Shown: positions 1-64,000 of the stretch, one piece after another
How positions within the stretch are numbered: position 1 is the first letter of the stretch
Layout of the letters: every line of letters starts with the position of its first letter
Origin: Bradyrhizobium sp. AT1
GTDB lineage: Bacteria > Pseudomonadota > Alphaproteobacteria > Rhizobiales > Xanthobacteraceae
Assembly: GCF_001590795.1 (NCBI RefSeq)
Contig: NZ_JXDL01000001.1
Coordinates: 2,034,421-2,098,420, forward strand
Reading direction: 5' to 3'
DNA: 64,000 nt
Notes under the pieces: model-generated
What the model saw: the letters and a program-made list of their open reading frames with translations, nothing else
Told to the model about the DNA's origin: nothing
Databases searched by the model: none
Program-made: the position numbers and the translations under genes

Positions 1-1392
1 CTATCGCGGCGAGCCACCCTCTCCCACAAGAGGAGAGGGTAAGGAGATCGTCTTCTCCGCCAGCCTGAACCGCAGCGTAAACTCCGCGCCGCCCCCCGGA
101 AGATTCTCCACCGCGATCGTCGCTGCATGGTCGTCCGCCACCGCGCGCACGATGGAAAGCCCGAGGCCGGCGCCGTCGCTGCGCTGGCGGTCGGCGCGCC
201 AGAAGCGCTGGAAGATCAGTTCGCGCTCGGCCTCCACAATGCCCGGGCCGCAATCCCGCACCCGCACCGAACCGTCTTCGCCGACCTCGATGTCGACGGT
301 GGTGTCCTTCGCCGTGAACTTGATGGCGTTCTCGGCGAGATTGAAGATCGCACGCTGCAGCATCTCCGCATTGCCGTGGATCTCGACCGGCGCGTCGGTG
401 CCCTTCAGCGCGACGTCCTTGTGCTGCGCGATCGCGAACGGCGCGATCGAGGCGACCACATCGGCGCAGACGGCGCGCAAATCCGCGGTCTCGCCGGGGC
501 CGAGCACGAGGGTGTCGAGCTCGGCGATCTCCAGCAGCTGGGCGACGAGCCGGCTCATGGCTTCAATGTCGGCATGCAGCACCTGCCGTGCGGCGCGATC
601 GTCGAGCGTCTCGATCCGCGTGCGCAGGATCGCGAGCGGCGTGCGCAATTGATGCGCGGCATCCGCCGTGAACTGCCGTTGCAGCCGAAAACCGTCTTCG
701 AGGCGGTCGAGCGCCTGGTTGACGGCGGTGACGAGCGGCAAGATCTCGCGCGGGATCTGCTCCGTCGGCAGGCGGATATCGGTGCGGGCCGGACCGATAT
801 TGCTGGCCTCCTCGGAGGCCTTCCACAGCGGTGCGATGGCACGGCGAAAGATGATGATGTCGGTGGCGAGCAGGACCAGGAGGATCGGGATGGTGATCCA
901 CCCCACCCGCCGGAAGAAATTCGAGACGATGTCGTCGATGATGACGTCGCGGTGCGCGAGGTCCTCGGCGACCTGGATGCGCACCGTCCTGCCGTCGATA
1001 TCGCGGGTGACCGCGGCGCCGGAAATGCTCTCCGACGCGCGGGGTGCAACGGCGGCGGCGCGCCGGTGCGAGGAGAACAGCAAGCGGCCGTCGGCATCGC
1101 GAATGTCGTACTGATAGCGGCCATACGCATCCGAATAGAGGCCTTTGAGGCTTTCGGGCAGATTGAACGTCAATTGTCCGTCCGGCTGCACAACGATGCG
1201 CTCCGCCAGCACATCCGCCTGAGCGCGCATGGCATCGCGATGCAGCTGGCCGATCTCGGAATTGAGCAGCCAGAACAACACCAGCGGCAGGAAGATCGCG
1301 ACCACCGCCACCGCCAGGATGTGCAGGAACACGATGCGCCAGATCAGCGATTTGAACGTCGGCGACCTGCTATAGGACCCGATCGGGGCCAC
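1..1392 (-). CDS. Two-component sensor histidine kinase, TctE/QseC-like
   Basis: Inner-membrane sensor kinase of 463 residues. One membrane helix lies at about residues 17-44 and a second at about 164-182, enclosing a periplasmic sensor region of about 120 residues. The phosphoacceptor is His247 in the motif AAHQLRTPL, and the ATPase domain carries the N box (NLAENAIKF) and the G boxes (DCGPGI, GLGLSI). The start is GTG at 1390-1392, one base after the regulator's TAG at 1394-1396, so the pair is surely co-transcribed. The last residues (SPLVGEGGSPR) are encoded by an intergenic-type hairpin repeat, so the natural C-terminus was probably extended by repeat insertion. The stop codon is the first three bases of the window. 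The input signal cannot be read from sequence. TctE-like kinases often sense organic acids, and TRAP receptor genes lie nearby, but a link is only inference. Confidence 0.93.
   Translation of the reverse strand: MAPIGSYSRSPTFKSLIWRIVFLHILAVAVVAIFLPLVLFWLLNSEIGQLHRDAMRAQADVLAERIVVQPDGQLTFNLPESLKGLYSDAYGRYQYDIRDADGRLLFSSHRRAAAVAPRASESISGAAVTRDIDGRTVRIQVAEDLAHRDVIIDDIVSNFFRRVGWITIPILLVLLATDIIIFRRAIAPLWKASEEASNIGPARTDIRLPTEQIPREILPLVTAVNQALDRLEDGFRLQRQFTADAAHQLRTPLAILRTRIETLDDRAARQVLHADIEAMSRLVAQLLEIAELDTLVLGPGETADLRAVCADVVASIAPFAIAQHKDVALKGTDAPVEIHGNAEMLQRAIFNLAENAIKFTAKDTTVDIEVGEDGSVRVRDCGPGIVEAERELIFQRFWRADRQRSDGAGLGLSIVRAVADDHAATIAVENLPGGGAEFTLRFRLAEKTISLPSPLVGEGGSPR
16..40. repeat. Hairpin repeat inside the 3' end of the kinase gene
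   Basis: ACCCTCTCC at 16-24 pairs with GGAGAGGGT at 32-40 around a 7-base loop. This matches the short CTCTCC/GGAGAG palindromes that are dispersed in Bradyrhizobium intergenic DNA (from memory). Here it is translated as the last dozen residues of the kinase. Confidence 0.6.
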
Positions 1393-1393
1393 G

Positions 1394-2068
1394 CTATTTC
1401 TCCACGTCCATGAGATAGCCGACGCCGCGGATGGTGTGGATCACGACCTTGGCGCCGTGCTCGGCGAGCTGCTTGCGCAGCCGCGAGACATAGACCTCGA
1501 CCGCGTTGGAGGCGACCTCGCCGTCCAGCCCGAAGATGTGGTCCTCGACGTTCTTCTTCGGCACCACCCGCCCCTGCCGGCGCAGCAGGATCTCCAGCAC
1601 CGAGGTCTCGCGCGCGGAGATGATCCGCGGCTGGTCGTCGACGAAGATCTGCCGGCTTTCGGTGTCGTAGACGAGGTTGGCGAGACTGAGCGAGCGGCCG
1701 AGCAGCTGGCCGGGCCGGCGCAGGATCGCCTCCAGCCGCGCCACCAGCTCCTCCATCGCGAACGGTTTTGCGAGATAGTCATCGGCGCCGCTGCGCAGGC
1801 CGCTGACGCGGTCCTGAAGGCCGCCGCGTGCGGTCAGCACCAGCACGGGCAGCGGCTCCATCTTGAGGCGCAGTTCGCGCAGCACCGACAGGCCGTCGCC
1901 GTCGGGCAGTCCGAGGTCGAGGATCATCGCGGCATAGCTGACGCTGCTCACCGCCTCGCGCGCCTCGGCCGCGCTGCCCACGATGTCGCTCTGGTAGCCG
2001 GCCGCCGCCAGCCCGCCCGCGACGAGCCGCGACAGCTCGGCATTGTCCTCGACGATCAGAAGGCGCAT
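1394..2068 (-). CDS. OmpR-family response regulator, TctD-like
   Basis: DNA-binding response regulator of 224 residues, partner of the kinase that follows it. The receiver domain is residues 1-115, with the acidic pocket (ED at 7-8), phosphoacceptor Asp51 in ILDLGLPDGDG, and the conserved Lys in LAKPF. A C-terminal winged helix (about 125-220) ends in the family signature VYVSRLRKQL and RGVGYLM. The length is normal for the OmpR family. It is first in a two-gene operon. No operator could be identified in the 180 bases separating it from the marR-like gene. Confidence 0.94.
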   Translation of the reverse strand: MRLLIVEDNAELSRLVAGGLAAAGYQSDIVGSAAEAREAVSSVSYAAMILDLGLPDGDGLSVLRELRLKMEPLPVLVLTARGGLQDRVSGLRSGADDYLAKPFAMEELVARLEAILRRPGQLLGRSLSLANLVYDTESRQIFVDDQPRIISARETSVLEILLRRQGRVVPKKNVEDHIFGLDGEVASNAVEVYVSRLRKQLAEHGAKVVIHTIRGVGYLMDVEK

Positions 2069-2248
2069 CGCATATCCGCCGGCTATTCAGGTCGCCGCAC
2101 AGCTGGCGCGGCATCTTCGCTCTCTTCCATCATTCCAGCCGCCTCGGCCAGCGAAAAGATGCTGCGAAGCCAGGGCGGCTCGTTGTCAGCCCGCTGTAAG
2201 CTGGCGGGCGCGGCCCTGCTGGTTGGTTCCGGTTGGAGCCGAGAACTT

Positions 2249-2812
2249 CTAGCTCCGCCCTTCGAAATAGGTGCACAGCTGGCTCGTCTCCTTCGGGGCA
2301 ATGGATTTCCGAAACAGCCGGCACTTGAAATGAAGGTCTTTGCCCTCTCCACTCTCGACCAGGAAGACGCATTGACCGCACACGTCGGTGTGATGACGGC
2401 GCTCGGCGACATCGAGACCGACGAGCACGTGGCGAAGCGTGTCGCGCAGCCGGGATCGATCGGAGCCCTCGAGTGCTACGATCTGGTCTCGCAGGGCGTT
2501 GATCGGATCGCGCTCCAGCAGCTTCTTGCCTTCGCCCGTGACACATAGCGTGATCGAACGCTTGTCCTCCGCCGAAGGTTTGCGGACCACCAATCCCTTG
2601 TCCAGGAGCGTAGCGGTAATCTGGGACACGCCGCTGCGGGTCGTCCCCAGAAAGCCCGCGAGTGCCGTCGGGGTCCTCGACAGCCTGTTTGCGAGAGCAA
2701 GAAAACGCAGCGCCATCCATTCGCGATCGCTCAGGCCCGAACGGGTGCCTTCAAAGAGCCACGAGCCGGCCGATTGCACGAGGAGTTGGACGATTTCAGT
2801 TGCCATGCTCAT
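2249..2812 (-). CDS. MarR-family regulator with C-terminal cysteine cluster
   Basis: Winged-helix repressor of 187 residues, longer than the usual 140-160. The helix-turn-helix and wing fall at about residues 45-100 (TALAGFLGTTRSGVSQITATL, then LVVRKPSAEDKRS). The extra C-terminal 45 residues contain Cys145-x2-Cys148, Cys164 and Cys180, a spacing that suggests a bound metal or Fe-S cluster; this is inference. Two start codons, at 2812 and 2806, are possible. It is transcribed away from the flavin monooxygenase at 3361, the usual arrangement for MarR and the enzyme it controls. A perfect 13-base inverted repeat lies 30 bases upstream of the start and is the likely operator. Confidence 0.88.
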   Translation of the reverse strand: MSMATEIVQLLVQSAGSWLFEGTRSGLSDREWMALRFLALANRLSRTPTALAGFLGTTRSGVSQITATLLDKGLVVRKPSAEDKRSITLCVTGEGKKLLERDPINALRDQIVALEGSDRSRLRDTLRHVLVGLDVAERRHHTDVCGQCVFLVESGEGKDLHFKCRLFRKSIAPKETSQLCTYFEGRS

Positions 2813-2841
2813 TGATCAACGCCGACGGGAAAACGGCGGTT

Positions 2842-2870
2842 CGTCATCTCGATCAGGGATCGAGATGACG
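2842..2870. promoter_or_regulatory. Perfect 13-bp inverted repeat upstream of marR-like gene
   Basis: CGTCATCTCGATC (2842-2854) and its exact reverse complement GATCGAGATGACG (2858-2870) flank a 3-base spacer. It begins 30 bases upstream of the MarR start, in or next to the promoter or 5' untranslated region. MarR proteins bind palindromes, so autoregulation is the simplest reading. A hairpin in the leader mRNA is the alternative. Confidence 0.6.
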
Positions 2871-2915
2871 CCGCATTCGGTGAAAGCTGAATTTTGGCTC
2901 GGGACTGGTTGAGTC

Positions 2916-2930
2916 CGGTATATCGTACCG
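2916..2930. promoter_or_regulatory. Second small palindrome in the divergent region
   Basis: CGGTA (2916-2920) and TACCG (2926-2930) form a 5-5-5 palindrome between the divergent marR-like and monooxygenase genes. It may be a further operator or overlap a promoter. The arms are short and chance cannot be excluded. Confidence 0.3.
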
Positions 2931-3191
2931 TGAAGTCCGGACGGCGCGGAGACACGCCTGCGGCCGCGACTCCAGCCCGATTGAAGGATTGCGGATAGCC
3001 CGATCATTCCGCGAGGGGAACACCGCAAGACTACGCACCGCGCTCACGTCAAAGTTACGAGCACCCCATCGCGGCGGCTCTCGGCCGCATGTCTTCATGT
3101 CACGCGAACCTGTGCTGCGTGGAGAGCGCACACTCGTTCCATTGACGAAGCTGCGACCAAACGACTAAATTGGCCACGTCGGAAAAGGCAG

Positions 3192-3355
3192 ACTTGGTTT
3201 GGTAAGCCCAAGTCCTTTCGGTAACGAAAGCTCTGGTCTTTGGCCTCGTGCCTGAGATCCCCACGACGAACACGCCCGCTGTTCAAGCGGTCAGGCGTTC
3301 GTCCGTGAGGTCCTCAGGTCTGGGAAACGCTCCGGTCGAACATCGACAACGGAGC
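3192..3355 (+). promoter_or_regulatory. Structured 5' leader that sequesters the ribosome binding site
   Basis: A run of hairpins lies just before the monooxygenase start. (1) ACTTGG 3192-3197 pairs with CCAAGT 3208-3213. (2) CTTTCG 3215-3220 pairs with CGAAAG 3225-3230 across a GTAA tetraloop of GNRA type. (3) A long arm pairs 3251-3256 (CCTGAG) with 3313-3318 (CTCAGG) and encloses GACGAAC 3265-3271 / GTTCGTC 3297-3303 and CCGCT 3276-3280 / AGCGG 3286-3290. (4) GCTCCG 3329-3334 plus GTCGA 3335-3339 pairs with TCGAC 3343-3347 plus CGGAGC 3350-3355. The last hairpin buries the GGAG Shine-Dalgarno at 3351-3354, six bases before the ATG. This is the architecture of a translational riboswitch or RNA thermometer; the ligand or signal is unknown. 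Confidence 0.5.
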
Positions 3356-3360
3356 ATTTT

Positions 3361-4890
3361 ATGCAGATTCCCGACACTCCCCTCTATGACGTCATCATCG
3401 CAGGCGCCGGTCCCGTCGGCCTGTTTCTGGCTTATGAATTGCGGATGGCCGGCTGCTCGGTGCTGGTCCTAGAGAAGGCGAGAGACCCGCACTCGCCGCT
3501 CAAGAGCCTGCCTTTCGGGTTGCGTGGTCTTTCGGTGCCGACGATCGAGAGCTTCGACCGTCGTGATTTGCTGGAGGATCTGAAAGCTCGTGCGGCGAGC
3601 CGAGACACGCCGGCGCCCTCGCACTGGATGCAGCAGCAGCGTCGCCCTGGCGGTCATTTCGCCGGCATCCAGTTCTTCTACGATCAGATCGACGCAACGC
3701 AATGGCCATACCGCCTGCCCGGCCCGGTCGGAAGCATCGCGGCCGACATGGCAGGCATCGAGGCCGTGCTTGCGATCCGCGCCGAGACGCTGGGCGCGGA
3801 GATCCGGCGCGGCTGCGGCGTCGAGGCCTTCAGGCAATCCACGGATCGCGTGACTGTCGACACGGCCGGCGAAACCGTCCATGGCCGCTGGCTCGTCGGT
3901 TGCGACGGCGGGCGCAGCAGTGTGCGAAAGGCAGCCGGGATCGGCTTCACCGGGACCGATCCGGAATTCACCGGCTATTCCGCGCAGGTCGAACTGGCCG
4001 ATCCGGCTCTGCTCGCGCCGGGTCGCCATTACACGCCTTCGGGGATGTACACCTATGCAGCGCCGGGGACGATCGCGATGGTCGATTTCGACGGCGGCGC
4101 CGCGCACCGCAGCGCGTTGGAGCGCGACCATGTCGAGGCGGTGTTGCGCAGGGTTTCAGGCACCGACGTGACGGTCACTGCCCTGCGGCTCGCCACCACC
4201 TGGACCGACCGCGCCTATCAGGCAACGGACTATCGCGCGGGCCGCGTCTTGCTGGCGGGTGACGCCGCGCACATCCATTCGCCGCTGGGGGGCCAAGGCC
4301 TGAACCTCGGCCTTGGCGATGCCATGAACCTCGGATGGAAGCTCGCGGCAACCATTCGTGGCGATGCGCCCGCCGGGCTGCTCGATAGCTATTCGACCGA
4401 GCGACATCCGGTGGGAGCACAGATCCTCGACTGGTCGCGCGCCCAGGTCGCCCTGATGCGCCCCAGCAGGAGTTCGCGCGCACTCGAAGCCATTATCCGC
4501 GATCTCATCAACACGCGCGACGGCGCGACCTACTTCGCCGCGCGCGTCTGGGGCGTGTCCCTCCGCTATGACCTCGGCGGGGGCCATCCGCTGGTGGGGC
4601 GAAGTGCGCCCGACTTCGAGCTCGGCGATGGGACAAGAATAAGCGAGCTGCTCAGAACAGGGAAAGGACTGTTGCTGGATTGCGGCGCGCAGCCATCGCT
4701 TCAAGCGCTCACGAACCGCTGGCGCGGCCGGATCAACTATGTTGCAAGCGAGGTCAGGGATCGATTGGGCTTGATCGCGTTGCTCGTGCGCCCCGACGGC
4801 GTCGTAGCCTGGGCCGGCGAACAGGCTGCCGACGACGTGGACACGTCTCAGGCCGCGGCACGATGGTTCGGTGAGCCCAGCGGCCGCTAA
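3361..4890 (+). CDS. FAD-dependent aromatic monooxygenase (PheA/TfdB/MhpA-like)
   Basis: Class A flavoprotein hydroxylase of 509 residues. It has the N-terminal Rossmann motif GAGPVG (15-20), the DG motif GCDGGRSS near 180, the FAD ribityl motif AGDAAH near 300 followed by GGQGLNLGLGDAMNL, and a C-terminal thioredoxin-like domain from about 395. The expected activity is NAD(P)H- and O2-dependent hydroxylation of an aromatic or polyketide-like ring in the cytoplasm; the substrate is not predictable. GGAG at 3351-3354 sets the start. The gene is alone on its strand, divergent from the MarR-type regulator, and preceded by a leader that can hide its ribosome site, so two layers of control are likely. 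Relatives include antibiotic-inactivating hydroxylases, so detoxification is as plausible as catabolism. Confidence 0.9.
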   Translation: MQIPDTPLYDVIIAGAGPVGLFLAYELRMAGCSVLVLEKARDPHSPLKSLPFGLRGLSVPTIESFDRRDLLEDLKARAASRDTPAPSHWMQQQRRPGGHFAGIQFFYDQIDATQWPYRLPGPVGSIAADMAGIEAVLAIRAETLGAEIRRGCGVEAFRQSTDRVTVDTAGETVHGRWLVGCDGGRSSVRKAAGIGFTGTDPEFTGYSAQVELADPALLAPGRHYTPSGMYTYAAPGTIAMVDFDGGAAHRSALERDHVEAVLRRVSGTDVTVTALRLATTWTDRAYQATDYRAGRVLLAGDAAHIHSPLGGQGLNLGLGDAMNLGWKLAATIRGDAPAGLLDSYSTERHPVGAQILDWSRAQVALMRPSRSSRALEAIIRDLINTRDGATYFAARVWGVSLRYDLGGGHPLVGRSAPDFELGDGTRISELLRTGKGLLLDCGAQPSLQALTNRWRGRINYVASEVRDRLGLIALLVRPDGVVAWAGEQAADDVDTSQAAARWFGEPSGR

Positions 4891-4990
4891 AGCATGATCC
4901 GGAAAAATGTGCAGCGGTTTTCCGGAAAGATCATGCTCAAACAACAACCTAAAGCGCGATGGCGATTCATCCCAATCGCATTGCGCTTTA
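4889..4990. repeat. Paired dispersed palindromes of Bradyrhizobium type
   Basis: Two imperfect palindromes sit side by side. The first runs from GCATGATCCGGAAAA at 4892 to GATCATGC ending at 4936. The second runs from TAAAGCGC at 4950 to GCGCTTTA ending at 4990. This composite resembles a repeat common in Bradyrhizobium and Rhodopseudomonas intergenic regions (from memory). It lies between the convergent monooxygenase and membrane-protein genes and supplies the stop codon of the latter. Confidence 0.65.
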
Positions 4991-5377
4991 GGCCTGTTCG
5001 TCGGGACACCACCGCACGATCAGGAACGAGCTGGCCGCGGCGCTGGCGAGCAGGCACGCCACGACGAGAACGCTGGACAGAAGTGAGATCAGACCGTGCT
5101 CGTGAGCGCTGATCGCGGCGGTGCCAAATGTCAGCCAGCACCCGGTCGCGACAAAGCTCGATACGGCCTGCAGAACAGCGCACCGCCTCACCGGCTGATA
5201 GTTGAGGAATTTCAGGAGCAACGGCCCGCACGTGACTGCAAGCGCAAAGACCCATCCAAGGATCAGCGTCGGCACGTGAAAGAGATCGGTCAGACTGGGG
5301 GACAAGGCGGCACCTGGGGCTTCCGGAGTTTGACGTCCTCGACCGAAGTCCGGTTCAAATAGCTCGCGACGCGACAA
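4988..5377 (-). CDS. Small integral membrane protein of unknown function
   Basis: Not recognised. From a TTG at 5377 the product has 129 residues, with a short polar N-terminus and three hydrophobic stretches starting at VPTLILGWVFALAVT, AVLQAVSSFVATGCWLTFG and LISLLSSVLVVACLLASAA. The frame stays open upstream to 5548, but that part overlaps the YunG-like gene and has shadow-like composition. TTG at 5377 follows AAGGTGAG and lies 10 bases after the upstream stop, which suggests an operon with the YunG-like gene. GTG at 5275 is an alternative. The TAA stop lies inside the dispersed repeat, so the original C-terminus may have been different. Confidence 0.5.
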   Translation of the reverse strand: MSRRELFEPDFGRGRQTPEAPGAALSPSLTDLFHVPTLILGWVFALAVTCGPLLLKFLNYQPVRRCAVLQAVSSFVATGCWLTFGTAAISAHEHGLISLLSSVLVVACLLASAAASSFLIVRWCPDEQA

Positions 5378-5387
5378 AGTCGGCTGC

Positions 5388-5747
5388 TCACCTTTCCGAC
5401 CCGGGACTGCGCTTCTCAAATGCCGCTCTGAGTTCGGCCAGCTGGTCGCGTGTTGCGCCTCGCTCCGCGTCGGCGCGACTTGCGGGCAAGTCCATGTAAG
5501 CGATCGGCACGTCGAACTGGCTCGCCGTGAAGTCGTACCTCTTGCCATCGATCCGATTGTAGAAATGATCGCCGGCCGGCAACGGCGTCTTCAGCAGCTC
5601 GCCGCCGAACAGGTCGTGAATGAGCAGCGAGGTGACGTTGCACTGTCCCGCCGCGGGATTGCTCGCGGTCCATTGGCTCGCCGTCGCAAGCGACCATGCC
5701 TTGCGCAACGCTCCTTGAACGCCGTCGAGATCGAAGCTCATCGTCAT
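5388..5747 (-). CDS. YunG-like conserved hypothetical protein
   Basis: Cytoplasmic protein of 119 residues resembling the YunG family. Typical features are the N-terminal helix ALRKAWSLATASQWTASNPAAGQC, which contains the conserved W and C positions, then a short beta-rich part with LIHDLFGGELLKT and HFYNRIDGKRYDFT. The function of the family is not known. The two ATG codons at 5747 and 5741 are both possible. It probably heads a two-gene unit with the membrane protein at 4988-5377. Confidence 0.72.
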   Translation of the reverse strand: MTMSFDLDGVQGALRKAWSLATASQWTASNPAAGQCNVTSLLIHDLFGGELLKTPLPAGDHFYNRIDGKRYDFTASQFDVPIAYMDLPASRADAERGATRDQLAELRAAFEKRSPGSER

Positions 5748-5879
5748 CTTCAGTCCGGCATCGGCGGACTCAATTTCGGATTATACGATAATCGCCTTCT
5801 ACGCCTGTTTTGCGCGACACGTCAACCGCGACGCCGGTACCGCCCCGAATGCCGCTTGTGTCGCCAATTTTATTCCCAT

Positions 5880-5950
5880 GACTTATCAAGCTCATAGCTA
5901 CTGTGCATGGGGTTGTTTTTCGCATTTTGGGGTCCGGGCCCTTCCAGACA
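5880..5950. repeat. Possible dispersed intergenic element
   Basis: The stretch containing GGGGTTGTTTTTCGCATTTT followed by GGGGTCCGGGCCC resembles a sequence recurring downstream of genes in Bradyrhizobium and Rhodopseudomonas. This is recalled, not searched, and no second copy exists in the window. Confidence 0.25.
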
Positions 5951-5957
5951 CGACAGT

Positions 5958-5981
5958 GCCCCGGAGCTTTCACTCCGGGGC
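5958..5981 (-). terminator. Hairpin after first TRAP receptor gene
   Basis: GCCCCGGAG (5958-5966) pairs with CTCCGGGGC (5973-5981) around a 6-base loop, 25 bases past the stop at 6006. No T-run follows on the minus strand, so it may act as an mRNA 3' end or a Rho-assisted stop. Confidence 0.5.
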
Positions 5982-6005
5982 GTGGTCCTGCGAGAGACGG
6001 CGTGA

Positions 6006-7094
6006 TCAGCTCTGCGAGCGCCGCGCCATGAAGATGTCGTAGCCTACCTCGGCGACCTGGAACCAGGCGTAGCCGTCGCTGGTGAACTTGGCGAGGGAGT
6101 CGTGCACCTTCTTGAAGTTGGGGTTGGTCGCGGCGACCTCGGCGTGCAGCTCCTTGGCGGCCTTGTGGCAGGCATCCATGATCGGCGGCGAGAACGGGTG
6201 CAGCTTGGTGCCGCCCGCGAGCAGCTTCTTCAGCGCCAAGGGATTGGCGGTGTCGTAGCGCGCCATCATGTAGTTGTTGGCGTAGTGGCCGGCCTGCTCC
6301 AGCACGCTCTGGTAATATTTCGGCAGCGCGTTCCACTTGTCGAGGTTGACGAAGGCCAGCAGCATCGGCCCGCCTTCCCACCAGCCGGGATAGTAATAGT
6401 GCGGGGCGATCTTGTAGAAGCCGAGCTTCTCGTCGTCATAGGGGCCGACCCACTCGGCGGCGTCGATGGTGCCCTTCTCCAGCGCCGGATAGATGTCGCC
6501 GCCGGCGAGCTGCTGCGGCACCACACCAAGCTTCTGGAGCACGCGGCCGGCGAAACCGCCGATGCGGAATTTCATGCCCTTGAGATCGTCGGGCGTGTTG
6601 ACCTCTTTCCTGAACCAGCCGCCCATCTGGCAGCCGGTGTTGCCTGCGAGCAGCGAGACGACGTTGTAGCTCTTGTAGAACTCGTTGAGCACCTCGCGCC
6701 CGCCGCCCTGCATGTACCAGGCCTGGTTGATGCGCATGTTGGGACCGAACGGTACGGCCGAGCCGAAGGTGAAGGTCGGATCCTTGCCGAAATAATAGTA
6801 GGACGCGGTGTGCCCGATTTCGCAGGTGCCGTTCTGCACGGCATCGAGCACCTGAAGACCCGGCACGATCTCGCCGGCCGCGAAGATCTGGATCTGGAAT
6901 TTGTTGTCGGTCGCCTCGGCGACCATCTTGCACATCATCTCGGCGCCGCCAAACAGCGTGTCGAGCGACTTCGGCCAGCTCGTCGGCATACGCCATTTGA
7001 TTTCCGGCATCGATTGCGCGATCGCGGGAGCCGCGAGCGTAGCGGCGCCGGCCGCGCCAAGTCCTGTGACCTTGATGAAGTCTCTTCTCTTCAT
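6006..7094 (-). CDS. TRAP transporter substrate-binding protein, DctP family (copy 1)
   Basis: Periplasmic receptor of 362 residues for a tripartite ATP-independent (TRAP) transporter. The N-terminus MKRRDFIKVTGLGAAGAATLAAPAIAQ is a twin-arginine export signal cleaved near AIAQ. The mature part follows the DctP fold, with [19 protein letters not shown] as a landmark. An upstream in-frame ATG at 7157 exists, but the twin-arginine signal and AGGAAACC just before 7094 fix the start. No DctQ/DctM membrane genes are present, so the partner permease must be elsewhere. It is a tandem paralogue of the next gene. The ligand is probably an organic acid; which one cannot be told. Confidence 0.93.
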   Translation of the reverse strand: MKRRDFIKVTGLGAAGAATLAAPAIAQSMPEIKWRMPTSWPKSLDTLFGGAEMMCKMVAEATDNKFQIQIFAAGEIVPGLQVLDAVQNGTCEIGHTASYYYFGKDPTFTFGSAVPFGPNMRINQAWYMQGGGREVLNEFYKSYNVVSLLAGNTGCQMGGWFRKEVNTPDDLKGMKFRIGGFAGRVLQKLGVVPQQLAGGDIYPALEKGTIDAAEWVGPYDDEKLGFYKIAPHYYYPGWWEGGPMLLAFVNLDKWNALPKYYQSVLEQAGHYANNYMMARYDTANPLALKKLLAGGTKLHPFSPPIMDACHKAAKELHAEVAATNPNFKKVHDSLAKFTSDGYAWFQVAEVGYDIFMARRSQS

Positions 7095-7206
7095 GGTTTC
7101 CTGCCCTGATGTTTCAGTGATTGTGAGCCTTCTTTTTCCGAGGCTTGGCACCAGCATGACGCAAGGTGGAACCGAATGCCATCGTCATCGCACTGCGGCA
7201 AAAGAA

Positions 7207-7237
7207 AAAGCCCGGCCTCCACAGGAGGCCGGGCTTT
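7207..7237 (-). terminator. Strong intrinsic terminator of second TRAP receptor gene
   Basis: AAAGCCCGGCCTCC (7207-7220) pairs perfectly with GGAGGCCGGGCTTT (7224-7237) around a 3-base loop. Read on the minus strand it is followed by TTTTTCTTT. It ends the transcript of the gene at 7266-8354 and separates it from copy 1. Confidence 0.9.
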
Positions 7238-7265
7238 CGCCACTTGCGACTTTAGGCTTACGCGA

Positions 7266-8468
<1,203 letters not shown>

Positions 8469-8573
8469 TTAACACGGAAGCCCCGTTTGCGGAACGCGAC
8501 AATGGCATGACGGGGCTCTACGAAAGTCGCATGTCCCCCGGGTGAATGAAGGCCCGCGCCGCGGGCGGCCTCA

Positions 8574-9716
8574 TCAGGCCGCCGCGATGACGCCCTTGAG
8601 CTGGTCCCGGACCTGCCCTGCAATGGCGCGGTAGATCGCCGCATGGGGACCGTCCGGCTCGCTGTCGACGACGGGATTGCCGGCATCCGAGGTGGCGCGA
8701 ATCGCCATGTGCAGCGGGATCTCGCCGAGGAAGGGGACCTCGAGCTTCTCGGCCTCGTGCCGGGCCCCGCCATGGCCGAAAATGTCGGACCGCGTGCCGC
8801 AATGCGGGCACTGGAAGTAGCTCATGTTCTCGACGATGCCGAGCACGGGCACGTTCACCTTCTTGAACATCGCGAGCCCCCGCCGCGCATCGATCAGGGA
8901 CAGGTCCTGCGGGGTCGAGACGATCACCGCGCCCTTGAGCGGCACGTTCTGCGCCAGCGTGAGCTGGGCATCGCCGGTGCCCGGCGGCATATCGACGACC
9001 AGCACGTCGAGCTTGCCCCATTCGACGTCGCGCAGCATCTGCGTCACCGCCGACATCACCATCGGACCGCGCCAGATCATCGCGGTCTCTTCCTCGACCA
9101 GAAAGCCGATCGACATGATGGCAAGGCCGAAGCGCCGGAGCGGAATCATTTTTCGCTCGTCGTTCAGCTCCGGCTTGTCGTGCAGGCCGGTCAGGCGCGG
9201 CACCGAGGGGCCGTAGATGTCGGCATCGAGCAGCCCGACCTTGAGACCGAGGTCGCGCAGGCCCAGCGCCAGATTGAGCGCGGTGGTCGACTTACCGACG
9301 CCGCCCTTGCCGGAGGCGACCGCGATCACGGCGGCCACGCCGGGGATCTCCGACTGCCGCGCCATGGGCGATTGGGCGCCGCCCTGCGGCGGCGGCTTAT
9401 GGGCATGCACCGGCTGCACGCCGGGCGCGCCACGGCTCGGCTGCGGAGGTGGCGGCGGCGCTGAACCCGGCTTGCGCTCGGCGGTCAGCGCCACCATGAC
9501 GGTGGTGACGCCGGGAATGGTGCGCACGGCGGCCTCGGCCTCGGCCCGGATCGATTCCCAGGCCCTGGCCTCGGCGGCATCGACATTGATCGAGAAGAAC
9601 ACCTTGCCGTCGGAGGCGCTGATCGCGCTCAGCACGTTGGCATTGGTGAGCGCGACCCCGCGGGGCGATTTGATCCTGGCGAGGCTGTCGAGAACCTGTT
9701 GCTGCGTCACGCTCAA
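8574..9716 (-). CDS. apbC: Mrp/ApbC iron-sulfur cluster carrier ATPase
   Basis: Cytoplasmic P-loop NTPase of 380 residues that carries and transfers [4Fe-4S] clusters to apo-proteins. The N-terminal MIP18/DUF59 domain (about 1-85) is joined by a Pro/Gly-rich linker to the ATPase domain, with the deviant Walker A GKGGVGKS at about 136-143, the switch LLDADIYGPSVPRL, and the cluster-binding CPHC motif near 280. TTG at 9716 is chosen because AGGAG lies seven bases before it; an ATG at 9770 would add an unconserved 18-residue head. It appears to be transcribed alone. Homologues help assemble Fe-S enzymes, which fits a respiratory chromosome region. Confidence 0.93.
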   Translation of the reverse strand: MSVTQQQVLDSLARIKSPRGVALTNANVLSAISASDGKVFFSINVDAAEARAWESIRAEAEAAVRTIPGVTTVMVALTAERKPGSAPPPPPQPSRGAPGVQPVHAHKPPPQGGAQSPMARQSEIPGVAAVIAVASGKGGVGKSTTALNLALGLRDLGLKVGLLDADIYGPSVPRLTGLHDKPELNDERKMIPLRRFGLAIMSIGFLVEEETAMIWRGPMVMSAVTQMLRDVEWGKLDVLVVDMPPGTGDAQLTLAQNVPLKGAVIVSTPQDLSLIDARRGLAMFKKVNVPVLGIVENMSYFQCPHCGTRSDIFGHGGARHEAEKLEVPFLGEIPLHMAIRATSDAGNPVVDSEPDGPHAAIYRAIAGQVRDQLKGVIAAA

Positions 9717-9734
9717 AGCGCATCTCCTGAACGG

Positions 9735-9803
9735 AGCCTGATCCGGACCCGGAGGGTCGCGCCAGCGCAACGCGCGGAGCGGCCTTCCGGCAAGGTCATG
9801 CTC
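9735..9803. repeat. Degenerate copy of the dispersed palindrome
   Basis: AGCCTGATCCGGA at 9735 and CCTTCCGGCAAGGTCATGCTC ending at 9803 are degenerate arms of the same palindrome seen intact at 4892-4936. It sits immediately upstream of apbC, so promoter elements for that gene must lie within or beyond it. Confidence 0.45.
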
Positions 9804-9845
9804 GAGACTTTGGGATGCCCCATTAGAGCGGAAACGTCCAAAAGG

Positions 9846-10295
9846 CTACTGCCTGCCGATATCGTCAGCCATCTCGGCGGGCGCCGCCCCCTGCTCCCTG
9901 GCAGCCTCGTAATTCAGCTCGATCATGACCCCGTTGGGGTCGTTGACGAAGATCTGCCAGAGCTCGCCGCCGGGCACCTGGCGGGAGTCGAATTTCATCC
10001 CCTTGGATGCCAGGCGCTGCTTCATGCCGTCGAAGCCGCGGCTGGCGAAGGCGACATGATGGACGACGCCGGAATCCGGCTTTTGCGGCTCAGCCGTCGC
10101 CGAGATATCGACGAGGTGCACCACCGGCTTGCCCTCGCTGTACATCCAGGCGCCGGGGAAGGCGAAATTCGGCCGCGGGCCTTTTTCCAGGCCCAGCACG
10201 CCCTCGTAGAAACCGACGGTCTCGGCCAGATTCCGGGTCCGGATGTTGAAATGATCGAGGACGCCAACGCTCATACCGCCCAAGCCCAATGCCAT
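9846..10295 (-). CDS. VOC (glyoxalase/dioxygenase fold) family protein
   Basis: Small metalloenzyme-fold protein of 149 residues with paired beta-alpha-beta-beta-beta modules. Candidate metal ligands are His15 (LDHFNIRTRNL), the His in VVHHVAFAS, and the Glu in GVMIELNYE. The family includes glyoxalase I, ring-cleaving dioxygenases and antibiotic resistance proteins, so the reaction cannot be named. AGGGAGCG precedes the ATG by four bases. A second methionine (MSVGVLDHF) eight codons in is an alternative start. It is divergent from the dehydrogenase gene at 10494. Confidence 0.85.
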   Translation of the reverse strand: MALGLGGMSVGVLDHFNIRTRNLAETVGFYEGVLGLEKGPRPNFAFPGAWMYSEGKPVVHLVDISATAEPQKPDSGVVHHVAFASRGFDGMKQRLASKGMKFDSRQVPGGELWQIFVNDPNGVMIELNYEAAREQGAAPAEMADDIGRQ

Positions 10296-10493
10296 GTTTC
10301 GCTCCCTTTTTCGAAGTCCTTAGGTCCGGCCATCCTAGCACAGGGGGCCGCCAAACGAAGCCGTTGCCCTCCGCCCTTAACGGTTTATGGTGCGCCTCCG
10401 GTCCGCCTTCGCAGCGGAACTTCGAGGATGCCGCCCGGCGCCCTCACCCGGCTACAACCGTAAAAACTCAAAACTACGGACAAGGTACCACAC

Positions 10494-11366
10494 ATGGCTA
10501 AAGTCGCTTTCCTCGGTCTCGGCGTCATGGGCTTCCCCATGGCCGGACACCTCGTCAAAAAAGGGGGCCATGAGGTCACCGTCTACAACCGCACCGCGGC
10601 CAAGGCGAAGGAATGGGCGGACAAGTTCGGCGGCAAGACCGCGGCGACCCCGAAGGCGGCCGTCGAAGGCCAGGATTTCGTGATGTGCTGCGTCGGCAAC
10701 GACAACGATCTGCGCGCGGTCACGATCGGCGCCGACGGCGCCTTCGCCGGCATGAAGAAGGGTGCGACCTTCGTCGATCACACCACAGCCTCCGCCGAAG
10801 TCGCGCGTGAGCTGGACGCAGCCGCCACCAAGGCCGGCTTCAAGTTCGTCGATGCACCGGTCTCCGGCGGCCAGGCCGGCGCCGAGAACGGCGTGCTGAC
10901 GGTGATGTGCGGCGGCGCGCAGGATGCCTATTCCGGCGCCGAGCCTGTCATCACGGGTGCCTATGCGCGGATGTGCAAGCTGCTCGGGCCGGCCGGAAGC
11001 GGCCAGCTGACCAAGATGGTCAACCAGATCTGCATCGCCGGTCTGGTGCAAGGTCTCTCCGAGGGGATCCACTTCGCCAAGAAGAGCGGCCTCGACGTCG
11101 CGGCGGTGATCGAGACCATCTCCAAGGGCGCGGCGCAGTCCTGGCAGATGGAAAACCGCTACAAGACCATGAACGACGACAAATACGATTTCGGTTTCGC
11201 GGTCGAATGGATGCGCAAGGACCTCTCGATCGCGATCGCCGAGGCCCGCCGCAATGGCGCCAATCTTCCGGTCACCGCGCTGGTCGATCAGTTCTATTCC
11301 GAGGTCGAGAAGATGGGCGGCAAGCGCTGGGATACGTCGAGCCTGCTCGCGCGCCTGCAACGCTGA
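10494..11366 (+). CDS. NAD(P)-dependent 3-hydroxyisobutyrate dehydrogenase-family oxidoreductase
   Basis: Beta-hydroxyacid dehydrogenase of 290 residues. The Rossmann motif FLGLGVMGFPMAGHL (6-20) binds NAD(P). APVSGGQAGAENG (121-133) is the substrate-binding signature, and Lys174 in GSGQLTKMVNQ is the catalytic lysine. The all-helical C-terminal domain is complete. Members oxidise 3-hydroxyisobutyrate, tartronate semialdehyde or glyoxylate-type substrates; the sequence does not separate these. It is followed by an 11-bp hairpin and is probably monocistronic. Confidence 0.93.
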   Translation: MAKVAFLGLGVMGFPMAGHLVKKGGHEVTVYNRTAAKAKEWADKFGGKTAATPKAAVEGQDFVMCCVGNDNDLRAVTIGADGAFAGMKKGATFVDHTTASAEVARELDAAATKAGFKFVDAPVSGGQAGAENGVLTVMCGGAQDAYSGAEPVITGAYARMCKLLGPAGSGQLTKMVNQICIAGLVQGLSEGIHFAKKSGLDVAAVIETISKGAAQSWQMENRYKTMNDDKYDFGFAVEWMRKDLSIAIAEARRNGANLPVTALVDQFYSEVEKMGGKRWDTSSLLARLQR

Positions 11367-11373
11367 GACGCGC

Positions 11374-11407
11374 GTGACGGTCGCTGCCGGGCAGCTGCGA
11401 CCGTCAC
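11374..11407 (+). terminator. Hairpin after the dehydrogenase gene
   Basis: GTGACGGTCGC (11374-11384) pairs exactly with GCGACCGTCAC (11397-11407), starting 8 bases after the stop codon. No T-run follows. Confidence 0.55.
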
Positions 11408-11488
11408 CGGCCTTGACGTCGCGCGGCGCCGCGTCGAGGCCTGACAAGCGCGATTGAGCCGAACAACGAATTTCCCGGGGGGACCGAC

Positions 11489-12769
11489 TTGCTGAGCGTG
11501 ATAGCCTCCGTTTTCATCCTTGCGTACGCAGCCATCGCGCTCGAACACCCGCTCGGCGTCAACAAGAGCGCTTCGGCCCTGCTGGGAGCGGGCCTGCTCT
11601 GGACCATCTACGCGATGTCCGTTGGCGACGCCTCGCTCGTCAACCACCAGCTCGACGAATCCGTTGCCTCGACCGCGCAGATCGTCTTCTTCCTGATCGG
11701 CGCCATGACGATCGTCGAGGTCATCGACGCCCACAACGGCTTCGAAGTCATCACCTCAATCATCCGCACCACGAAGCAGACCACGCTGATGTGGATCATC
11801 GGCTTCGTGACGTTCTTCCTGAGCGCGATCCTCGACAATCTGACAACCACCATCGTGATGATCTCGCTGATCCAGAAGCTGATCGGCAACAAGAGCGACC
11901 GCCTGCTGTTCGCGTCCATCATCGTCATCGCGGCCAATGCCGGCGGCGCCTGGACCGTGATCGGCGACGTCACGACGACGATGCTCTGGATCGGCGGCCA
12001 GATCTCTCCCGTCAACATCATGAAGGCGGTGTTCCTGCCGTCCCTGCTCAACCTGCTGATACCGCTGCTCATCATCGGATATTCGCTGAGGGGCAAGGAC
12101 ATCGCTCCCCCGCTGCAGGGACAGGCGAATGCGCTCAGGGTCGAGGTGTTCGAGCGCAATCTGATGTTCTATCTCGGCCTCGGCACCCTCGTTGCCGTTC
12201 CGGTCTTCAAGGCCGTGACGCACCTTGCACCGTTCATGGGCATCCTGTTCGGACTGGGCGTGCTCTGGCTGGTCGGCGAGATCGTTCACCGCCACAAGGA
12301 CGAGGATGAGCGCCGCCCCCTCACCCTCGTCCATGCGCTGGCGCGTATCGACATGAGCTCGATCGTGTTCTTCGTCGGCATCCTCATGGCGGTCGCGTGC
12401 CTGGAGCACGCCCGCGTCCTCGAGCTGCTCGCAAAATGGCTCGACGCCACGGTCGGCCGGCTCGACATCATCGTCATCCTGCTCGGCCTCCTGAGCGCCA
12501 TCATCGACAACGTGCCGCTCGTTGCGGCGACGATGGGCATGTACAATCTGGTGCAATACCCCCCGGACAGCTTCATCTGGGAGTTCATCGCCTATTGCGC
12601 CGGCACCGGCGGCTCGATCCTGATCATCGGCTCCGCCGCGGGCGTTGCCGCCATGGGACTCGAGAAGATCGAGTTCTTCTGGTACGCCCGCCGCATCGCT
12701 GGCCCGGCGCTGGTGGGCTATCTGGCGGGGGCGATGGTCTACATCGTCCAGCACGCGCTGCTGCATTGA
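11489..12769 (+). CDS. nhaD: NhaD-type Na+/H+ antiporter
   Basis: Integral inner-membrane protein of 426 residues with about eleven hydrophobic helices. It belongs to the ion transporter (ArsB/NhaD) superfamily and resembles NhaD in its two halves: FFLSAILDNLTTTIVMISL in the first and GLLSAIIDNVPLVAATMGM in the second, the duplicated SA(I)LDN discontinuous-helix motifs. It would exchange sodium or lithium for protons and help pH and salt homeostasis. The start is TTG at 11489, preceded by GGGGGGACC. No partner genes are adjacent. Confidence 0.88.
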   Translation: MLSVIASVFILAYAAIALEHPLGVNKSASALLGAGLLWTIYAMSVGDASLVNHQLDESVASTAQIVFFLIGAMTIVEVIDAHNGFEVITSIIRTTKQTTLMWIIGFVTFFLSAILDNLTTTIVMISLIQKLIGNKSDRLLFASIIVIAANAGGAWTVIGDVTTTMLWIGGQISPVNIMKAVFLPSLLNLLIPLLIIGYSLRGKDIAPPLQGQANALRVEVFERNLMFYLGLGTLVAVPVFKAVTHLAPFMGILFGLGVLWLVGEIVHRHKDEDERRPLTLVHALARIDMSSIVFFVGILMAVACLEHARVLELLAKWLDATVGRLDIIVILLGLLSAIIDNVPLVAATMGMYNLVQYPPDSFIWEFIAYCAGTGGSILIIGSAAGVAAMGLEKIEFFWYARRIAGPALVGYLAGAMVYIVQHALLH

Positions 12770-12784
12770 ACGGCGCAGCCGATA

Positions 12785-12800
12785 TTAACGCCGGGTTAAC
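12785..12800. promoter_or_regulatory. CtrA-type binding box
   Basis: TTAACGCCGGGTTAAC fits the CtrA consensus TTAA-N7-TTAAC exactly. It lies about 100 bases upstream of the DivJ/PleC-like kinase start, a position suited to cell-cycle control. Confidence 0.65.
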
Positions 12801-12814
12801 GTAATTCTTTAGCT

Positions 12815-12834
12815 CCTTAAGTCACCTCTTAAGG
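12815..12834. promoter_or_regulatory. TTAA-containing inverted repeat next to the CtrA box
   Basis: CCTTAAG (12815-12821) and CTTAAGG (12828-12834) form a perfect 7-bp inverted repeat with a 6-base spacer. Its two TTAA cores are 8 bases apart, one more than the CtrA norm, so it may be a weaker second site or part of the promoter. Confidence 0.4.
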
Positions 12835-12901
12835 ATTTGTTGCCAGAGATAGACAATGCAGAAAGCCCGCGTCCGCCGTGGGCAGGAATCGTTGTTGCTT
12901 G

Positions 12902-14497
12902 ATGAGTAACCCCGCTGAAAAGCCTGAGGTAGTGCAGCTTCCGGCCGAGCCGGTGAGCGCTCCATCGGCGAGCAGCCGAAGGGCTGCGGCGCAGCGGGTG
13001 CGCGAGGCCCGCGACAAGTTAACGTCGACCAGCGGAACCCGGCCGGCCTTCGACGCCGAGATGCTGCGCCAATACGCCCAGACCCGGCTGTCGGCCTCTT
13101 ATGTCGTGATGCTGCTGGTGGTCGCGACCGGCGTGCTGTTCGGGTTGTGGATGCAGCCGATCCCGGCCGCGGCCTGGACCGCGGGCATGCTCTGCATCCA
13201 CAGCGCCATGATCCGCAGTTGCCGGCGGTTCCTGACCGAGCCCAGCTCTCCAGCCGCGACGCGGGCATGGCGGACGCGCTTCGTCGTGCTCGACCTGCTC
13301 TATGGCCTGTGCTGGATGGCGATCCTGATCCATCCCGTGCTCGACTTGGTCACGGAAACGCTGATGATGTTCCTGATGCTGCTGGTGATCGCAGTATCGA
13401 GCATGCTCGCCGCCAATCTGCCGATCGCAGCCCTTGCCGCCACCGCGCCGGTTGCGGTTGCGATGGCGCTGAGTTTTGCGATGACAGGCTCGCTGGACAA
13501 TTACGTCCTGGCTGCGCTCGCGCTCGCCGCCGAAGGCTATTTCGTGCTGCTGGCGCATCGCCTGCACTCCTCGACGTTCGCCACGCTGGAAGCGCGCGCC
13601 GAGAAGGACGCGCTGATCGGCGAGCTCGAACAGGCCAAGGCGATCTCGGACGAAGCGCGCCATCGCGCCGAAGCCGCCAACGTCGCCAAGTCGCGCTTCC
13701 TCGCGCAGATGAGCCACGAGCTGCGTACGCCGCTGAATGCCATCCTCGGCTTCTCCGAGGTGATGAAGAGCGAGATTTTTGGCGCGCATGCGGTGCCGGT
13801 CTACAAGGAATATTCCGCCGACATCCATAATTCCGGCGTGCATCTGCTCAACCTCATCAACGAGATCCTCGACCTGTCGCGGATCGAGGCCGGCCGTTAC
13901 GAGCTCAACGAGGAGGCGGTGTCGCTGGTCGGCATCGTCGCCGACTGCCATCATCTGATGAAGCTGCGTGCCTCGAGCCGCGGCATCACCATCCACGAAG
14001 TGTTCGAGCAGGCCATGCCGCGGCTGTGGGCCGACGAGCGCGCGATCCGCCAGGTCGTGCTCAACCTGATTTCCAACTCGATCAAGTTCACCCCGCAGGG
14101 CGGCGAGATCTGGCTCAAGGCCGGCTGGACCGCTTCGGGCGGACAATATCTGTCGGTGAAGGATACCGGCTCCGGAATCCCCGAGGACGAGATCCCGGTC
14201 GTGCTCGCCTCGTTCGGGCAAGGCTCCAACTCGATCAAGTCGGCCGAACAGGGCGCTGGTCTCGGCCTGCCGATCGCCAAGAATCTGATCGACCTGCATG
14301 GCGGCACGTTCACGCTGAAATCGAAGCTGCGCATCGGCACCGAGGTGATCGTCACCTTCCCGCCGGAGCGCGTGATGAGCGCGCTCGCGCCGCTGTCGGA
14401 CGATTCGCCACCGCTCCAGCCGGAGAGTTCCGTGCTGCCCGACGAAAAGCGCCGGCCGCGCCACAAACCGATCATGAGCGCCGGCACGGGCTCCTAA
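12902..14497 (+). CDS. DivJ/PleC/PdhS-like cell-cycle histidine kinase
   Basis: Membrane histidine kinase of 531 residues. About six hydrophobic helices fill residues 65-220, then a coiled linker and the H box FLAQMSHELRTPLNAILGFSEV with His272. The next part (YKEYSADIHNSGVHLLNLIN then EILDLSRIEAGRYEL) is typical of kinases that act on DivK. The N and G boxes are intact (NLISNSIKFT, DTGSGIP, GAGLGLPIAKNL). A six-helix N-terminus recalls DivJ more than PleC, but orthology is not proven. ATG at 12902 is chosen over an in-frame GTG at 12878 for lack of a ribosome site at the latter. A CtrA-type box upstream supports a role in the cell-cycle phosphorelay. Confidence 0.88.
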   Translation: MSNPAEKPEVVQLPAEPVSAPSASSRRAAAQRVREARDKLTSTSGTRPAFDAEMLRQYAQTRLSASYVVMLLVVATGVLFGLWMQPIPAAAWTAGMLCIHSAMIRSCRRFLTEPSSPAATRAWRTRFVVLDLLYGLCWMAILIHPVLDLVTETLMMFLMLLVIAVSSMLAANLPIAALAATAPVAVAMALSFAMTGSLDNYVLAALALAAEGYFVLLAHRLHSSTFATLEARAEKDALIGELEQAKAISDEARHRAEAANVAKSRFLAQMSHELRTPLNAILGFSEVMKSEIFGAHAVPVYKEYSADIHNSGVHLLNLINEILDLSRIEAGRYELNEEAVSLVGIVADCHHLMKLRASSRGITIHEVFEQAMPRLWADERAIRQVVLNLISNSIKFTPQGGEIWLKAGWTASGGQYLSVKDTGSGIPEDEIPVVLASFGQGSNSIKSAEQGAGLGLPIAKNLIDLHGGTFTLKSKLRIGTEVIVTFPPERVMSALAPLSDDSPPLQPESSVLPDEKRRPRHKPIMSAGTGS

Positions 14498-14542
14498 ACC
14501 AGATGCTTGCAGACATGCCCGACAATCCCCCACTATGTCCGA

Positions 14543-14746
14543 ATGAGCCAAGATACGCCGTGCGTCGCCGTCTGCATGATCGATCCCAAAACCAGGATGT
14601 GCTTCGGCTGCGGCCGGACCTTGCCCGAGATCGCGCGCTGGCACGCCATGGACAGCGCGGAACGGCTCGCGGTCATGGCCCTGTTGCCGGCCCGCATGAC
14701 GGAAGCCGGACTGGCACCGATCGCGGGATCTGCAAAGCGCACCTGA
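14543..14746 (+). CDS. DUF1289 small cysteine protein
   Basis: Protein of 67 residues of the DUF1289 family, widespread in proteobacteria and of unknown function. The diagnostic cysteines are in TPCVAVCMIDPKTRMCFGCG, the last pair being CxxC, followed by R-T-L-x-E-I-x-x-W. It probably binds a metal. The frame is open from a TTG at 14507, but MSQDTPC at 14543 matches the family start. It lies between the DivJ-like kinase and the aspartic protease, probably one operon. Confidence 0.85.
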   Translation: MSQDTPCVAVCMIDPKTRMCFGCGRTLPEIARWHAMDSAERLAVMALLPARMTEAGLAPIAGSAKRT

Positions 14747-14774
14747 ACGGCCCGCGCGCCTGCGGAGGCGCGCG

Positions 14775-15332
14775 ATGATCCGCTTCCTGCTCGTTCTCGT
14801 CATGCTCGCCGGCACGGCCGGCGCCGTCGTCGCCTATGGCGATCCCGATCAGATCGCGCGCGCCAGCCAAAAGGTCTCGCACATCTTTCGCGCGCCGACG
14901 GTAGCTGCCCCTGCCCCCGCCGTGCAGATCCCACGCGGCCAGGGCGGCGAATTTGCGCTCAAGGCCAAGATCAACGGTGTCGCAGCGCCGATGGTGATCG
15001 ATACCGGTGCGACCTCGGTGGTGCTGACCTGGGAAACCGCGAAAGCCATCGGACTGCCGCTCGAGATGCTCGAATACGATGTCGATCTCGAGACCGCGGG
15101 GGGCCACACCAAGGCGGCCCGCCTCACGCTCGACCGTCTCTCCGTCGGCCATCTCGTCGAAAAATCGGTGCCGGCGCTCGTCGTCCAGCGCGGGCAGATG
15201 AAGACCAACCTGCTCGGCATGAGCTTCCTCGACCGTCTGGAGAGCTGGGGCGTCCGCGCCGACAAGCTGATGCTGACCGGCTATCCTGAACTGCAGAGCA
15301 GCCACCGCCGCGCCCGCACGGCGATCGACTAG
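14775..15332 (+). CDS. Clan AA retropepsin-like aspartic protease (TIGR02281 type)
   Basis: Membrane-anchored or exported protein of 185 residues. An N-terminal hydrophobic helix (1-21) is followed by a linker and a single retropepsin domain with the active-site motif DTGAT at 76-80 and the flap and hydrophobic-hydrophobic-Gly region NLLGMSFLDRL. One domain implies an active dimer. Bacterial members are processing proteases of the periplasm with unknown targets. The start is 28 bases after the DUF1289 stop, and the gene converges on dusA with only five bases between the stops. Confidence 0.88.
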   Translation: MIRFLLVLVMLAGTAGAVVAYGDPDQIARASQKVSHIFRAPTVAAPAPAVQIPRGQGGEFALKAKINGVAAPMVIDTGATSVVLTWETAKAIGLPLEMLEYDVDLETAGGHTKAARLTLDRLSVGHLVEKSVPALVVQRGQMKTNLLGMSFLDRLESWGVRADKLMLTGYPELQSSHRRARTAID

Positions 15333-15337
15333 GCGGT

Positions 15338-16333
15338 TTACGCCGCCTCCTCCGCCGGGGCGCGCACTCCGACACGCGCGATCGCATCGCGCAGCACCTC
15401 GGGACCTGCGCCCGGCTTCACGCCCTGCTCGGCGAGATGACGACGGAACGCCCGTGCACCGGGCACCGCGTGGAATGCGCCGACGAAATGCCGCGTGATC
15501 GCATGCAGCCGCGTGCCGCGCGCAAGCTGCTGCTCGATATAGGGCATCATGGCTTCGAACGCGTCCTGCATGGTCGCATGCGGCGCCGCCTCTCCGAAGA
15601 TATCGGGATCGACGGTGAGCAGCCGCCACGGATCCTGATAAGCGGCACGACCGAGCATGACGCCGTCGACGTGGGCAAGATGCGCTTTCGCTTCGTCGAT
15701 TCCAGGGATGCCACCATTGATGATCACGGGCACGCCGGGCATTGCGCGCTTGAGACGATAGACGCGATCATAGTCGAGCGGCGGGATGTCACGGTTCTCC
15801 TTCGGCGACAGACCGTTGAGCCAGGCTTTCCGCGCATGCACGATCAGCGCGTCGCAGCCGGAGGCGACCACGGCGCGCGCGAGCGTATCGAGCGCGACTT
15901 CCGGATCCTGATCATCAATGCCGATGCGGCACTTCACCGTGACGGGAACGGCGACAGCACGCTTCATGGCTTCGACGCACCGCGCGACGAGCTCCGGCTC
16001 CGCCATGAGGCAGGCGCCGAAGCGGCCGTCCTTCACGCGGTCCGACGGGCAGCCGACATTGAGATTGATCTCGTCATAGCCGAACGCCTCGCCGATCGCC
16101 GCCGCCTGCGCGAGCTCGTGCGGATCCGAGCCGCCAAGCTGAAGCGCGACCGGGTGCTCGATTGTGTCGAACCCAAGCAGCCGCTCCCGGTCGCCATGAA
16201 TGATGGCGCCAGTGGTCAGCATCTCGGTATAAAGCAGCGCCCGCCGCGTCAGATGACGGTGGAACACCCGGCAGTGCCGGTCAGTCCAATCCATCATGGG
16301 CGCCACGGAGAAGCGATAGGCTGGCGATTTCAA
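15338..16333 (-). CDS. dusA: tRNA-dihydrouridine synthase A
   Basis: FMN-dependent enzyme of 331 residues that reduces uridine to dihydrouridine in the D-loop of tRNA. The TIM-barrel start FSVAPMMDWTDRHCR, the catalytic Cys95 in LNVGCPSDRV and the FMN-binding INGGIP and DGVMLGRAAYQDPW motifs are all present. The length is normal. The 5' end of dusA is a well-known integration site for phage-like and conjugative elements in proteobacteria, and a truncated integrase gene lies directly upstream here; the dusA start itself is intact. Confidence 0.95.
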   Translation of the reverse strand: MKSPAYRFSVAPMMDWTDRHCRVFHRHLTRRALLYTEMLTTGAIIHGDRERLLGFDTIEHPVALQLGGSDPHELAQAAAIGEAFGYDEINLNVGCPSDRVKDGRFGACLMAEPELVARCVEAMKRAVAVPVTVKCRIGIDDQDPEVALDTLARAVVASGCDALIVHARKAWLNGLSPKENRDIPPLDYDRVYRLKRAMPGVPVIINGGIPGIDEAKAHLAHVDGVMLGRAAYQDPWRLLTVDPDIFGEAAPHATMQDAFEAMMPYIEQQLARGTRLHAITRHFVGAFHAVPGARAFRRHLAEQGVKPGAGPEVLRDAIARVGVRAPAEEAA

Positions 16334-16373
16334 TGATTTACCTTATGTTCTCAATGGGATGAACCCGGAACAT

Positions 16374-16462
16374 GTGCACTCCAAACTAGCCGAATTTGCA
16401 CACGTTTGTACCTGTTTTGGCCTCTCAGTGCACACGTAGCCCACACGAATTGGGGAGTGCAC
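16374..16462. repeat. Cluster of GTGCAC-type repeats between dusA and integrase remnant
   Basis: GTGCAC occurs at 16374-16379, 16428-16433 and 16457-16462, and TTGCAC at 16396-16401. TGCACACGT is repeated exactly at 16397-16405 and 16429-16437. Such clustered short repeats beside an integrase gene could be arm-type binding sites of the recombinase or operators for its promoter. Confidence 0.4.
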
Positions 16463-16468
16463 GCGACC

Positions 16469-16744
16469 GTGGCCACCTTCATTCAATTGCCTTCCGGGAA
16501 CTGGCGTGTCCAGGTCCGCCGCAAGAACCGCTACGTGTCAGAGACCTTCCGCCGGCGCAAGGACGGCGAGATGCCGACGCGGTCCGGCTCGGCTTCAGCC
16601 GGCGGCCGATGCGCACTGGCCGGCACACCTCACCCGGCGCGCAGGCCGTTCAACAGGGAAGCCATCGAGGGCATCGAAGGCCTGCCGCCTCCGGCGATGA
16701 CCCTGCAGACATTCAGCGTGAAGCGGCCCAGGAGGGCACCCTGA
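16469..16744 (+). pseudogene. Truncated phage-type tyrosine integrase (N-terminal remnant)
   Basis: From GTG at 16469 (GGGGAG nearby upstream) the reading frame gives VATFIQLPSGNWRVQVRRKN and then RYVSETFRRRKDGE. This is the arm-binding AP2-like N-terminus seen in integrases of dusA-targeting elements. Homology stops near 16572; the rest of the frame to 16744 is low-complexity and antisense to other sequence. The SAM-like core-binding domain and the catalytic domain with the R-H-R-Y residues are missing, so the gene is dead. It reads away from dusA, as expected for an element inserted at the dusA 5' end whose body was deleted. Confidence 0.7.
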
Positions 16745-16885
16745 ACCAGGTTCGGAGGATGCAAATCGATAGGATGTCCCGAGACCGCGAGCGATCTCGA
16801 ACACGCCCATCAGTTCGTGGTGCGTCACCGCGGAGTGAATGCCGAGCAGCGGCAGCAACAGGGCCTGAATGCCGACACTGCTCAT
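16595..16885 (-). CDS. Hypothetical ORF coupled to the araC-like gene, possibly degraded
   Basis: Not recognised. The ATG at 16885 overlaps the TGA of the AraC-type gene as ATGA, which is typical of translational coupling. The first 40 residues (MSSVGIQALLLPLLGIHSAV onward) look like a plausible hydrophobic and helical protein. The remainder is rich in Arg, Pro and Gly and lies antisense to the integrase remnant, so the frame is probably a fragment fused to deletion-joint DNA. Function unknown. Confidence 0.3.
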   Translation of the reverse strand: MSSVGIQALLLPLLGIHSAVTHHELMGVFEIARGLGTSYRFASSEPGSGCPPGPLHAECLQGHRRRRQAFDALDGFPVERPARRVRCAGQCASAAG

Positions 16886-17736
16886 GACAGCCTCGCTTCC
16901 GGGCGCGGCACCGGCAGGAATTGGGCGAGCTGAGCGCTCCTCCATTGATAGGGCGTATCGCCGGTGAAGCGCTTGAACACCGTCGTGAAGTGCGCCTGGG
17001 TCTGGAACCCGACGGTCAAGGCAATGTCGACGAGCGAAGTGTCGGTCCGCCGCAGCAATTCCTGGGCCCGCTCGATCCGTCGCCTTAGCAGATAGTCGTG
17101 GGGCCGCATGCCGACGGCCGCCCGGAATTGCGCGGCGAAGTGCATCCGGCTGAGGCCGGCGACGGCGGCCAGCTGCTGCAGCGTGACCTTCGCGTCCAGA
17201 TTGTCGTCGATGTATTGCATGACGCGCTTGAGACGCCATTTCTGCAACGACCGCACCGTCCGGCAGGCCTGACCTTGGTGATCGTCCCCGGACGGCTGGG
17301 ACTCGGCCCGTCCGGCCTCCGTCCGCCTGCTCGCCTTGCGGGTCAGCATGGCCAGACGCAGCGCGTCGACAAGGATGGCGCAATGGGGATTGTGCATGGC
17401 CTTCGTGGCCGCGAGCGCATCCGAAAGGCGCCGCATCACCGGATCCGTGCTCTCCTCGCCACCCGTCTCACGGTCGGTTTCGACGGACACGGCCGCAAGA
17501 CGTTTCGCGGACACCTTGAAGCTCGGCTCGCGGCCGACAGATCCCCCCACGTCCGACGCTGGCGGCTCGATGGCCAGGGCGACATCCAGATGCACGAGGG
17601 AGAGCGTCATCGGCTCCGCGCCGGATCGCGGCGATCGTCTCGAGAGGCGCAACTGCGAGCCGTCGATCGACGAGATGCCGAGAGCGGCGGCAACACGATC
17701 CTTGACATTTTGCGAGTATGACATCTGCAGCGACAT
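16882..17736 (-). CDS. AraC-family transcriptional regulator (copy A)
   Basis: Regulator of 284 residues with a poorly conserved N-terminal half and a classic double helix-turn-helix C-terminus (about 175-275): TLQQLAAVAGLSRMHFAAQF, then LVDIALTVGFQTQAHFTTVF and KRFTGDTPYQWR. ATG at 17736 is chosen because AAGGAG lies eight bases before it; the frame extends to 17877 without support. The DNA-binding part is close to that of the AraC regulator at 21698, so the two are paralogues flanking the same two-component cluster. It is divergent from the sensor kinase at 18169. Confidence 0.87.
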   Translation of the reverse strand: MSLQMSYSQNVKDRVAAALGISSIDGSQLRLSRRSPRSGAEPMTLSLVHLDVALAIEPPASDVGGSVGREPSFKVSAKRLAAVSVETDRETGGEESTDPVMRRLSDALAATKAMHNPHCAILVDALRLAMLTRKASRRTEAGRAESQPSGDDHQGQACRTVRSLQKWRLKRVMQYIDDNLDAKVTLQQLAAVAGLSRMHFAAQFRAAVGMRPHDYLLRRRIERAQELLRRTDTSLVDIALTVGFQTQAHFTTVFKRFTGDTPYQWRSAQLAQFLPVPRPEARLS

Positions 17737-18168
17737 CGCCGAATCTCCTTGTCCCAGTTCGCAGCGGCAAGGCCATGCCGGCTTGCCCGAATGCGATGGG
17801 ACCAGAGTAGTTCGGCGATCCGCACGCTCCATTCTACGCGCGGGTGCATGGATAAGGTCTCGGGTTAGCCGTACCATACGTTGGTATGATCACGGCTCAG
17901 GGGAGCTTGACCGGAACCTCATCGTCTGCGTCCGAGCCCGGACCTCCTGGCGGCTCGAGACATCTGCGGTAAGTTGTCACGGCCTCGACCGGCGCGATCA
18001 CGGAAAGCCTTGTTCTCAAGGCAAATCCGCGCGCCTGCGCCCGCGGGCGGCCTCAAAATTTCAGGAGGTCTTCCAAGAGAGCACGAAAATCACCTGGCCT
18101 TATGTTGTGATCGCGATCAAATCGCGGCATCAACGCGCCTGGAATGAGAGCAATCAGCGCCTGCGACG
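17737..18168. promoter_or_regulatory. Divergent control region with a TACCA-N5-TGGTA palindrome
   Basis: This 432-base stretch separates the AraC copy A gene from the sensor kinase and holds no convincing gene. Its clearest element is TACCATACGTTGGTA at 17872-17886, arms TACCA and TGGTA. The two 7-mers around the central CG resemble the paired-heptamer layout used by NarL/FixJ-type regulators, so it is a candidate site for the FixJ-like regulator encoded at 20076. The match to NarL heptamers is only partial. Confidence 0.4.
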
Positions 18169-20079
18169 ATGACGAACCTTGATCGGCCTACGGGTTCATC
18201 CATGAGCCGCGTCGGCTGGCGGTTGTGGTCCGCCGTCCTTGCCTTCGTGGTCTTCATGATTGACGTGCTGACACCGCTCGAAGGCGCGGTCGCAGTTCTC
18301 TATGTCGTCGCGATTCTGCTTGCGGCGAGGACGAACCGGCGCAACGACATCATCGTCGCCGCCGGCGGCTGCAGCACGCTGACCATCGTCGCCTTCCTGC
18401 TATCGCATGATCTGGAGGCGTTCACCTCGCCTACCCTTCGCGCCCTGATGAGTCTCGCTGCGATCGGGATCACGACCCTTCTGGTGCTGCAAAATCACGC
18501 ATCGACGACGCGGCTTGCGGCACAGGCGCGCCTGCTCAATCTCTCGCACGACATGATCTTCGTCAGGGATCGCGGCGGCATAATCACGTTCTGGAACAAC
18601 ACCGCGGAACAGACCTATGGTTGGTCGGTGGACGAGGCGCTCGGGCAACTCGCCGACAGGCTGCTGCGGACCAGCTATCCCGACCGGCGGGAGGCCATCG
18701 AGGCCAGCCTGCTCGATACCGGGCGATGGGAAGGCAGGGTGCAGCAGCGGACGAAGGCCGGCGCCGTGCTCACCGTCGACGCCAGATGGGCCCTCCAATA
18801 CGACCATCTCGGCAAACCCGGCGCGGTGCTCGAAACGCATACCGATGTCACCGATCGGGTAGCGGCGCACAACGCGCTGGTGCAGAGCGAGCACCGATAC
18901 CGTCGGATGTTCGACGCGAGCCGGATCGGCGTGGTCGAGGAGGACTGGAGCGAACTGCGGGCGGCACTTGATTCGCTGCGGATCGAAGGACTGGATTTGC
19001 GCGACCATCTGACAAAGAACCCCGATTTCGTCGCTCATGCCCGCCGGCTCGCCAGGATCACGGACGTCAATCCGGCCATGCAGAAGATGGCGGGCGCAAG
19101 CGGCTCTGCGGCCTTTATCGAGAACGTGCACAGGCTGCTGGGCGATCATGATCGCAGTTTTGTCGACGCGCTGGTCGCATTCGCGAAAGGGCAGCAGTTC
19201 CACGAAGGGGAGACCGAGCTCGTGCGGCTGGACGGGCGCAAGGTGCCCGTGCTGTTCACGATCACCTTTCCGCCCGACCCCGACGGAGACCACAACGTGC
19301 TCGTGTTCGTCGTCGACATCACCGAGCGCAGGCACGCGCAGGATGCGCTGCTCGCGGCGCAGGCCGAGCTCGCCCACGCTGCGCGCGTCGCCACCCTCGG
19401 CGAGCTCAGCGCCTCCATTGCGCACGAGGTGAATCAGCCGCTGGCGGCGATCGTCACCAGCGGCGAGGCCGGCTTGCGGTGGCTGCGGCGCGACGTCCCC
19501 GACCTCAAGGAGGTTGCGACGACCATCGGCCATGTCGTTGCCCAGGGTCGCCGTGCCAGCGAAATCGTGACCCGCATCCGGACCTTCCTGAAGAAGGCTC
19601 CGCCTCAGCAGGATATGCTGGAGATCGGCGAAGTGATCGAGGAGGCGACGGCCCTTGTCGCGCGCGAGCTCGCCAAGGACGACGTCGCCCTGACGGTCGA
19701 AGCGCAGCAGGGCCTGCCGCCGGTTCGCGGCGACCGGATTCAGCTGCAGCAGGTCCTGGTCAACCTTCTGGTCAATGCCGGCCAAGCCATGTCGGGCCGA
19801 CCAGGTTCCCGCACCGTCACGCTGCGCGCCGGCATCCTGGACAGCGAAACCCTCGCGATCACGGTGCAGGACAGCGGCCCGGGCATCAACCCGGATGACC
19901 TGCCACGCCTGTTCGACCCATTCTTCACGAGGAAGGAGGGCGGAATGGGCATGGGGCTTGCGATCTGCCGAACCACGGTGGAAGCTCACGGCGGCCAATT
20001 GTCGGTGACGAGCACCCCGGGCTCGGGAGCGATCTTCCACTTGACACTGCCACACAGCAAACAACACACCTTGCCATGA
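18169..20079 (+). CDS. PAS-domain sensor histidine kinase, FixL-like kinase core
   Basis: Membrane sensor kinase of 636 residues. Three or four N-terminal hydrophobic helices (about 17-110) precede PAS domain 1 (about 118-230, NLSHDMIFVRDRGGIITFWN) and a more divergent PAS-like region (240-385). The H box SASIAHEVNQPLAAIV with His419, and the ATPase motifs NLLVNAGQAM, DSGPGIN and GMGMGLAICR, are of the FixL/DctB type. No heme ligand context of true FixL is visible, so oxygen sensing is not implied. The stop overlaps the next start as ATGA (20076-20079), fixing the FixJ-like protein as its partner. Confidence 0.92.
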   Translation: MTNLDRPTGSSMSRVGWRLWSAVLAFVVFMIDVLTPLEGAVAVLYVVAILLAARTNRRNDIIVAAGGCSTLTIVAFLLSHDLEAFTSPTLRALMSLAAIGITTLLVLQNHASTTRLAAQARLLNLSHDMIFVRDRGGIITFWNNTAEQTYGWSVDEALGQLADRLLRTSYPDRREAIEASLLDTGRWEGRVQQRTKAGAVLTVDARWALQYDHLGKPGAVLETHTDVTDRVAAHNALVQSEHRYRRMFDASRIGVVEEDWSELRAALDSLRIEGLDLRDHLTKNPDFVAHARRLARITDVNPAMQKMAGASGSAAFIENVHRLLGDHDRSFVDALVAFAKGQQFHEGETELVRLDGRKVPVLFTITFPPDPDGDHNVLVFVVDITERRHAQDALLAAQAELAHAARVATLGELSASIAHEVNQPLAAIVTSGEAGLRWLRRDVPDLKEVATTIGHVVAQGRRASEIVTRIRTFLKKAPPQQDMLEIGEVIEEATALVARELAKDDVALTVEAQQGLPPVRGDRIQLQQVLVNLLVNAGQAMSGRPGSRTVTLRAGILDSETLAITVQDSGPGINPDDLPRLFDPFFTRKEGGMGMGLAICRTTVEAHGGQLSVTSTPGSGAIFHLTLPHSKQHTLP

Positions 20080-20747
20080 TACGACCAAATCAGGCCCCGC
20101 CGCCGGCGCCCCCCTCCAGTGCGACTGTCATCATCGTCGATGACGATACGGGCATCCGCACCTCGCTCGACAGTCTGTTCCGCTCGGTCGGCCTCGAGAC
20201 GCGCCTGTTCGGCTCGCCGGCGGAGCTCCTTGGGGGCTCGCTGCCCGACGGGCCCGGCTGCATCGTGCTGGACGTCCGCCTGCCAGGCGTGAGCGGGCTC
20301 GATCTGCAGAGCCAGCTCGTCCGGCAGGGCATCAGCCACCCGATCATCTTCATGACGGGCCATGGAGACATCCCGATGTCGGTGCGCGCCATGAAAGCCG
20401 GCGCCGTCGATTTCCTTTCCAAGCCGTTTCGCGACCAGGATATGCTCGACGCCGTGACGGCCGCGCTCGAGCGCGACGCGCAACATCGCACCGAAGCCGC
20501 AGCCAAGGAGGATATCCGCGCCCAGTACGAAACGCTGACCGCGCGCGAACGCGAGGTGATGGGCCATGTCACCGCCGGCCTGATGAACAAGCAGGTCGCC
20601 GCCCTGATCGGACTGAGCGAGATCACGGTCAAGATCCACCGCGGGAACGTCATGCGAAAGATGGGGGTCAGGTCGCTGGCCGACCTCGTCCGCAAGGCCG
20701 AGGCGCTCGGGACATCCCAAACCCGCAGGACTACGGACCAAACCTGA
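20076..20747 (+). CDS. FixJ/NarL-family response regulator
   Basis: Response regulator of 223 residues. The receiver has acidic residues VDDD (21-24), phosphoacceptor Asp66 in IVLDVRLPG, the MTGHGDIPMSVRAMKAGAVD switch and Lys in LSKPF. The C-terminal LuxR-type helix-turn-helix (about 160-220) contains LTAREREVMGHVTAGLMNKQ and ALIGLSEITVKIHRGNVMRK. Translationally coupled to the kinase upstream. A palindrome at 17872-17886 ahead of the operon could be its autoregulatory site. Confidence 0.94.
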   Translation: MIRPNQAPPPAPPSSATVIIVDDDTGIRTSLDSLFRSVGLETRLFGSPAELLGGSLPDGPGCIVLDVRLPGVSGLDLQSQLVRQGISHPIIFMTGHGDIPMSVRAMKAGAVDFLSKPFRDQDMLDAVTAALERDAQHRTEAAAKEDIRAQYETLTAREREVMGHVTAGLMNKQVAALIGLSEITVKIHRGNVMRKMGVRSLADLVRKAEALGTSQTRRTTDQT

Positions 20748-20847
20748 GTATAGTTTCGGCGGTCCCGCCTCCGAGGCATAAGGCGCCATCGGCCGTGCAA
20801 AGGGAGATGCCCTCCTTGCGGAACACCGCGGTCAGGATTGTGTGCCA

Positions 20848-21225
20848 ATGGCCAAGACCCCGGTGATCGCGATCGTAGACGACGACGAAGGCGTTCGCAC
20901 CTCGCTTGCGAGCCTCGTGCGATCGCTGGGCTACGATGCCCGTGCCTACGAGTCTGGCGTGGATTTCCTGCGAAAGCCGCCTGAAGACGACCCGGCCTGC
21001 ATGATCGCCGACGTCCAGATGCCCGTCATCACCGGCGACGAACTTCAGGCCCGCTTGATCGCCTCCGGCCGGCGCTTTCCGATCATCTTCATGACGGCAT
21101 TTCCGAGCGACTCGGTGCGCCAGCGCGTGATGGCGGCGGGCGCGCATTGCTATCTCGGCAAGCCTTCCAGCGGCGACGAGATCATCCGTTGCCTCGAAGA
21201 GGCGCTGGCCGGCCAGACGCCGTAG
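20848..21225 (+). CDS. Single-domain (CheY/DivK-like) response regulator
   Basis: Stand-alone receiver of 125 residues with no output domain: VDDDE at 10-14, phosphoacceptor Asp55 in MIADVQMPV, FMTAFPSD, and Lys in YLGKPSSGDE. It is most similar to receivers of the FixJ group. It may compete for phosphate from the adjacent kinase or pass it on, giving the system two receivers for one kinase. ATG at 20848 is preferred to GTG at 20842. It lies 100 bases after the FixJ-like gene. Confidence 0.9.
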   Translation: MAKTPVIAIVDDDEGVRTSLASLVRSLGYDARAYESGVDFLRKPPEDDPACMIADVQMPVITGDELQARLIASGRRFPIIFMTAFPSDSVRQRVMAAGAHCYLGKPSSGDEIIRCLEEALAGQTP

Positions 21226-21697
21226 TCCAGCGTCCGTTTCGCGCTACGGCTCAGCGGGCCATCTTGGTTTCCTCGAAATAGCTGTTCGGCGCGGGCGATC
21301 CGCCGCGCGCAAACTGCCTGCAGGCCGTGAACCAGCAGCGCCCCGAGACGCAAGCGATTTCCTATTCGCACGAATCCGCAGTTCCCCCGGCACAGACGAT
21401 CGCGCCGGGCCTCGCCCCCGGCATTGACGCCACGGCGCGCCTGACCTGAATCAGGGCCTGCGCCCGACCGTCTGGGCCGGTAGCACCGACATCGGGTCTC
21501 ACAGCGCATCCGTATGATTCCGCTCAGCTTAATCAGGCTGTCCGGCGATTGTGGCCCGCTCGCATTTGCAAAATCTAATACCGCTTCAGCATCCTTAACG
21601 GGCCCTGCGGTGATATCGCACCTATCGTTCAAGCATCGACCAAACGCCCTCGGCAGCCGTCAAGACGGCACCGGAATTCAAGACAAGGGGACGAACG
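21226..21697. other. 472-base intergenic region before AraC copy B
   Basis: No convincing gene. A minus-strand frame here has shadow-like composition and runs into the receiver gene. One notable structure is a bulged hairpin: GGCGC 21434-21438 and CCTGA 21440-21444 pair with TCAGG 21451-21455 and GCGCC 21460-21464. It may end the receiver transcript or lie in the AraC leader. Confidence 0.35.
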
Positions 21698-22708
21698 ATG
21701 CTCACAGACATGCAAGCGGCCGGCGCCAGGACGACGTATCGACCCACCCGCCGCGAACCCGCCTGGCCGCGCGAGACCCGCGCCTTCCCGCTTGAACGGA
21801 GCTGGCGTCAGCTGTCCGAGGCGGCCCGCAGCGCGTCCGACGACATCATGATCTCGCGCTGGACCAGCCCACAAACGGGCATGAGCCACGAAGATGCGAC
21901 GACACCCGCGGACCAATACTTCTTCGGCATCGCCTTGAAGACGACCCGCGCCAGGCTGACCAGAGGCCGTCGCACCATCTTCGACGGCGTCATGCCGGTT
22001 GGCACGCTGTATATCGGCGCGCCGTCGCAGCAGCTCAGTGCGCAATTCAGCACGCCCTGCGATTTCCTCCACTTCCACGTTTCCGCCAGCAACTATTTTC
22101 CGCCCCGGCGGCCTGGAGCTGGATATGCCCTTTCCGAAGACCTCAACGACCTCATCCTGCTTCGCGACCCCTTTGCCGAACAGCTCGCAAAAGCGCTGAC
22201 CGAACGCGGCCACTCGGCCGACCCGGACTTCGCACGGTGTATCGGCCAGACGCTGGCCATGCACCTTGCCCGGCGCGAGCTGCCGCCCGCGCGCGTAAAT
22301 GCCCTGCCGAAATGGCGGCTGCGGCGCGTCGAGGAATATGTCGGGATGCACTTCGAGCACCATATCAGCCTGTCCGAACTCGCCGAGGTCGCAGGTCTGT
22401 CCCGGATGCATTTCGCAGCCCAGTTTCGCGCTGCGACTGGATATCGGCCGCGCGAGTATCTGCTGCATCAGCGCATCGAGCGTGCGAAATCGCTGCTGGC
22501 GAATTCAAAGATGCCTCTCGTCGAGGTGGCGCTGACCGTCGGATTCTCCACCCAGGCGCATTTCTCCACCGTCTTCAAGCGGATCACGGATGACACGCCC
22601 GCACGCTGGCGCTGCGCCTGCCGGAATGCTTCGGCTTCGCTGAGGCGGCCCGAGCCGGTTTCGACATCCAAGTTCGTGGCTCACGTGATGCCCACTGATT
22701 TCCCGTGA
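21698..22708 (+). CDS. AraC-family transcriptional regulator (copy B)
   Basis: Regulator of 336 residues. The N-terminal part (about 60-200) resembles a ligand or cupin-like sensing domain (YFFGIALKTTRARLTRGRRT). The C-terminal double helix-turn-helix (about 225-315) carries SLSELAEVAGLSRMHFAAQF, the long helix YLLHQRIERAKSLLANSKM and VALTVGFSTQAHFSTVFKR. This DNA-binding part is nearly superimposable on copy A at 16882. Its transcript is followed by a small-RNA gene on the same strand. Target genes are unknown. Confidence 0.9.
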   Translation: MLTDMQAAGARTTYRPTRREPAWPRETRAFPLERSWRQLSEAARSASDDIMISRWTSPQTGMSHEDATTPADQYFFGIALKTTRARLTRGRRTIFDGVMPVGTLYIGAPSQQLSAQFSTPCDFLHFHVSASNYFPPRRPGAGYALSEDLNDLILLRDPFAEQLAKALTERGHSADPDFARCIGQTLAMHLARRELPPARVNALPKWRLRRVEEYVGMHFEHHISLSELAEVAGLSRMHFAAQFRAATGYRPREYLLHQRIERAKSLLANSKMPLVEVALTVGFSTQAHFSTVFKRITDDTPARWRCACRNASASLRRPEPVSTSKFVAHVMPTDFP

Positions 22709-22781
22709 CGCATGCGAAATGACAAACAGTCGGGGGTTCTTGAAATACTTGTGCGACCGGATCGGCGATGATGTGCGTGCT

Positions 22782-22881
22782 AGGTGACTGAGCCCCCCCA
22801 AGTCACCGCTCGAGCCTTCCTCCTCCCTGGGCTAACGAGCATCTTGGGGCCGTCCTCCCCCAAGGGACGGCCCCTTTTTTT
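22782..22881 (+). ncRNA. Anti-Shine-Dalgarno small RNA, alpha-r14 (NfeR1)-like
   Basis: About 100 bases with three hairpins. Hairpin 1: GGTGACT 22783-22789 with AGTCACC 22801-22807. Hairpin 2: GCTCG 22808-22812 and AGCC 22813-22816 with GGCT 22830-22833 and CGAGC 22836-22840; its loop is TTCCTCCTCCCT. Hairpin 3: GGGGCCGTCC 22846-22855 with GGACGGCCCC 22865-22874, followed by seven T residues, a strong intrinsic terminator. A CCUCCUCCC-type loop between a 5' hairpin and a terminator is the hallmark of alphaproteobacterial trans-acting RNAs such as the alpha-r14 family. The 5' end is estimated from a weak CTTGTG-N17-ATGTGC promoter. It would base-pair with ribosome sites of many mRNAs. Confidence 0.75.
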
Positions 22882-23052
22882 CGAGAAGACGGCTCGAGCC
22901 AGGCGTCGAGACTAACAAGGGCGTGGACACCCTTAGGCCCCCTGAAATCATCCAGCGCGCGGGCCGGCTCGCTTCATCGTGGTGACGCTCCAGTTCAGAA
23001 CAGTGCTGCCCGTCTGGATCGCGCTCATGATTGTCCTCCGGATCGTGCAATC

Positions 23053-23086
23053 AGGTCGGCGGAAGTGCTGTCGCTTCCGCCGACCT
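23053..23086 (-). terminator. Hairpin terminator of the hydrolase gene
   Basis: AGGTCGGCGGAAG (23053-23065) pairs exactly with CTTCCGCCGACCT (23074-23086) around an 8-base loop, 39 bases beyond the hydrolase stop. The minus strand has no T-run; TCGTTTTG follows on the plus strand, so it may work in either direction. Confidence 0.6.
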
Positions 23087-23125
23087 TCGTTTTGCCGATC
23101 GTGCGTCAGAACCGGCAAAAGGGTT

Positions 23126-23914
23126 TCAGCGCGTCGCGGGCTGCTGCTGGATGCTCCGCGCGGCGCGTGCGATGACGGCCGCCACTTCCTTCGGATGGGA
23201 CTCGTAGACCGAGTGGCTGGCGCCGGGGATCACGGTGGTCTGGCTCTTGGCGCGCTCGTAATACCAGCGCTCGAGATCCGGACTGATGATCTGGTCGCCG
23301 CCGGCGACGATTCCCCAGCTCGGCTTAGTCTTCCACGCAGCCGCCGTCAGCGGCGTGCTGAACACCTGCGCCGCGGCAGGAACCTGGGAGCGCGCAACGA
23401 ACTCGGCGCGCTCGCGCGGCAGATCCGGCGCAAACAGCTTCGGGAATTGCACGGGATCGAGATAGGTGAACTTGTCGGGCGTGATCTTGATGACGCCTTC
23501 GGTCTTGCCGAGCACACTCGGCGTCTTCTTGCCCAGAGCGGATTCGTCCTCGCCGACGTCGGGAGCGTGCGCCGCGACGTAGACCAGACCGGCGACGTTC
23601 GGATGAACGCCGGCTTCGGTGATGATCGAGCCGCCATAACTGTGGCCGACGAGGAGCGTCGGGCCGTCCTGGAGATCGAGAATCCGCTTTGCCGCCGTGA
23701 CATCGTCGGCGAACGACGTTTCGGGCTCCTGCACCATCGTGACGCGGAAGCCCTCCTTCGTCAGGATTTCGTAAACCGGCTTCCAGCCGGACGCGTCCAC
23801 CCAGGCGCCGTGCACGAGGACGATGTTCTTCAGGGGCTCCGCGCGCACCGGGGTGACGGTCGCGAACAGGGAAAGAGCGGCAGCGAAGGCGAGGCCAGCG
23901 TTGAGGGTTTTCAT
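23126..23914 (-). CDS. Exported alpha/beta hydrolase
   Basis: Secreted or periplasmic hydrolase of 262 residues. A signal peptide spans 1-25 (cleavage near PVRA), followed by the alpha/beta hydrolase fold: oxyanion-hole strand IVLVHGAWVDASGW, nucleophile Ser92 in GHSYGG, a likely acid in VAGGDQIISPDLE, and the catalytic His in GASHSVYES. It belongs to a group of salicylate-esterase-like small hydrolases, but the substrate is unknown. Monocistronic by context. Confidence 0.88.
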   Translation of the reverse strand: MKTLNAGLAFAAALSLFATVTPVRAEPLKNIVLVHGAWVDASGWKPVYEILTKEGFRVTMVQEPETSFADDVTAAKRILDLQDGPTLLVGHSYGGSIITEAGVHPNVAGLVYVAAHAPDVGEDESALGKKTPSVLGKTEGVIKITPDKFTYLDPVQFPKLFAPDLPRERAEFVARSQVPAAAQVFSTPLTAAAWKTKPSWGIVAGGDQIISPDLERWYYERAKSQTTVIPGASHSVYESHPKEVAAVIARAARSIQQQPATR

Positions 23915-24173
23915 GTCGGGATCACTCCGGGTTGGAATGACGCGACACTAGTCGTCGCCGCTCGCCTGGGTATTTCGGCAAATAACTGTCATTGCCACTT
24001 CGCACGCCGGTCCATCCTAACCGACGACCACGTCAATGCATGCTGAAATCCCTGACATGATCTCTCGCAAGCGTGAACGGCCGGCGTTCATACGCGAAAG
24101 ACGTTCGATGCGTGCTCTGTCATTCACGACAACGTTTCCGACGTCAGTCGAAATCTGAGCATAGGATCGAACA

Positions 24174-24515
24174 ATGTCATTCATCGCGAAGTGCCGGATC
24201 GCCTGCTTCATGCTCTCGTGCGCAACAGTCCCCGCGCATGCGCGAGCCTGCGCGGACGACATCGCGCAAGCGCAGGCCCAGCTGGATCTTGCCATCGAGA
24301 AGGACGCAGGCTCCCATGGCTGGAAGCCGGAGAGTCTCAACGCGCTGCGCAGCCATCAGCCGACGCCCCGCTCGCTCGCGCGAGCCGAGGGCGGCAAGGA
24401 CACCGGCTTCATAGAGGCGCTCGATTCGCTCGACCGCGCACGAGCGGCCGATCGCAACGGCGACGCCGCCACGTGCAGCCGGGAGATCGCACGCGTGCGG
24501 GCTGTCCTGAGATAG
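24174..24515 (+). CDS. Small exported protein of unknown function
   Basis: Not recognised. 113 residues with a signal peptide (1-24, ending PAHA), then a mainly helical mature domain with Cys26 and a C-terminal Cys, rich in Ala, Arg and Asp (QAQAQLDLAIEKDAGSHGWK; SLDRARAADRNGDAATCSRE). The two mature cysteines could form a disulfide. Similar small proteins of uncertain role are common in Bradyrhizobium. It is followed by the RND-associated exported protein 130 bases on. Confidence 0.65.
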   Translation: MSFIAKCRIACFMLSCATVPAHARACADDIAQAQAQLDLAIEKDAGSHGWKPESLNALRSHQPTPRSLARAEGGKDTGFIEALDSLDRARAADRNGDAATCSREIARVRAVLR

Positions 24516-24645
24516 CAGGCCGTTTCGGGAGCGACTGGTGACGCGGCAACGTGGTCGTGCCGCCGGAGAGCAAGGCGTGCGTTCTGGAAATACCGGCTCG
24601 ATCGCAACTTTCTAGCGTCGATGCAAGTCAGATGGAGTATCCTCC

Positions 24646-25179
24646 ATGCGCAAACAGCACTCATCAAGCAAGACCGCCGCACGCAGGTCGCCGCCACGCC
24701 GACTATTCCGGACCAATCTGGTGCTTGCGACCGGCATGCTGTGGCTGGTCCCGGGCGCAGCCATCGCTCAGACAACAGTACCGGGACTGCAGCCGCCTGC
24801 CGGCATGCTCGCGACGTCGCCGCTCAACCCGCAATCCACGCGGCCCGTGGGGATTCCGCTGGGATCGACCGAGATCGCAACGCCCGGCATCTCTCCGATC
24901 AATCCAATGCAGAGCATGATGGGCTGTCCTCCATCGAGCGACAGCGCGTCATCAGGCGCGTTGTTCGACGGCGGCGGGCTCTCCGGCCCCTCATCGACCG
25001 ATTGCACGGGCAGCAGCATCGCTGCCTCGCCCCTGCCCTCGACCTCGACGGTTGGGCGCGTCGGAATCCCGCTGGGCTCGACCGAGATCGGCAGCGCCGG
25101 AATCAGTCCGACCGTGCCGGTACCCGGCCCCACTTCCACAGTCGACATGCCCCCAATCGTCGGCTCCGGCAATCCCTGA
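24646..25179 (+). CDS. Exported Pro/Ser/Gly-rich low-complexity protein linked to RND operon 1
   Basis: No known family. 177 residues: a basic N-terminus, a hydrophobic export helix (about 23-41, ending GAAIAQ), then a mature region rich in Pro, Ser, Gly and Thr. It contains an internal repeat, VGIPLGSTEI then x-x-x-GISP, at residues 68-84 and 139-155, and two cysteines (94 and 120) between the repeats. The gene ends 22 bases before the adaptor gene of an RND pump on the same strand, so it is probably the first gene of that operon. A protein of the same style ends RND operon 2 at 52405-53106. Confidence 0.7.
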   Translation: MRKQHSSSKTAARRSPPRRLFRTNLVLATGMLWLVPGAAIAQTTVPGLQPPAGMLATSPLNPQSTRPVGIPLGSTEIATPGISPINPMQSMMGCPPSSDSASSGALFDGGGLSGPSSTDCTGSSIAASPLPSTSTVGRVGIPLGSTEIGSAGISPTVPVPGPTSTVDMPPIVGSGNP

Positions 25180-25201
25180 GATCAAGAAGGACGATCACAC
25201 C

Positions 25202-26374
25202 GTGAAGCGGAACCTCACCATTGCGCTCGTAACGCTCGTCGTGATCCTCGGCGGCGCAGGCTTCTGGTTTCTCGGCATCGACCGGAAGGCGGCCGTGACG
25301 GCCACGCCGTTGCCCGCCGCAGTCCCCGTGGTCGCCGCGACCGTCACGGGCAAGGACGTTCCGATCTATCTACGCGGCATCGGCACGGTGATCGCCTACA
25401 ACACCGACGTGGTGCGAAGCCAGATTCAAGGACAGATCGTCAAGATCGCCTTCACCGAAGGACAGACGGTGAAGGCCGGCGACCTGCTCGCCCAGATCGA
25501 TCCACGGCCCTACGAAGCACAGATCGAGCAGCTGACCGCCAATCGCGACAGGGACCAGGCGCAGCTCGCCAATGCCGAGGCCAATCTCTCCCGCTACAAT
25601 CAGCTCGGCGACAAGGGCTATGCGACCCCGCAGCTGATCGAGACGCAGACCGCGCAGGTGGCGCAGCTCAAGGCCGCCGTGAAGGCGGACCAGGCCCAGA
25701 TCGACGAGGCCAATGTCCAGCTCAGCTACACGCGCCTGACGTCGGCGATTCCCGGCATCACCGGCGTTCGCCAGATCGACGTCGGCAACGTCATTCACCC
25801 GACCGATCCCAACGGCCTCGTCGTCGTCACTCAGATCGAGCCGATCTCGCTGCTGTTCACCCTGCCGCAAACGGACCTCCCCGTGATCCAGCAGCACGCC
25901 GCAAAGGGCGAGCTGAAGGTCATCGCCTACAGCCAGGACAACAAGATGAAGCTCGGTGAGGGCACGCTGCTGCTGGTCAACAACGAGATCGCAGGGACCA
26001 CCGGCACCGTCCAGCTCAAGGCGGTGTTTGCGAACCAAGAACATCGGCTCTGGCCGGGCCAGCTGGTGAACGCACGCCTGCTGCTCGAGATTCAGAAGGA
26101 TGCGCTCACCGTCGCCGGCTCGGCCGTGCAACAAGGCCCGAATGGCAGCTATGTCTATGTCGTCGCCAAGGACCAGACGGTCGCCCTGCGGCCCGTCCAC
26201 GTCGCGCAGATCAGCGACGGACAGGCCCTGATCGACCAGGGGCTGAAACCGGGCGACGTCGTCGTGGTCGACGGCCAGTATCGCCTGGCGGAAGGCAGCC
26301 GCGTTCATGAGCTGCACGGCAAGGCCGCGCGTGAAGCCGACCTGCAGAGCGCCGTGCAGGATGCGATCCCATGA
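25202..26374 (+). CDS. RND efflux periplasmic adaptor (MdtA-like)
   Basis: Membrane fusion protein of 390 residues anchored by an N-terminal helix (5-23). The lipoyl halves (VRSQIQGQIVKIAFTEGQTV) flank a helical hairpin (about 95-170), followed by the beta-barrel domain and membrane-proximal domain (VYVVAKDQTVALRPVHV). It bridges the inner-membrane pump to an outer-membrane channel. The start is GTG at 25202 after AAGGACG; a longer frame to 25052 overlaps the upstream gene. It overlaps the permease gene by ATGA (26371-26374). No outer-membrane channel gene is nearby. Confidence 0.93.
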   Translation: MKRNLTIALVTLVVILGGAGFWFLGIDRKAAVTATPLPAAVPVVAATVTGKDVPIYLRGIGTVIAYNTDVVRSQIQGQIVKIAFTEGQTVKAGDLLAQIDPRPYEAQIEQLTANRDRDQAQLANAEANLSRYNQLGDKGYATPQLIETQTAQVAQLKAAVKADQAQIDEANVQLSYTRLTSAIPGITGVRQIDVGNVIHPTDPNGLVVVTQIEPISLLFTLPQTDLPVIQQHAAKGELKVIAYSQDNKMKLGEGTLLLVNNEIAGTTGTVQLKAVFANQEHRLWPGQLVNARLLLEIQKDALTVAGSAVQQGPNGSYVYVVAKDQTVALRPVHVAQISDGQALIDQGLKPGDVVVVDGQYRLAEGSRVHELHGKAAREADLQSAVQDAIP

Positions 26375-29300
26375 ACCTTTCCGCGCCCTTCATCCTGCGG
26401 CCGATCGCAACCGCACTGTTGATGGCCGGCGTGCTGCTGTGCGGCCTTGCGGCCTATCCGCTGCTGCCTGTCGGTGCGCTGCCGAACGTCAACTATCCGA
26501 CCATCCAGATCTCGGCGCAACTGCCCGGCGCCGATCCCGGCACCATCGCCTCCTCGCTCGCCACGCCGCTCGAGCAGCAACTCAGCCAGATCCCCGGCAT
26601 CACGCAGCTCACCTCGTCAAGTGCGCTCGGCGTGGCACAGCTCACGGTGCAGTTCGAGCTAACGCGCACAGTGGACAGCGCGGCGGTAGACGTGCTCGCC
26701 GCGATCAATGCCGCTAGCCCCTTCCTGCCGCCGAACATCCCCTACCCGCCGACGATCAGGAAGGTGAATCCGGCGGAGACGCCGATCATGCTGCTCGCGC
26801 TGACGTCGGACTCGCTGCCGCTCACCACGGTCGACGCCTATGCAGAGAATATCCTGCTGCCGAAGATATCGCAGGTTCCCGGCGTCGGTCTCGTCGGCAT
26901 CGGCGGACAGCAGAAGCCCGCGATCCGCATCCGCGTCAATCCGCAGGCGCTTGCCGCCCGCGGCATCGGCCTCGAAGACGTCCGCAACGTCATCGCTGGC
27001 GCCAATGTCGACCTGCCCAAGGGCACGCTGAACAGTCCGCGTGTCACCTACACCCTGAACACCAACGACCAGCTGTTGAAGCCCGCGGCCTATGACGATC
27101 TCATCATCGCCTATCGCAACGGCTCGCCGGTGCGGATACGCGACGTCGGGACGGCGATCGAGGCGCCCGAAAACGATCTCCTGGCCGGCTGGTACGGCAA
27201 GGAGCGGGCCATCATCCTCGCAGTCCAGCGGGTGCCCGGCGCCAACGTCATCGAGACGGTCGACCGCATCAAGAAATTGCTGCCGCAACTGCAGGCCTCC
27301 GTTCCGCCCGCGATCAAGGTGACGGTCGCTGCCGATCGCACCGCCACCATCCGCGCCGCGGTCTCCGACGTCCAGTTCACGCTGCTGCTGACGGTCGCGC
27401 TCGTGGTGATGGTCATATTCCTGTTCCTGCGGAATTTCTGGGCTACCCTCATCCCGGCAATCACGGTTCCGCTGGCGCTGATCGGAACGTTCGCGGTCCT
27501 CTACGTGCTCGGCTACAGCCTCGACAACCTCTCGCTGATGGCGCTGTCGATCGCCGTCGGCTTCGTGGTCGACGATGCCGTCGTCGTCATCGAGAACATC
27601 GTGCGCCACCTCGAGCAGGGCATGACACCGCTGGAGGCCGCGCTCAAAGGCTCCAGTGAGATCGGCTTCACGATCGTCTCGATCACGCTGTCGCTGATCG
27701 CGGTGTTCATTCCGCTGTTCCTGATGGGCGGCTATGTCGGCAAGCTGTTCCAGGAATTCGCCGTTACGATCACCGCCTCGCTGCTGCTCTCACTGATCAT
27801 CTCGCTCACCCTGACGCCGATGATGTGCGCGCGCCTCTTGAAGGACCATTCACGAAGGAAGCACGGCCGGGTCTATCTGCTGTTCGAGCGAGGCTTCGAT
27901 GCCCTGCTCGCGCTCTACGCGCGGGGCCTTCGCGTCGTGCTTCGCCATCGTTTCGCGACGCTGCTGGTCATGCTCTCGACCATCGCGCTGACGGGCTACC
28001 TCTATGTGATCATCCCGAAGGGATTCTTCCCGCAGCAGGACACCGGACAGATCGTCGGCATCACCGAGGCCGCCCAGGACATCTCCTTCCCGGCAATGTC
28101 CGAACGCCAGCAGGCGATCGTCGGCATCCTTTCGAAAGACCCCGCGATCCAGTCGGTGGCGAGCTATATCGGTCCGGGCGGACCGACGGCAACGCTCAAC
28201 CAGGGGCGCATCTTCATCGTCCTGAAGCCCAAGCCGGAGCGCAAGGCCAGCGCCGACCAGATCATCGCGCGGCTGGGGCCAAAGCTGGCCCACATCCAGG
28301 GCATCACGCTCTACATGCAGGCGGCACAGGACATCACGATCGGCGCGCGCCTGTCGAAAACGCAATATCAGTACACGTTGACGGACGCCGATTCCAGCGA
28401 GCTCACCCATTGGTCGGCGATCTTCCTGGATAAGCTCCGCGCGCTCGACCTCATCACCGACGTCGCAAGCGACCAGGCCAATGCCGGCCCGCGTCTGGAG
28501 GTCACCGTCAATCGCGAGGTCGCCTCGAGCTTCGGCATCTTGCCCACCACGATCGACAATGCGCTCGACGATGCCTTCGGCCAGCGCATCGTCTCCACCA
28601 TGTTCACTTCGCTGAACCAGTACCACGTCGTGATGGAGGTCGATCCGCGCTTTCAGTACGGGCCCGAGGCGCTCAAGGACATCTACCTGAACTCGTCGAC
28701 CGGCCAGCAGGTCCCGCTGAGCACACTGGTCCACGCCGTCATCAAGCCGGCGCCGATCCTGATCAATCACCAGAGCCTGTTTCCTTCGGTGACGATCTCG
28801 TTCAACCTGAAGCCCGGCGTTGCGCTGGGCGATGCCGTGGCGGCGATCCAGAAGATCGAGACGGAAACCAACAAGCCCGCCTCGTTGTCGACCTCGTTCC
28901 AGGGCAACGCGCAGGCCTTTCAGTCCTCACTGCGAGGCACACCGCTGCTGATCGGGGCGGCGCTGATCGTGATCTACATCATCCTCGGCGTGCTCTACGA
29001 AAGCCTGATCCATCCCATCACGATCCTGTCGACGCTGCCCTCGGCGGGCATCGGCGCCCTGCTGCTGCTGCTGGCCGTCCACACGGATCTCAGCGTCATC
29101 GCCATTATCGGCATCATTCTCCTGATCGGCATCGTCAAGAAGAACGGCATCATGCTGGTCGATTTCGCCCTCGAGGTGGAGCGCCAGCAGGGGCTCAGTC
29201 CGGAACAGGCGATCTACCAGGCCTGCACATTGCGCTTCCGCCCGATCCTGATGACCACGATGGCGGCGCTGCTGGGCGGTGTGCCGCTGATGATCGGCAG

Positions 29301-29514
29301 CGGGACCGGCGCGGAGCTGCGCCAGCCGCTCGGCTACACGATCGTCGGCGGCCTGATGCTGTCGCAGGTGCTGACGCTCTACACCACGCCGGTGGTCTAT
29401 CTCTATCTCGACCGGCTCAGCAACTGGATCACCGGGCGCGCGCCGCACGCAGATGCGCCCTCCAACCCCTCCACGACCGAGGCAGAGACGGGACTGAGCC
29501 ATGAATCCGCTTGA
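26371..29514 (+). CDS. RND multidrug efflux permease (MdtB/AcrB type)
   Basis: Inner-membrane proton-driven pump of 1047 residues with the usual 12 helices in two repeats and two large periplasmic loops. Helix 4 carries the proton-relay Asp pair in AVGFVVDDAVVVIENIV, and the second repeat has GIILLIGIVKKNGIMLVDFA. The hydrophobic/amphiphilic efflux (HAE1) class is indicated by the N-terminal MNLSAPFILRPIATALL and the absence of metal-export signatures. The substrate is unknown. Coupled by ATGA to the adaptor upstream, and its 3' end overlaps a thioesterase gene by 14 bases, so the operon has at least three or four genes. Confidence 0.94.
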   Translation: MNLSAPFILRPIATALLMAGVLLCGLAAYPLLPVGALPNVNYPTIQISAQLPGADPGTIASSLATPLEQQLSQIPGITQLTSSSALGVAQLTVQFELTRTVDSAAVDVLAAINAASPFLPPNIPYPPTIRKVNPAETPIMLLALTSDSLPLTTVDAYAENILLPKISQVPGVGLVGIGGQQKPAIRIRVNPQALAARGIGLEDVRNVIAGANVDLPKGTLNSPRVTYTLNTNDQLLKPAAYDDLIIAYRNGSPVRIRDVGTAIEAPENDLLAGWYGKERAIILAVQRVPGANVIETVDRIKKLLPQLQASVPPAIKVTVAADRTATIRAAVSDVQFTLLLTVALVVMVIFLFLRNFWATLIPAITVPLALIGTFAVLYVLGYSLDNLSLMALSIAVGFVVDDAVVVIENIVRHLEQGMTPLEAALKGSSEIGFTIVSITLSLIAVFIPLFLMGGYVGKLFQEFAVTITASLLLSLIISLTLTPMMCARLLKDHSRRKHGRVYLLFERGFDALLALYARGLRVVLRHRFATLLVMLSTIALTGYLYVIIPKGFFPQQDTGQIVGITEAAQDISFPAMSERQQAIVGILSKDPAIQSVASYIGPGGPTATLNQGRIFIVLKPKPERKASADQIIARLGPKLAHIQGITLYMQAAQDITIGARLSKTQYQYTLTDADSSELTHWSAIFLDKLRALDLITDVASDQANAGPRLEVTVNREVASSFGILPTTIDNALDDAFGQRIVSTMFTSLNQYHVVMEVDPRFQYGPEALKDIYLNSSTGQQVPLSTLVHAVIKPAPILINHQSLFPSVTISFNLKPGVALGDAVAAIQKIETETNKPASLSTSFQGNAQAFQSSLRGTPLLIGAALIVIYIILGVLYESLIHPITILSTLPSAGIGALLLLLAVHTDLSVIAIIGIILLIGIVKKNGIMLVDFALEVERQQGLSPEQAIYQACTLRFRPILMTTMAALLGGVPLMIGSGTGAELRQPLGYTIVGGLMLSQVLTLYTTPVVYLYLDRLSNWITGRAPHADAPSNPSTTEAETGLSHESA

Positions 29515-29917
29515 GAAGGTGACCGCCGGCGCGACGGCGGAGAAGCTGGTGACCGTCACACCCGAGATGACGGTCGGCCATGTGGTCCCGGGAATGCCGG
29601 CAGTCTACGGCACGCCGACGATGATCCTGCACATGGAGATGGCCGCCGGATCGGCGGTTGCGCCGCTTCTGCCGGCGGGCCATGTCAGCGTCGGAATGAT
29701 GGTCAATGTCCGCCACCTGGCGGCGACACCCGTCGGCCGCTCGGTGCGCGCGATCGCCCGCGTCGTCGCGGTCGAAGCCAGGAGCGTCCTGTTCGAGGTC
29801 GAGGCCTGGGACGGCGACCGCAAGATCGGCGACGGCACCCATCGGCGCGGTGTTGTCGACGTGGCCGAGTTCGAGCGGCGCTTCGGCGTGACAAGACCAG
29901 CCATTGAGATGGCCTAG
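29501..29917 (+). CDS. FlK-like acyl-CoA thioesterase
   Basis: Hotdog-fold thioesterase of 138 residues resembling fluoroacetyl-CoA thioesterase FlK. Candidate catalytic residues Thr38, Glu46 and His72 have the same spacing (8 and 26) as Thr42, Glu50 and His76 of FlK. The segment NVRHLAATPVG matches the family. It would hydrolyse an acyl-CoA in the cytoplasm; fluoroacetyl-CoA specificity is not established, and many homologues act on unknown esters. The start overlaps the last 14 bases of the RND permease gene, implying co-expression with the pump, an odd pairing for a CoA enzyme. Confidence 0.8.
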   Translation: MNPLEKVTAGATAEKLVTVTPEMTVGHVVPGMPAVYGTPTMILHMEMAAGSAVAPLLPAGHVSVGMMVNVRHLAATPVGRSVRAIARVVAVEARSVLFEVEAWDGDRKIGDGTHRRGVVDVAEFERRFGVTRPAIEMA

Positions 29918-29986
29918 TCGTCCGATCGGAGTTTCGTGCGTTTTCGGCAAAGGTGCCGCGAAAACGCAAAAGAGGAGCTTCGGCAG

Positions 29987-30115
29987 ATGGGACTTTCCAT
30001 TTGCCGCTCGATCGTCGAAGCCCATGGAGGCCGGATCGGCGCGGAGCGCAGCGCCGCCCATGGGGGCGCCCGCTTCTGGTTCACCCTGCCGACATCCGTG
30101 GCGACGGATTGGCAA
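29987..30115 (+). pseudogene. C-terminal remnant of a histidine kinase
   Basis: The frame MGLSICRSIVEAHGGRIGAE, followed shortly by HGGARFWFTLPT, is the G2 box and last strand of a histidine kinase ATPase domain. Nothing upstream in frame encodes the rest. About 40 residues survive. It lies between the thioesterase and the YdeP-like gene and marks a rearrangement or deletion joint. Confidence 0.7.
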
Positions 30116-30142
30116 CAATCCGGTCTTCCGGCGATGCTTCAA

Positions 30143-32431
30143 TTACTCGGTGCCAGCCGAGCGCACCAGGCGGATCGGCACGCCCTTGTATGAGGGCGTG
30201 AAGCTGACGGGGTCACGGGCGTACAGCGGCACCAGCGGATTGGTCTCCGGATAGTACGCCGCACAGCAGCCGGCCGGAAAGGAATAGGCCACGACGCGGA
30301 AGTTGCGCACGATCCGCTCGGCGCCGTCGGTCGAGGCGGTGATCAGGTCGACGCGATCGCCGTCGGCAAGCCCACGCTTCTTCAACTCGCATTCGTCGAG
30401 GAACACCACGTCGCGCTGGCCGAACACGCCGCGATATCGATCGGACATCGAGTAGAGCGTGGTGTTGTACTGGTCATGGCTGCGTATGGTGGTGAGCCAC
30501 AGGACATCGTCGTCACTCAGCGGCGGATCCTCGCCGCAGCCCGGAAACACCAGGAAATTCGCCCTGCCCGACGGCGTCGCCCAGATGCGTTCGCGCGCCG
30601 TCGAAGTGAGATGGAATCCGCCGGGGACGCGGATGCGGGAGTTGTAGCCCTGGAAGATCGGGAACACCGCCTCGATCGCATCGCGGATGCGGTCGTAATC
30701 GGCGACGAACGCGTCCCAATCCACCACCGTGCGCCCGCCCAGCGTCGCCTTGGCGACGCCGGCGATGATCGCGATCTCGCTGAGCAGGTGCTCCGACGCC
30801 GGCTTGTTGCGTCCGCCGGACGCATGCACCATCGACATCGAATCTTCCACCGTGATCGACTGCGGTCCCGTCTCCTGGACGTCGATCTCGGTGCGGCCGA
30901 GACACGGCAGGATCAGGGCGGCGCGGCCGTGGATCAGGTGGCTGCGGTTGAGCTTGGTCGAGACGTGGACGGTGAGATCGAGCTTGCCGAGCGCCGCCCG
31001 GGTCGCCTGCCAGTCCGGAATGGCCGCGGCGAAATTGCCGCCCATCGCGAAGAAGGCCTTCACTTCGCCGCGGATCATCGCTTCCAGCGCCGTCACCACG
31101 TTATGTCCCGGCGCGGCCGGCGGCTTGAAGCCGAAGCGTTGCTCGAGGCGGTCGAGGAAGTCCGCCTTGGGAACCTCCGTAATACCCACGGTGCGATCGC
31201 CCTGCACGTTGGAATGACCGCGAACCGGGCAGACGCCGGCGCCCTTGCGCCCGACATTGCCGCGCAACAGAGCAAGGTTCGCGATCTGCTGGACGTTGCT
31301 CGCGCCGCGCCAGTGCTGGGTGACGCCCATGCCGTAGACGAGGATGGCCCGCTCCGCTTTCATATAGGCGCCGGCCGCATATTCCATGTCTTCGCGCGTC
31401 AGGCCGGACTGACGTTCGATATCGGGCCATTGCGTGCGCTTAAGGTCGTCGATCAAAGCCTCGACGCCGAGCGTGTGGCCGCGGATGAAATCCCAGTCCA
31501 GAATCTCCGGCTGCTCAGCCGCGCGGGCGGACTCGTCCGCCTCGACCAGTATCTTCATGATCCCCTTGAGGACGGCGACGTCGCCACCGACCCGCACCTG
31601 GAACAGCTTCGAGCTGATCGTCGTCGACGACAGCGTGATCATCTCGACCGGGCTCTGCGGCGCCTGGAAGCGCTCCAGCGCCCGCTCGCGGAACGGATTG
31701 AACGAGATGATGGAGGCGCCGCGGCGCGCCGCATTGCGCAGGCTCGTCATCATCCGCGGGCTGTTGGTGCCCGGATTCTGGCCGAAGATGAAGATGCAAT
31801 CGGCCTTGTCGAAATCCTCCAGCAGCACGGTGCCCTTGCCGACGCCGAGCGAGTGCGGCAGACCGACGCTGGTCGCCTCGTGGCACATGTTCGAGCAGTC
31901 GGGGAAATTGTTGGTGCCGTATTCGCGCACGAACAGCTGATAGAGGAAGGCGGCCTCGTTCGAGGTCCGCCCCGAGGTGTAGAACTCCGCCATGTTCGGA
32001 TCAGGCAGCGCCTGGAGCTCGCGCCCGATCGTCTCGAACGCATCGCTCCATTGCACCGGGAGATAGCGGTCGGATGCGGCATCGTAGGCCATCGGGTGGG
32101 TGAGCCGGCCGACCATTTCGAGCTCGTAGTCGCTCCAGCCCGCAAGCTCGGTGACGGTATGTTCGGCGAAGAATTCCGGCGTGCAGCGCTTCGATGTCGC
32201 CTCCCAGGCGACCGCCTTGCCGCCATTCTCGCAGAACTCGAACGACGATGTGTGCTTCGGATCGGGCCAGGCGCAACCCGGACAATCGAAGCCCTCCGGC
32301 TGGTTCATCCGGCGCAGGGTCGCCGCGCCCTTCAGCGGCACTCCCTGCAGCAGCAGAGCCTCGCCGAGCGCCTTGAGCGCACCCCAGCCGCCGGCGGGTT
32401 CACGATAGGGACGAACCGATTTCGTGGTCAT
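30143..32431 (-). CDS. YdeP/FdhF-like molybdopterin oxidoreductase
   Basis: Cytoplasmic molybdenum enzyme of 762 residues of the formate dehydrogenase H-related YdeP family. Visible parts are CPGCAWPD near the N-terminus, NMCHEATSVGL with a cysteine that could ligate Mo, IFIFGQNPGTNSPR for molybdopterin binding, GVCPVRGHSNVQGDR, and a C-terminal MGD-binding domain (TTIRSHDQYNTTLY). E. coli YdeP supports acid resistance, but its true substrate is uncertain. ATG at 32431 is preferred to TTG at 32446. It is divergent from an oxalate decarboxylase gene, which makes formate. FdhD, needed for this enzyme class, is encoded at 37353. Confidence 0.92.
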   Translation of the reverse strand: MTTKSVRPYREPAGGWGALKALGEALLLQGVPLKGAATLRRMNQPEGFDCPGCAWPDPKHTSSFEFCENGGKAVAWEATSKRCTPEFFAEHTVTELAGWSDYELEMVGRLTHPMAYDAASDRYLPVQWSDAFETIGRELQALPDPNMAEFYTSGRTSNEAAFLYQLFVREYGTNNFPDCSNMCHEATSVGLPHSLGVGKGTVLLEDFDKADCIFIFGQNPGTNSPRMMTSLRNAARRGASIISFNPFRERALERFQAPQSPVEMITLSSTTISSKLFQVRVGGDVAVLKGIMKILVEADESARAAEQPEILDWDFIRGHTLGVEALIDDLKRTQWPDIERQSGLTREDMEYAAGAYMKAERAILVYGMGVTQHWRGASNVQQIANLALLRGNVGRKGAGVCPVRGHSNVQGDRTVGITEVPKADFLDRLEQRFGFKPPAAPGHNVVTALEAMIRGEVKAFFAMGGNFAAAIPDWQATRAALGKLDLTVHVSTKLNRSHLIHGRAALILPCLGRTEIDVQETGPQSITVEDSMSMVHASGGRNKPASEHLLSEIAIIAGVAKATLGGRTVVDWDAFVADYDRIRDAIEAVFPIFQGYNSRIRVPGGFHLTSTARERIWATPSGRANFLVFPGCGEDPPLSDDDVLWLTTIRSHDQYNTTLYSMSDRYRGVFGQRDVVFLDECELKKRGLADGDRVDLITASTDGAERIVRNFRVVAYSFPAGCCAAYYPETNPLVPLYARDPVSFTPSYKGVPIRLVRSAGTE

Positions 32432-32667
32432 TTCGATGTCTCTCAATATGACAATTCCGGTGAGTTAAGGATCGCGCGGGCATCGCTGTCTTTTCAAAAC
32501 GAAGGCAATTTTTCCGATTGCGTACGCTGAAACTGGCCGGTCCGTCCCAGTGCATTCCGACAAAAAGAGCGCTGTTCCCGGAAGCTGAACCGGAGACCGG
32601 AAACTAGGCTTCGTGGCCGGAGCCCAAGGAAGCGGAGGGCTTTGAACGATTTCAGGAGGAACCAGAG

Positions 32668-33915
32668 ATGTTTTCGAGACGTGATCTACTGGCCGTGTCT
32701 GCGGCAGGCGCCGCCATGGTCGGCGCGAGTGCGCAGGCTGCAACCTTCGGCAATCCCGATGAGCCGCCGCAAGGCGCCATCAACGCCAGGAGCCCCGGAA
32801 GCCTGACCGATCCCGGTCCGCAGAATCCGGCATTGGCCAAGCAGTTTCCCTCGGTACAAACCCCGCCCGCAACCGACGTCGGCGGCCTGCCGATGGATTG
32901 GGCCTCGTTCAACAACGCGCCGAAGCGCATCCAGAATGGCGGCTGGGCTCGTCAAGTCACCGTCGAGGATTTCGCCATCTCCAAGGAGATCTCCGGCGTC
33001 AACATGCGCCTGGCCGCCGGCGGCATCCGCGAGCTGCACTGGCATCAGGCCGCCGAGTGGGCGATCATGACTTACGGCTCCTGCCGCATCACGGTGCTCG
33101 ACACGCAGGGGCGCCCCTATGTCGGCGACCTCAAGGCCGGCGACCTCTGGTATTTTCCGGCGGGGGCGCCGCACTCGCTGCAAGGCCTCGGGCCCGACGG
33201 CTGCGAGTTCGTGATCTGCTTCGACGACGGCCACGCCAACGAGTTCAACACGCTGCTGGTGACGGACTGGCTTGCCCACACTCCGCCCGAGGTGCTGGCA
33301 AAGAATTTCGGCGTCCCGGCCGACACCTTCTCGAAGATTCCGCTGCACAATCTCTGGATCTTCCAGGGGACGGTGCCCGGCGATCTCGCCGCCGATCGCG
33401 CCGCGATCACCAGGAACGCAGAAGCCCCGCCCTATCCCTTCATTTATTCGCTCGGCAGCTCGGCCCCGCTCAAGGAGAGTGCCGCCGGAAGTATCCGCGT
33501 CGCCGACAGCAGCAACTTCAAGGTCGCCACCACCATCGCCGCGGCACTGGTGACGATGCCGCCGGGCGCGGTGCGGGAGATGCACTGGCACCCGAATGCC
33601 GACGAGTGGCAGTATTACATCAAGGGCAAGGCGCGGATGACCGTGTTCGACACCGGTCCCAACGCGCTGACCACCGATTTCTCGGCCGGCGACATCGGCT
33701 ATGTCCGACGCAACCTCGGTCACTATGTCGAGAACGTCGGAGATACCGAGCTGCAGTTCATCGGTGTGTTCCGTGCACCCCGCTACGAAGAGGTCTCGCT
33801 CTCCAACTGGCTGACGCACACGCCGCCCAAGCTGGTGGCCCAGCATTTCAACATCGACGAGAAGCTGGTCGCGCAATGGCCGGTCAATGGCCCCGGCGTC
33901 ATGCCCAAGACCTGA
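32668..33915 (+). CDS. oxdC: Oxalate decarboxylase, bicupin
   Basis: Exported manganese enzyme of 415 residues converting oxalate to formate and CO2 while consuming a proton. A twin-arginine signal (MFSRRDLLAVSAAGAAMVGA) precedes two cupin domains. Domain 1 ligands are HWH at 124-126, Glu130 and His169; domain 2 has HWH at 306-308, Glu313 and His352. The catalytic lid keeps its Glu (Glu192 in DDGHANEF), as expected for a decarboxylase rather than an oxidase, although the classic SENST lid sequence is changed. AGGAGG precedes the ATG. The divergent neighbour is the YdeP-like oxidoreductase. Confidence 0.93.
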   Translation: MFSRRDLLAVSAAGAAMVGASAQAATFGNPDEPPQGAINARSPGSLTDPGPQNPALAKQFPSVQTPPATDVGGLPMDWASFNNAPKRIQNGGWARQVTVEDFAISKEISGVNMRLAAGGIRELHWHQAAEWAIMTYGSCRITVLDTQGRPYVGDLKAGDLWYFPAGAPHSLQGLGPDGCEFVICFDDGHANEFNTLLVTDWLAHTPPEVLAKNFGVPADTFSKIPLHNLWIFQGTVPGDLAADRAAITRNAEAPPYPFIYSLGSSAPLKESAAGSIRVADSSNFKVATTIAAALVTMPPGAVREMHWHPNADEWQYYIKGKARMTVFDTGPNALTTDFSAGDIGYVRRNLGHYVENVGDTELQFIGVFRAPRYEEVSLSNWLTHTPPKLVAQHFNIDEKLVAQWPVNGPGVMPKT

Positions 33916-33941
33916 ACAAGGACGTCAAGTGTCCCGAACGA

Positions 33942-33967
33942 GAAAGGCGCCGAAGCCGGCGCCTTTC
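33942..33967. terminator. Terminator between convergent oxdC and cydB
   Basis: GAAAGGCGCCG (33942-33952) pairs exactly with CGGCGCCTTTC (33957-33967) around a 4-base loop. CTTTGC follows on the plus strand and TCGTTCGG on the minus strand. It probably serves both genes. Confidence 0.75.
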
Positions 33968-33996
33968 CTTTGCTCCGCTGTTCGCACCTGCAGCCG

Positions 33997-34983
33997 TCAG
34001 TCGTAATCCGCCGCCATGTCCGTCTTGCCGCGAAAGACGCGATAACCCACGGCGACATAAAGCAGCATCAGCGGAAACACGAACAGGCCGGCACCCCAGA
34101 ACATGAAGGCGAGGCTTGCGCGGGGCGCCGCCGCCTCGTCTATCGTCACGACGAACGGGATCATGTAGGGCCAGAACGACAAGGCAAGCGTGCCGAAGGC
34201 CGACGCAAAGATCAGCGCCACCATGTGGAACGGCCAGTAATCGTCCCCGCGCAGGATACTGGTGGCGAGCATTGCGGCGGCGCCGGCGCCGATGAGGGGA
34301 AACGCGAACAGATAGGGTCGCTCGGTCCATCGGCGCAGGATTGGCAGATGCTCGACGAGGGCATGCGCGAAGACCACCACAAGGAAAGCCAGCACAGCGA
34401 CCGCGAGCAACGGGATCTGACGCCGCGTCGCTTCGCGGACCGGGCCCTCGCACTTTCGCACGAGCCAGCATGCACCGAGCAGCGCGTAGCCGAAGCACAG
34501 GCCGATCCCGCACAGGACCGAAAAGCCGGTGAGCCAGCCGAATGTTCCGCCGGTATATTCACCGTTGGAGAACTGCAGTCCCTCGACGAGCGCTCCGACC
34601 ATCGCGCCTTGCATGAAGCTGGCGGCAAATGATCCCATTGTGAAGCTGACGTCCCACACCCGGCGCGAACGCGAGGCCTTGCCGCGAAATTCGAACGCGA
34701 CACCGCGCAGGATCAATCCCAGCAGCATCACCACGACCGGGATGTAAAGAGCAGGCATCAGCATGGAATAGACCAGGGGGAACGCACCCCACATGATCAC
34801 GCCGGTGACGACGAGCCAGGTCTCGTTGCCGTCCCAGACCGGAGCGATCGTGCGCAGCATCTCCGCACGCCTCGCCTCGCCGTCAGCGAGGCCGAACAGC
34901 ATCCCGACGCCGAGATCGAACCCGTCCAGCAGAAGATAGATCAGAATGCTGATGGCCAGCAGCGCAACCCAGAACATCACCAT
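33997..34983 (-). CDS. cydB: Cytochrome bd-type quinol oxidase subunit II
   Basis: Inner-membrane subunit of 328 residues with eight or nine helices. It begins MVMFWVALLAISILIYLLLD and keeps the conserved DGFDLGVGMLFG and WDGNETWLV segments. It pairs with CydA in the terminal oxidase that reduces O2 at high affinity. A longer open frame to 35328 is a shadow of cydA. The start lies two bases after the cydA stop. No cydX-like small subunit was found downstream. Confidence 0.95.
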   Translation of the reverse strand: MVMFWVALLAISILIYLLLDGFDLGVGMLFGLADGEARRAEMLRTIAPVWDGNETWLVVTGVIMWGAFPLVYSMLMPALYIPVVVMLLGLILRGVAFEFRGKASRSRRVWDVSFTMGSFAASFMQGAMVGALVEGLQFSNGEYTGGTFGWLTGFSVLCGIGLCFGYALLGACWLVRKCEGPVREATRRQIPLLAVAVLAFLVVVFAHALVEHLPILRRWTERPYLFAFPLIGAGAAAMLATSILRGDDYWPFHMVALIFASAFGTLALSFWPYMIPFVVTIDEAAAPRASLAFMFWGAGLFVFPLMLLYVAVGYRVFRGKTDMAADYD

Positions 34984-34985
34984 GT

Positions 34986-36395
34986 CTATTCTCCCGCTTC
35001 GAGACTGCCGTGCAAAGCCGGCCCCCCGTCGGCGAGCGACATCGGCCGGTTGGGGACGGGAACGTGCAGGGGCTTGCCGCCGAGCCCGGCCGGCCCGGCG
35101 CGCAGCAGCCGGTAGATGTAGTAGGTCCCGAACGAGAAGATGAACGCGTAGACCGCAACGAACAGGATCAGCGAAACCGTCGCTGCCGCCGCCGTCAGGG
35201 ATGGCGTCACGGCATCGGCGGTTCGCAATACGCCATAGATCGTCCAGGGCTGGCGGCCGACCTCCGCGGTGTACCAGCCGGTCAGGATCGCGATCCATGG
35301 CAGCGGGAAGCTGAGGAAGATGCCCCACAGCAGCAACCGGTTCCGATCGAGCCGATGCTTGAGGCCAAGCCAGGTCCCGAGCCAGGCGAGCCCGAGCATC
35401 ACGAGGCCGCAGCCGACCATGATGCGGAACGCAAAGAACGGGATTACGACCGGCGGCCGGTCCTGCGGCGCGAAGCTGGTCAGCCCGACCTCCTTCGACG
35501 TCAGGCTCATGCTGCCGATGACGCTGCCGAGCACCGGAATCGACAGGGCATATCTGTTCGACTCGGTGCTCGGATCGGGGATCGCGATCAGCACCTCCGA
35601 GGCCGGCTGCTCGTCGTGCCAGCGCGCCTCGATCGCCGCAAACTTGGCCGGCTGATAATCGTGGACGTAGTCACCGACGAGATGCCCGATCAGGAGCTGG
35701 ACCGGCAGCAGCACCGCCGCAAGCGCGAGGCCCATCCGCAGCATGACGTGAGCTTCCGCGCGATAGGCCCGCCGCAGCAGATACCACGCGCCGGTTGCGG
35801 CCACGCAGAACGCGCCGGTGAGGTAGGACGCCAGCAGCATGTGCGGAAAGCGGACCCAGACCACCCGGTTGAAGATGATCTGGACCCAGTCGCTGGGGAC
35901 GAACTGGCCGTTTTGCAGGACGTAGCCGGTCGGCACCTGCATCCAGCTGTTGTTGACCATGATCCAGAACGCCGAAAGCGTCGTTCCCAGCGCGACCATC
36001 GCGGTCGAGAACAGGTAGAACCACGGCGGCACCCGGGGACGACCGAAGATGAGGATACCGAAAAAGCCCGCCTCCAGCATGAAGGCGGTGAATGTCTCGT
36101 AGGAGAGCAGCGGCCCCTGGATCGGGCCCGACATCCGCGACAACACGCTCCAGTTCGTTCCGAACTGAAACGCCATCACCACGCCCGAGACCACGCCCAT
36201 GCCGAAGGCCACGCCGAAGATCTTCAGCCAGAACTCGAACAGGATGCGGTAGACCGGCTTGCCGGTGTGCTGGTGCATCGCTTCGAGCACCGTGAGCCAG
36301 GCGGCCAGCCCGATCGTGAACGCGGGAAAGATGATATGGAACGAGATGGTGAAGGCGAATTGCAGCCGCGACAGGAGGAGAGCCGTCGGATCCAT
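34986..36395 (-). CDS. cydA: Cytochrome bd-type quinol oxidase subunit I
   Basis: Heme-bearing subunit of 469 residues. His20 in FTISFHIIFPAF is the high-spin heme ligand position. GVVSGVVMAFQFGTNW, ETFTAFMLEAGFFGILIFG and VRFPHMLLASYLTGAF are conserved helices of the family. The Q-loop is short, as in the cyanide-insensitive (Cio) subgroup, and the protein is shorter than E. coli CydA. GGGAG lies before the ATG at 36395. Such oxidases respire under low oxygen, nitric oxide, sulfide or cyanide stress. Confidence 0.95.
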   Translation of the reverse strand: MDPTALLLSRLQFAFTISFHIIFPAFTIGLAAWLTVLEAMHQHTGKPVYRILFEFWLKIFGVAFGMGVVSGVVMAFQFGTNWSVLSRMSGPIQGPLLSYETFTAFMLEAGFFGILIFGRPRVPPWFYLFSTAMVALGTTLSAFWIMVNNSWMQVPTGYVLQNGQFVPSDWVQIIFNRVVWVRFPHMLLASYLTGAFCVAATGAWYLLRRAYRAEAHVMLRMGLALAAVLLPVQLLIGHLVGDYVHDYQPAKFAAIEARWHDEQPASEVLIAIPDPSTESNRYALSIPVLGSVIGSMSLTSKEVGLTSFAPQDRPPVVIPFFAFRIMVGCGLVMLGLAWLGTWLGLKHRLDRNRLLLWGIFLSFPLPWIAILTGWYTAEVGRQPWTIYGVLRTADAVTPSLTAAAATVSLILFVAVYAFIFSFGTYYIYRLLRAGPAGLGGKPLHVPVPNRPMSLADGGPALHGSLEAGE

Positions 36396-36410
36396 CGGAC
36401 AAGCTCCCGT

Positions 36411-36539
36411 TCAGCGGCGTTCTGCCAGCACACGTGCGGCCGGCTGCGGACCGTCGTCGATCTCGGGCACTGCAGCGGTTGCCGCGCCAATGGCCTTCGC
36501 ATTATCCAGGCTATCGGTCTCGTTGCGGACGTCGTTCAT
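36411..36539 (-). CDS. Possible small ORF upstream of cydA
   Basis: A 42-codon frame (MNDVRNETDSLDNAKAIGAA onward) starts at 36539 after GGGCGAGGG and stops 15 bases before the cydA start. It has no recognisable domain and could be a leader peptide, a small regulatory protein or chance. The frame stays open further upstream, with shadow-like composition. Confidence 0.3.
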   Translation of the reverse strand: MNDVRNETDSLDNAKAIGAATAAVPEIDDGPQPAARVLAERR

Positions 36540-36667
36540 CCCTCGCCCCCCATGGCAGTCGATGCCGGACGCATGTTTGCGGCAATGAACGAAAGTGTAC
36601 GGACCGCATGGCCCGCACGCTTCCGCGAACGAACGTTCTTTTGCCGAATGGCATGGACGCCTTGGCT

Positions 36668-37336
36668 TCAGCGCGGATGGCCTGGCCGGCGGCAGAGCCA
36701 GAGAACGCACGCAGAGCAGGCAATCGGCAGAGCGAGGCTCCACGTTCCCAGCCACCTCGTCACGCAGCCGCCGAGGGCGGCTCCGAGCAGGAACATCAGG
36801 CACAGCACGAGCATCGTTCCGGCGCCGCGCGCCGCATCGCGATCAGAGCCGGCAACGACCTGGTCGATCGCGCGAAGCATGTTTCCGGTGACGGTGACCG
36901 AGAGATATTTCCAATGGCCGACCTGCCTGAAGCTCGCCGATTGCAGCGCGACGCCGAACGAGAGGACGAGAATCGTGATCTCGTCGGGAACATGATGAAG
37001 CAGCAGCATCGCCGCAGCCAGACACAGGATCTCCCCGACGAGGCAGCCCAGAATCGCCCGGCTGCGAACCGCCACCAGCGAGCCCAGGATGAAGGCTGCA
37101 AGCGGAAGCAGATGGTGATGCATGCGCTGCCACTGCCCGGACTGCGCATCGATCCCGAGAAAGACGACGTTGCCGGTCTGCGAGCTCGCGAACACGCCGA
37201 GCGAGAGCCACGTATATGCGTCGAGGAAGCCGCCTGACAGGCTCAGCAGGGAAGCAACCAGCAACGATCGTTCCGGAGCCTGGACCTCGATGCGCGCGCC
37301 GGCCAATTGATCCGGTGATACGGCTTGCATCGCCAT
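36668..37336 (-). CDS. YoaK-family (DUF1275) membrane protein
   Basis: Inner-membrane protein of 222 residues with about six helices. The family signature GGFLDAYTWLSLGVFASSQT, followed by GNVVFLG, and the later YLSVTVTGNMLRAID are clear. Function unknown; members often lie near redox or stress genes. The start at 37336 (MAMQAV) is chosen because a start at 37366 would overlap the fdhD stop at 37353. Probably in one transcript with fdhD upstream. Confidence 0.85.
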   Translation of the reverse strand: MAMQAVSPDQLAGARIEVQAPERSLLVASLLSLSGGFLDAYTWLSLGVFASSQTGNVVFLGIDAQSGQWQRMHHHLLPLAAFILGSLVAVRSRAILGCLVGEILCLAAAMLLLHHVPDEITILVLSFGVALQSASFRQVGHWKYLSVTVTGNMLRAIDQVVAGSDRDAARGAGTMLVLCLMFLLGAALGGCVTRWLGTWSLALPIACSACVLWLCRRPGHPR

Positions 37337-37352
37337 TGTCGCAGCCCCGAGA

Positions 37353-38186
37353 TCAGCAGCCGGCATGCGGCGCGGCCTGTTCGGGCAGCAGCACGCGACG
37401 CGGATGCGTGAAGACGCCGTATCCGTCGTCGCGGGCGACGGCGAGCAGCGTGATACCCGCCTCGTTCGCGGTCTGGATGGCGAGCGCGGTCGGCGCGGAA
37501 ACCGCGACGACGACCGGCGCGCCGATCATGGCTGCCTTCTGCACCATTTCCACCGAAACGCGGCTGGTCAGCAGCACGGCGCCGTCGCGGGCCGAGCTGC
37601 CGTCGCGGACGATGGCACCGGCGAGCTTGTCGAGCGCGTTGTGTCGGCCGACGTCCTCCCTGACCAGTGTTATGCCGGTGCGGGGACGCCAGAACGCGGC
37701 CGCGTGAACGGACCTCGTCTGCTGGTTCAAGGTCTGAAGCGGAGACAACGCCTGCATGGCGCTCAGCAGGTCCCGCGCATGAAAGGCAACGACGCTCCCC
37801 TCGACCCGCGAGGGCGTGCGGCGCGCCTGTTCGAGGCTTTCAATGCCGCACAGCCCGCACCCGACCGGTCCGCGGATCGCGCGGCGCCGCGCGGCGAGTA
37901 CCGCCGCGCGATCGCCATCGAGCCACATGCGCACCTCCATGCCGAGCTCGTTCGAGATCAGCTCGATGCTCCGGATCTCGCTCGCGCTGCCGATGATGGC
38001 CTCGGTGATGCTGAAGCCGACCCCGAAATCCTCGAGATCGGCCGGCGTCCCCATCATCACGGCATGGGTCGAGCCGTTGTAGGTGAGCGCGATGGCGCTT
38101 TCCTCGGCGACCAACCGCGAGGTCGATGTCGCCCGGCCGCCTCGCCAGGCGATCTCGCGATGCCGCGTGAATGTAGAGCCCATCAT
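37353..38186 (-). CDS. fdhD: FdhD sulfurtransferase for formate dehydrogenase maturation
   Basis: Cytoplasmic protein of 277 residues that moves sulfur from IscS to the molybdenum cofactor of formate dehydrogenases. The essential CGLC motif is at about 110-113 (RGPVGCGLCGIES), and LVREDVGRHNALDKL and SRVSVEMVQKAAMIGAP are the other conserved blocks. GTG at 38189 and ATG at 38183 are alternative starts. Its likely client in the window is the YdeP-like oxidoreductase at 30143-32431, about 5 kb away. Confidence 0.95.
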   Translation of the reverse strand: MMGSTFTRHREIAWRGGRATSTSRLVAEESAIALTYNGSTHAVMMGTPADLEDFGVGFSITEAIIGSASEIRSIELISNELGMEVRMWLDGDRAAVLAARRRAIRGPVGCGLCGIESLEQARRTPSRVEGSVVAFHARDLLSAMQALSPLQTLNQQTRSVHAAAFWRPRTGITLVREDVGRHNALDKLAGAIVRDGSSARDGAVLLTSRVSVEMVQKAAMIGAPVVVAVSAPTALAIQTANEAGITLLAVARDDGYGVFTHPRRVLLPEQAAPHAGC

Positions 38187-38265
38187 CACGGCTCAGGCCC
38201 TCGCCGACCGGGCCGACTGCCGTAAGGCCCGGCGGCGCCTGCCGGCTTCATTGCGCATCCGCTGC

Positions 38266-38766
38266 CTACGCATTTGGACCGCTCCGCCCGGTCTCGTAGA
38301 GGAACCAGATCCGCCGCTCGGTCTCGTCGATCCAGTTTTCCAGCACGCTTGCGGTGGCGACGTCACCATATTCGTCGCAGAGCTCGTGGACGCGGCGCAT
38401 CTCCCGCGTCAGCTGTTGATTGTCGCTGCGCAGTTCGGCCAGCATGTCCTGCGGATCGACATAGTCCGCGTCGTTGTCGAGAATGCGCTGCTCGCGCGCG
38501 ATATGCCCGATCGACCGCAACGTCGTTCCCCCGATCTTGCGCGCCCGCTCGGCAATGTCGTCGGTCATGGCGAAGATCTGCTCGGCCTGTTCGTCGAGCA
38601 GGAGATGATAATCGCGGAAGTGCCGGCCCGACACGTGCCAATGGAAGTTCTTGGTCTTCAGATAGAGCGCAAACACGTCTGCCAGCAGCGCCCTCAGGGC
38701 AGCGGGAATGTCCCGGTTCGCATTGGTCCCGAGATCCGTCGGGGTTTGGATATCTGCCTTGGTCAT
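38266..38766 (-). CDS. dps: Dps-family ferritin-like protein
   Basis: Four-helix protein of 166 residues that forms 12-mers, oxidises iron with peroxide and protects DNA. The inter-subunit ferroxidase residues are present: His42 and His44 in KTKNFHWHVSG, and Asp58 and Glu59 in DYHLLLDEQAEQIF. The second helix pair (LAELRSDNQQLTREMRRVHE) is complete. AAGGATAACGACA precedes the ATG. Expected control is by OxyR, Fur or starvation; no site was recognised. Confidence 0.93.
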   Translation of the reverse strand: MTKADIQTPTDLGTNANRDIPAALRALLADVFALYLKTKNFHWHVSGRHFRDYHLLLDEQAEQIFAMTDDIAERARKIGGTTLRSIGHIAREQRILDNDADYVDPQDMLAELRSDNQQLTREMRRVHELCDEYGDVATASVLENWIDETERRIWFLYETGRSGPNA

Positions 38767-38829
38767 TGTCGTTATCCTTGCTTGGGGGTTGAAAACTCTA
38801 GCCGCGCGTTTCGCCGGCGTGCGAGGCGC

Positions 38830-39393
38830 TCATTCGGCCGGCGCGGTGGTGTTCCGCAGTGGCAGGGGTGCGATTGATCTGAAAACCCCGTCACGGCGGA
38901 TCAACGCGTGAAACAGCGCTGCCGCTACGTGCAGCAGCACGAGGGCAAAGAACGTGAAGCCGAGATAGACATGGCTGTTCCACAGCAGCGTGTGCGCGCG
39001 GTCGCTCTGCGGCAGCAACGCCGGAATCTGAATCCCGCCAAGCAGGACGACCGGATAGGCCGCGGCCCAGAGCATGCCGAGCCCCAATAGCGGCATGATG
39101 ATCATGAAGCCATAGAGGGCAAGATGCGACAATCGCGCTGCCAGCCTGATCGCGTGCGGAAGGTCAGCCGGCAATCGCGGCGCGCCGTAGTGCAGCCGCA
39201 GCGCCAGCCTGATCGCGACGAGCAGCAGAAGAGTGACGCCGAGCGTCTCGTGGATCAGGATGAGCGACGGATATTCGGGCGTCACGGTCGATACCATGCC
39301 GACACCGATGAAGAGCATGGCAATGATGCACGCCGCCATCAGCCAATGCAGAAGCCGCTGGATCGGCGCGAAACGATGGGCCTCGTTGTTCAT
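38830..39393 (-). CDS. Cytochrome b561 family protein
   Basis: Di-heme inner-membrane cytochrome of 187 residues with four helices. The heme-ligand histidines lie in QRLLHWLMAA, LILIHETLGV and the C-terminal pair region NSHVYLGFTFFALVLLHVAA. It transfers electrons between the quinone pool and a partner. The start overlaps the stop of the catalase-like gene (ATGA, 39390-39393), so electron delivery to that peroxidase is a natural hypothesis, although the fusion or pairing is not biochemically known here. Confidence 0.92.
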   Translation of the reverse strand: MNNEAHRFAPIQRLLHWLMAACIIAMLFIGVGMVSTVTPEYPSLILIHETLGVTLLLLVAIRLALRLHYGAPRLPADLPHAIRLAARLSHLALYGFMIIMPLLGLGMLWAAAYPVVLLGGIQIPALLPQSDRAHTLLWNSHVYLGFTFFALVLLHVAAALFHALIRRDGVFRSIAPLPLRNTTAPAE

Positions 39394-40442
39394 GGCTTGG
39401 CGGTCCCGGTTCTCGGATAGTCACTGGCCTCGGCGGCGCGAAGGTCGTAGGACTTGCGATAGACCGACGAGCGCGCAGCGGGGAACGGATCGTCCGACAG
39501 CCGGATCCCACGCGGCAGCACGGTCGGATCGAAATTGATGTCGCGACACGGCCCGTCCCGCTCCTGTTCGATCTGCTGCACGACGAGGGTTCCGACCTGA
39601 ACTGTGCGGCGGCCCTCCGGCCAGGCCTTGCTCGGATCCGCGGTCGGGTCGCCGGGATCGGCAACCGTCGTGACCATGGTCCAGCGTTGCGGGCCGGATG
39701 CGCGTACCCGCTCCACGATCTCCTGCTCGAGAAAATCCGGACCGCGCTTTTCCAGCTCGGTTTGCGATATCGGGACGACAGGCGCCGCCGGCAACAGCGA
39801 CCATCGCACCGCGTGTTCACCGCCCTCTGCGTCCGTGAAGATGAAGCTGTTGAGCCCGTGGTAAGGCTCCTCTGCGTAGCTCGCGGTCCAGGGCGCCGTC
39901 TTGGCCCAGGTCGCGAAGGCGGCGAATTCCGGATTTGCCTGAATGAAAGTCTTCATCGCGTCCGGATCCTTTTTACCGGACGCAATCAGCAGGTCGTGAA
40001 ACGACTGCGGCGTGGAAACTGCAAAGAACGGCGGGTTGATCATCGCCATCCGCCACTCCTCGCCGCCCGCCGTGATCTGCAAGCCCAAACCGCGGACGCG
40101 TACGGTTGCATCGACGGCGTTCGGATCCGCCGTGCCGAGATTGAAGCGGCCCAGCGCAGGATAATTGCCCCGCTCAAACACCTTGGCCCGCGAGAGCGCC
40201 CGGCCATTTCCGTTTGCTTCGAAGACCCCGGTGAAGCAGATCCCCTTGGCATGATTGCGCCGATGCCCGAGCGGCGCGCCGCCCGGTGGCGCCAGCGCCG
40301 CGATCATCCGCTCCGGCGTCAGGCGACCGGGCGACAGCCAGCCTGCAGTATATGCGAACGCTGCAGCGGCGCCTCCGAGGACGGCCGCAATCACCACCAG
40401 CGAGCCGAGTCCCGAACGCGACATGTTGCCCGAGTTGTTCAT
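39390..40442 (-). CDS. Membrane-anchored catalase-related peroxidase (SrpA-like)
   Basis: Small-subunit catalase homologue of 350 residues with an N-terminal membrane or signal helix (about 11-34). The distal heme His is in GHRRNHAKGICF and a likely proximal Tyr in the C-terminal RSSVYRKSYDLR. The protein is much shorter than true catalases, and this subfamily acts as a peroxidase in the periplasm. ATG at 40442 follows GGAGAAGAG; a longer frame to 40475 lacks support. Translationally coupled to the cytochrome b561 gene. Confidence 0.88.
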   Translation of the reverse strand: MNNSGNMSRSGLGSLVVIAAVLGGAAAAFAYTAGWLSPGRLTPERMIAALAPPGGAPLGHRRNHAKGICFTGVFEANGNGRALSRAKVFERGNYPALGRFNLGTADPNAVDATVRVRGLGLQITAGGEEWRMAMINPPFFAVSTPQSFHDLLIASGKKDPDAMKTFIQANPEFAAFATWAKTAPWTASYAEEPYHGLNSFIFTDAEGGEHAVRWSLLPAAPVVPISQTELEKRGPDFLEQEIVERVRASGPQRWTMVTTVADPGDPTADPSKAWPEGRRTVQVGTLVVQQIEQERDGPCRDINFDPTVLPRGIRLSDDPFPAARSSVYRKSYDLRAAEASDYPRTGTAKP

Positions 40443-40779
40443 CTCTTCTCCGTGCAGCACGCGGGCCGCCCTCATCGACCGACCCCACCGCCCATCTCAT
40501 CAAGCGGCCCGAGATCCTTGTAACCGGCGCGCGCACGCCCGGTCTTCTGAACTCCCCCGTCAATTTCGCGAAAGCACGCTCAAGCCTGTCCGGCCGCAGC
40601 GATCCCCGTCGCGTCGATTTTCGGGCTGTCTGGAAATTTTCGTGCGATCTGGAAATCGCTCGCCTGGCCCGAAAGACCCCTCTTGTTCCAAGCCCCTATT
40701 TCAGTCGACCGCCGGCCGATGAAGGTGTCGTGGCGGCGCCGGGCGGCCTTGCGGAAGCTGGAATGCGATCGGGAATCGA
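40443..40779. other. Divergent intergenic region, peroxidase and SDR genes
   Basis: 337 bases with no convincing gene. It should hold promoters for both flanking genes. I could not assign a -35/-10 pair or an operator with confidence. Confidence 0.4.
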
Positions 40780-41658
40780 ATGAACAAAGTGATCATCGTC
40801 ACAGGAGCCGCAAACAGCATCGGGCGCGCCACCTGCAGGAAACTGGCTCAAGCCGGCCACACCGTCTACGTGTCGATGCAAGAGACCGAAGGCCACGACG
40901 AATTGGGCGAAGAGGCTGGCGGGCATGACGTGGACGTCAGAACCATCGCGTTCGATATCGCATCCGAAGCCTCCGTGAGCTCGGCGATCGATGCCATCGT
41001 CGCGGAGAACAACCGCCTCGACGTCATCGTGCACAATGCCCGGCAAGTGGTCTATGGACCGGCAGAGGCTTTCACCCCGGATCAGCTCGCCGAGCTCTAC
41101 GACACCAACGTGCTGAGCGCGCAGCGGCTCAACCGGGCCGCATTGCCACAGTTGCGGAAGCAGGGTCAGGGCCTGCTGGTCTGGATCACGTCGAGCAGCG
41201 CGCGAGGAGCTTCGCTTCCCTTTCTAGCAGCCTATGCCTCGTCGAAGGCTGCGCTGGATGCGCTGGCACTCGGCTATGCCGGCGAACTCGCACGTTGGGG
41301 TGTCGAGACCACCATCGTCGTCCCGAGCGCGCTTGGACCCGGCCATTACATTCGCTCGGGCCGGCCGCGCGACACCGTCAGGGCCGAGGAATACGCAGAT
41401 GGTCCGACGGCCGACGTGAGTGAGATTGCGCTCTCGGCACTCGCGCAGCTTCCGGCGCAGGATCGGACTGTCCAGAACATCGCAACCGCCATAGCCGGTA
41501 TCGTCGACATGCCGTTCGGCCAGCGTCCGCTGCGGGTCCATTTTGGTCCGGATGATGACGGGGCCGCAATGGTCAGCGCGGTTGTCGAAAGCGTCCGCGC
41601 GGAACTGCTGCGCCGGATCGGGCTGGAAGACATTCTTAGGCCCGCCTTGATCGGATGA
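40780..41658 (+). CDS. Short-chain dehydrogenase/reductase
   Basis: NAD(P)-dependent oxidoreductase of 292 residues. The cofactor motif is TGAANSIG (8-15), the NNAG-equivalent is VHNARQ near 84-89, and the catalytic set is Ser in WITSSSARG, Tyr152 and Lys156 in AAYASSKAAL. The acidic residues following beta-2 are not classical, so NADPH use is possible. Substrate unknown. Monocistronic, divergent from the peroxidase operon. Confidence 0.9.
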   Translation: MNKVIIVTGAANSIGRATCRKLAQAGHTVYVSMQETEGHDELGEEAGGHDVDVRTIAFDIASEASVSSAIDAIVAENNRLDVIVHNARQVVYGPAEAFTPDQLAELYDTNVLSAQRLNRAALPQLRKQGQGLLVWITSSSARGASLPFLAAYASSKAALDALALGYAGELARWGVETTIVVPSALGPGHYIRSGRPRDTVRAEEYADGPTADVSEIALSALAQLPAQDRTVQNIATAIAGIVDMPFGQRPLRVHFGPDDDGAAMVSAVVESVRAELLRRIGLEDILRPALIG

Positions 41659-41735
41659 GACGCTCTCGCCCAGACGAAAGTGATAGGCCGCGATCCTTTA
41701 CCCCAAAACGACCGGATGTTAGCTTTCACGGAGCA

Positions 41736-41771
41736 CTACGTTGGCTCGTTTGGTGTGCTTCCAAATCGTAG
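41736..41771. promoter_or_regulatory. Interrupted inverted repeat upstream of first STAND gene
   Basis: CTACGTTGG (41736-41744) and CCAA-AT-CGTAG (41761-41771) are inverted around a 16-base spacer, about 50 bases before the start of the winged-helix STAND protein. It is a candidate autoregulatory site. No matching element was found upstream of the two paralogues. Confidence 0.35.
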
Positions 41772-41818
41772 AACGTCATAAAGCGTGACGAGTCGTGCGC
41801 CGGGTTGATATCCCCCAA

Positions 41819-44722
41819 ATGGCCACCCGCTCGCAAAGCAACAACGTGATCATCGCTGCTGGCGGCTCCGCCCGAGACGGAGCCGCCCGTGAGATCTTCG
41901 TGTTCGGACCGTTTCGGCTCGATCCCTCGCAGAAGCGGGTCGAGAGAGATGGAGTCACGCTACAAATATCGGCTCCTGCATTCGAGCTCCTGCTCACGCT
42001 GGTCCGGCAGGCGGGCAATGTCGTCAGCAAGACGGATTTGATCGCCAAGGCATGGCCGGGCACCGAGGTCGACGAAAACAAGCTGCGTGTCCATATCGCC
42101 GCACTCCGCAAGGCACTCGGAGACGGTAACGACGGCGCCCGATATTTGAGCACTGTCTCCGGCCAGGGCTACTGCTTCGTCGCTGCGGTTTTCCGCCCGG
42201 ATCAAGTGCAAGCAGTATCGGCGGATCCGGCCTACCCTCATAATCTGCCTGCGCATCCCCGGCAGATGGTGGGGCGCGAGCAAGCCATCCAGGGCATCTC
42301 GGAACGACTGACAGCCAAACGCTTCGTCACGATCGTCGGCCCGGGCGGCATCGGCAAGACCACGGTTGCGCTTTCCGCAGGCCATGCCCTGTTCGCCGAC
42401 TTCGCCGGTCATGTCCACTTCGTCGGTCTCGGCGAGTCCGGCGACGCCGCTGCGGTGCCAGCGTTCGTCGCGTCCTCGCTCGGGCTACAGGCGCGATCGA
42501 ATGATCCGACCGGCAGCCTCGCGACATTCCAGCGCGACAGACGCATGCTGCTCATTCTGGACTGCTGCGAGCCCGTCATCGACGCAGCGGCTGCGCTGGC
42601 CGAGCTGCTCTACCAGGCAGCGCCGGAGCTGCACATCCTGGCGACCAGCCGGGAATTGCTGCGTGTCGAAGGCGAGTTCACATACCGTCTCCCGCCGCTG
42701 CCCTGCCCGCCGGAGAAGACGGCTCTGACTGCGGCGGACGCCCTCGCCTATCCTGCCGTGCGGCTCTTCGTCGAGCGCGCCACCGCAGGAGGCGGTGCGT
42801 TCGCGCTGACGGATGCGAACGCCTCCGATGTCGGCGATCTCTGCCGTCGGCTCGACGGCATTCCGCTGGCCATCGAGCTCACCGCCGGCCATGCCGGCAC
42901 ATATGGCGCACGGGCGATGGTCCGGCTCCTCGACCAGCATCTCAACCTGCTCTGGGAAGGACGACGCACCGCACTGCCCCGACACCGGACGCTGCGCGCA
43001 ACCATCGAGTGGAGCTACGATCTTCTGTCCGAACCGGAACGCGTGATCCTCGGCCGACTGTCCGTGTTCGTCGGCAGCATGACCCTGGACGCCGCGCGAT
43101 CGATTGCCGCCGATACGGAGGATGACGACCTGATCCTGGCGATCATCGACAACCTCGTCGCCAAGTCGATGCTTGCCCTGAACACCGGATCGCAACCGCA
43201 CCGCTATCGCCTTGCCGATTCGACCCGGGCCTATGCGCAGGAGAAGCTCGCGGCCAGCGGCGACGTCGCCGCGATCTCGCGACGTCACGCCCGCTATTTC
43301 GTCGGCCTGCTCGAGACGTTCGGCAGCGAAGCGAGACGCCCGGATCTTGGCGCGGTTATCGAGGAATTCGGCAACATCCGCGCCGCACTGATCTGGTGCT
43401 TCTCGGATCAGGGAGACCGCGGAACCGGCGTCGCGCTCGTTGCGGCGTCGATACCGCTGTTCTTCAAGCTGTCGCTGCTGGCGGAATGCGAGCTCTGGGT
43501 CACCCGCGCCATCGCGGCACTCGGCGACGGCGATGGAAGCGTCCGCCAAAGCCTCGTTCTTCACGCTGCGCTGGGCGCTGCCCGCATGCTCACGGGACAG
43601 CTCGATGACGTCGGGGCAAATCACCTGAAACGGGCACTCGAGCTGACAGAGGCGATCGGCGACATCCCCGGCCAGATCCGCCTGATCGACCAGTTGCATC
43701 TGCTGCAGATATTCGTCGGCAAGTATGACGAGGCCTTGGACACGGCCAGGCGCGGCGAAGCCATCGCCCTTGCCGGCGGCGATTCCATCGCGGTGGCGCG
43801 CATGCGCGTGCTGCTGAGCATCTCCTGCCAATATCTCGGCAAGTTCGCTCGCTCCCGCTCGTATGTGGAGGCGGCATTCCAGCATCCCGGCCTCGATGCA
43901 GACGTCTCGAGCGTCCTCACGCTCGAATATCCCAAACGCGCTCAAATCACCCTTGCGCGCGTGCTCTGGCTTCAGGGATATCCCGACCGCGCGGCGCAAA
44001 TGGTGCGGAGAGCCATTTCGGACGTCATCGCAGCAAACCATCCGGTCATGTTCTGCAGAGCGCTGCCATGGGCATTCGGCGTCTTCTTCTGGAACGGCGA
44101 CACGGGCGAATGCGAAGAGCATATCGACAGATTCATCGTGGAGGCGCGAAGGCACGACCTCGCCATCCTCCAGATCGTCGGCGAGGCCATGAAGGGGATC
44201 ACGTTGCTGGCCAGGAACGAGACCGGTGTCGGCCTCGCCACGCTGAGAGGCGCGATCGAGAAGCTGCAGAGCCGGTCTTTCGGTGCCGTCGCCGGGCTTC
44301 GCATGGCGCTCGCCGAAGCCCTTGCGGCGGCAGGCCAGGGCGAGGAAGCCCTCGACACCATCGATCAGGCGCTCGCCGAGGCCCGGCACTGCAAATTCAT
44401 GATGGACATGCCCGACATGTTGCGCGCCAGGGCCGAGGCGCTGATGCGGAAGACCCATCCGGATCTTCCGCAAGCGGAGCTCACCCTCTTGCAGGCACTC
44501 GACGTCGCCCGCGATCAGGGGGCGCTCGGCTATGAGCTTCGCGCGGCAATCGCGCTGGCCAGGCTATGGCAACGAGTCGGCCGCAGCCGGGAAGCGCACG
44601 ATGTGCTTGCTCCCGTCTATCGACAATTTACCGAGGGGTTCCAGACGCGCAGTCTCGCCACGGCACGCAGCCTGCTCGCCGAGCTGAGGCCTCCGTACCC
44701 ATGCTCCCTTGCGGCCAAGTGA
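41819..44722 (+). CDS. Winged-helix STAND ATPase with TPR-like tail (copy 1)
   Basis: Large regulator-like protein of 967 residues. Residues about 25-120 form an OmpR/CadC-type winged helix (APAFELLLTLVRQAGNVVSK; LRVHIAALRKAL). Then comes a STAND/NB-ARC ATPase: Walker A GPGGIGKT at about 174-181, Walker B LLILDCCEPVID, sensor ATSRELLRVEGE, CRRLDGIPLAIELT and RHRTLRATIEWSYDLLS. The C-terminal 450 residues are helical, TPR- or MalT-like. No receiver or membrane segment is seen, so it would sense a ligand through the TPR part and bind DNA when ATP-loaded; this is inference. ATG at 41819 is used, GTG at 41795 is possible, and neither has a good ribosome site. Paralogues lie at 44896 and 49499. 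Confidence 0.88.
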   Translation: MATRSQSNNVIIAAGGSARDGAAREIFVFGPFRLDPSQKRVERDGVTLQISAPAFELLLTLVRQAGNVVSKTDLIAKAWPGTEVDENKLRVHIAALRKALGDGNDGARYLSTVSGQGYCFVAAVFRPDQVQAVSADPAYPHNLPAHPRQMVGREQAIQGISERLTAKRFVTIVGPGGIGKTTVALSAGHALFADFAGHVHFVGLGESGDAAAVPAFVASSLGLQARSNDPTGSLATFQRDRRMLLILDCCEPVIDAAAALAELLYQAAPELHILATSRELLRVEGEFTYRLPPLPCPPEKTALTAADALAYPAVRLFVERATAGGGAFALTDANASDVGDLCRRLDGIPLAIELTAGHAGTYGARAMVRLLDQHLNLLWEGRRTALPRHRTLRATIEWSYDLLSEPERVILGRLSVFVGSMTLDAARSIAADTEDDDLILAIIDNLVAKSMLALNTGSQPHRYRLADSTRAYAQEKLAASGDVAAISRRHARYFVGLLETFGSEARRPDLGAVIEEFGNIRAALIWCFSDQGDRGTGVALVAASIPLFFKLSLLAECELWVTRAIAALGDGDGSVRQSLVLHAALGAARMLTGQLDDVGANHLKRALELTEAIGDIPGQIRLIDQLHLLQIFVGKYDEALDTARRGEAIALAGGDSIAVARMRVLLSISCQYLGKFARSRSYVEAAFQHPGLDADVSSVLTLEYPKRAQITLARVLWLQGYPDRAAQMVRRAISDVIAANHPVMFCRALPWAFGVFFWNGDTGECEEHIDRFIVEARRHDLAILQIVGEAMKGITLLARNETGVGLATLRGAIEKLQSRSFGAVAGLRMALAEALAAAGQGEEALDTIDQALAEARHCKFMMDMPDMLRARAEALMRKTHPDLPQAELTLLQALDVARDQGALGYELRAAIALARLWQRVGRSREAHDVLAPVYRQFTEGFQTRSLATARSLLAELRPPYPCSLAAK

Positions 44723-44852
44723 CCATTCGGCCGTGCCATCGCGAAAGAGGCGTGCACTCTCGAACGACGCCTGCGGACCGCCGGTGCAAGCTGCGTGCGT
44801 GAATTGTGGAACGTTCCAGAGCGCGGGAATGCGGTGCTCACCGAGGCCGCAG

Positions 44853-44877
44853 CAGCATCCGATCAGTCTGATCGGAT
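44853..44877. terminator. Perfect palindrome between convergent STAND genes
   Basis: GCATCCGATCAG (44853-44864) and CTGATCGGATGC (44866-44877) are exact inverse copies with a single central base. It lies between the stops of STAND copies 1 and 2. As RNA it folds to an 11-bp stem with a 3-base loop on either strand, so a bidirectional transcript end is likely. A protein-binding site is the alternative. Confidence 0.6.
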
Positions 44878-44895
44878 GCCGCCCCCGGGGCATCG

Positions 44896-47778
44896 CTACG
44901 GCGTCAGCTTGGCCATCATGGCACGCGCGTTGAGGAAATCCACGGTCTCGAAACCTTCAGTGAACTTGCCGCACGCAGCAGCGAGTACGTTGCGGGCGTC
45001 GGCGGGATGCCCCCCATCCTTGCGCAATCGTGCCACACTGATCGCGGTTCGCAGCTCCCAGGACAATGCACCCTGGCTCCGCGCCACCTCGAACGCCCTG
45101 TCGAAGGCCTGCGCGGCATCGTGTGGCGAGCGGTGCTCGCCTGGATGCAGCAGCAACTCGCCCCTGATACGCCAGAGCTCGGCGACATACCATCCCTCTT
45201 CCCTCGCCTCGCAGCGCGCGAGCGCCTCGTCGGCAACCGCAAGTCCTTGCGACACCTCACCGGCTTCTCCGAGAGATGCGGCGAGTTCGCCAAGGAGCAG
45301 CAGAAAGCGAGGCAGGAAGCGGGCCTCGCCCGCAAGTTCAAGCGCCCTGCGTAGCAGCGGCAATCCGGTCGCGAGGTCACCCCGCCGCACAATCAGCAGG
45401 CCCCTGAAGGCGCGCGCCCATAGGTTCCACAGGCGGATCGGATGACGCTCGGTGTGTTCGAGCAGCATCGCGCAATAGCGTTCGGCCGCGTCGAGGTCGC
45501 CGGCGAGAAAGCTGATCGGGCAGGCACCCTGGCCGAGAACGCTGCAATAGGTGAGTGCGTGGCCGCTGGCGCGGCCCTCCTCGGCGTTTTGGTCGACGAC
45601 GCTCAAGGCCTGGTCCGCAAGACCAAGCAGCCACAGGATCCGCGCCTGGAAGTAGCGCGCCGAGACCCGCAGGTCGAAGCGGAAACGGATGACCTGCGGC
45701 TTTGCCGCAAGGTCCGAAAGGCGCGACAGGGTTCGCTCGATATGATGATATGCCAGCCGCTGTTCGCCGCGATAATGCAGGGTGGTCGCAAGAAGCCGGT
45801 CGGCCATCATGCGATCGACGGGACTGCCGGAATCGGCCACGACTTCTGCAAAACGGTTCGCGAATTCGAGCGCCTTGCGGAATTCGCCGTTGTTGAACTG
45901 ATCGATGCAGAGGCCCCAAAGCGCGCGCAACTGATAGTCCCTGTCGCCGAGCTGCTCGGCAAGCTCGAGCGTTGCTGCCCAGGCAGGACCGGCCTCCCTC
46001 GCCCTTCCGACGCCGTACATCAGCGACCAGCCGCGCGCGGCCGACAACTCCATCCGAAGCCGCGACGCATTCGCCGCGGCCTGATCGAGGTGCGCCAACG
46101 CAAGCTCGGTCCGCTCGCGGCATTCGGCGAGGAGCGACAATTGCACCCAGAGCGGGACCGCCGCCGCCGTCAACGCCACGCCCACCTGCGAGTCTCCACC
46201 GGACGAGATGGCCCAATCGAGGCTGGTCCGCACGTTGTCGATGTGGCGGCCATAGATGGCGAGCCACTCCGCCTGCAGCATCACTTCGCTGTCGGCCTCG
46301 GCAGCGGCGAAGAATCCCGAATAGTACTTCGCCTCGCGGCGTGCCGCATCGGCATATTCTCCGCCAGCATGCAACTTCTCCACGGCATAGGCGCGCGTCG
46401 TATCGAGCAGGCGGTAGTTGGGCCTATCGTCGCGAATATCCACGACAACCAGCGACTTTGCCACCAGCCTCGCAAGCTGGCTGGTCACGTCGCGGGCGCC
46501 GTCGCCGGCAACAGCGATCACAGCATCGAGCTGGAATTCACCGGCGAAGATGCCGAGCTGACGGAGCAGCCACGCCTCGTCCTCCGGCAACAGATCATAG
46601 CTCCAGTCGAGCGTTGCACGCAGCGTTTGCTGTCTTGGCAGCGCCGTGCGCCGGCCGGTCGTCAGGAACTTGAACCTGTCATCGAGCAGCGCCGCGATCT
46701 TCGGCGGGCTGAGCATGACCGCCCGCGCCGCAGCGAACTCGATCGCAAGCGGAATGCCGTCGAGGCGCCGGCAGATGGCCGCGACGGCACCGATGTTTTC
46801 CTCATCGAGCGCAAAGCTCGACCCCAGCGCCTTCGCCCTGCTGGTGAACAGTTCTACCGCGCCGTATGCGGATGCGCCGGCCGCCTCGTGCCCCGTCTCG
46901 GGCGGCACCCCCAAAGGAGGCACGCGGTAAACCTGCTCTCCCTCGATGCGCAGCGCCTCCCGGCTCGTCGCAACGATGACCGTGCCTGCGCAGCGGCTGA
47001 CCAACAGCTCGGCCAGCTGAGCGACGGCGTCGATGACATGCTCGCAATTGTCGAGAATGAGCAGCAAGGATCGAGAGCCGATCGCACGCGCGATGGCTTC
47101 AGGCGAAATCTCCTCGCCCTCGAGCTTGGTGCCAAGCACGCTGGCGATGGCCGAGCAGACGAGCCGGGGATCGGACAGTGAGGCCAGTTCGACCAGCAGC
47201 CTGTCCGCCGCAAAGCTGGGCGGCGGCGTCCTGGCGGCTTCGAGCGCCAGCGCCGTCTTTCCGATGCCGCCAGGCCCGATCAGGCTCACCACACGATAGG
47301 CCGCGAGCAGCCGCCATAATTGGGCGATTGCCGTGCTCCGGCCGATCAGATCGAATGACGCGTTGGGAATGTTGACTGACAGCGGCCATGTGCCTGCGGC
47401 TGATTGGAGTGGGAGCTCCGTATTATCGCGAACCCGCCACGCGCCGAGCAGGCGATAGCCGCGGCCAACGGTCGTTGACACCATGTCGCGATCGCCAGCC
47501 AGGGCTTTTCGGATCGCGGCGATGTGCACGCGAAGCGCGCTCTCCTCGACGAAGACGTCCCGCCAGACCCGCTCCGTCAGATCGTTCTTGGTGACGAGCT
47601 GGCCTTGCGCCTGGGCCAGCTCCGCAAGGATTTCAAAGGCACGCCCTCCCAAGGGGACGAGCTCTCCGCTCAGTCGCAATTCGCGCCTGGCAAGATCGAT
47701 TTCCCATTCCGCGCAGGTGTAGACGGGACGATTGCCCGGCTCAGCCATCATCGGGACAGCCCCAAGCGGTCTCATCAT
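44896..47778 (-). CDS. Winged-helix STAND ATPase with TPR-like tail (copy 2)
   Basis: Protein of 960 residues with the same plan as copies 1 and 3. The N-terminal winged helix is at about 20-115 (GGRAFEILAELAQAQGQLVT; LRVHIAAIRKALAGDRDMVS). Walker A GPGGIGKT is at 168-175, with Walker B SLLLILDNCEHVIDA, ATSREALRIEGE, CRRLDGIPLAIEFAAARA and RQQTLRATLDWSYDLL. About 500 residues of helical repeats follow (ALEFANRFAEVVADSG; GLPLLRRALELAGEA). It is closer to copy 3 than to copy 1. Convergent with copy 1 and divergent from the exported-protein genes at 48402 and 48880. Starts at 47778, 47775 or 47751 are possible. Function unknown. Confidence 0.88.
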   Translation of the reverse strand: MMRPLGAVPMMAEPGNRPVYTCAEWEIDLARRELRLSGELVPLGGRAFEILAELAQAQGQLVTKNDLTERVWRDVFVEESALRVHIAAIRKALAGDRDMVSTTVGRGYRLLGAWRVRDNTELPLQSAAGTWPLSVNIPNASFDLIGRSTAIAQLWRLLAAYRVVSLIGPGGIGKTALALEAARTPPPSFAADRLLVELASLSDPRLVCSAIASVLGTKLEGEEISPEAIARAIGSRSLLLILDNCEHVIDAVAQLAELLVSRCAGTVIVATSREALRIEGEQVYRVPPLGVPPETGHEAAGASAYGAVELFTSRAKALGSSFALDEENIGAVAAICRRLDGIPLAIEFAAARAVMLSPPKIAALLDDRFKFLTTGRRTALPRQQTLRATLDWSYDLLPEDEAWLLRQLGIFAGEFQLDAVIAVAGDGARDVTSQLARLVAKSLVVVDIRDDRPNYRLLDTTRAYAVEKLHAGGEYADAARREAKYYSGFFAAAEADSEVMLQAEWLAIYGRHIDNVRTSLDWAISSGGDSQVGVALTAAAVPLWVQLSLLAECRERTELALAHLDQAAANASRLRMELSAARGWSLMYGVGRAREAGPAWAATLELAEQLGDRDYQLRALWGLCIDQFNNGEFRKALEFANRFAEVVADSGSPVDRMMADRLLATTLHYRGEQRLAYHHIERTLSRLSDLAAKPQVIRFRFDLRVSARYFQARILWLLGLADQALSVVDQNAEEGRASGHALTYCSVLGQGACPISFLAGDLDAAERYCAMLLEHTERHPIRLWNLWARAFRGLLIVRRGDLATGLPLLRRALELAGEARFLPRFLLLLGELAASLGEAGEVSQGLAVADEALARCEAREEGWYVAELWRIRGELLLHPGEHRSPHDAAQAFDRAFEVARSQGALSWELRTAISVARLRKDGGHPADARNVLAAACGKFTEGFETVDFLNARAMMAKLTP

Positions 47779-47865
47779 TTCCTACCCAGCCTACCACCAT
47801 CCCTATCGAAAGACACAGGTGGCCGAACAGCGCAGCCCCCCGCCCCTGTCTTGAATGCGCGCCTT

Positions 47866-48147
47866 TCAACAACCGCGGCAGATTGATCCTTCGAGCATCT
47901 TCTCGAGCCGTGCATCATCCTTGTCGATGGTCGGGTCCGTACCGAGCGATGGCCCCTTCATCGCGTGACCACCCTCTTCGGATCCCGGCAGCGCCGTGCC
48001 CAGTGAGTTCGTTCCGGGCGCGGCAGCGCTGGTACCGAGCGTGCCGCCGCGCTCCATCGACATATGCCCACCCATGCCGCCGCGGGCAGACGCAGCGCCC
48101 GAGAGCGCGACACAGGCGACAACGCAAACGACGGAAAACAATCTCAT
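47866..48147 (-). CDS. Small exported protein, Gly/Met-rich, C-terminal CxxC
   Basis: Not recognised. 93 residues with a signal peptide (1-22, ending ASA), a Gly-, Met- and Ser-rich middle (GGMGGHMSMERGG; GTNSLGTALPGSEEGGH) and a charged end, DKDDARLEKMLEGSICRGC, with CRGC as a thiol pair. It lies 87 bases upstream of the STAND copy 2 start on the same strand, so the two may share a transcript. The GTNSLGTA style recurs in small exported proteins of Bradyrhizobium (from memory). Confidence 0.65.
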   Translation of the reverse strand: MRLFSVVCVVACVALSGAASARGGMGGHMSMERGGTLGTSAAAPGTNSLGTALPGSEEGGHAMKGPSLGTDPTIDKDDARLEKMLEGSICRGC

Positions 48148-48401
48148 TGCTCACACTCCACATGTTCAAACAACCTGCTCCCCACCAACGGGAGCCGGAC
48201 GCCGTTTGACCACGCACGATCGCGCGAGATCTCTGACAATACTGACAGATTCTTCCCGCAACAGTGATGCAGATCCGCCGGGATTTTTCGTCGGGCCGAC
48301 CTACATAGTCTTTATCAAAAACACTTTCCGGAAACGCCACCAGCCGAGCAGCGATCATCGCCGGGCGACTCTCCGCACAGAGCAAGAAATGGAGAATCGT
48401 C

Positions 48402-48644
48402 ATGAATACATTCAAGATCCTGATTGCCGCGGCACTAATCTCAACGGCAACGATTTCGTCCGCGTCCGCAGCCTGGTCCTTCGCCGATCAGGAGCCGGCA
48501 ACCTTCGCATCGATGTATCCTGATCGCGACGTGCTGAACGGCGGCGCGCTGACGCCCGCAGGGCGAATGGGCCTCGAGCGGCCGGGTGGTGCCGCGCCCG
48601 TATTCGCCGCTGGCCACCTCGACATCCGTCACGAGCAGCGGTGA
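48402..48644 (+). CDS. Small exported protein of unknown function
   Basis: Not recognised. 80 residues with a clean signal peptide (1-23, ending ASA), then AWSFADQEPATFASMYPDRD and VLNGGALTPAGRMGLERPGG. GGAG lies seven bases before the ATG. It is divergent from the exported protein at 47866 and upstream of the one at 48880, between STAND copies 2 and 3. Confidence 0.65.
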   Translation: MNTFKILIAAALISTATISSASAAWSFADQEPATFASMYPDRDVLNGGALTPAGRMGLERPGGAAPVFAAGHLDIRHEQR

Positions 48645-48879
48645 TGAAAGCCACCTCCGCAATCGGGGAGCTCGCCGCATCATGCGGCGCGCCCCCCGCG
48701 GAGCTCTGAAGCAAGGTCAATTACATCGCCCTCAATGTTGCGAGCCGACGCGGCCGCGACGACTTCGTGCAAAGGCGAAAATGTTCGTTCGATAGGCACT
48801 GCGGATTCCGCACGCGCATGTGCATCTCTCGCATGGAGGCCGGGACGTTCCCGGCTTCGCTTTCTCAAGGAGATGTTCA

Positions 48880-49107
48880 ATGACGACAGTGAAGCTCTTG
48901 TCGGCCGGATTGGTGGTCGCAGCCATGATTGCCTCTCCCGCGATGGCTCGCGAAGGTAGCGCCAAGCGAACCACCGTCGATGCCTACGCGTCGGCCCAGC
49001 GCGTTCCAGTCACCTCCAAGCGCGCCTGCGCCCGCGCTCCCGACGTCGGCGCGTATGCAACCGCTCCGTGGCGCCGGCCGCCCTGCGAGCCCGTGTCGGG
49101 CTATTGA
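48880..49107 (+). CDS. Small exported protein, GAxATAPW/PCEP family (copy 1)
   Basis: 75 residues with a signal peptide (1-23, ending AMA) and a short mature part. Its end is shared with the protein at 61230: a cysteine followed by Ala/Pro, then VGAYATAPW, PCEP and a terminal GY. Two cysteines could form a disulfide. AAGGAG at 48867-48872 fixes the start. Followed by a 14-bp hairpin. Not a family I can name. Confidence 0.75.
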   Translation: MTTVKLLSAGLVVAAMIASPAMAREGSAKRTTVDAYASAQRVPVTSKRACARAPDVGAYATAPWRRPPCEPVSGY

Positions 49108-49194
49108 GCTCGCAAACTGGAGCAGGTCCGGTGCCGACGACGACTGGAAGTTGATCGTATCAACGTTCCGGATTCTCGATCCTCTCGGCGGAAC

Positions 49195-49230
49195 CAAGAA
49201 CGGCGGCTCACGGTCAAGCCGCCGTTCTTG
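49195..49230 (+). terminator. 14-bp hairpin after the exported protein gene
   Basis: CAAGAACGGCGGCT (49195-49208) pairs perfectly with AGCCGCCGTTCTTG (49217-49230) around an 8-base loop, 87 bases beyond the stop. There is no T-run. The rest of the 391-base gap to STAND copy 3 shows no gene. Confidence 0.65.
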
Positions 49231-49498
49231 CGATTGCTGTTCGCCCTTCCGGAGCATTGTGCTCTGGCGCCCCCGGCGTCACGAATTCGTGTATCGAGTA
49301 CGAGCTGGTCGAATGCCATCATCGACGATGTGTAAAGCGCGGGCGAATGAGCGGACTTTCTTGACTCGCCGACGGCCACCCCCGGTAGGACGCTTCAAGA
49401 CCATTTGCGCCTTCAAAATTCTTGCCAAGGGTCTGTGATCGCAAGGGCTGGTTGCTGTTTCTCTGGATCGCGGTAGCAGAGTTGAAGCACGGCCCTCA

Positions 49499-52384
49499 AT
49501 GTCACCACCGATCGGTCGCATCTTCTCGTTCGAACATTGGCAGATCGATTGCCAACGGAGAGAGCTGAGGTACGATGGCGTGACGGTGCCGATCGGCAGC
49601 CGCGCGTTCGAAATTCTCGAGACGCTCGTGGGCTCAGCGGGCCTTCTGGTCACCAAGCACGATTTGATCCGAAGCGTCTGGGCCGGCCTGACCGTCGAAG
49701 ACAATACGCTGCAGGTTCATATCTCGGCCGTCCGCAAGGCGCTGGGCGAGGATCGGAATCTGCTCAAGACGATCTCGGGCCGCGGATACACGCTCAGCGG
49801 AGACTGGCGAAGCGGTCACCTGGATCACCCGGTAGCGGCACCGGTGCCCGTCGATATGCCTTTTTCCAACAACCTGCCGAGCGTCCGCGCCTCTCTCATC
49901 GGTCGCGAGGATTGCCTGAGCGAATTGACCGATGTGCTGTCCGCATATCGGGCCACGACGCTCGTCGGCGCCGGCGGCATCGGAAAGACCAAGCTGGCAA
50001 TCGAGCTGGCACGCCGCGTCGCGTCCTCCTTCAACGATTCCGTGGCCCTGGTCGAGCTCGCGCCCCTGCAGGATGCGGCAGGCGCAGCATCCGCAACCGC
50101 CCGCGCGCTCAAGCTCGCCTCGAATGAAAGGCAAGTGACGCCCGCAAGCATTGCACAGGCCATAGGGACGCGCCGCCTGCTTCTTGTTCTGGACAATTGC
50201 GAACATGTCATCGAAGCCGCGGCGCAAATCGCCAGTGCCGTGCTGCGCTACTGCCCGAATGCCGCCGTTCTTGCGACCAGCCGCGAAGGTCTGCGCATCG
50301 AGGGCGAATACATTGCGGCCATCCCGCCGCTGACGGTTCCGCGTGCGGATGCGCATGACGCGGAGTTGCTGCTGCGGGAAAGCGCGGTGGAGCTATTCGT
50401 CGCGCGAACGCGAGCATTGCGCGCGGGCTTCGTTGCGGGCGCCGCCGAGCTTCAGAAGATCGCCGCCATCTGTCGTCGTCTCGACGGAATTCCGCTCGCA
50501 CTGGAATTCGCCGCGGCCCGGGCCGCCAATCTCGGGGTCGACACCGTGCTGCTCCGCCTGGACAAGCGCTTCGAGCTCCTGAACGGCGGCCGCCGCGATC
50601 AGTTGCCGCGACATCAGACACTGCGGGCGACACTGGACTGGAGTTACGATCTCTTGGCGCCGGCAGAGCAGAGCCTGCTTTGCCGGCTCGCGATGTTTCC
50701 GGCCGGCTTCACACTCGATGCGGCGATCGCGATGATGGAGGATACCCTGTCTCGCTCGGACGTGATCGAAACCCTGTTCAATCTGGCTGGAAAATCGCTA
50801 GTGTCGCTGGACCCCTCTTTCGAGGGACGATGGCGTCTCCTGGAGAGCACCCGCGCGTATGCGCTGGAGAAGCTGGAAAACGCAGGTCTCGTCAATGAGG
50901 TCGCCAGGCGGCAGGCCGGTTTTCTCAGGCATGTCATCGCGCCGCTCGGCGACAGCTCTCCTGCCCCCGACGACATCTCCCGGTTCGGGCAGGAGATCGG
51001 AAACGTACATGCAGCGCTCGATTGGGCGTTCTCGCCCAATGGCGATACGGCGCTTGGGATCGAGCTGACGGCGGGCTTCGTTCCGGTCTGGATGCAGCTA
51101 TTGTCCTTCGTGGAATGCTCGACGCGGATCGAGCGTGCGCTTGCACATTTCAGCGCCGAGTTCACCTGCGTTCCAAAGCTCAAGGCACAGCTCTATGTTG
51201 CGATGGGATTTGCACTCCTGAACACCACCGGGTCGGCGGACCGCATGAAGGGGGCGCTGAGCATCGGTCTCGCGCTGGCCGAGGAATTGTCCGATCTCGA
51301 GCTTCAGCTCAAGGCGATCTGGACGTTGTGGAGCTACAACCTCAATTCGGGCCAGTACGCCGAGGCCAGGGAGGTTGGCGAACGCTACCTCGAAATCGCA
51401 CTGCGCACCGAAAATCCGGCTAACGAAATCGTCGGCCGTCGCTTGATCGGCGCAGCCACGCATTTCTTCGGCGCGCAGGAGGATGCACGGCGTGATCTGA
51501 CGCTCTCGCTGGACCATGCGGCTCATGGACTGGACGACGGCGCAAGCCAGATGTGGTTTCTGCTCAACCAGAGCGTCCTCGCCAAGGCGATGCTGGCCCG
51601 CGTACTGCTGTTGCAGGGAAAGATCGGCCAGAGCAGGTCTCTCGCCGCCGAGTGTCTGCAGGAGGCCCAGCGCGAGAAGGACAAGCTTGCGGTCGCCTAC
51701 GCACTTCGGAATGCCGTCTGTCCGATTGCGTTGATGACACGTGATCTCGTCGCCGCCGATCAGGCAATATCCTCGCTTCTCGAGCTCGTCACCCGCGAGG
51801 GGATTGCATTTTGGACCAGCTGGACGTCCTGCCTGAAGGGACAATTGCTGATTCAGCAAGGCAAGCATGGCGACGGAATTGCGCTGCTGCGCAGCGGGCT
51901 GAAAGCCCGCACCGAGAACGGATGGCTGATGCGTAATCCGGAATTCCTCGGATCGCTCGCCGAAGGCCTGCTCGCAAGCGGCGAGGCCGCGAAGGCCCTG
52001 GCCGAGGTGGAGGAGGCCCTGTCGATGGCGCGGCAAGGCTCGCAATTGTGGTGCCTTGCCGATCTGCTGAGGATCAAGGCTGAGATTCTCCTGGCCGATG
52101 ACCCGTCCGATCTCTCGCGGGCCGAAGTGCTGCTCGCCGAGGGATTATCCGTGGCCCGAGACCAGCAATGCCGCTTCTACGAGCTGAATGTTGCGGCGGC
52201 GTGGGCAGCGATCATGGCGAAATCCAACCGCCAGCAGTTGGCACTCGATCTCGTCGGCCCCGTCAGCGCCCTGTTCGACCAGGAGATCGACCTCCCCGCG
52301 CTCGCCTTTGCCCGCGCTCTGGCTGAAATGCCGCGCATCTCGTCACACGACGGCGACGGTTCTGCGCCTTGCACCTGCCACTAG
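49499..52384 (+). CDS. Winged-helix STAND ATPase with TPR-like tail (copy 3)
   Basis: Protein of 961 residues, third of the paralogue set. The winged helix is at about 7-105 (GSRAFEILETLVGSAGLLVT; LQVHISAVRKALGEDRNLLK). The Walker A is GAGGIGKT at 157-164, with Ala in place of the usual Pro. Then LLLVLDNCEHVIEA, ATSREGLRIEGEY, CRRLDGIPLALEFAAARA and RHQTLRATLDWSYDLL, followed by a long helical repeat tail (ALAEVEEALSMARQGSQLW; LLAEGLSVARDQQC). It converges on the exported Pro/Ser/Gly-rich gene of RND operon 2 with 20 bases between. Regulatory target unknown; the adjacent RND or exported-protein genes are the obvious candidates. Confidence 0.9.
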   Translation: MSPPIGRIFSFEHWQIDCQRRELRYDGVTVPIGSRAFEILETLVGSAGLLVTKHDLIRSVWAGLTVEDNTLQVHISAVRKALGEDRNLLKTISGRGYTLSGDWRSGHLDHPVAAPVPVDMPFSNNLPSVRASLIGREDCLSELTDVLSAYRATTLVGAGGIGKTKLAIELARRVASSFNDSVALVELAPLQDAAGAASATARALKLASNERQVTPASIAQAIGTRRLLLVLDNCEHVIEAAAQIASAVLRYCPNAAVLATSREGLRIEGEYIAAIPPLTVPRADAHDAELLLRESAVELFVARTRALRAGFVAGAAELQKIAAICRRLDGIPLALEFAAARAANLGVDTVLLRLDKRFELLNGGRRDQLPRHQTLRATLDWSYDLLAPAEQSLLCRLAMFPAGFTLDAAIAMMEDTLSRSDVIETLFNLAGKSLVSLDPSFEGRWRLLESTRAYALEKLENAGLVNEVARRQAGFLRHVIAPLGDSSPAPDDISRFGQEIGNVHAALDWAFSPNGDTALGIELTAGFVPVWMQLLSFVECSTRIERALAHFSAEFTCVPKLKAQLYVAMGFALLNTTGSADRMKGALSIGLALAEELSDLELQLKAIWTLWSYNLNSGQYAEAREVGERYLEIALRTENPANEIVGRRLIGAATHFFGAQEDARRDLTLSLDHAAHGLDDGASQMWFLLNQSVLAKAMLARVLLLQGKIGQSRSLAAECLQEAQREKDKLAVAYALRNAVCPIALMTRDLVAADQAISSLLELVTREGIAFWTSWTSCLKGQLLIQQGKHGDGIALLRSGLKARTENGWLMRNPEFLGSLAEGLLASGEAAKALAEVEEALSMARQGSQLWCLADLLRIKAEILLADDPSDLSRAEVLLAEGLSVARDQQCRFYELNVAAAWAAIMAKSNRQQLALDLVGPVSALFDQEIDLPALAFARALAEMPRISSHDGDGSAPCTCH

Positions 52385-52404
52385 GGGGCGATCCGCGACC
52401 CATC

Positions 52405-53106
52405 TCAGCATCCCGGCGGCAGGACCGGCGATACGCCCGGCGTTGGCGCTGCACCCGTCGCGTTCGCCGGCAACACCGTTGCAGGTGACGCCAGATTCAT
52501 CGAGACCCCCTCCATGCAAGCCGAGCTGTTCGGGCTGGGCACGACGGCGGCATTGGGATCGATACCCGTACCGCCGGCGCCGCTGATGCCGGCCTCGATC
52601 GTGCCGGGCGCAGGGCTTGCCGCGACTTGCGGAATTGAAAGCGGCAGGGACGCGGCGCTCGTCACCTGTCCTCCCGGCGTCGAGCTGCACGCCACCGTCG
52701 CACCTGTGCCCGCCGGCGCCGCTGCGGCGACCGTTCCGATGCCGCTGCTGTTCTGTCCCATCACCGGCAGCAACGGAGCAGCGATGCCCGGTGGTGCAAA
52801 GCCGGTCGACGTTACGCTCGGCGTCGCCGGCACCGGCGTTGGCGATGACGACAGTGGAGCACAGACCACCACCGTCCCCGGCGTCGTCGGATCCGATGCG
52901 AGCGGAACGGGTGCCAAGGTCGTATCCGGGGCACCTGACACGGTCGATGCGGAAAACGGCCCGGGGCTGTTGAGCGGCGAGATCACGATCGCGCCCGGGA
53001 CCGTCGGCAGGCCCATCGCCGTGCTGCCGGTCGCCAGGACCTGCGCTTCGCCCGGAGGACTGCCGAGCAGCAGAGCCAACATCGTCAACAGTGCGATCCG
53101 CATCAT
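52405..53106 (-). CDS. Exported Pro/Ser/Gly-rich low-complexity protein linked to RND operon 2
   Basis: No known family. 233 residues with a signal peptide (about 1-22, ending GEA) and a mature part of Pro, Ser, Ala, Gly and Val with scattered cysteines (VVVCAPLSSSP; VACSSTPGG; SSACMEG; a terminal PGC). ATG at 53106 follows TAGGAATACCGAG and lies 10 bases after the adaptor stop, so it is the last gene of the RND operon. Style and operon position parallel the protein at 24646, although direct sequence similarity is weak beyond composition and phrases such as VPGAIVISPLNSPG versus TPGISPINP. Confidence 0.68.
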   Translation of the reverse strand: MMRIALLTMLALLLGSPPGEAQVLATGSTAMGLPTVPGAIVISPLNSPGPFSASTVSGAPDTTLAPVPLASDPTTPGTVVVCAPLSSSPTPVPATPSVTSTGFAPPGIAAPLLPVMGQNSSGIGTVAAAAPAGTGATVACSSTPGGQVTSAASLPLSIPQVAASPAPGTIEAGISGAGGTGIDPNAAVVPSPNSSACMEGVSMNLASPATVLPANATGAAPTPGVSPVLPPGC

Positions 53107-53116
53107 CTCGGTATTC

Positions 53117-54388
53117 CTAGCTCGTCTCGGTCTTGCGAACGGTGACCTTGCTGCCCTCTGCCAGGTTGACTGCAGGATTGAGCACGACCTGGTCACCGGG
53201 CTGCACGCCCTCGCGCACTTCCACCGTGGTCCCGAAATCCCTGGCGATCGAGACCTGTTGAAAATGAACCGTGCCATTCCGCACGACCACGACATGGAGG
53301 CCTTTCTGATCGAACACGAGCGCGTCGGAAGGAACCGTCATCGATGCCGTCTTGCGCGGGATCGATAATTCGACCGTGCAATAGATGCCCGGACTTAGCA
53401 GGCCGTCGGGATTGGGCACGTCGATCTCGGTCAGCAGCGTCCGGCTCCCCGGCTGCAGGGCCGACGCGATCCGCGTGACCTTGCCCGCGAAAGTCCGCCC
53501 CGGAATCTCCGGGACGCGAATGTCCGCTTCGACGCCCGGGCCGACGCCGAAGGCTTCATCCTGCGGCACGAACACCTGGGTTCGGATCACATCGGAGTGC
53601 ATCATCGTGAACATGAAGGTCGAGCCGGCCTGCACCAGACTGCCGTTGTCCACGTTACGCTGCGTCACCACGCCGTCGAACGGCGCCACCACACGCTGGT
53701 AGGCCTTCTCCTGCTGAAGGACGCGGATCTGTGCTTCCTGCGCAGCTATGTTCGACTGGGCGACACCCACCGCCCCCTGCTGCGCCCGCAGGGTGAGACG
53801 ATCATTATCGCCCTGTTGCGCCGTCAGCCAGCCCTGCTTGACGAGATTGCTGTCGCGCGAATTGGTGACGTCGGCCAGCTCCCGGCTCGCCTGCGCCTGC
53901 TGAAGCGCGGCCTGATCCTGGACGAGCGTCGCCTGCGCCTGCGCGATCTGCTGATCCAGCTCCGGCGCAGTGATTTCCGCGAGGAGATCGCCCTTCTTGA
54001 CCCGATCGCCGATATCGACGTAGCGCTTCTCGATATAGCCGCTGGTCCGCGCGAAGATGTTGGCGGCCTCGAATGCGGTCGTCGTCGCCGGCAGGCTGAC
54101 CTTCATGATCTCGCCGCTAGGCTTGACGGTTGCGACGCGAACGTCGGGAATGTTGGTCCGCGCCTGCTCTGCCACCCTCGCAACGTCGCGGGCGGCCTCG
54201 TAGTGCCGCCACCCACCAATGCCGAGAGCACCCACGAGCACCACGAGCACGCCTCCTCCGAGCAGCGCACCACCGTAACGGCGTCGGGGTGGTCCACCCC
54301 TGCCCGGCAGCTCCACGATCCGGAGGCTCTCCACCCCGGGGCGGTCGCTTGCCTCCTGGTCATCGCTTCTTGCGCGAACATCGCTCAT
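53117..54388 (-). CDS. RND efflux periplasmic adaptor
   Basis: Membrane fusion protein of 423 residues. A cytoplasmic head (1-38) precedes one helix (about 39-61). The lipoyl domain (ARTSGYIEKRYVDIGDRVKK) is interrupted by a helical hairpin (about 130-215), then VVAPFDGVVTQRNVDNGSLV, the beta-barrel and the membrane-proximal domain (DALVFDQKGLHVVVVRNGTV). It starts by ATGA overlap with the permease gene. The longer N-terminus distinguishes it from the adaptor of operon 1. No outer-membrane channel follows. Confidence 0.92.
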   Translation of the reverse strand: MSDVRARSDDQEASDRPGVESLRIVELPGRGGPPRRRYGGALLGGGVLVVLVGALGIGGWRHYEAARDVARVAEQARTNIPDVRVATVKPSGEIMKVSLPATTTAFEAANIFARTSGYIEKRYVDIGDRVKKGDLLAEITAPELDQQIAQAQATLVQDQAALQQAQASRELADVTNSRDSNLVKQGWLTAQQGDNDRLTLRAQQGAVGVAQSNIAAQEAQIRVLQQEKAYQRVVAPFDGVVTQRNVDNGSLVQAGSTFMFTMMHSDVIRTQVFVPQDEAFGVGPGVEADIRVPEIPGRTFAGKVTRIASALQPGSRTLLTEIDVPNPDGLLSPGIYCTVELSIPRKTASMTVPSDALVFDQKGLHVVVVRNGTVHFQQVSIARDFGTTVEVREGVQPGDQVVLNPAVNLAEGSKVTVRKTETS

Positions 54389-57300
54389 TCCGGTTGCTCC
54401 TCGAATACGCCGTGGTGAGGCTTGCCGTCGTTGCCCTTGCGCAGCATGGCGAACAGGTATGGCACGATCAGCAGGGTGGTCGGTGTTGCGAACAGCAGGC
54501 CGCCGATGACCGCCCGCGCGAGCGCTGCGTTCTGCTCTTCGCCGGGCCCGCCGATCGCCATCGGGATCATGCCCACGATCATGGCCGCTGCGGTCATCAG
54601 CACCGGCCGAATTCTCGTCCGGCCCGCGCTCAGCGCTGCCTGGAACGCAGAATGGCCCCTCAATTGCTCGTCGCGGGCGAAGGTCACGAGCAGGATGGAA
54701 TTGGCCGAGGCAACGCCGATCGCCATGATCGCCCCCATCAGCGAGGGCACATTCAAAGTCGTGCCGGTGACGAACAGCATCGTCAGGATGCCGCAGAATG
54801 TCGCCGGCAGCGCCAGGATGACGACGAAGGGATCGCCGAAGTTCTGGTAGTTCACGACCATCAGCAGGTAGACGAGGATGGCCGCGAACAGAAGGCCGGC
54901 TCCGAGATCGCGGAAGGATTGATGCATGCTCTGGATCTGGCCGAGAACCTGAATTGAATTGCCCGGCTGGAGCTGCTTCTGCAGGCTGGACGTCACCTTC
55001 TCGATATCGGCCGCAACACTGCCGAGATCGCGGCCCTGCACGCTCGCATAGACGTCGTACACCGGCTGCACATTGGCCTGGTTCGAATTGGTCGGAACGG
55101 TGCCCCGCTTGAAGGTCGCGACATTGCTGAGCAGGCCGGGCACCGTCTGGCCGCTCGCGGCGAGCGACGCCGAGACTGGCGTGTTGCCGAGGGCGTTCAG
55201 CGAGTTGGCACGATATTCGGGCGTCTGCACCGCCAGGTAATACGGGATACCCGATGCGGGATCCGTCCAGAAATTCGGCGAGACCTGCGCCGACGATGAG
55301 AGGCTGACATTGATGTTGGTCGCGACCGTAGAAGCATTGAGACCGAGTTGCGCGGCGCGGGTGCGGTCGATGTCGGCGTAGAATGCAGGAGCATCGACCT
55401 CCTGCTGCAGGTGCGCGTCGACGACGCCGGGGATCGCGGCAAGGCTCTTCTGCAGCTGCTTGGCGACGGCCAGATTGTTGTTGCCGTAACCGACCGTGCG
55501 CACGTCGATCTGCGCGGGGAGACCGAAGTTCAGGATCTGCGTGACGATATCCGCGGCCTGGAAATAGAAGGTATCTTCCGGGAATGCCGTCGGCAGCACT
55601 TGTCGCAGCTTCTTGACGTAGTCCGCAGTCGGTTTATGCCCGTCCTTCAGCGACACCAGGATGACGCCGTCGTTCACACCGATCGTCGAGCCGTCCGTGA
55701 ATGCGAGATTGTAGGCGCGCGCCGGGAGACCGATATTGTCGACGATCAGCGCCCGGTCGCGCTCCGGGATGACTTCGCGGATCTTGTCCTCGACGGCCTG
55801 GAAAATCGCTTCCGTACGCTCGATGCGGGTGCCGGCGGGCGCGCGAACGTGGAGCTGAATCTGGCCTCCGTCGATCAGGGGATAGAAGTCCCGGCCGACA
55901 TAGACGAACATGGTGGCTCCGAGCATTAGTACCAGCACGGCGACGACCGGGATGATCACCCGATGCCGCAGCAATTTCAGCAGCAGATCGGAATAACCAT
56001 CGCGCAGGCGCTCGAACCCGCGTTCGAAGGCGGCGGAGACGCGCGCGAAAATGTTCGAGGGGCGCGCCCCTTCACCATGACGCCGCTCGCTCTTCAGCAG
56101 CAGACCGATGGTGATCGGCGTCAGCGTCCGCGACAGGCCGTAGGACGCTAGCATCGCAAACACCACGGCAAGGCCAAGCGGCGTGAACAAATATTTGGCC
56201 GGGCCCTCCAGAAACACGACCGAGGTGAACACGCAACTGATCGCAAGCGTCGAGACCAGCGTCGGCACCGCGATCTCGGCCGCCCCGTGCAGGGTCGCGT
56301 CCGGCAGCGGCATGCCCTCCTCGGTCCAGAGCCGGTGCGTATTCTCGATCGTCACGGTCGAATCGTCGACGAGGATGCCGACCGCAAGAGCCAGGCCGCC
56401 GAGCGTCATCGTGTTGAGGGTCTCGCCGAGGAAATACAGGACGATCAGCGAGGACAGCATCGCCAGCGGGATCGAGATCAGGACAACCAGCGTCGATCGC
56501 CACGATCCCAGGAACACCAGGATCATGAGTGCCGTCAGGCCGGCCGCGATCGCCCCCTCGCGCAGCACGCCGTCGACCGAATGAGTGACGAAGATCGACT
56601 GGTCGAACAGCTCGTTGATCTTCATTCCCGCGGGCGCCGACGCGCGGATCGACTTCAGGGCCGCCTTCACGCCATTAACGACGGCGAGCGTCGAGGCATT
56701 GCCGTTCTTGATGACGCTGAGCAGGACGGCGCGATGGCCGTCCTCCCGCACGATGTTTTGCTGGACCTGGGCGCCGTCACGGACCTGGGCGACGTCTTTC
56801 AGGAAAATCGTGGCTCCGTTCGCGAACTTCACCGGGATCATGTTGAGATCCTGGATGGTGGCCGGCGTCGCGTTGGTCCGAACGGTGTACTGCGTGTCGC
56901 CGATCTTGGTCGTTCCGGTCGGCAGCGTCAGATTCTGGGTGTTCACGGCGTTGACGATGTCGAGCGGCGTCAATCCGCGCGACAGCAGCTTGTTCGGATC
57001 GATATCGACCATGATCTGGCGGTACTTGCCGCCGGCAGGCGTGGGCAGGGTCACGCCCGGAACGGGGGCCAGTTGCTGCCGGACCCGGTAGATGCCGAAA
57101 TCGTAGAGCTGCTGCTCGTTCAGGCTGTTCGACTCGAGGCTGAGCTGGAGCACCGGCACGCTCGAGGCATTGAACTGCACGATGATCGGCGGCTGGATGC
57201 CCGGCGGCATCAGCGCGCGGATGGCGTTCGTAGCCGAGACGATCTGCGAGATCGCAAGATCGAGATTGACGTCCGGCTGGAAGTAGATCTTCTGAATCGA

Positions 57301-57567
57301 GAGGCCGTTGAGGGTTTGAGCCTCGATATTCTTGATGCCGCTGACATTGGCGCTGATCGAGTACTGGCTGTAGGTGCTGACACGCTGCTCCATCTCCGGC
57401 GTCGAGAGACCGGTGTAGCTCCAGATGACCGTGACGACCGGGATCTGGATCTCCGGAAAGATGTCCGTCGGCATCGAGCGGATCGCGATGCCGCCGAGGA
57501 ACAGGATCAGCGCCGCAAGCACATAGAATGTGTGCGGAAGCCGCAGCGCGAATCGAACAATTCCCAT
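54385..57567 (-). CDS. RND efflux permease
   Basis: Inner-membrane pump of 1060 residues with 12 helices and two periplasmic loops. The helix 4 proton-relay pair is in AVGILVDDSTVTIENTHRL. The second half has LMGAIMAIGVASANSILLVT, in which the relay Lys/Asn region is altered compared with AcrB. The N-terminus, ALRLPHTFYVLAALILFLGG, and IFPEIQIPVVTVIWSYTG place it in a subgroup separate from the AcrB-like pump of operon 1. Substrate unknown. It lies 80 bases downstream of the rpoH-like gene on the same strand. Confidence 0.93.
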   Translation of the reverse strand: MGIVRFALRLPHTFYVLAALILFLGGIAIRSMPTDIFPEIQIPVVTVIWSYTGLSTPEMEQRVSTYSQYSISANVSGIKNIEAQTLNGLSIQKIYFQPDVNLDLAISQIVSATNAIRALMPPGIQPPIIVQFNASSVPVLQLSLESNSLNEQQLYDFGIYRVRQQLAPVPGVTLPTPAGGKYRQIMVDIDPNKLLSRGLTPLDIVNAVNTQNLTLPTGTTKIGDTQYTVRTNATPATIQDLNMIPVKFANGATIFLKDVAQVRDGAQVQQNIVREDGHRAVLLSVIKNGNASTLAVVNGVKAALKSIRASAPAGMKINELFDQSIFVTHSVDGVLREGAIAAGLTALMILVFLGSWRSTLVVLISIPLAMLSSLIVLYFLGETLNTMTLGGLALAVGILVDDSTVTIENTHRLWTEEGMPLPDATLHGAAEIAVPTLVSTLAISCVFTSVVFLEGPAKYLFTPLGLAVVFAMLASYGLSRTLTPITIGLLLKSERRHGEGARPSNIFARVSAAFERGFERLRDGYSDLLLKLLRHRVIIPVVAVLVLMLGATMFVYVGRDFYPLIDGGQIQLHVRAPAGTRIERTEAIFQAVEDKIREVIPERDRALIVDNIGLPARAYNLAFTDGSTIGVNDGVILVSLKDGHKPTADYVKKLRQVLPTAFPEDTFYFQAADIVTQILNFGLPAQIDVRTVGYGNNNLAVAKQLQKSLAAIPGVVDAHLQQEVDAPAFYADIDRTRAAQLGLNASTVATNINVSLSSSAQVSPNFWTDPASGIPYYLAVQTPEYRANSLNALGNTPVSASLAASGQTVPGLLSNVATFKRGTVPTNSNQANVQPVYDVYASVQGRDLGSVAADIEKVTSSLQKQLQPGNSIQVLGQIQSMHQSFRDLGAGLLFAAILVYLLMVVNYQNFGDPFVVILALPATFCGILTMLFVTGTTLNVPSLMGAIMAIGVASANSILLVTFARDEQLRGHSAFQAALSAGRTRIRPVLMTAAAMIVGMIPMAIGGPGEEQNAALARAVIGGLLFATPTTLLIVPYLFAMLRKGNDGKPHHGVFEEQPE

Positions 57568-57647
57568 GATGGCCTGCCTGGAGCAAATTTATGCGGGATC
57601 GTTGGAGAGGTGAGACGGGGCGGAGCTCCGTTCAAATGAAAAGCAAT

Positions 57648-58571
57648 TCAGTCTCCGCCCGCGACGGAGCCCGACACATCCTCTGCGGCGAACATGACGG
57701 CCCGCCTGACCCTGGCGAAGGTGCGGATCTCGATCTGGCGAACCCGCTCGCTGGAGATGGACAGCTCCCTGGCGAGCTGATCGAGCGTGACGGGGCATTC
57801 CGTCAGCCGCCGCGCTTCGAAGACACGACGGTCCCGCGGCGCCAGCCCATCCAGCGCCGCACGCAAGGCCTTGCTGCGCTGCTCCGTCTGCTCGTGATCG
57901 GCCAGCATCGTCTCCGCGTCGACCGCCCCGTCGACCAACAGGGCCTCAAGCTCGGTTCCGCTATCCTCGTCTCCGACGCGTGCGTTCAATGACAGGTCGC
58001 CATTGAGCCGCGCGTCCATCTCGATCACCTCGCGCGCTGTCACGTCGAGCTTCCCGGCGATCAATTCGGCGATTTCAGGCGTGAGCCCCGCCATCACGCC
58101 GCCGGAGGCTTTTCTGATCTCGCCGCGTAGCTTGAAGAACAGCTTCTTCTGCGCAGCGGTCGTCCCGATCTTGACCAGCGACCAGGACCGCAGGATGTAG
58201 TCGTGGATGCTGGCCTTGATCCACCAGATCGCATAGCTGGAGAACCGCGCGCCGCGACCGGGCTCGAAGCGCGACGCTGCGATCACGAGGCCGAGATTTG
58301 CTTCCGCGATCAGATCGACCAGCGGCAGGCCATATCCCCGGTAACCTCGCGCCAGCCTCGCGGCGAGGCGAAGATGGCTGGTGACGAGCGCATCCGCAGC
58401 GCGCCGGTCCCGCGTTTCCTGCCAGCGGCGCGCCAGTTGCTGCTCCTGCCCCGGCTCGAGCAGATCGAAGCGCCTGATGGTCGCGGAATACGCGGTGAGG
58501 AACGGCGTCGACACCGCTGCAACCGGCACGGCAACAGGATCGCGCCTCACGATTTCATGGCTGGTCTGCAT
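57648..58571 (-). CDS. rpoH: RpoH-family sigma factor
   Basis: Sigma-32-type factor of 307 residues. Region 2 has DLIAEANLGLVIAASRFEPG and FSSYAIWWIKASIHDYILRS; the RpoH box QKKLFFKLR is at 141-149; region 4.2 ends RELSISSERVRQIEIRTFAR. Alphaproteobacteria often carry several RpoH paralogues for heat, oxidative or other stress, and this divergent one sits between a two-component pair and an RND pump on one strand. GGAGTGACAC precedes the ATG. It may direct transcription of the pump downstream; a target promoter was not identified. Confidence 0.92.
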   Translation of the reverse strand: MQTSHEIVRRDPVAVPVAAVSTPFLTAYSATIRRFDLLEPGQEQQLARRWQETRDRRAADALVTSHLRLAARLARGYRGYGLPLVDLIAEANLGLVIAASRFEPGRGARFSSYAIWWIKASIHDYILRSWSLVKIGTTAAQKKLFFKLRGEIRKASGGVMAGLTPEIAELIAGKLDVTAREVIEMDARLNGDLSLNARVGDEDSGTELEALLVDGAVDAETMLADHEQTEQRSKALRAALDGLAPRDRRVFEARRLTECPVTLDQLARELSISSERVRQIEIRTFARVRRAVMFAAEDVSGSVAGGD

Positions 58572-58623
58572 GTGTCACTCCATAAGTCCAGAAATCTGGA
58601 TGATCTCAGCGCGTGTCATGGGC

Positions 58624-60048
58624 TCATCCCACCCCGCCCGCGTCTGCGTGCAGCAAGGTCCGCGACCGGCGCGTGACGGGCCTGCTCGCACGTCCGATCG
58701 AGGCAAGGATCTCGATCCGCCCACCGGGAGCCGGGCCGATGACCAGCCGGAAGCCGTGCAGCTTGACGATGGCGGCGACCAGGCTCAGTCCGAGCCCGAC
58801 GCCGGGCGTGTTACGCATCTTGTCGGAGCGGTAGAATCGCCGCAGCACCGCCTCGCGCTCCTGCTCGCTGATGCCGGGCCCGGTGTCGCTCACGCGCACC
58901 AGCGCAGTGTCGTCCTCGGCGTCGAGGCGAAGTTCCACCCGTCCGCCTGACGGCGTGAACTTGATGGCATTGTCGACGAGATTGGCGACCGCCTCGAACA
59001 AGAGGTCCCGGTCGCCCCACACCTGCACGTGACGCTCGGTGACGGCACCGAGCCTGATGCGCTTGTCCTCGGCGATGGGTTCGTAGAGGTCGCAGACCTC
59101 GCGCAGGATCTCGTCGAGCGCGACGTCGCCAAAGCCGGCCATGCGCCGGTTGTTCTCGATCTCGGTCAGGCGCAGCAGAGCCGTCACGATCGCGAGCGAC
59201 TGGTCGATGCCGGCGATGGCCTTGTCCGTGACGTCCTGGAGCTGTTCCAGCGTTGCCGCATGCGTCCGCCCGCGCTCCAGCGCCAGGCGGACCCGGGTCA
59301 GCGGAGTCCGGAGATCATGAGCAATGTCGTTTCCGAGGCCGGCGAGCGCATTGATCATCATCTCCATCTCGTCGAGCATGCCGTTGACGATCCTGGCCAA
59401 CCGCGCGAACGGATCGTCCGCGCCGCTCTCCGGAAGCCGTTCGCGAAGCTCGCCGGCGACGATGCGCTGGACCCGCTGGTTAACCTCCTCCACGCGTCTT
59501 TGCGCGCGGAAGCTGAGCCAGGCACCGGCGAGCAGGCAAAGGCTGAAGGCCGGCAGCAGGCCCAGGGCGAGAGCCTCGCCCACCACGCTCGCGATCTCGC
59601 GCGTCTCGTCGACGTTCCGTCCCATCACCAGAACATCGCCGCCATCGAGGCGCCTGCCGACGGCCCTGACGACCGGAACGTGGGATGTCGGCTTCTGCAA
59701 TAGATCCAGTTGCACGCCCTGCACGGCGCCATCGGGTTCGAGCTGGCGCGGCAGATGGTCGATGTTGCCGGCCAGCCTGTTGCCGCCGGCATCGAACAGT
59801 CCCGCGTATTGCACACCTCTTGAATCCTGCGCGAGGTGATCCGCGATGGCGTTCAGGCGGCGGGACGGGGGCAAGTCTGCGATAAAGCGGATCTGCGTGG
59901 TGATCATGCGATCGGACCGCGCGACCAGATAGGCATCGAGCTTCCAGTAGATGAATGCGAACAGGGCAACCACGAACAGCGCGAAGGCGGCCGCAACGGC
60001 GAGGGCCCAGAGGAACGTGCTGGAGCGGATCAACTGGATCTGGTGCAT
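58624..60048 (-). CDS. Two-component sensor histidine kinase
   Basis: Membrane kinase of 474 residues. Helices at about 11-36 and 158-180 enclose a periplasmic sensor of about 120 residues, then a HAMP linker (178-230), the H box GNDIAHDLRTPLTRVRLALE with His244, and the ATPase motifs NLVDNAIKFTPSGG, DTGPGIS and GVGLGLSLVAAIVKLHG. It follows the OmpR-type regulator by nine bases and is followed by the sigma factor gene after 52 bases. The signal could be membrane or antibiotic stress, given the efflux genes downstream; this is inference. Confidence 0.93.
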   Translation of the reverse strand: MHQIQLIRSSTFLWALAVAAAFALFVVALFAFIYWKLDAYLVARSDRMITTQIRFIADLPPSRRLNAIADHLAQDSRGVQYAGLFDAGGNRLAGNIDHLPRQLEPDGAVQGVQLDLLQKPTSHVPVVRAVGRRLDGGDVLVMGRNVDETREIASVVGEALALGLLPAFSLCLLAGAWLSFRAQRRVEEVNQRVQRIVAGELRERLPESGADDPFARLARIVNGMLDEMEMMINALAGLGNDIAHDLRTPLTRVRLALERGRTHAATLEQLQDVTDKAIAGIDQSLAIVTALLRLTEIENNRRMAGFGDVALDEILREVCDLYEPIAEDKRIRLGAVTERHVQVWGDRDLLFEAVANLVDNAIKFTPSGGRVELRLDAEDDTALVRVSDTGPGISEQEREAVLRRFYRSDKMRNTPGVGLGLSLVAAIVKLHGFRLVIGPAPGGRIEILASIGRASRPVTRRSRTLLHADAGGVG

Positions 60049-60057
60049 GGCCCGCCC

Positions 60058-60738
60058 CTACCGCCGCGAGCGCAGAACGAAGCCGGAGCCTCGCACGTTG
60101 TGGATCAGCGGCACCTCGCCGGGACCGTCGACCTTGTGGCGAAGCCGGCCCATATGGACGTCGATCAGGTTGGTGGTGGCTGGCACGAATTTGTAGTTCC
60201 AGACCTCCTCGAGCAGCATCGCGCGGGTCAGCAGCTGATCGCTCCGGCGCATCATGTATTCGAGCAACCGGAATTCGCGCGGCAGCAGGTCGAGCTCACG
60301 TTCGCCGCGCCTCGCGGTCCGCTCGATCAAGTCGAGCTGCAGCGGCCCGACCTGAAGGACCGTTTGGCGGCTGTCGCTCGGCCGACGCAGCAGCGCCTCG
60401 ATCCGGGCGACGAGCTCGACCAGCGCGAACGGCTTCGTGAGATAATCATCCCCGCCCATGCGCAACCCGCGCACCCGATCGTCGACGGCGCCCAGCGCAC
60501 TCAACACCAGAACGGGCGTCCTGACCTGATCCTTGCGCAAGGCCTCGATGACGGTCAGCCCGTCCATGCCCGGCAGCATGCGATCGACGATCATGGCATC
60601 GTGGCTCGACGTGCGGGCCCGGCCGAGACCGTCTACACCGTCGGCGGTCCACTGCACCTCGAAGCCGCGATCGGCGAGCTCGGCGACGATGACCTCGGCG
60701 GTCTCGGTGTCGTCCTCGATCAGGAGAATCCGGTTCAT
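60058..60738 (-). CDS. OmpR-family response regulator
   Basis: Regulator of 226 residues. The receiver has IEDD at 7-10, phosphoacceptor Asp52 in MIVDRMLPGMDG and Lys in YLTKPFALVEL. The C-terminal winged helix includes LLPREFRLLEYMMRRSDQLL and IDVHMGRLRHKVDGPGEVPL. The start MNRILLIEDD at 60738 matches the family. ATG at 60747 and ATG at 60813 are in frame; the latter overlaps the stop of a 38-codon frame and follows GGGGG, so a longer form is possible. It heads the block of kinase, sigma factor and RND pump genes. Confidence 0.92.
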   Translation of the reverse strand: MNRILLIEDDTETAEVIVAELADRGFEVQWTADGVDGLGRARTSSHDAMIVDRMLPGMDGLTVIEALRKDQVRTPVLVLSALGAVDDRVRGLRMGGDDYLTKPFALVELVARIEALLRRPSDSRQTVLQVGPLQLDLIERTARRGERELDLLPREFRLLEYMMRRSDQLLTRAMLLEEVWNYKFVPATTNLIDVHMGRLRHKVDGPGEVPLIHNVRGSGFVLRSRR

Positions 60739-60809
60739 GGCTGCCATCCGGCGTTCCGCAGAGCGCTTTGGCTTGCGGCGCAAATGCTCCTGCTCGGCGG
60801 CACGCGGTG

Positions 60810-60926
60810 TCATGATCGACCCCCGCCCGTTGCCGAGGCGCGGCGCTGATGCCGCTTGATGCCGGCCACCCGCTGCGTGACGAGGTAATGCCGCAACCAC
60901 CGGGGTGCCATTAAATTCGAGTTCAT
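60810..60926 (-). CDS. Possible basic small ORF coupled to the response regulator
   Basis: A 38-codon frame (MNSNLMAPRWLRHYLVTQRV onward) ends RASATGGGRS with its TGA overlapping the ATG at 60813 as ATGA. The peptide is strongly basic and has no known relative. It could be a leader ORF that tunes regulator translation, or chance. The remaining DNA up to 61229 shows no gene. Confidence 0.3.
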   Translation of the reverse strand: MNSNLMAPRWLRHYLVTQRVAGIKRHQRRASATGGGRS

Positions 60927-61229
60927 GATGTCGGCCTCGCTCTCCACGCGCAGCACAACTGCAGAGGCGATCGGTCTCGCCGATGTGGTGATCATCTTCC
61001 GGGCTCCATTGCGAGCTGCGCCGGATCGAACATAGGCAGTCAACGCAGGCGCTGTCGTTTCAAGGACCACGGATGTTATGCTTTCGCACGATCGTGGTTG
61101 CGAGACAGGATCAGCTCACGGGCGGTTGAACCGCGGTGAGGAAATCGTGCGTTTGAATCGCGTCCGATCGTTCGCACATCGAAGGCGAGCCGGCTCGATC
61201 CGGCCCGATGCCGTCAATGGAGAGATCGA

Positions 61230-61475
61230 ATGACCACGTCCAAACTGCTTTCGATGGGATTGATCGCAGCCGCCATGCTGGGCGGCCCCGCCATGGCGCG
61301 TGAGCACCATCGCATGGTGCAGCAGCCCATGGTGGAAGCCGACACCGTCGCAACGAACGCACCGTTCTATCAGGGCGAACGCGCCTGCATTCCGGCACCG
61401 CGCGTCGGCGCTTTCGCCACCGCGCCGTGGACCGGCAACAACGTGCCCTGCGAACCCGGCACGGGCAGCTACTGA
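61230..61475 (+). CDS. Small exported protein, GAxATAPW/PCEP family (copy 2)
   Basis: 81 residues: a signal peptide (1-23, ending AMA) very like that of the protein at 48880 (MTTxKLLSxGL), then a His/Met-rich stretch and the shared ending with Cys-x-Pro-Ala-Pro-x-VGAFATAPW, PCEP and a terminal Tyr. Two cysteines are conserved between the copies. GGAGAG lies before the ATG. Its own terminator follows. Divergent from the two-component/RND block. Function unknown. Confidence 0.78.
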   Translation: MTTSKLLSMGLIAAAMLGGPAMAREHHRMVQQPMVEADTVATNAPFYQGERACIPAPRVGAFATAPWTGNNVPCEPGTGSY

Positions 61476-61531
61476 TCACGTCGACGCGACCAGCCGGATC
61501 ACGCGGCGGGACGCAGCACATGGAATGACAA

Positions 61532-61562
61532 GGGAGCGGGCCGCGCTGGCAGGCCCGCTCCC
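61532..61562 (+). terminator. Hairpin terminator of the exported protein gene
   Basis: GGGAGCGGGCC (61532-61542) pairs exactly with GGCCCGCTCCC (61552-61562) around a 9-base loop; TCACTTTCG follows. Confidence 0.7.
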
Positions 61563-61737
61563 TCACTTTCGTCGCGGCGATGCGGCGGGATCACCTTGGC
61601 GAGCGGCGCAGACGTCTCTGACTGCGAATTCAGTTGGACTGGCGCGCATAGTCCCTACCTCTCCCTGATCACTGGCCTGTTCATCCGCTGCTCGAGGCAC
61701 AGCATGGCCGAGCAGCGCAACACGAGAGGAGTCATCC

Positions 61738-62106
61738 ATGAAACGGACAATCATGATTCTGGCGACAGCAGCGCTCGCCTCGACACTCGCCATCGGTGCG
61801 GCCAACGCGCATGGTGGCGGTGGTCACGGCGGCTTTGGCGGTGGGGGCTTCGGCGGCGGCCATGCGGGCTTCGGCGGCGGCGCGCATTTCGGCGGCATAG
61901 GCCACGCGGGAGGTTTTGGCGGCGGAGGCGCCCGGTTCGGCGGCGAGCATCTCGGCTTCGCCGGTCATGGCGGCGACTTTCGCCAGCACGCATTCCACCA
62001 CTTCGGCCGCATCCGGTCCGGCTATGGATTCTACGGCGCCTATCCGGATTGCTATGACTGGTATGATTTCCATCCTTCCCAACCGCTGCCGCTGAGCTGC
62101 AGCTGA
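61738..62106 (+). CDS. Gly/His-rich exported protein
   Basis: 122 residues with a signal peptide (1-24, ending ANA), then a long Gly-, His- and Phe-rich tract of GGFGGG-type repeats and a tail with YPDCYDWYDFHPSQPLPLSC. The His-Gly tract could bind metal, and the tail cysteines could pair. Such proteins are common surface or periplasmic proteins in Bradyrhizobium with no assigned role. Low complexity makes homology unreliable. Confidence 0.72.
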   Translation: MKRTIMILATAALASTLAIGAANAHGGGGHGGFGGGGFGGGHAGFGGGAHFGGIGHAGGFGGGGARFGGEHLGFAGHGGDFRQHAFHHFGRIRSGYGFYGAYPDCYDWYDFHPSQPLPLSCS

Positions 62107-62120
62107 CCAGCGATCACGCG

Positions 62121-62142
62121 TCGATCGGTCCGGTCCGATCGA
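62121..62142 (+). terminator. Hairpin after the Gly-rich protein gene
   Basis: TCGATCGG (62121-62128) pairs with CCGATCGA (62135-62142) across a 6-base loop, 14 bases after the stop. No T-run. Confidence 0.45.
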
Positions 62143-62937
62143 GCGCACGGCGCCTTCGTCTAGGACGGAGACGGTGCAACCACGGGATGCTCTCTCGAGA
62201 GCATCTCGAACTCCACGCATGCCCGCAATCGCGAGTATCGTTGTTGCACCACGATGCGCACGACTGCGGACTTTCCAGGAGGCTGCCGCTCGCGTGAACG
62301 TCATGGAAATTGTAGGCCCAAGGAGGAGTGCGCCAACGATCTCAAAAATCGAGGGTACGTTTCCGTTGCTGGCGATCTTGGGACCGCGCAGAAGAAAGCC
62401 GCGGCCCTGCACATTGAGTTTGCAGCCGAATAGGAGTGAGACCTCTGGCAATCAGCGTGCTGGACGATCGATCTGAAGTTCACTAGTTTGGTATCGTATT
62501 TGGATTGTAAGTATCTGCCGGAAGAAGGTTTCGATTGTGAGTGCTATTGCCGTCGGCATTGGCTTCAGACTACCGGGATATATCGTCTCGCCAGACGCAG
62601 CGGAGTCCGTCCGGAGCGGCCACGTTGCGGGATTTGGGGGCCGCGGCCGAACCGGCGGACCGCCTTCCCCTGGAGTCCCGACGCACGCCGCCCATCGAGC
62701 GGCCCGCGTTGTTGCGGCATATGATCATCGAGGATCTCGGTATCATCTTGCGCCGCAGGGGGAATCCAGGCCGCTCACTTTGCGATTGCGACCTCGACTG
62801 ACTCGGGACGCTCCAACTGCTGATCACTTGAAGCCGACACCGGCATTCGGCTCCCCGCCGGGGACGCGACGACCGTACGCGCACTGGCCGACAAACCGGG
62901 GTGATGCAAGGACTGCATCTAGCCTAAGCGGTTGCCC
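62143..62937. other. Gene-poor stretch with a possible ketosynthase remnant
   Basis: No intact gene is visible. A frame from GTG at 62537 begins with AIAVGIGFRLPG followed by YIVSPDA, which resembles the first residues of polyketide synthase ketosynthase domains (consensus about IAVVGIGCRFPG then a SP-D element). The resemblance ends after about 25 residues and the rest is low-complexity. If real, it is the decayed start of a polyketide synthase gene. Codon use is mixed and the segment could be an insertion boundary. Confidence 0.3.
62186..62205. repeat. 20-base palindrome in the intergenic region
   Basis: GATGCTCTC (62186-62194) and GAGAGCATC (62197-62205) are exact inverse arms with a 2-base spacer. 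It may be a protein-binding site. It lies in a 795-base gene-poor stretch between the Gly-rich gene and the acyltransferase gene. Confidence 0.4.
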
Positions 62938-64000
62938 ATGACTGATCTGCGTCCGCTGCACGACTGGTCGGGACCTCCTGCAACGCTGACTCTCTGGCGC
63001 CCGTCTGCTGCATCAATGGAAAGTGCGAAGCTCGCACCGGTGTCGCCCGTATTACCCAGTTACGAACAGGAACAGCATCTGCGCGCCTTCCGCGCGTGTG
63101 AGCAGCGGCACGAGTCGATGGCGCGGCTGCTTGTCGTTGTGTGGGACGAAGCCGGCCGGTGTGACCTCAGGGCCATGACCCATGTTGTGACTGCACATCT
63201 GCGTAGGCACGACACTTATCATAGCTGGTTCGAGGAGCGCGGCGAAGCAATAGTACGACACGTACTGACGGATCCTGCGGCGATCGAGATGGACTGTTCG
63301 ACGTTGGGTGAGGTCAGCGCGGAGGATTGGCAAGAGCATGTCATTGCGACCCCTGCACCGTTCGCGTGGGATTGCTTTCGCTTCGGCGCTCTCCAGCACA
63401 CAACCGGGTTCACTTGCTTTGCAAGCATTGACCACTTGCACGCCGATGCGACCGTTGTCGCGTTCCTGATGGCGGAGATCCGCTCAGCGTATCGCGCTGT
63501 GCGCGACGGCCAGACGTCGCTTCAATTCGGTCCGCCGGGGAGCTATCTAGCTTACTGCAGCAGTCAGCGCCAGCGCGCAGCCACGACAACGTTGGCGGAT
63601 CCTGAGGTGAAGGAGTGGATCGCGTTCCTGCATCGCAACGATGGGCGGACGCCGTCTTTCGCGTTGCCGCTCGGGGTGCTGGAGGATCGCTATCAGGCCG
63701 AGTATGTACACGTGGATGTCCTAGATGATGCCGTCATGGCCGCGTTCGAGTCCGCATGCCACGCTTCCGGCGCGCGGGTGATCGGAGGCCTGTTGGCCTG
63801 CGCGGCCCTGACCGAACGGGAATTGGCTGGGCGCTTGCGCTACAGTATTGTCACTCCCACAACGACGCGAAGATCGGCACCGGGTTTCAGAACGACCGGC
63901 TGGTGCGTTGGATTGGTGCCCATCGATTTCGAGGTCCAAGAACGAACGTTTGCGCAACTCGCCTTCACGGCCCAGCGTAACTTTGACGAACGGCGAGGCC
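62938..64000 (+). CDS. PapA-like condensation-domain acyltransferase (3' end beyond window)
   Basis: An open frame of 354 codons runs from ATG at 62938 to the window edge without a stop. It belongs to the condensation/acyltransferase superfamily and closely resembles mycobacterial PapA1-PapA3, which acylate trehalose lipids with polyketide chains. The landmarks are CDLRAMTHVVTAHLRRHDTY followed by HSWFE, IDHLHADA at about 165-172 (the HHxxxDG site with the final Gly changed to Ala), FESACHASGARVIGGLLACA, and a GW-x-x-GLVPID strand. No ribosome site is evident; TTG at 62932 is an alternative. Many codons such as ATA, GTA, TTA, CGA and ACA are rare in neighbouring genes, indicating recent transfer. 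Confidence 0.8.
   Translation, partial: MTDLRPLHDWSGPPATLTLWRPSAASMESAKLAPVSPVLPSYEQEQHLRAFRACEQRHESMARLLVVVWDEAGRCDLRAMTHVVTAHLRRHDTYHSWFEERGEAIVRHVLTDPAAIEMDCSTLGEVSAEDWQEHVIATPAPFAWDCFRFGALQHTTGFTCFASIDHLHADATVVAFLMAEIRSAYRAVRDGQTSLQFGPPGSYLAYCSSQRQRAATTTLADPEVKEWIAFLHRNDGRTPSFALPLGVLEDRYQAEYVHVDVLDDAVMAAFESACHASGARVIGGLLACAALTERELAGRLRYSIVTPTTTRRSAPGFRTTGWCVGLVPIDFEVQERTFAQLAFTAQRNFDERRG

Follow-up and report, generated by a model that had tools for sequence, protein, structure and literature searches.

The 5' leader of a class A flavin monooxygenase gene in Bradyrhizobium sp. AT1 is likely to be a cis-acting translational ON-switch of a newly found RNA family, with a toxic aromatic compound as its inducer and detoxification as its output. 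Its fold is conserved, its Shine-Dalgarno sequence (SD) is hidden by pairing and its associations with particular kinds of gene recur; judged from its sequence relatives, the family stands ahead of resistance- or detoxification-like genes in many soil and plant-associated proteobacteria. An earlier note on this DNA had offered a translational riboswitch, a thermometer or an attenuator. The riboswitch part is supported computationally because of covariation, a core common to several gene families, the hidden SD, mutually exclusive pairings and the lack of an Rfam match, while the thermometer and the leader-peptide attenuator come out weaker.

The leader lies in the analysed stretch of 64,000 nucleotides (the window), in a long intergenic region between a MarR gene and the monooxygenase gene (Table 1). 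The nearest named model of the monooxygenase is rifampin monooxygenase, with a score under that model's cut-off, and among solved structures that enzyme and polyketide oxygenases such as PgaE and CabE come closest. Transcription probably begins near 3178 rather than beyond 3329, a start there being what the earlier note had named as fatal to its reading, because conservation sets in sharply at 3178 in the alignment of homologous loci (variable upstream, near-invariant from GTCGGAAAAGG onward), six bases past TAAATT, and TTGACG/TAAATT is the sole promoter-like pair that the scan gave upstream of the leader. Conserved columns precede GTCG in 78 loci from other species as well, at -35/-34 (T 0.78, T 0.79) and at -12/-11 (T 0.77, A 0.83). 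On the 3' side of the monooxygenase gene, at 4892-4991, two palindromic stretches (GCATGATCCGGAAAA...TTTTCCGGAAAGATCATGC and CTAAAGCGCGATGGCGATT...AATCGCATTGCGCTTTAG) resemble dispersed intergenic repeats.

Table 1. Leader elements and neighbouring genes, in window positions
Feature	Position	Strand	Evidence or remark
MarR gene	2249-2812	minus	divergent from the monooxygenase gene
Promoter-like elements TTGACG (3142-3147) and TAAATT (3166-3171)	3142-3171	+	promoter scan; conserved columns elsewhere
Whole structured leader (core and expression platform)	3178-3360	+	kept in 65 same-genus leaders upstream of the orthologous gene
Conserved core (model R3)	3178-3267	+	82.6 bits, E 5.6e-19; pair counts
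P1 hairpin (3191-3197:3208-3214), loop with conserved GGTAAGC	3191-3214	+	both-sided change in 5/7 pairs
P2 hairpin, CTTTCG-GTAA-CGAAAG	3215-3230	+	both-sided change in 4/5 modelled pairs
P3 hairpin (3235-3240:3254-3259 and 3242-3244:3250-3252)	3235-3259	+	fold to 3268 and of the whole leader
Segment b, CACGACGAAC	3262-3271	+	hardly varies within the genus; its CGAC is the P0 partner of a
Segment c, GTTCGTCCGTG, partner of b (P4) or d	3297-3307	+	pairing comparisons
Segment d, CGCTCCGGTCGAAC, anti-Shine-Dalgarno strand	3328-3341	+	also complementary to c
P5, Shine-Dalgarno-hiding hairpin (GCTCCG:CGGAGC and GTCGA:TCGAC)	3329-3355	+	fold, alignment
Shine-Dalgarno GGAG, six bases before ATG 3361	3351-3354	+	spacing same in 64/65 same-genus leaders
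Class A flavin monooxygenase (FAD_binding_3 and Rng_hyd_C)	3361-4890	+	domain matches

The hairpins that had been read from the letters alone are all found in the sequence: the consecutive stems, the GNRA hairpin, the nested arm (about 3246-3323 in the predicted fold) and the final 6+5-bp hairpin, which pairs the GGAG ahead of the start codon in sequence and fold alike. The fold of 3150-3400 (-91.5 kcal/mol) lies three standard deviations beyond dinucleotide shuffles (-76.4, sd 5.0; z -3.0), and none of the 200 shuffles is as stable. Two details needed amending. The GNRA tetraloop is present in P2 but incidental, relatives carrying other loops there; and the interval first drawn, 3192-3360, holds the hairpins but omits a 5' strand, GTCG at 3178-3181, which pairs with CGAC at 3264-3267. 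This pairing, P0, encloses the core, within which invariant AAAAGGCAG, P1, P2, GCTCTG and P3 follow one another. Some relatives have P2 enlarged by tandem copies: in L074, L068, L070 and L071 the arm consists of similar tandem hairpins of CGAAGTCCTTTCGAAA-like units, about four of them in L074, where P2 looks like a small repeat array. P3, which is mutually exclusive with the arm stem 3250-3256:3313-3319, covaries in other types and is almost invariant in the monooxygenase type.

Within the genus, the leader is matched at E 0.001 or better in 66 of 265 Bradyrhizobium genomes. Sixty-five leaders were extracted, two short matches without a monooxygenase (L075 and L076) being dropped before alignment, and an orthologue of the monooxygenase follows the leader in all 65. 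The reverse test agrees: the leader lies directly ahead of 33 of the 36 orthologous monooxygenase genes (E 1e-150 or better, 146 genomes), and a search for the core gave no convincing match at the other three. Two of these leaderless orthologues seem, by eye, to follow another coding sequence closely. The third (L251, genome G015) has a divergent TetR-type gene as its neighbour, the two being separated by two palindromic repeats, and here RNA control has apparently been swapped for protein control. The compensatory changes that the earlier note had asked of homologous leaders are found: in alignment A3 they occur in 7 of 45 pairs, and both-sided cells total 41 where shuffles average 15.3 (sd 2.8). 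A3 holds 32 of the 65 leaders, those with enlarged P5 loops and many near-duplicates being left out, and its P5 counts are underestimates since MAFFT misaligned the SD between groups.

Covariation is also seen beyond the genus. Model R3, of 90 positions and built from 44 diverse members, describes a core with the consensus GUCG-RAAAAGGCAG-P1 (GGUARGC loop)-P2-GCUCUG-P3-GAGAACCC-CGAC. In a plain MAFFT alignment of 44 cores (A6), both-sided change occurs in 14 of 21 pairs, a count reached by 7 of 500 shuffles, and both-sided cells number 119 against 39.9 (sd 5.0) in shuffles, none of the 500 being as high; slid pairings give at most 34. For A6, four of 46 non-redundant cores were left out (L109, L138 and L160, whose 3' ends had been wrongly detected, and L201, simply omitted) and two were added (L031, L047), L127 and L129 having failed core detection beforehand; a further alignment, A5, holds 19 of 25 prepared rows. 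Since the helices of A3, A5 and A6 were placed manually after inspection of the alignments, the numbers of cells paired in them are partly circular. Model R2, covering the monooxygenase and the MFS/NmrA types, shows both-sided change in 10 of 28 pairs (no shuffle of 500 as high), and antisense matches of model R1 to the near-palindromic P4 arm are not independent. When 89 loci are fitted to R3 (A7), both-sided change is seen in 16 of 21 pairs, two of them belonging to P0. This helix is paired in all 86 distinct rows, with GC replaced by UA in two of them and UA by CG in one (L250). That R3 recovers 89/89 is a consistency check and not a test, because a pattern or a model had already picked out every one of these loci, which include 43 of the 44 on which R3 was trained. 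The element thus has a riboswitch hallmark, a conserved structured 5' leader with compensatory changes.

A second hallmark is its position in cis, upstream of functionally related genes. Model and pattern searches place the core of about 90 nt (GTCG:CGAC, P1-P3) in alpha-, beta- and gamma-proteobacteria, ahead of genes for flavin monooxygenases, Tet-like MFS efflux pumps, VOC/glyoxalase (bleomycin-resistance-like) proteins and SDR/NmrA proteins. R1 matched 22 of 296 genomes in 9 of 47 other genera of the family. Eight of its loci (L109-L116, 34-65 bits) have no monooxygenase behind them; by eye and translation, seven precede an MFS gene and L115 precedes an NmrA-like gene. The pump at L110 has as its best named models Tet(42) and Tet(A)/(B)/(C), all under curated cut-offs; by solved structure its nearest relative is NorA, and by family model Tet. 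The Tet-like MFS genes behind L114, L116 and L122 look broken, their translations giving no full-length frame. R2 had matches in 19 of 347 genomes of the order, three of which were attributed to chance; of 337 genomes of the class it matched 2, including the window's own. It added VOC/glyoxalase genes, which belong to the glyoxalase/bleomycin-resistance superfamily, and an ABM-domain gene as clients. Matches L131-L133 (E 0.002-0.009) and L117 (E 0.07), which lack the conserved unpaired blocks, were set aside by eye as chance.

An exact pattern, the form that the core takes outside most Bradyrhizobium, matched 106 stretches across the species genomes of GTDB; the genera represented include Rhizobium, Ensifer, Sphingomonas, Caulobacter, Azospirillum, Variovorax, Massilia, Duganella, Collimonas, Ralstonia, Roseateles, Rhodanobacter and Solimonas. 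Eighty of the 106 were analysed as loci, with clients counted if they lay on the same strand and no more than 1.5 kb downstream: a VOC gene in 67, a monooxygenase in 7 and a Tet-like MFS gene in 4. The remaining two are a locus cut by its end and one that begins an SDR gene (L173). Across the phylum, R3 matched 9 of 329 genomes, one match judged chance, and added L248, before a weakly matching NmrA-like gene in another family, and L250, before a VOC gene and with a changed P0; L249, without the conserved unpaired blocks, was set aside as chance. The window's genome has one convincing R3 copy, the leader itself, a second match (21.6 bits) lacking every conserved unpaired block and being attributed to chance. 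Two copies before different clients occur in Rhizobium rhizogenes NBRC 13257 (VOC and MFS) and in genome G702 (monooxygenase and VOC), as would be expected of a regulon.

The family is also found on plasmids. The window leader has matches in fourteen plasmid records, of which two extend over no more than 32-34 bases, and R3 confirmed 7 of 9 fetched plasmid loci (one from a separate query), the two short ones being unconfirmed. On the Pantoea dispersa plasmid NZ_CP045217.1 (L254, 4001-6124), the leader, an SDR gene and a TCR/Tet MFS gene apparently make up a single operon; it is flanked by IS5/IS903-type elements, has MarR and isochorismatase genes nearby and is possibly a mobile module. On the Sphingobium plasmid NZ_CP119128.1 (L256, 3479-4351), the annotated monooxygenase CDS, itself annotated short, starts just before the matched leader, and its start is probably misplaced. 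Searches of E. coli genomes with the Pantoea leader and of phages with the window leader gave no match.

The predicted expression platform, with segments c, d and e (the SD region), lies 3' of the core. The CGAC of b doubles as the 3' strand of P0 and as part of P4, in which b as a whole pairs with c, and d is complementary to c (3297-3301:3337-3341 and 3303-3305:3333-3335), which leaves two predicted and mutually exclusive states: core closed and SD free, or core opened and SD hidden. The sequences of b, c and d differ among the monooxygenase, MFS, NmrA and several VOC platforms while the b:c, c:d and d:e complementarity is kept, most weakly for d:e; both-sided changes in b:c occur in other types, and in L115 b, c, d and the SD have all changed together with every pairing kept. 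From 165 collected leaders, non-redundant sets of 55 and 57 were used for swaps and for SD opening. Pairing c with the leader's own d gives a more stable helix than the average swapped d does in 47 of 55 leaders, and not in 8 (-19.1 against -16.3 kcal/mol, or -15.7 across gene classes). For d:e the native pairing is better in just 37 of 55, and the 55/55 obtained for b:c is circular, c having been picked as the best partner of b, so that c:d alone is informative.

Opening the SD costs 7.6 kcal/mol in the native leaders against 4.1 with a shuffled platform (57 leaders). The average leader of the monooxygenase, MFS, VOC and NmrA types conceals its SD better than the shuffles do; L135 and L110 are among the leaders that hide it no better. 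Forcing P0 cuts the opening cost by a mean of 1.9 kcal/mol, against 0.06 in shuffles. The gain differs between types: 3.3 in NmrA (n=2), 2.4 in MFS (n=9) and 2.1 in VOC leaders (n=24), then 1.1 in monooxygenase leaders (n=21) and 0.4 in the window leader. Just 32 of 57 leaders gain 1 kcal/mol or more. Among shuffled platforms, 120 of 456 equal or exceed the gain of their native counterpart, and in the monooxygenase type 57 of 168 do. In the window leader, the SD hairpin P5 persists when P0 alone is forced, and P0 and c:d forced together give -62.1 kcal/mol, 22.6 above the minimum of -84.7. In four Rhizobium VOC leaders (L123, L125, L147 and L203), five to seven T lie between a c:d-like helix (for example ATCCCGG/CCGGGAT) and the SD, an arrangement that could be an intrinsic terminator.

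The clients share a theme, the handling of aromatic or antibiotic-like compounds, which leads us to propose an ON riboswitch that acts on translation and responds to a toxic aromatic compound. During transcription, the first 90 nt would fold into the core, closed by P0 (GTCG:CGAC) and holding P1-P3 with the strongly conserved unpaired stretches. The ligand, a small toxic molecule that is most likely aromatic and polyketide-, phenol- or quinone-like, would bind the core so that P0 persists, c pairs with d and the SD is free. Without ligand, c would pair with b (P4), P0 would open, d would pair with the SD (P5) and translation would be off. The output would be detoxification of the inducer, by the monooxygenase here and by Tet-like efflux, VOC and oxidoreductase genes elsewhere. 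Ligand binding, the chemistry of the ligand, the direction of control and a kinetic commitment are what we infer from this arrangement. Since the forced-P0 energies are unfavourable, the switch needs a kinetic route, a strong contribution of ligand energy or some other logic; in the window leader the ON state is not the one that the energies favour, and reaching it would call for a decision during transcription. Such a kinetic decision seems the likeliest route, because in the predicted folds the nascent RNA to 3268 forms exactly P0, P1, P2 and P3, and P4 displaces P0 only once c is made.

A small molecule need not be what holds the core closed. It could instead be the landing site of a regulatory protein or small RNA that holds or opens P0, the RNA itself binding no small molecule: the conserved unpaired AAAAGGCAG, GGTAAGC and GCTCTG could be protein contacts, and the folding alternatives would serve equally well. 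Yet MarR, the sole regulator tested as a neighbour and the one to which the earlier note had given a part in control, adjoins the leader only in the window and in one relative (L039) among the 65 extracted leaders, which rules it out as a general partner, and the examined downstream proteins match enzyme and pump families, not RNA binders. We consider such a landing site unlikely. Reversed logic, with the ligand turning expression off, or a mixture of platforms with transcription termination in some members, is quite unlikely in our view; the Rhizobium VOC leaders L123 and L203, with ATCCCGG...CCGGGAT and then six or seven T, speak for it, but the SD is on average better hidden than in shuffles in all four types, and detoxification genes are normally induced by their own substrate, as in TetR/MarR systems.

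The hiding of GGAG by P5 in the monooxygenase leaders would also suit an RNA thermometer, in which heat melts P5 and frees the SD. For this, however, the SD hairpin alone would suffice, whereas strong conservation and covariation sit in the first 90 nt, at a distance from the SD, and the core is common to unrelated genes with other SD hairpins; opening the SD of the window leader costs some 9.6 kcal/mol, which is high for growth temperatures, and a thermometer is very improbable. A ribosome-stalling leader-peptide attenuator of the erm/cat type is hardly tenable: many members have UAA or UAG in the P1 loop and AAAAGG resembles an SD, but 84 of 89 cores have no in-frame ATG, GTG or TTG before the P1-loop stop (3 have an in-frame start and 2 lack such a stop), and a peptide ending there was rejected. 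Recent common ancestry without any regulatory function, to which the 70-95% identity of most same-genus leaders to the window's would point, is already contradicted by the divergence of the flanks upstream of 3178 in the same alignment and by compensatory changes accumulating across three classes, and we give it next to no credence.

The translational ON riboswitch may represent a class of its own. At the gathering score, no Rfam 15 family matches the window leader, and thus neither the known riboswitches in it nor T-box include it; relaxing to E 10 over 2800-3460 brought up two snoRNA models (E 3.7 and 7.8), far below gathering, and 13 loci of the family yielded only one tRNA, outside the leader. 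The yjdF riboswitch is present in Rfam. The earlier note knew of no described riboswitch of this shape, which still holds: literature searches and term finds in passages of PMC7266159, PMC8632094, PMC11109978, PMC6429828 and PMC2864571 turned up no such element, a statement as good as those searches and Rfam 15. We therefore rate the leader, from its sequence family, as a candidate new class within the riboswitches, with ligand binding predicted.

Known systems do the same kind of work by other means. TetR and MarR repressors control Tet pumps and flavin monooxygenases; they share with the leader the job and the kinds of gene, and a leaderless monooxygenase orthologue adjoins a divergent TetR gene, but they act as proteins at DNA and the leader as RNA in the transcript. 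A bolder reading, possible and put forward tentatively, is that the candidate riboswitch directly binds an antibiotic-like aromatic natural product (a polyketide, anthraquinone or tetracycline-like compound) and serves as one portable module, in effect an RNA stand-in for TetR/MarR, that controls several resistance-type genes with no kinship to one another in alpha-, beta- and gamma-proteobacteria; this reading takes in the plasmid with its Tet-type pump between insertion sequences. Functionally nearest to the proposed role is the yjdF (azaaromatic) riboswitch, which, according to PMC4793209, is of the orphan type, binds diverse aromatic heterocycles, is tied to mitigating toxic phenolic or polycyclic compounds and can activate expression with its ligands; its genes differ, and the leader has no Rfam match. 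Leader RNAs have been put forward before as antibiotic sensors that govern resistance genes: the integron-borne leader of aac/aad genes has been proposed as an aminoglycoside sensor (PMC7588185), although it serves aminoglycoside resistance genes and is set beside the window leader by description only. The guanidine-I (ykkC) riboswitch likewise precedes efflux pumps and other genes of mixed kinds (PMC7266159), but the genes are different and the leader has no Rfam match to ykkC.

If confirmed, the leader would define a new riboswitch class whose regulon resembles a resistance cassette: a rifampin/polyketide-type flavin monooxygenase, a TetA-like pump, a VOC protein of the glyoxalase/bleomycin-resistance superfamily and oxidoreductases. 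To our knowledge, few natural riboswitches answer toxic aromatic compounds, and natural riboswitches that sense antibiotics are disputed. The leader RNA would then be a ready biosensor, and a shared inducer would reveal the purpose of these genes in rhizobia and other plant and soil bacteria.
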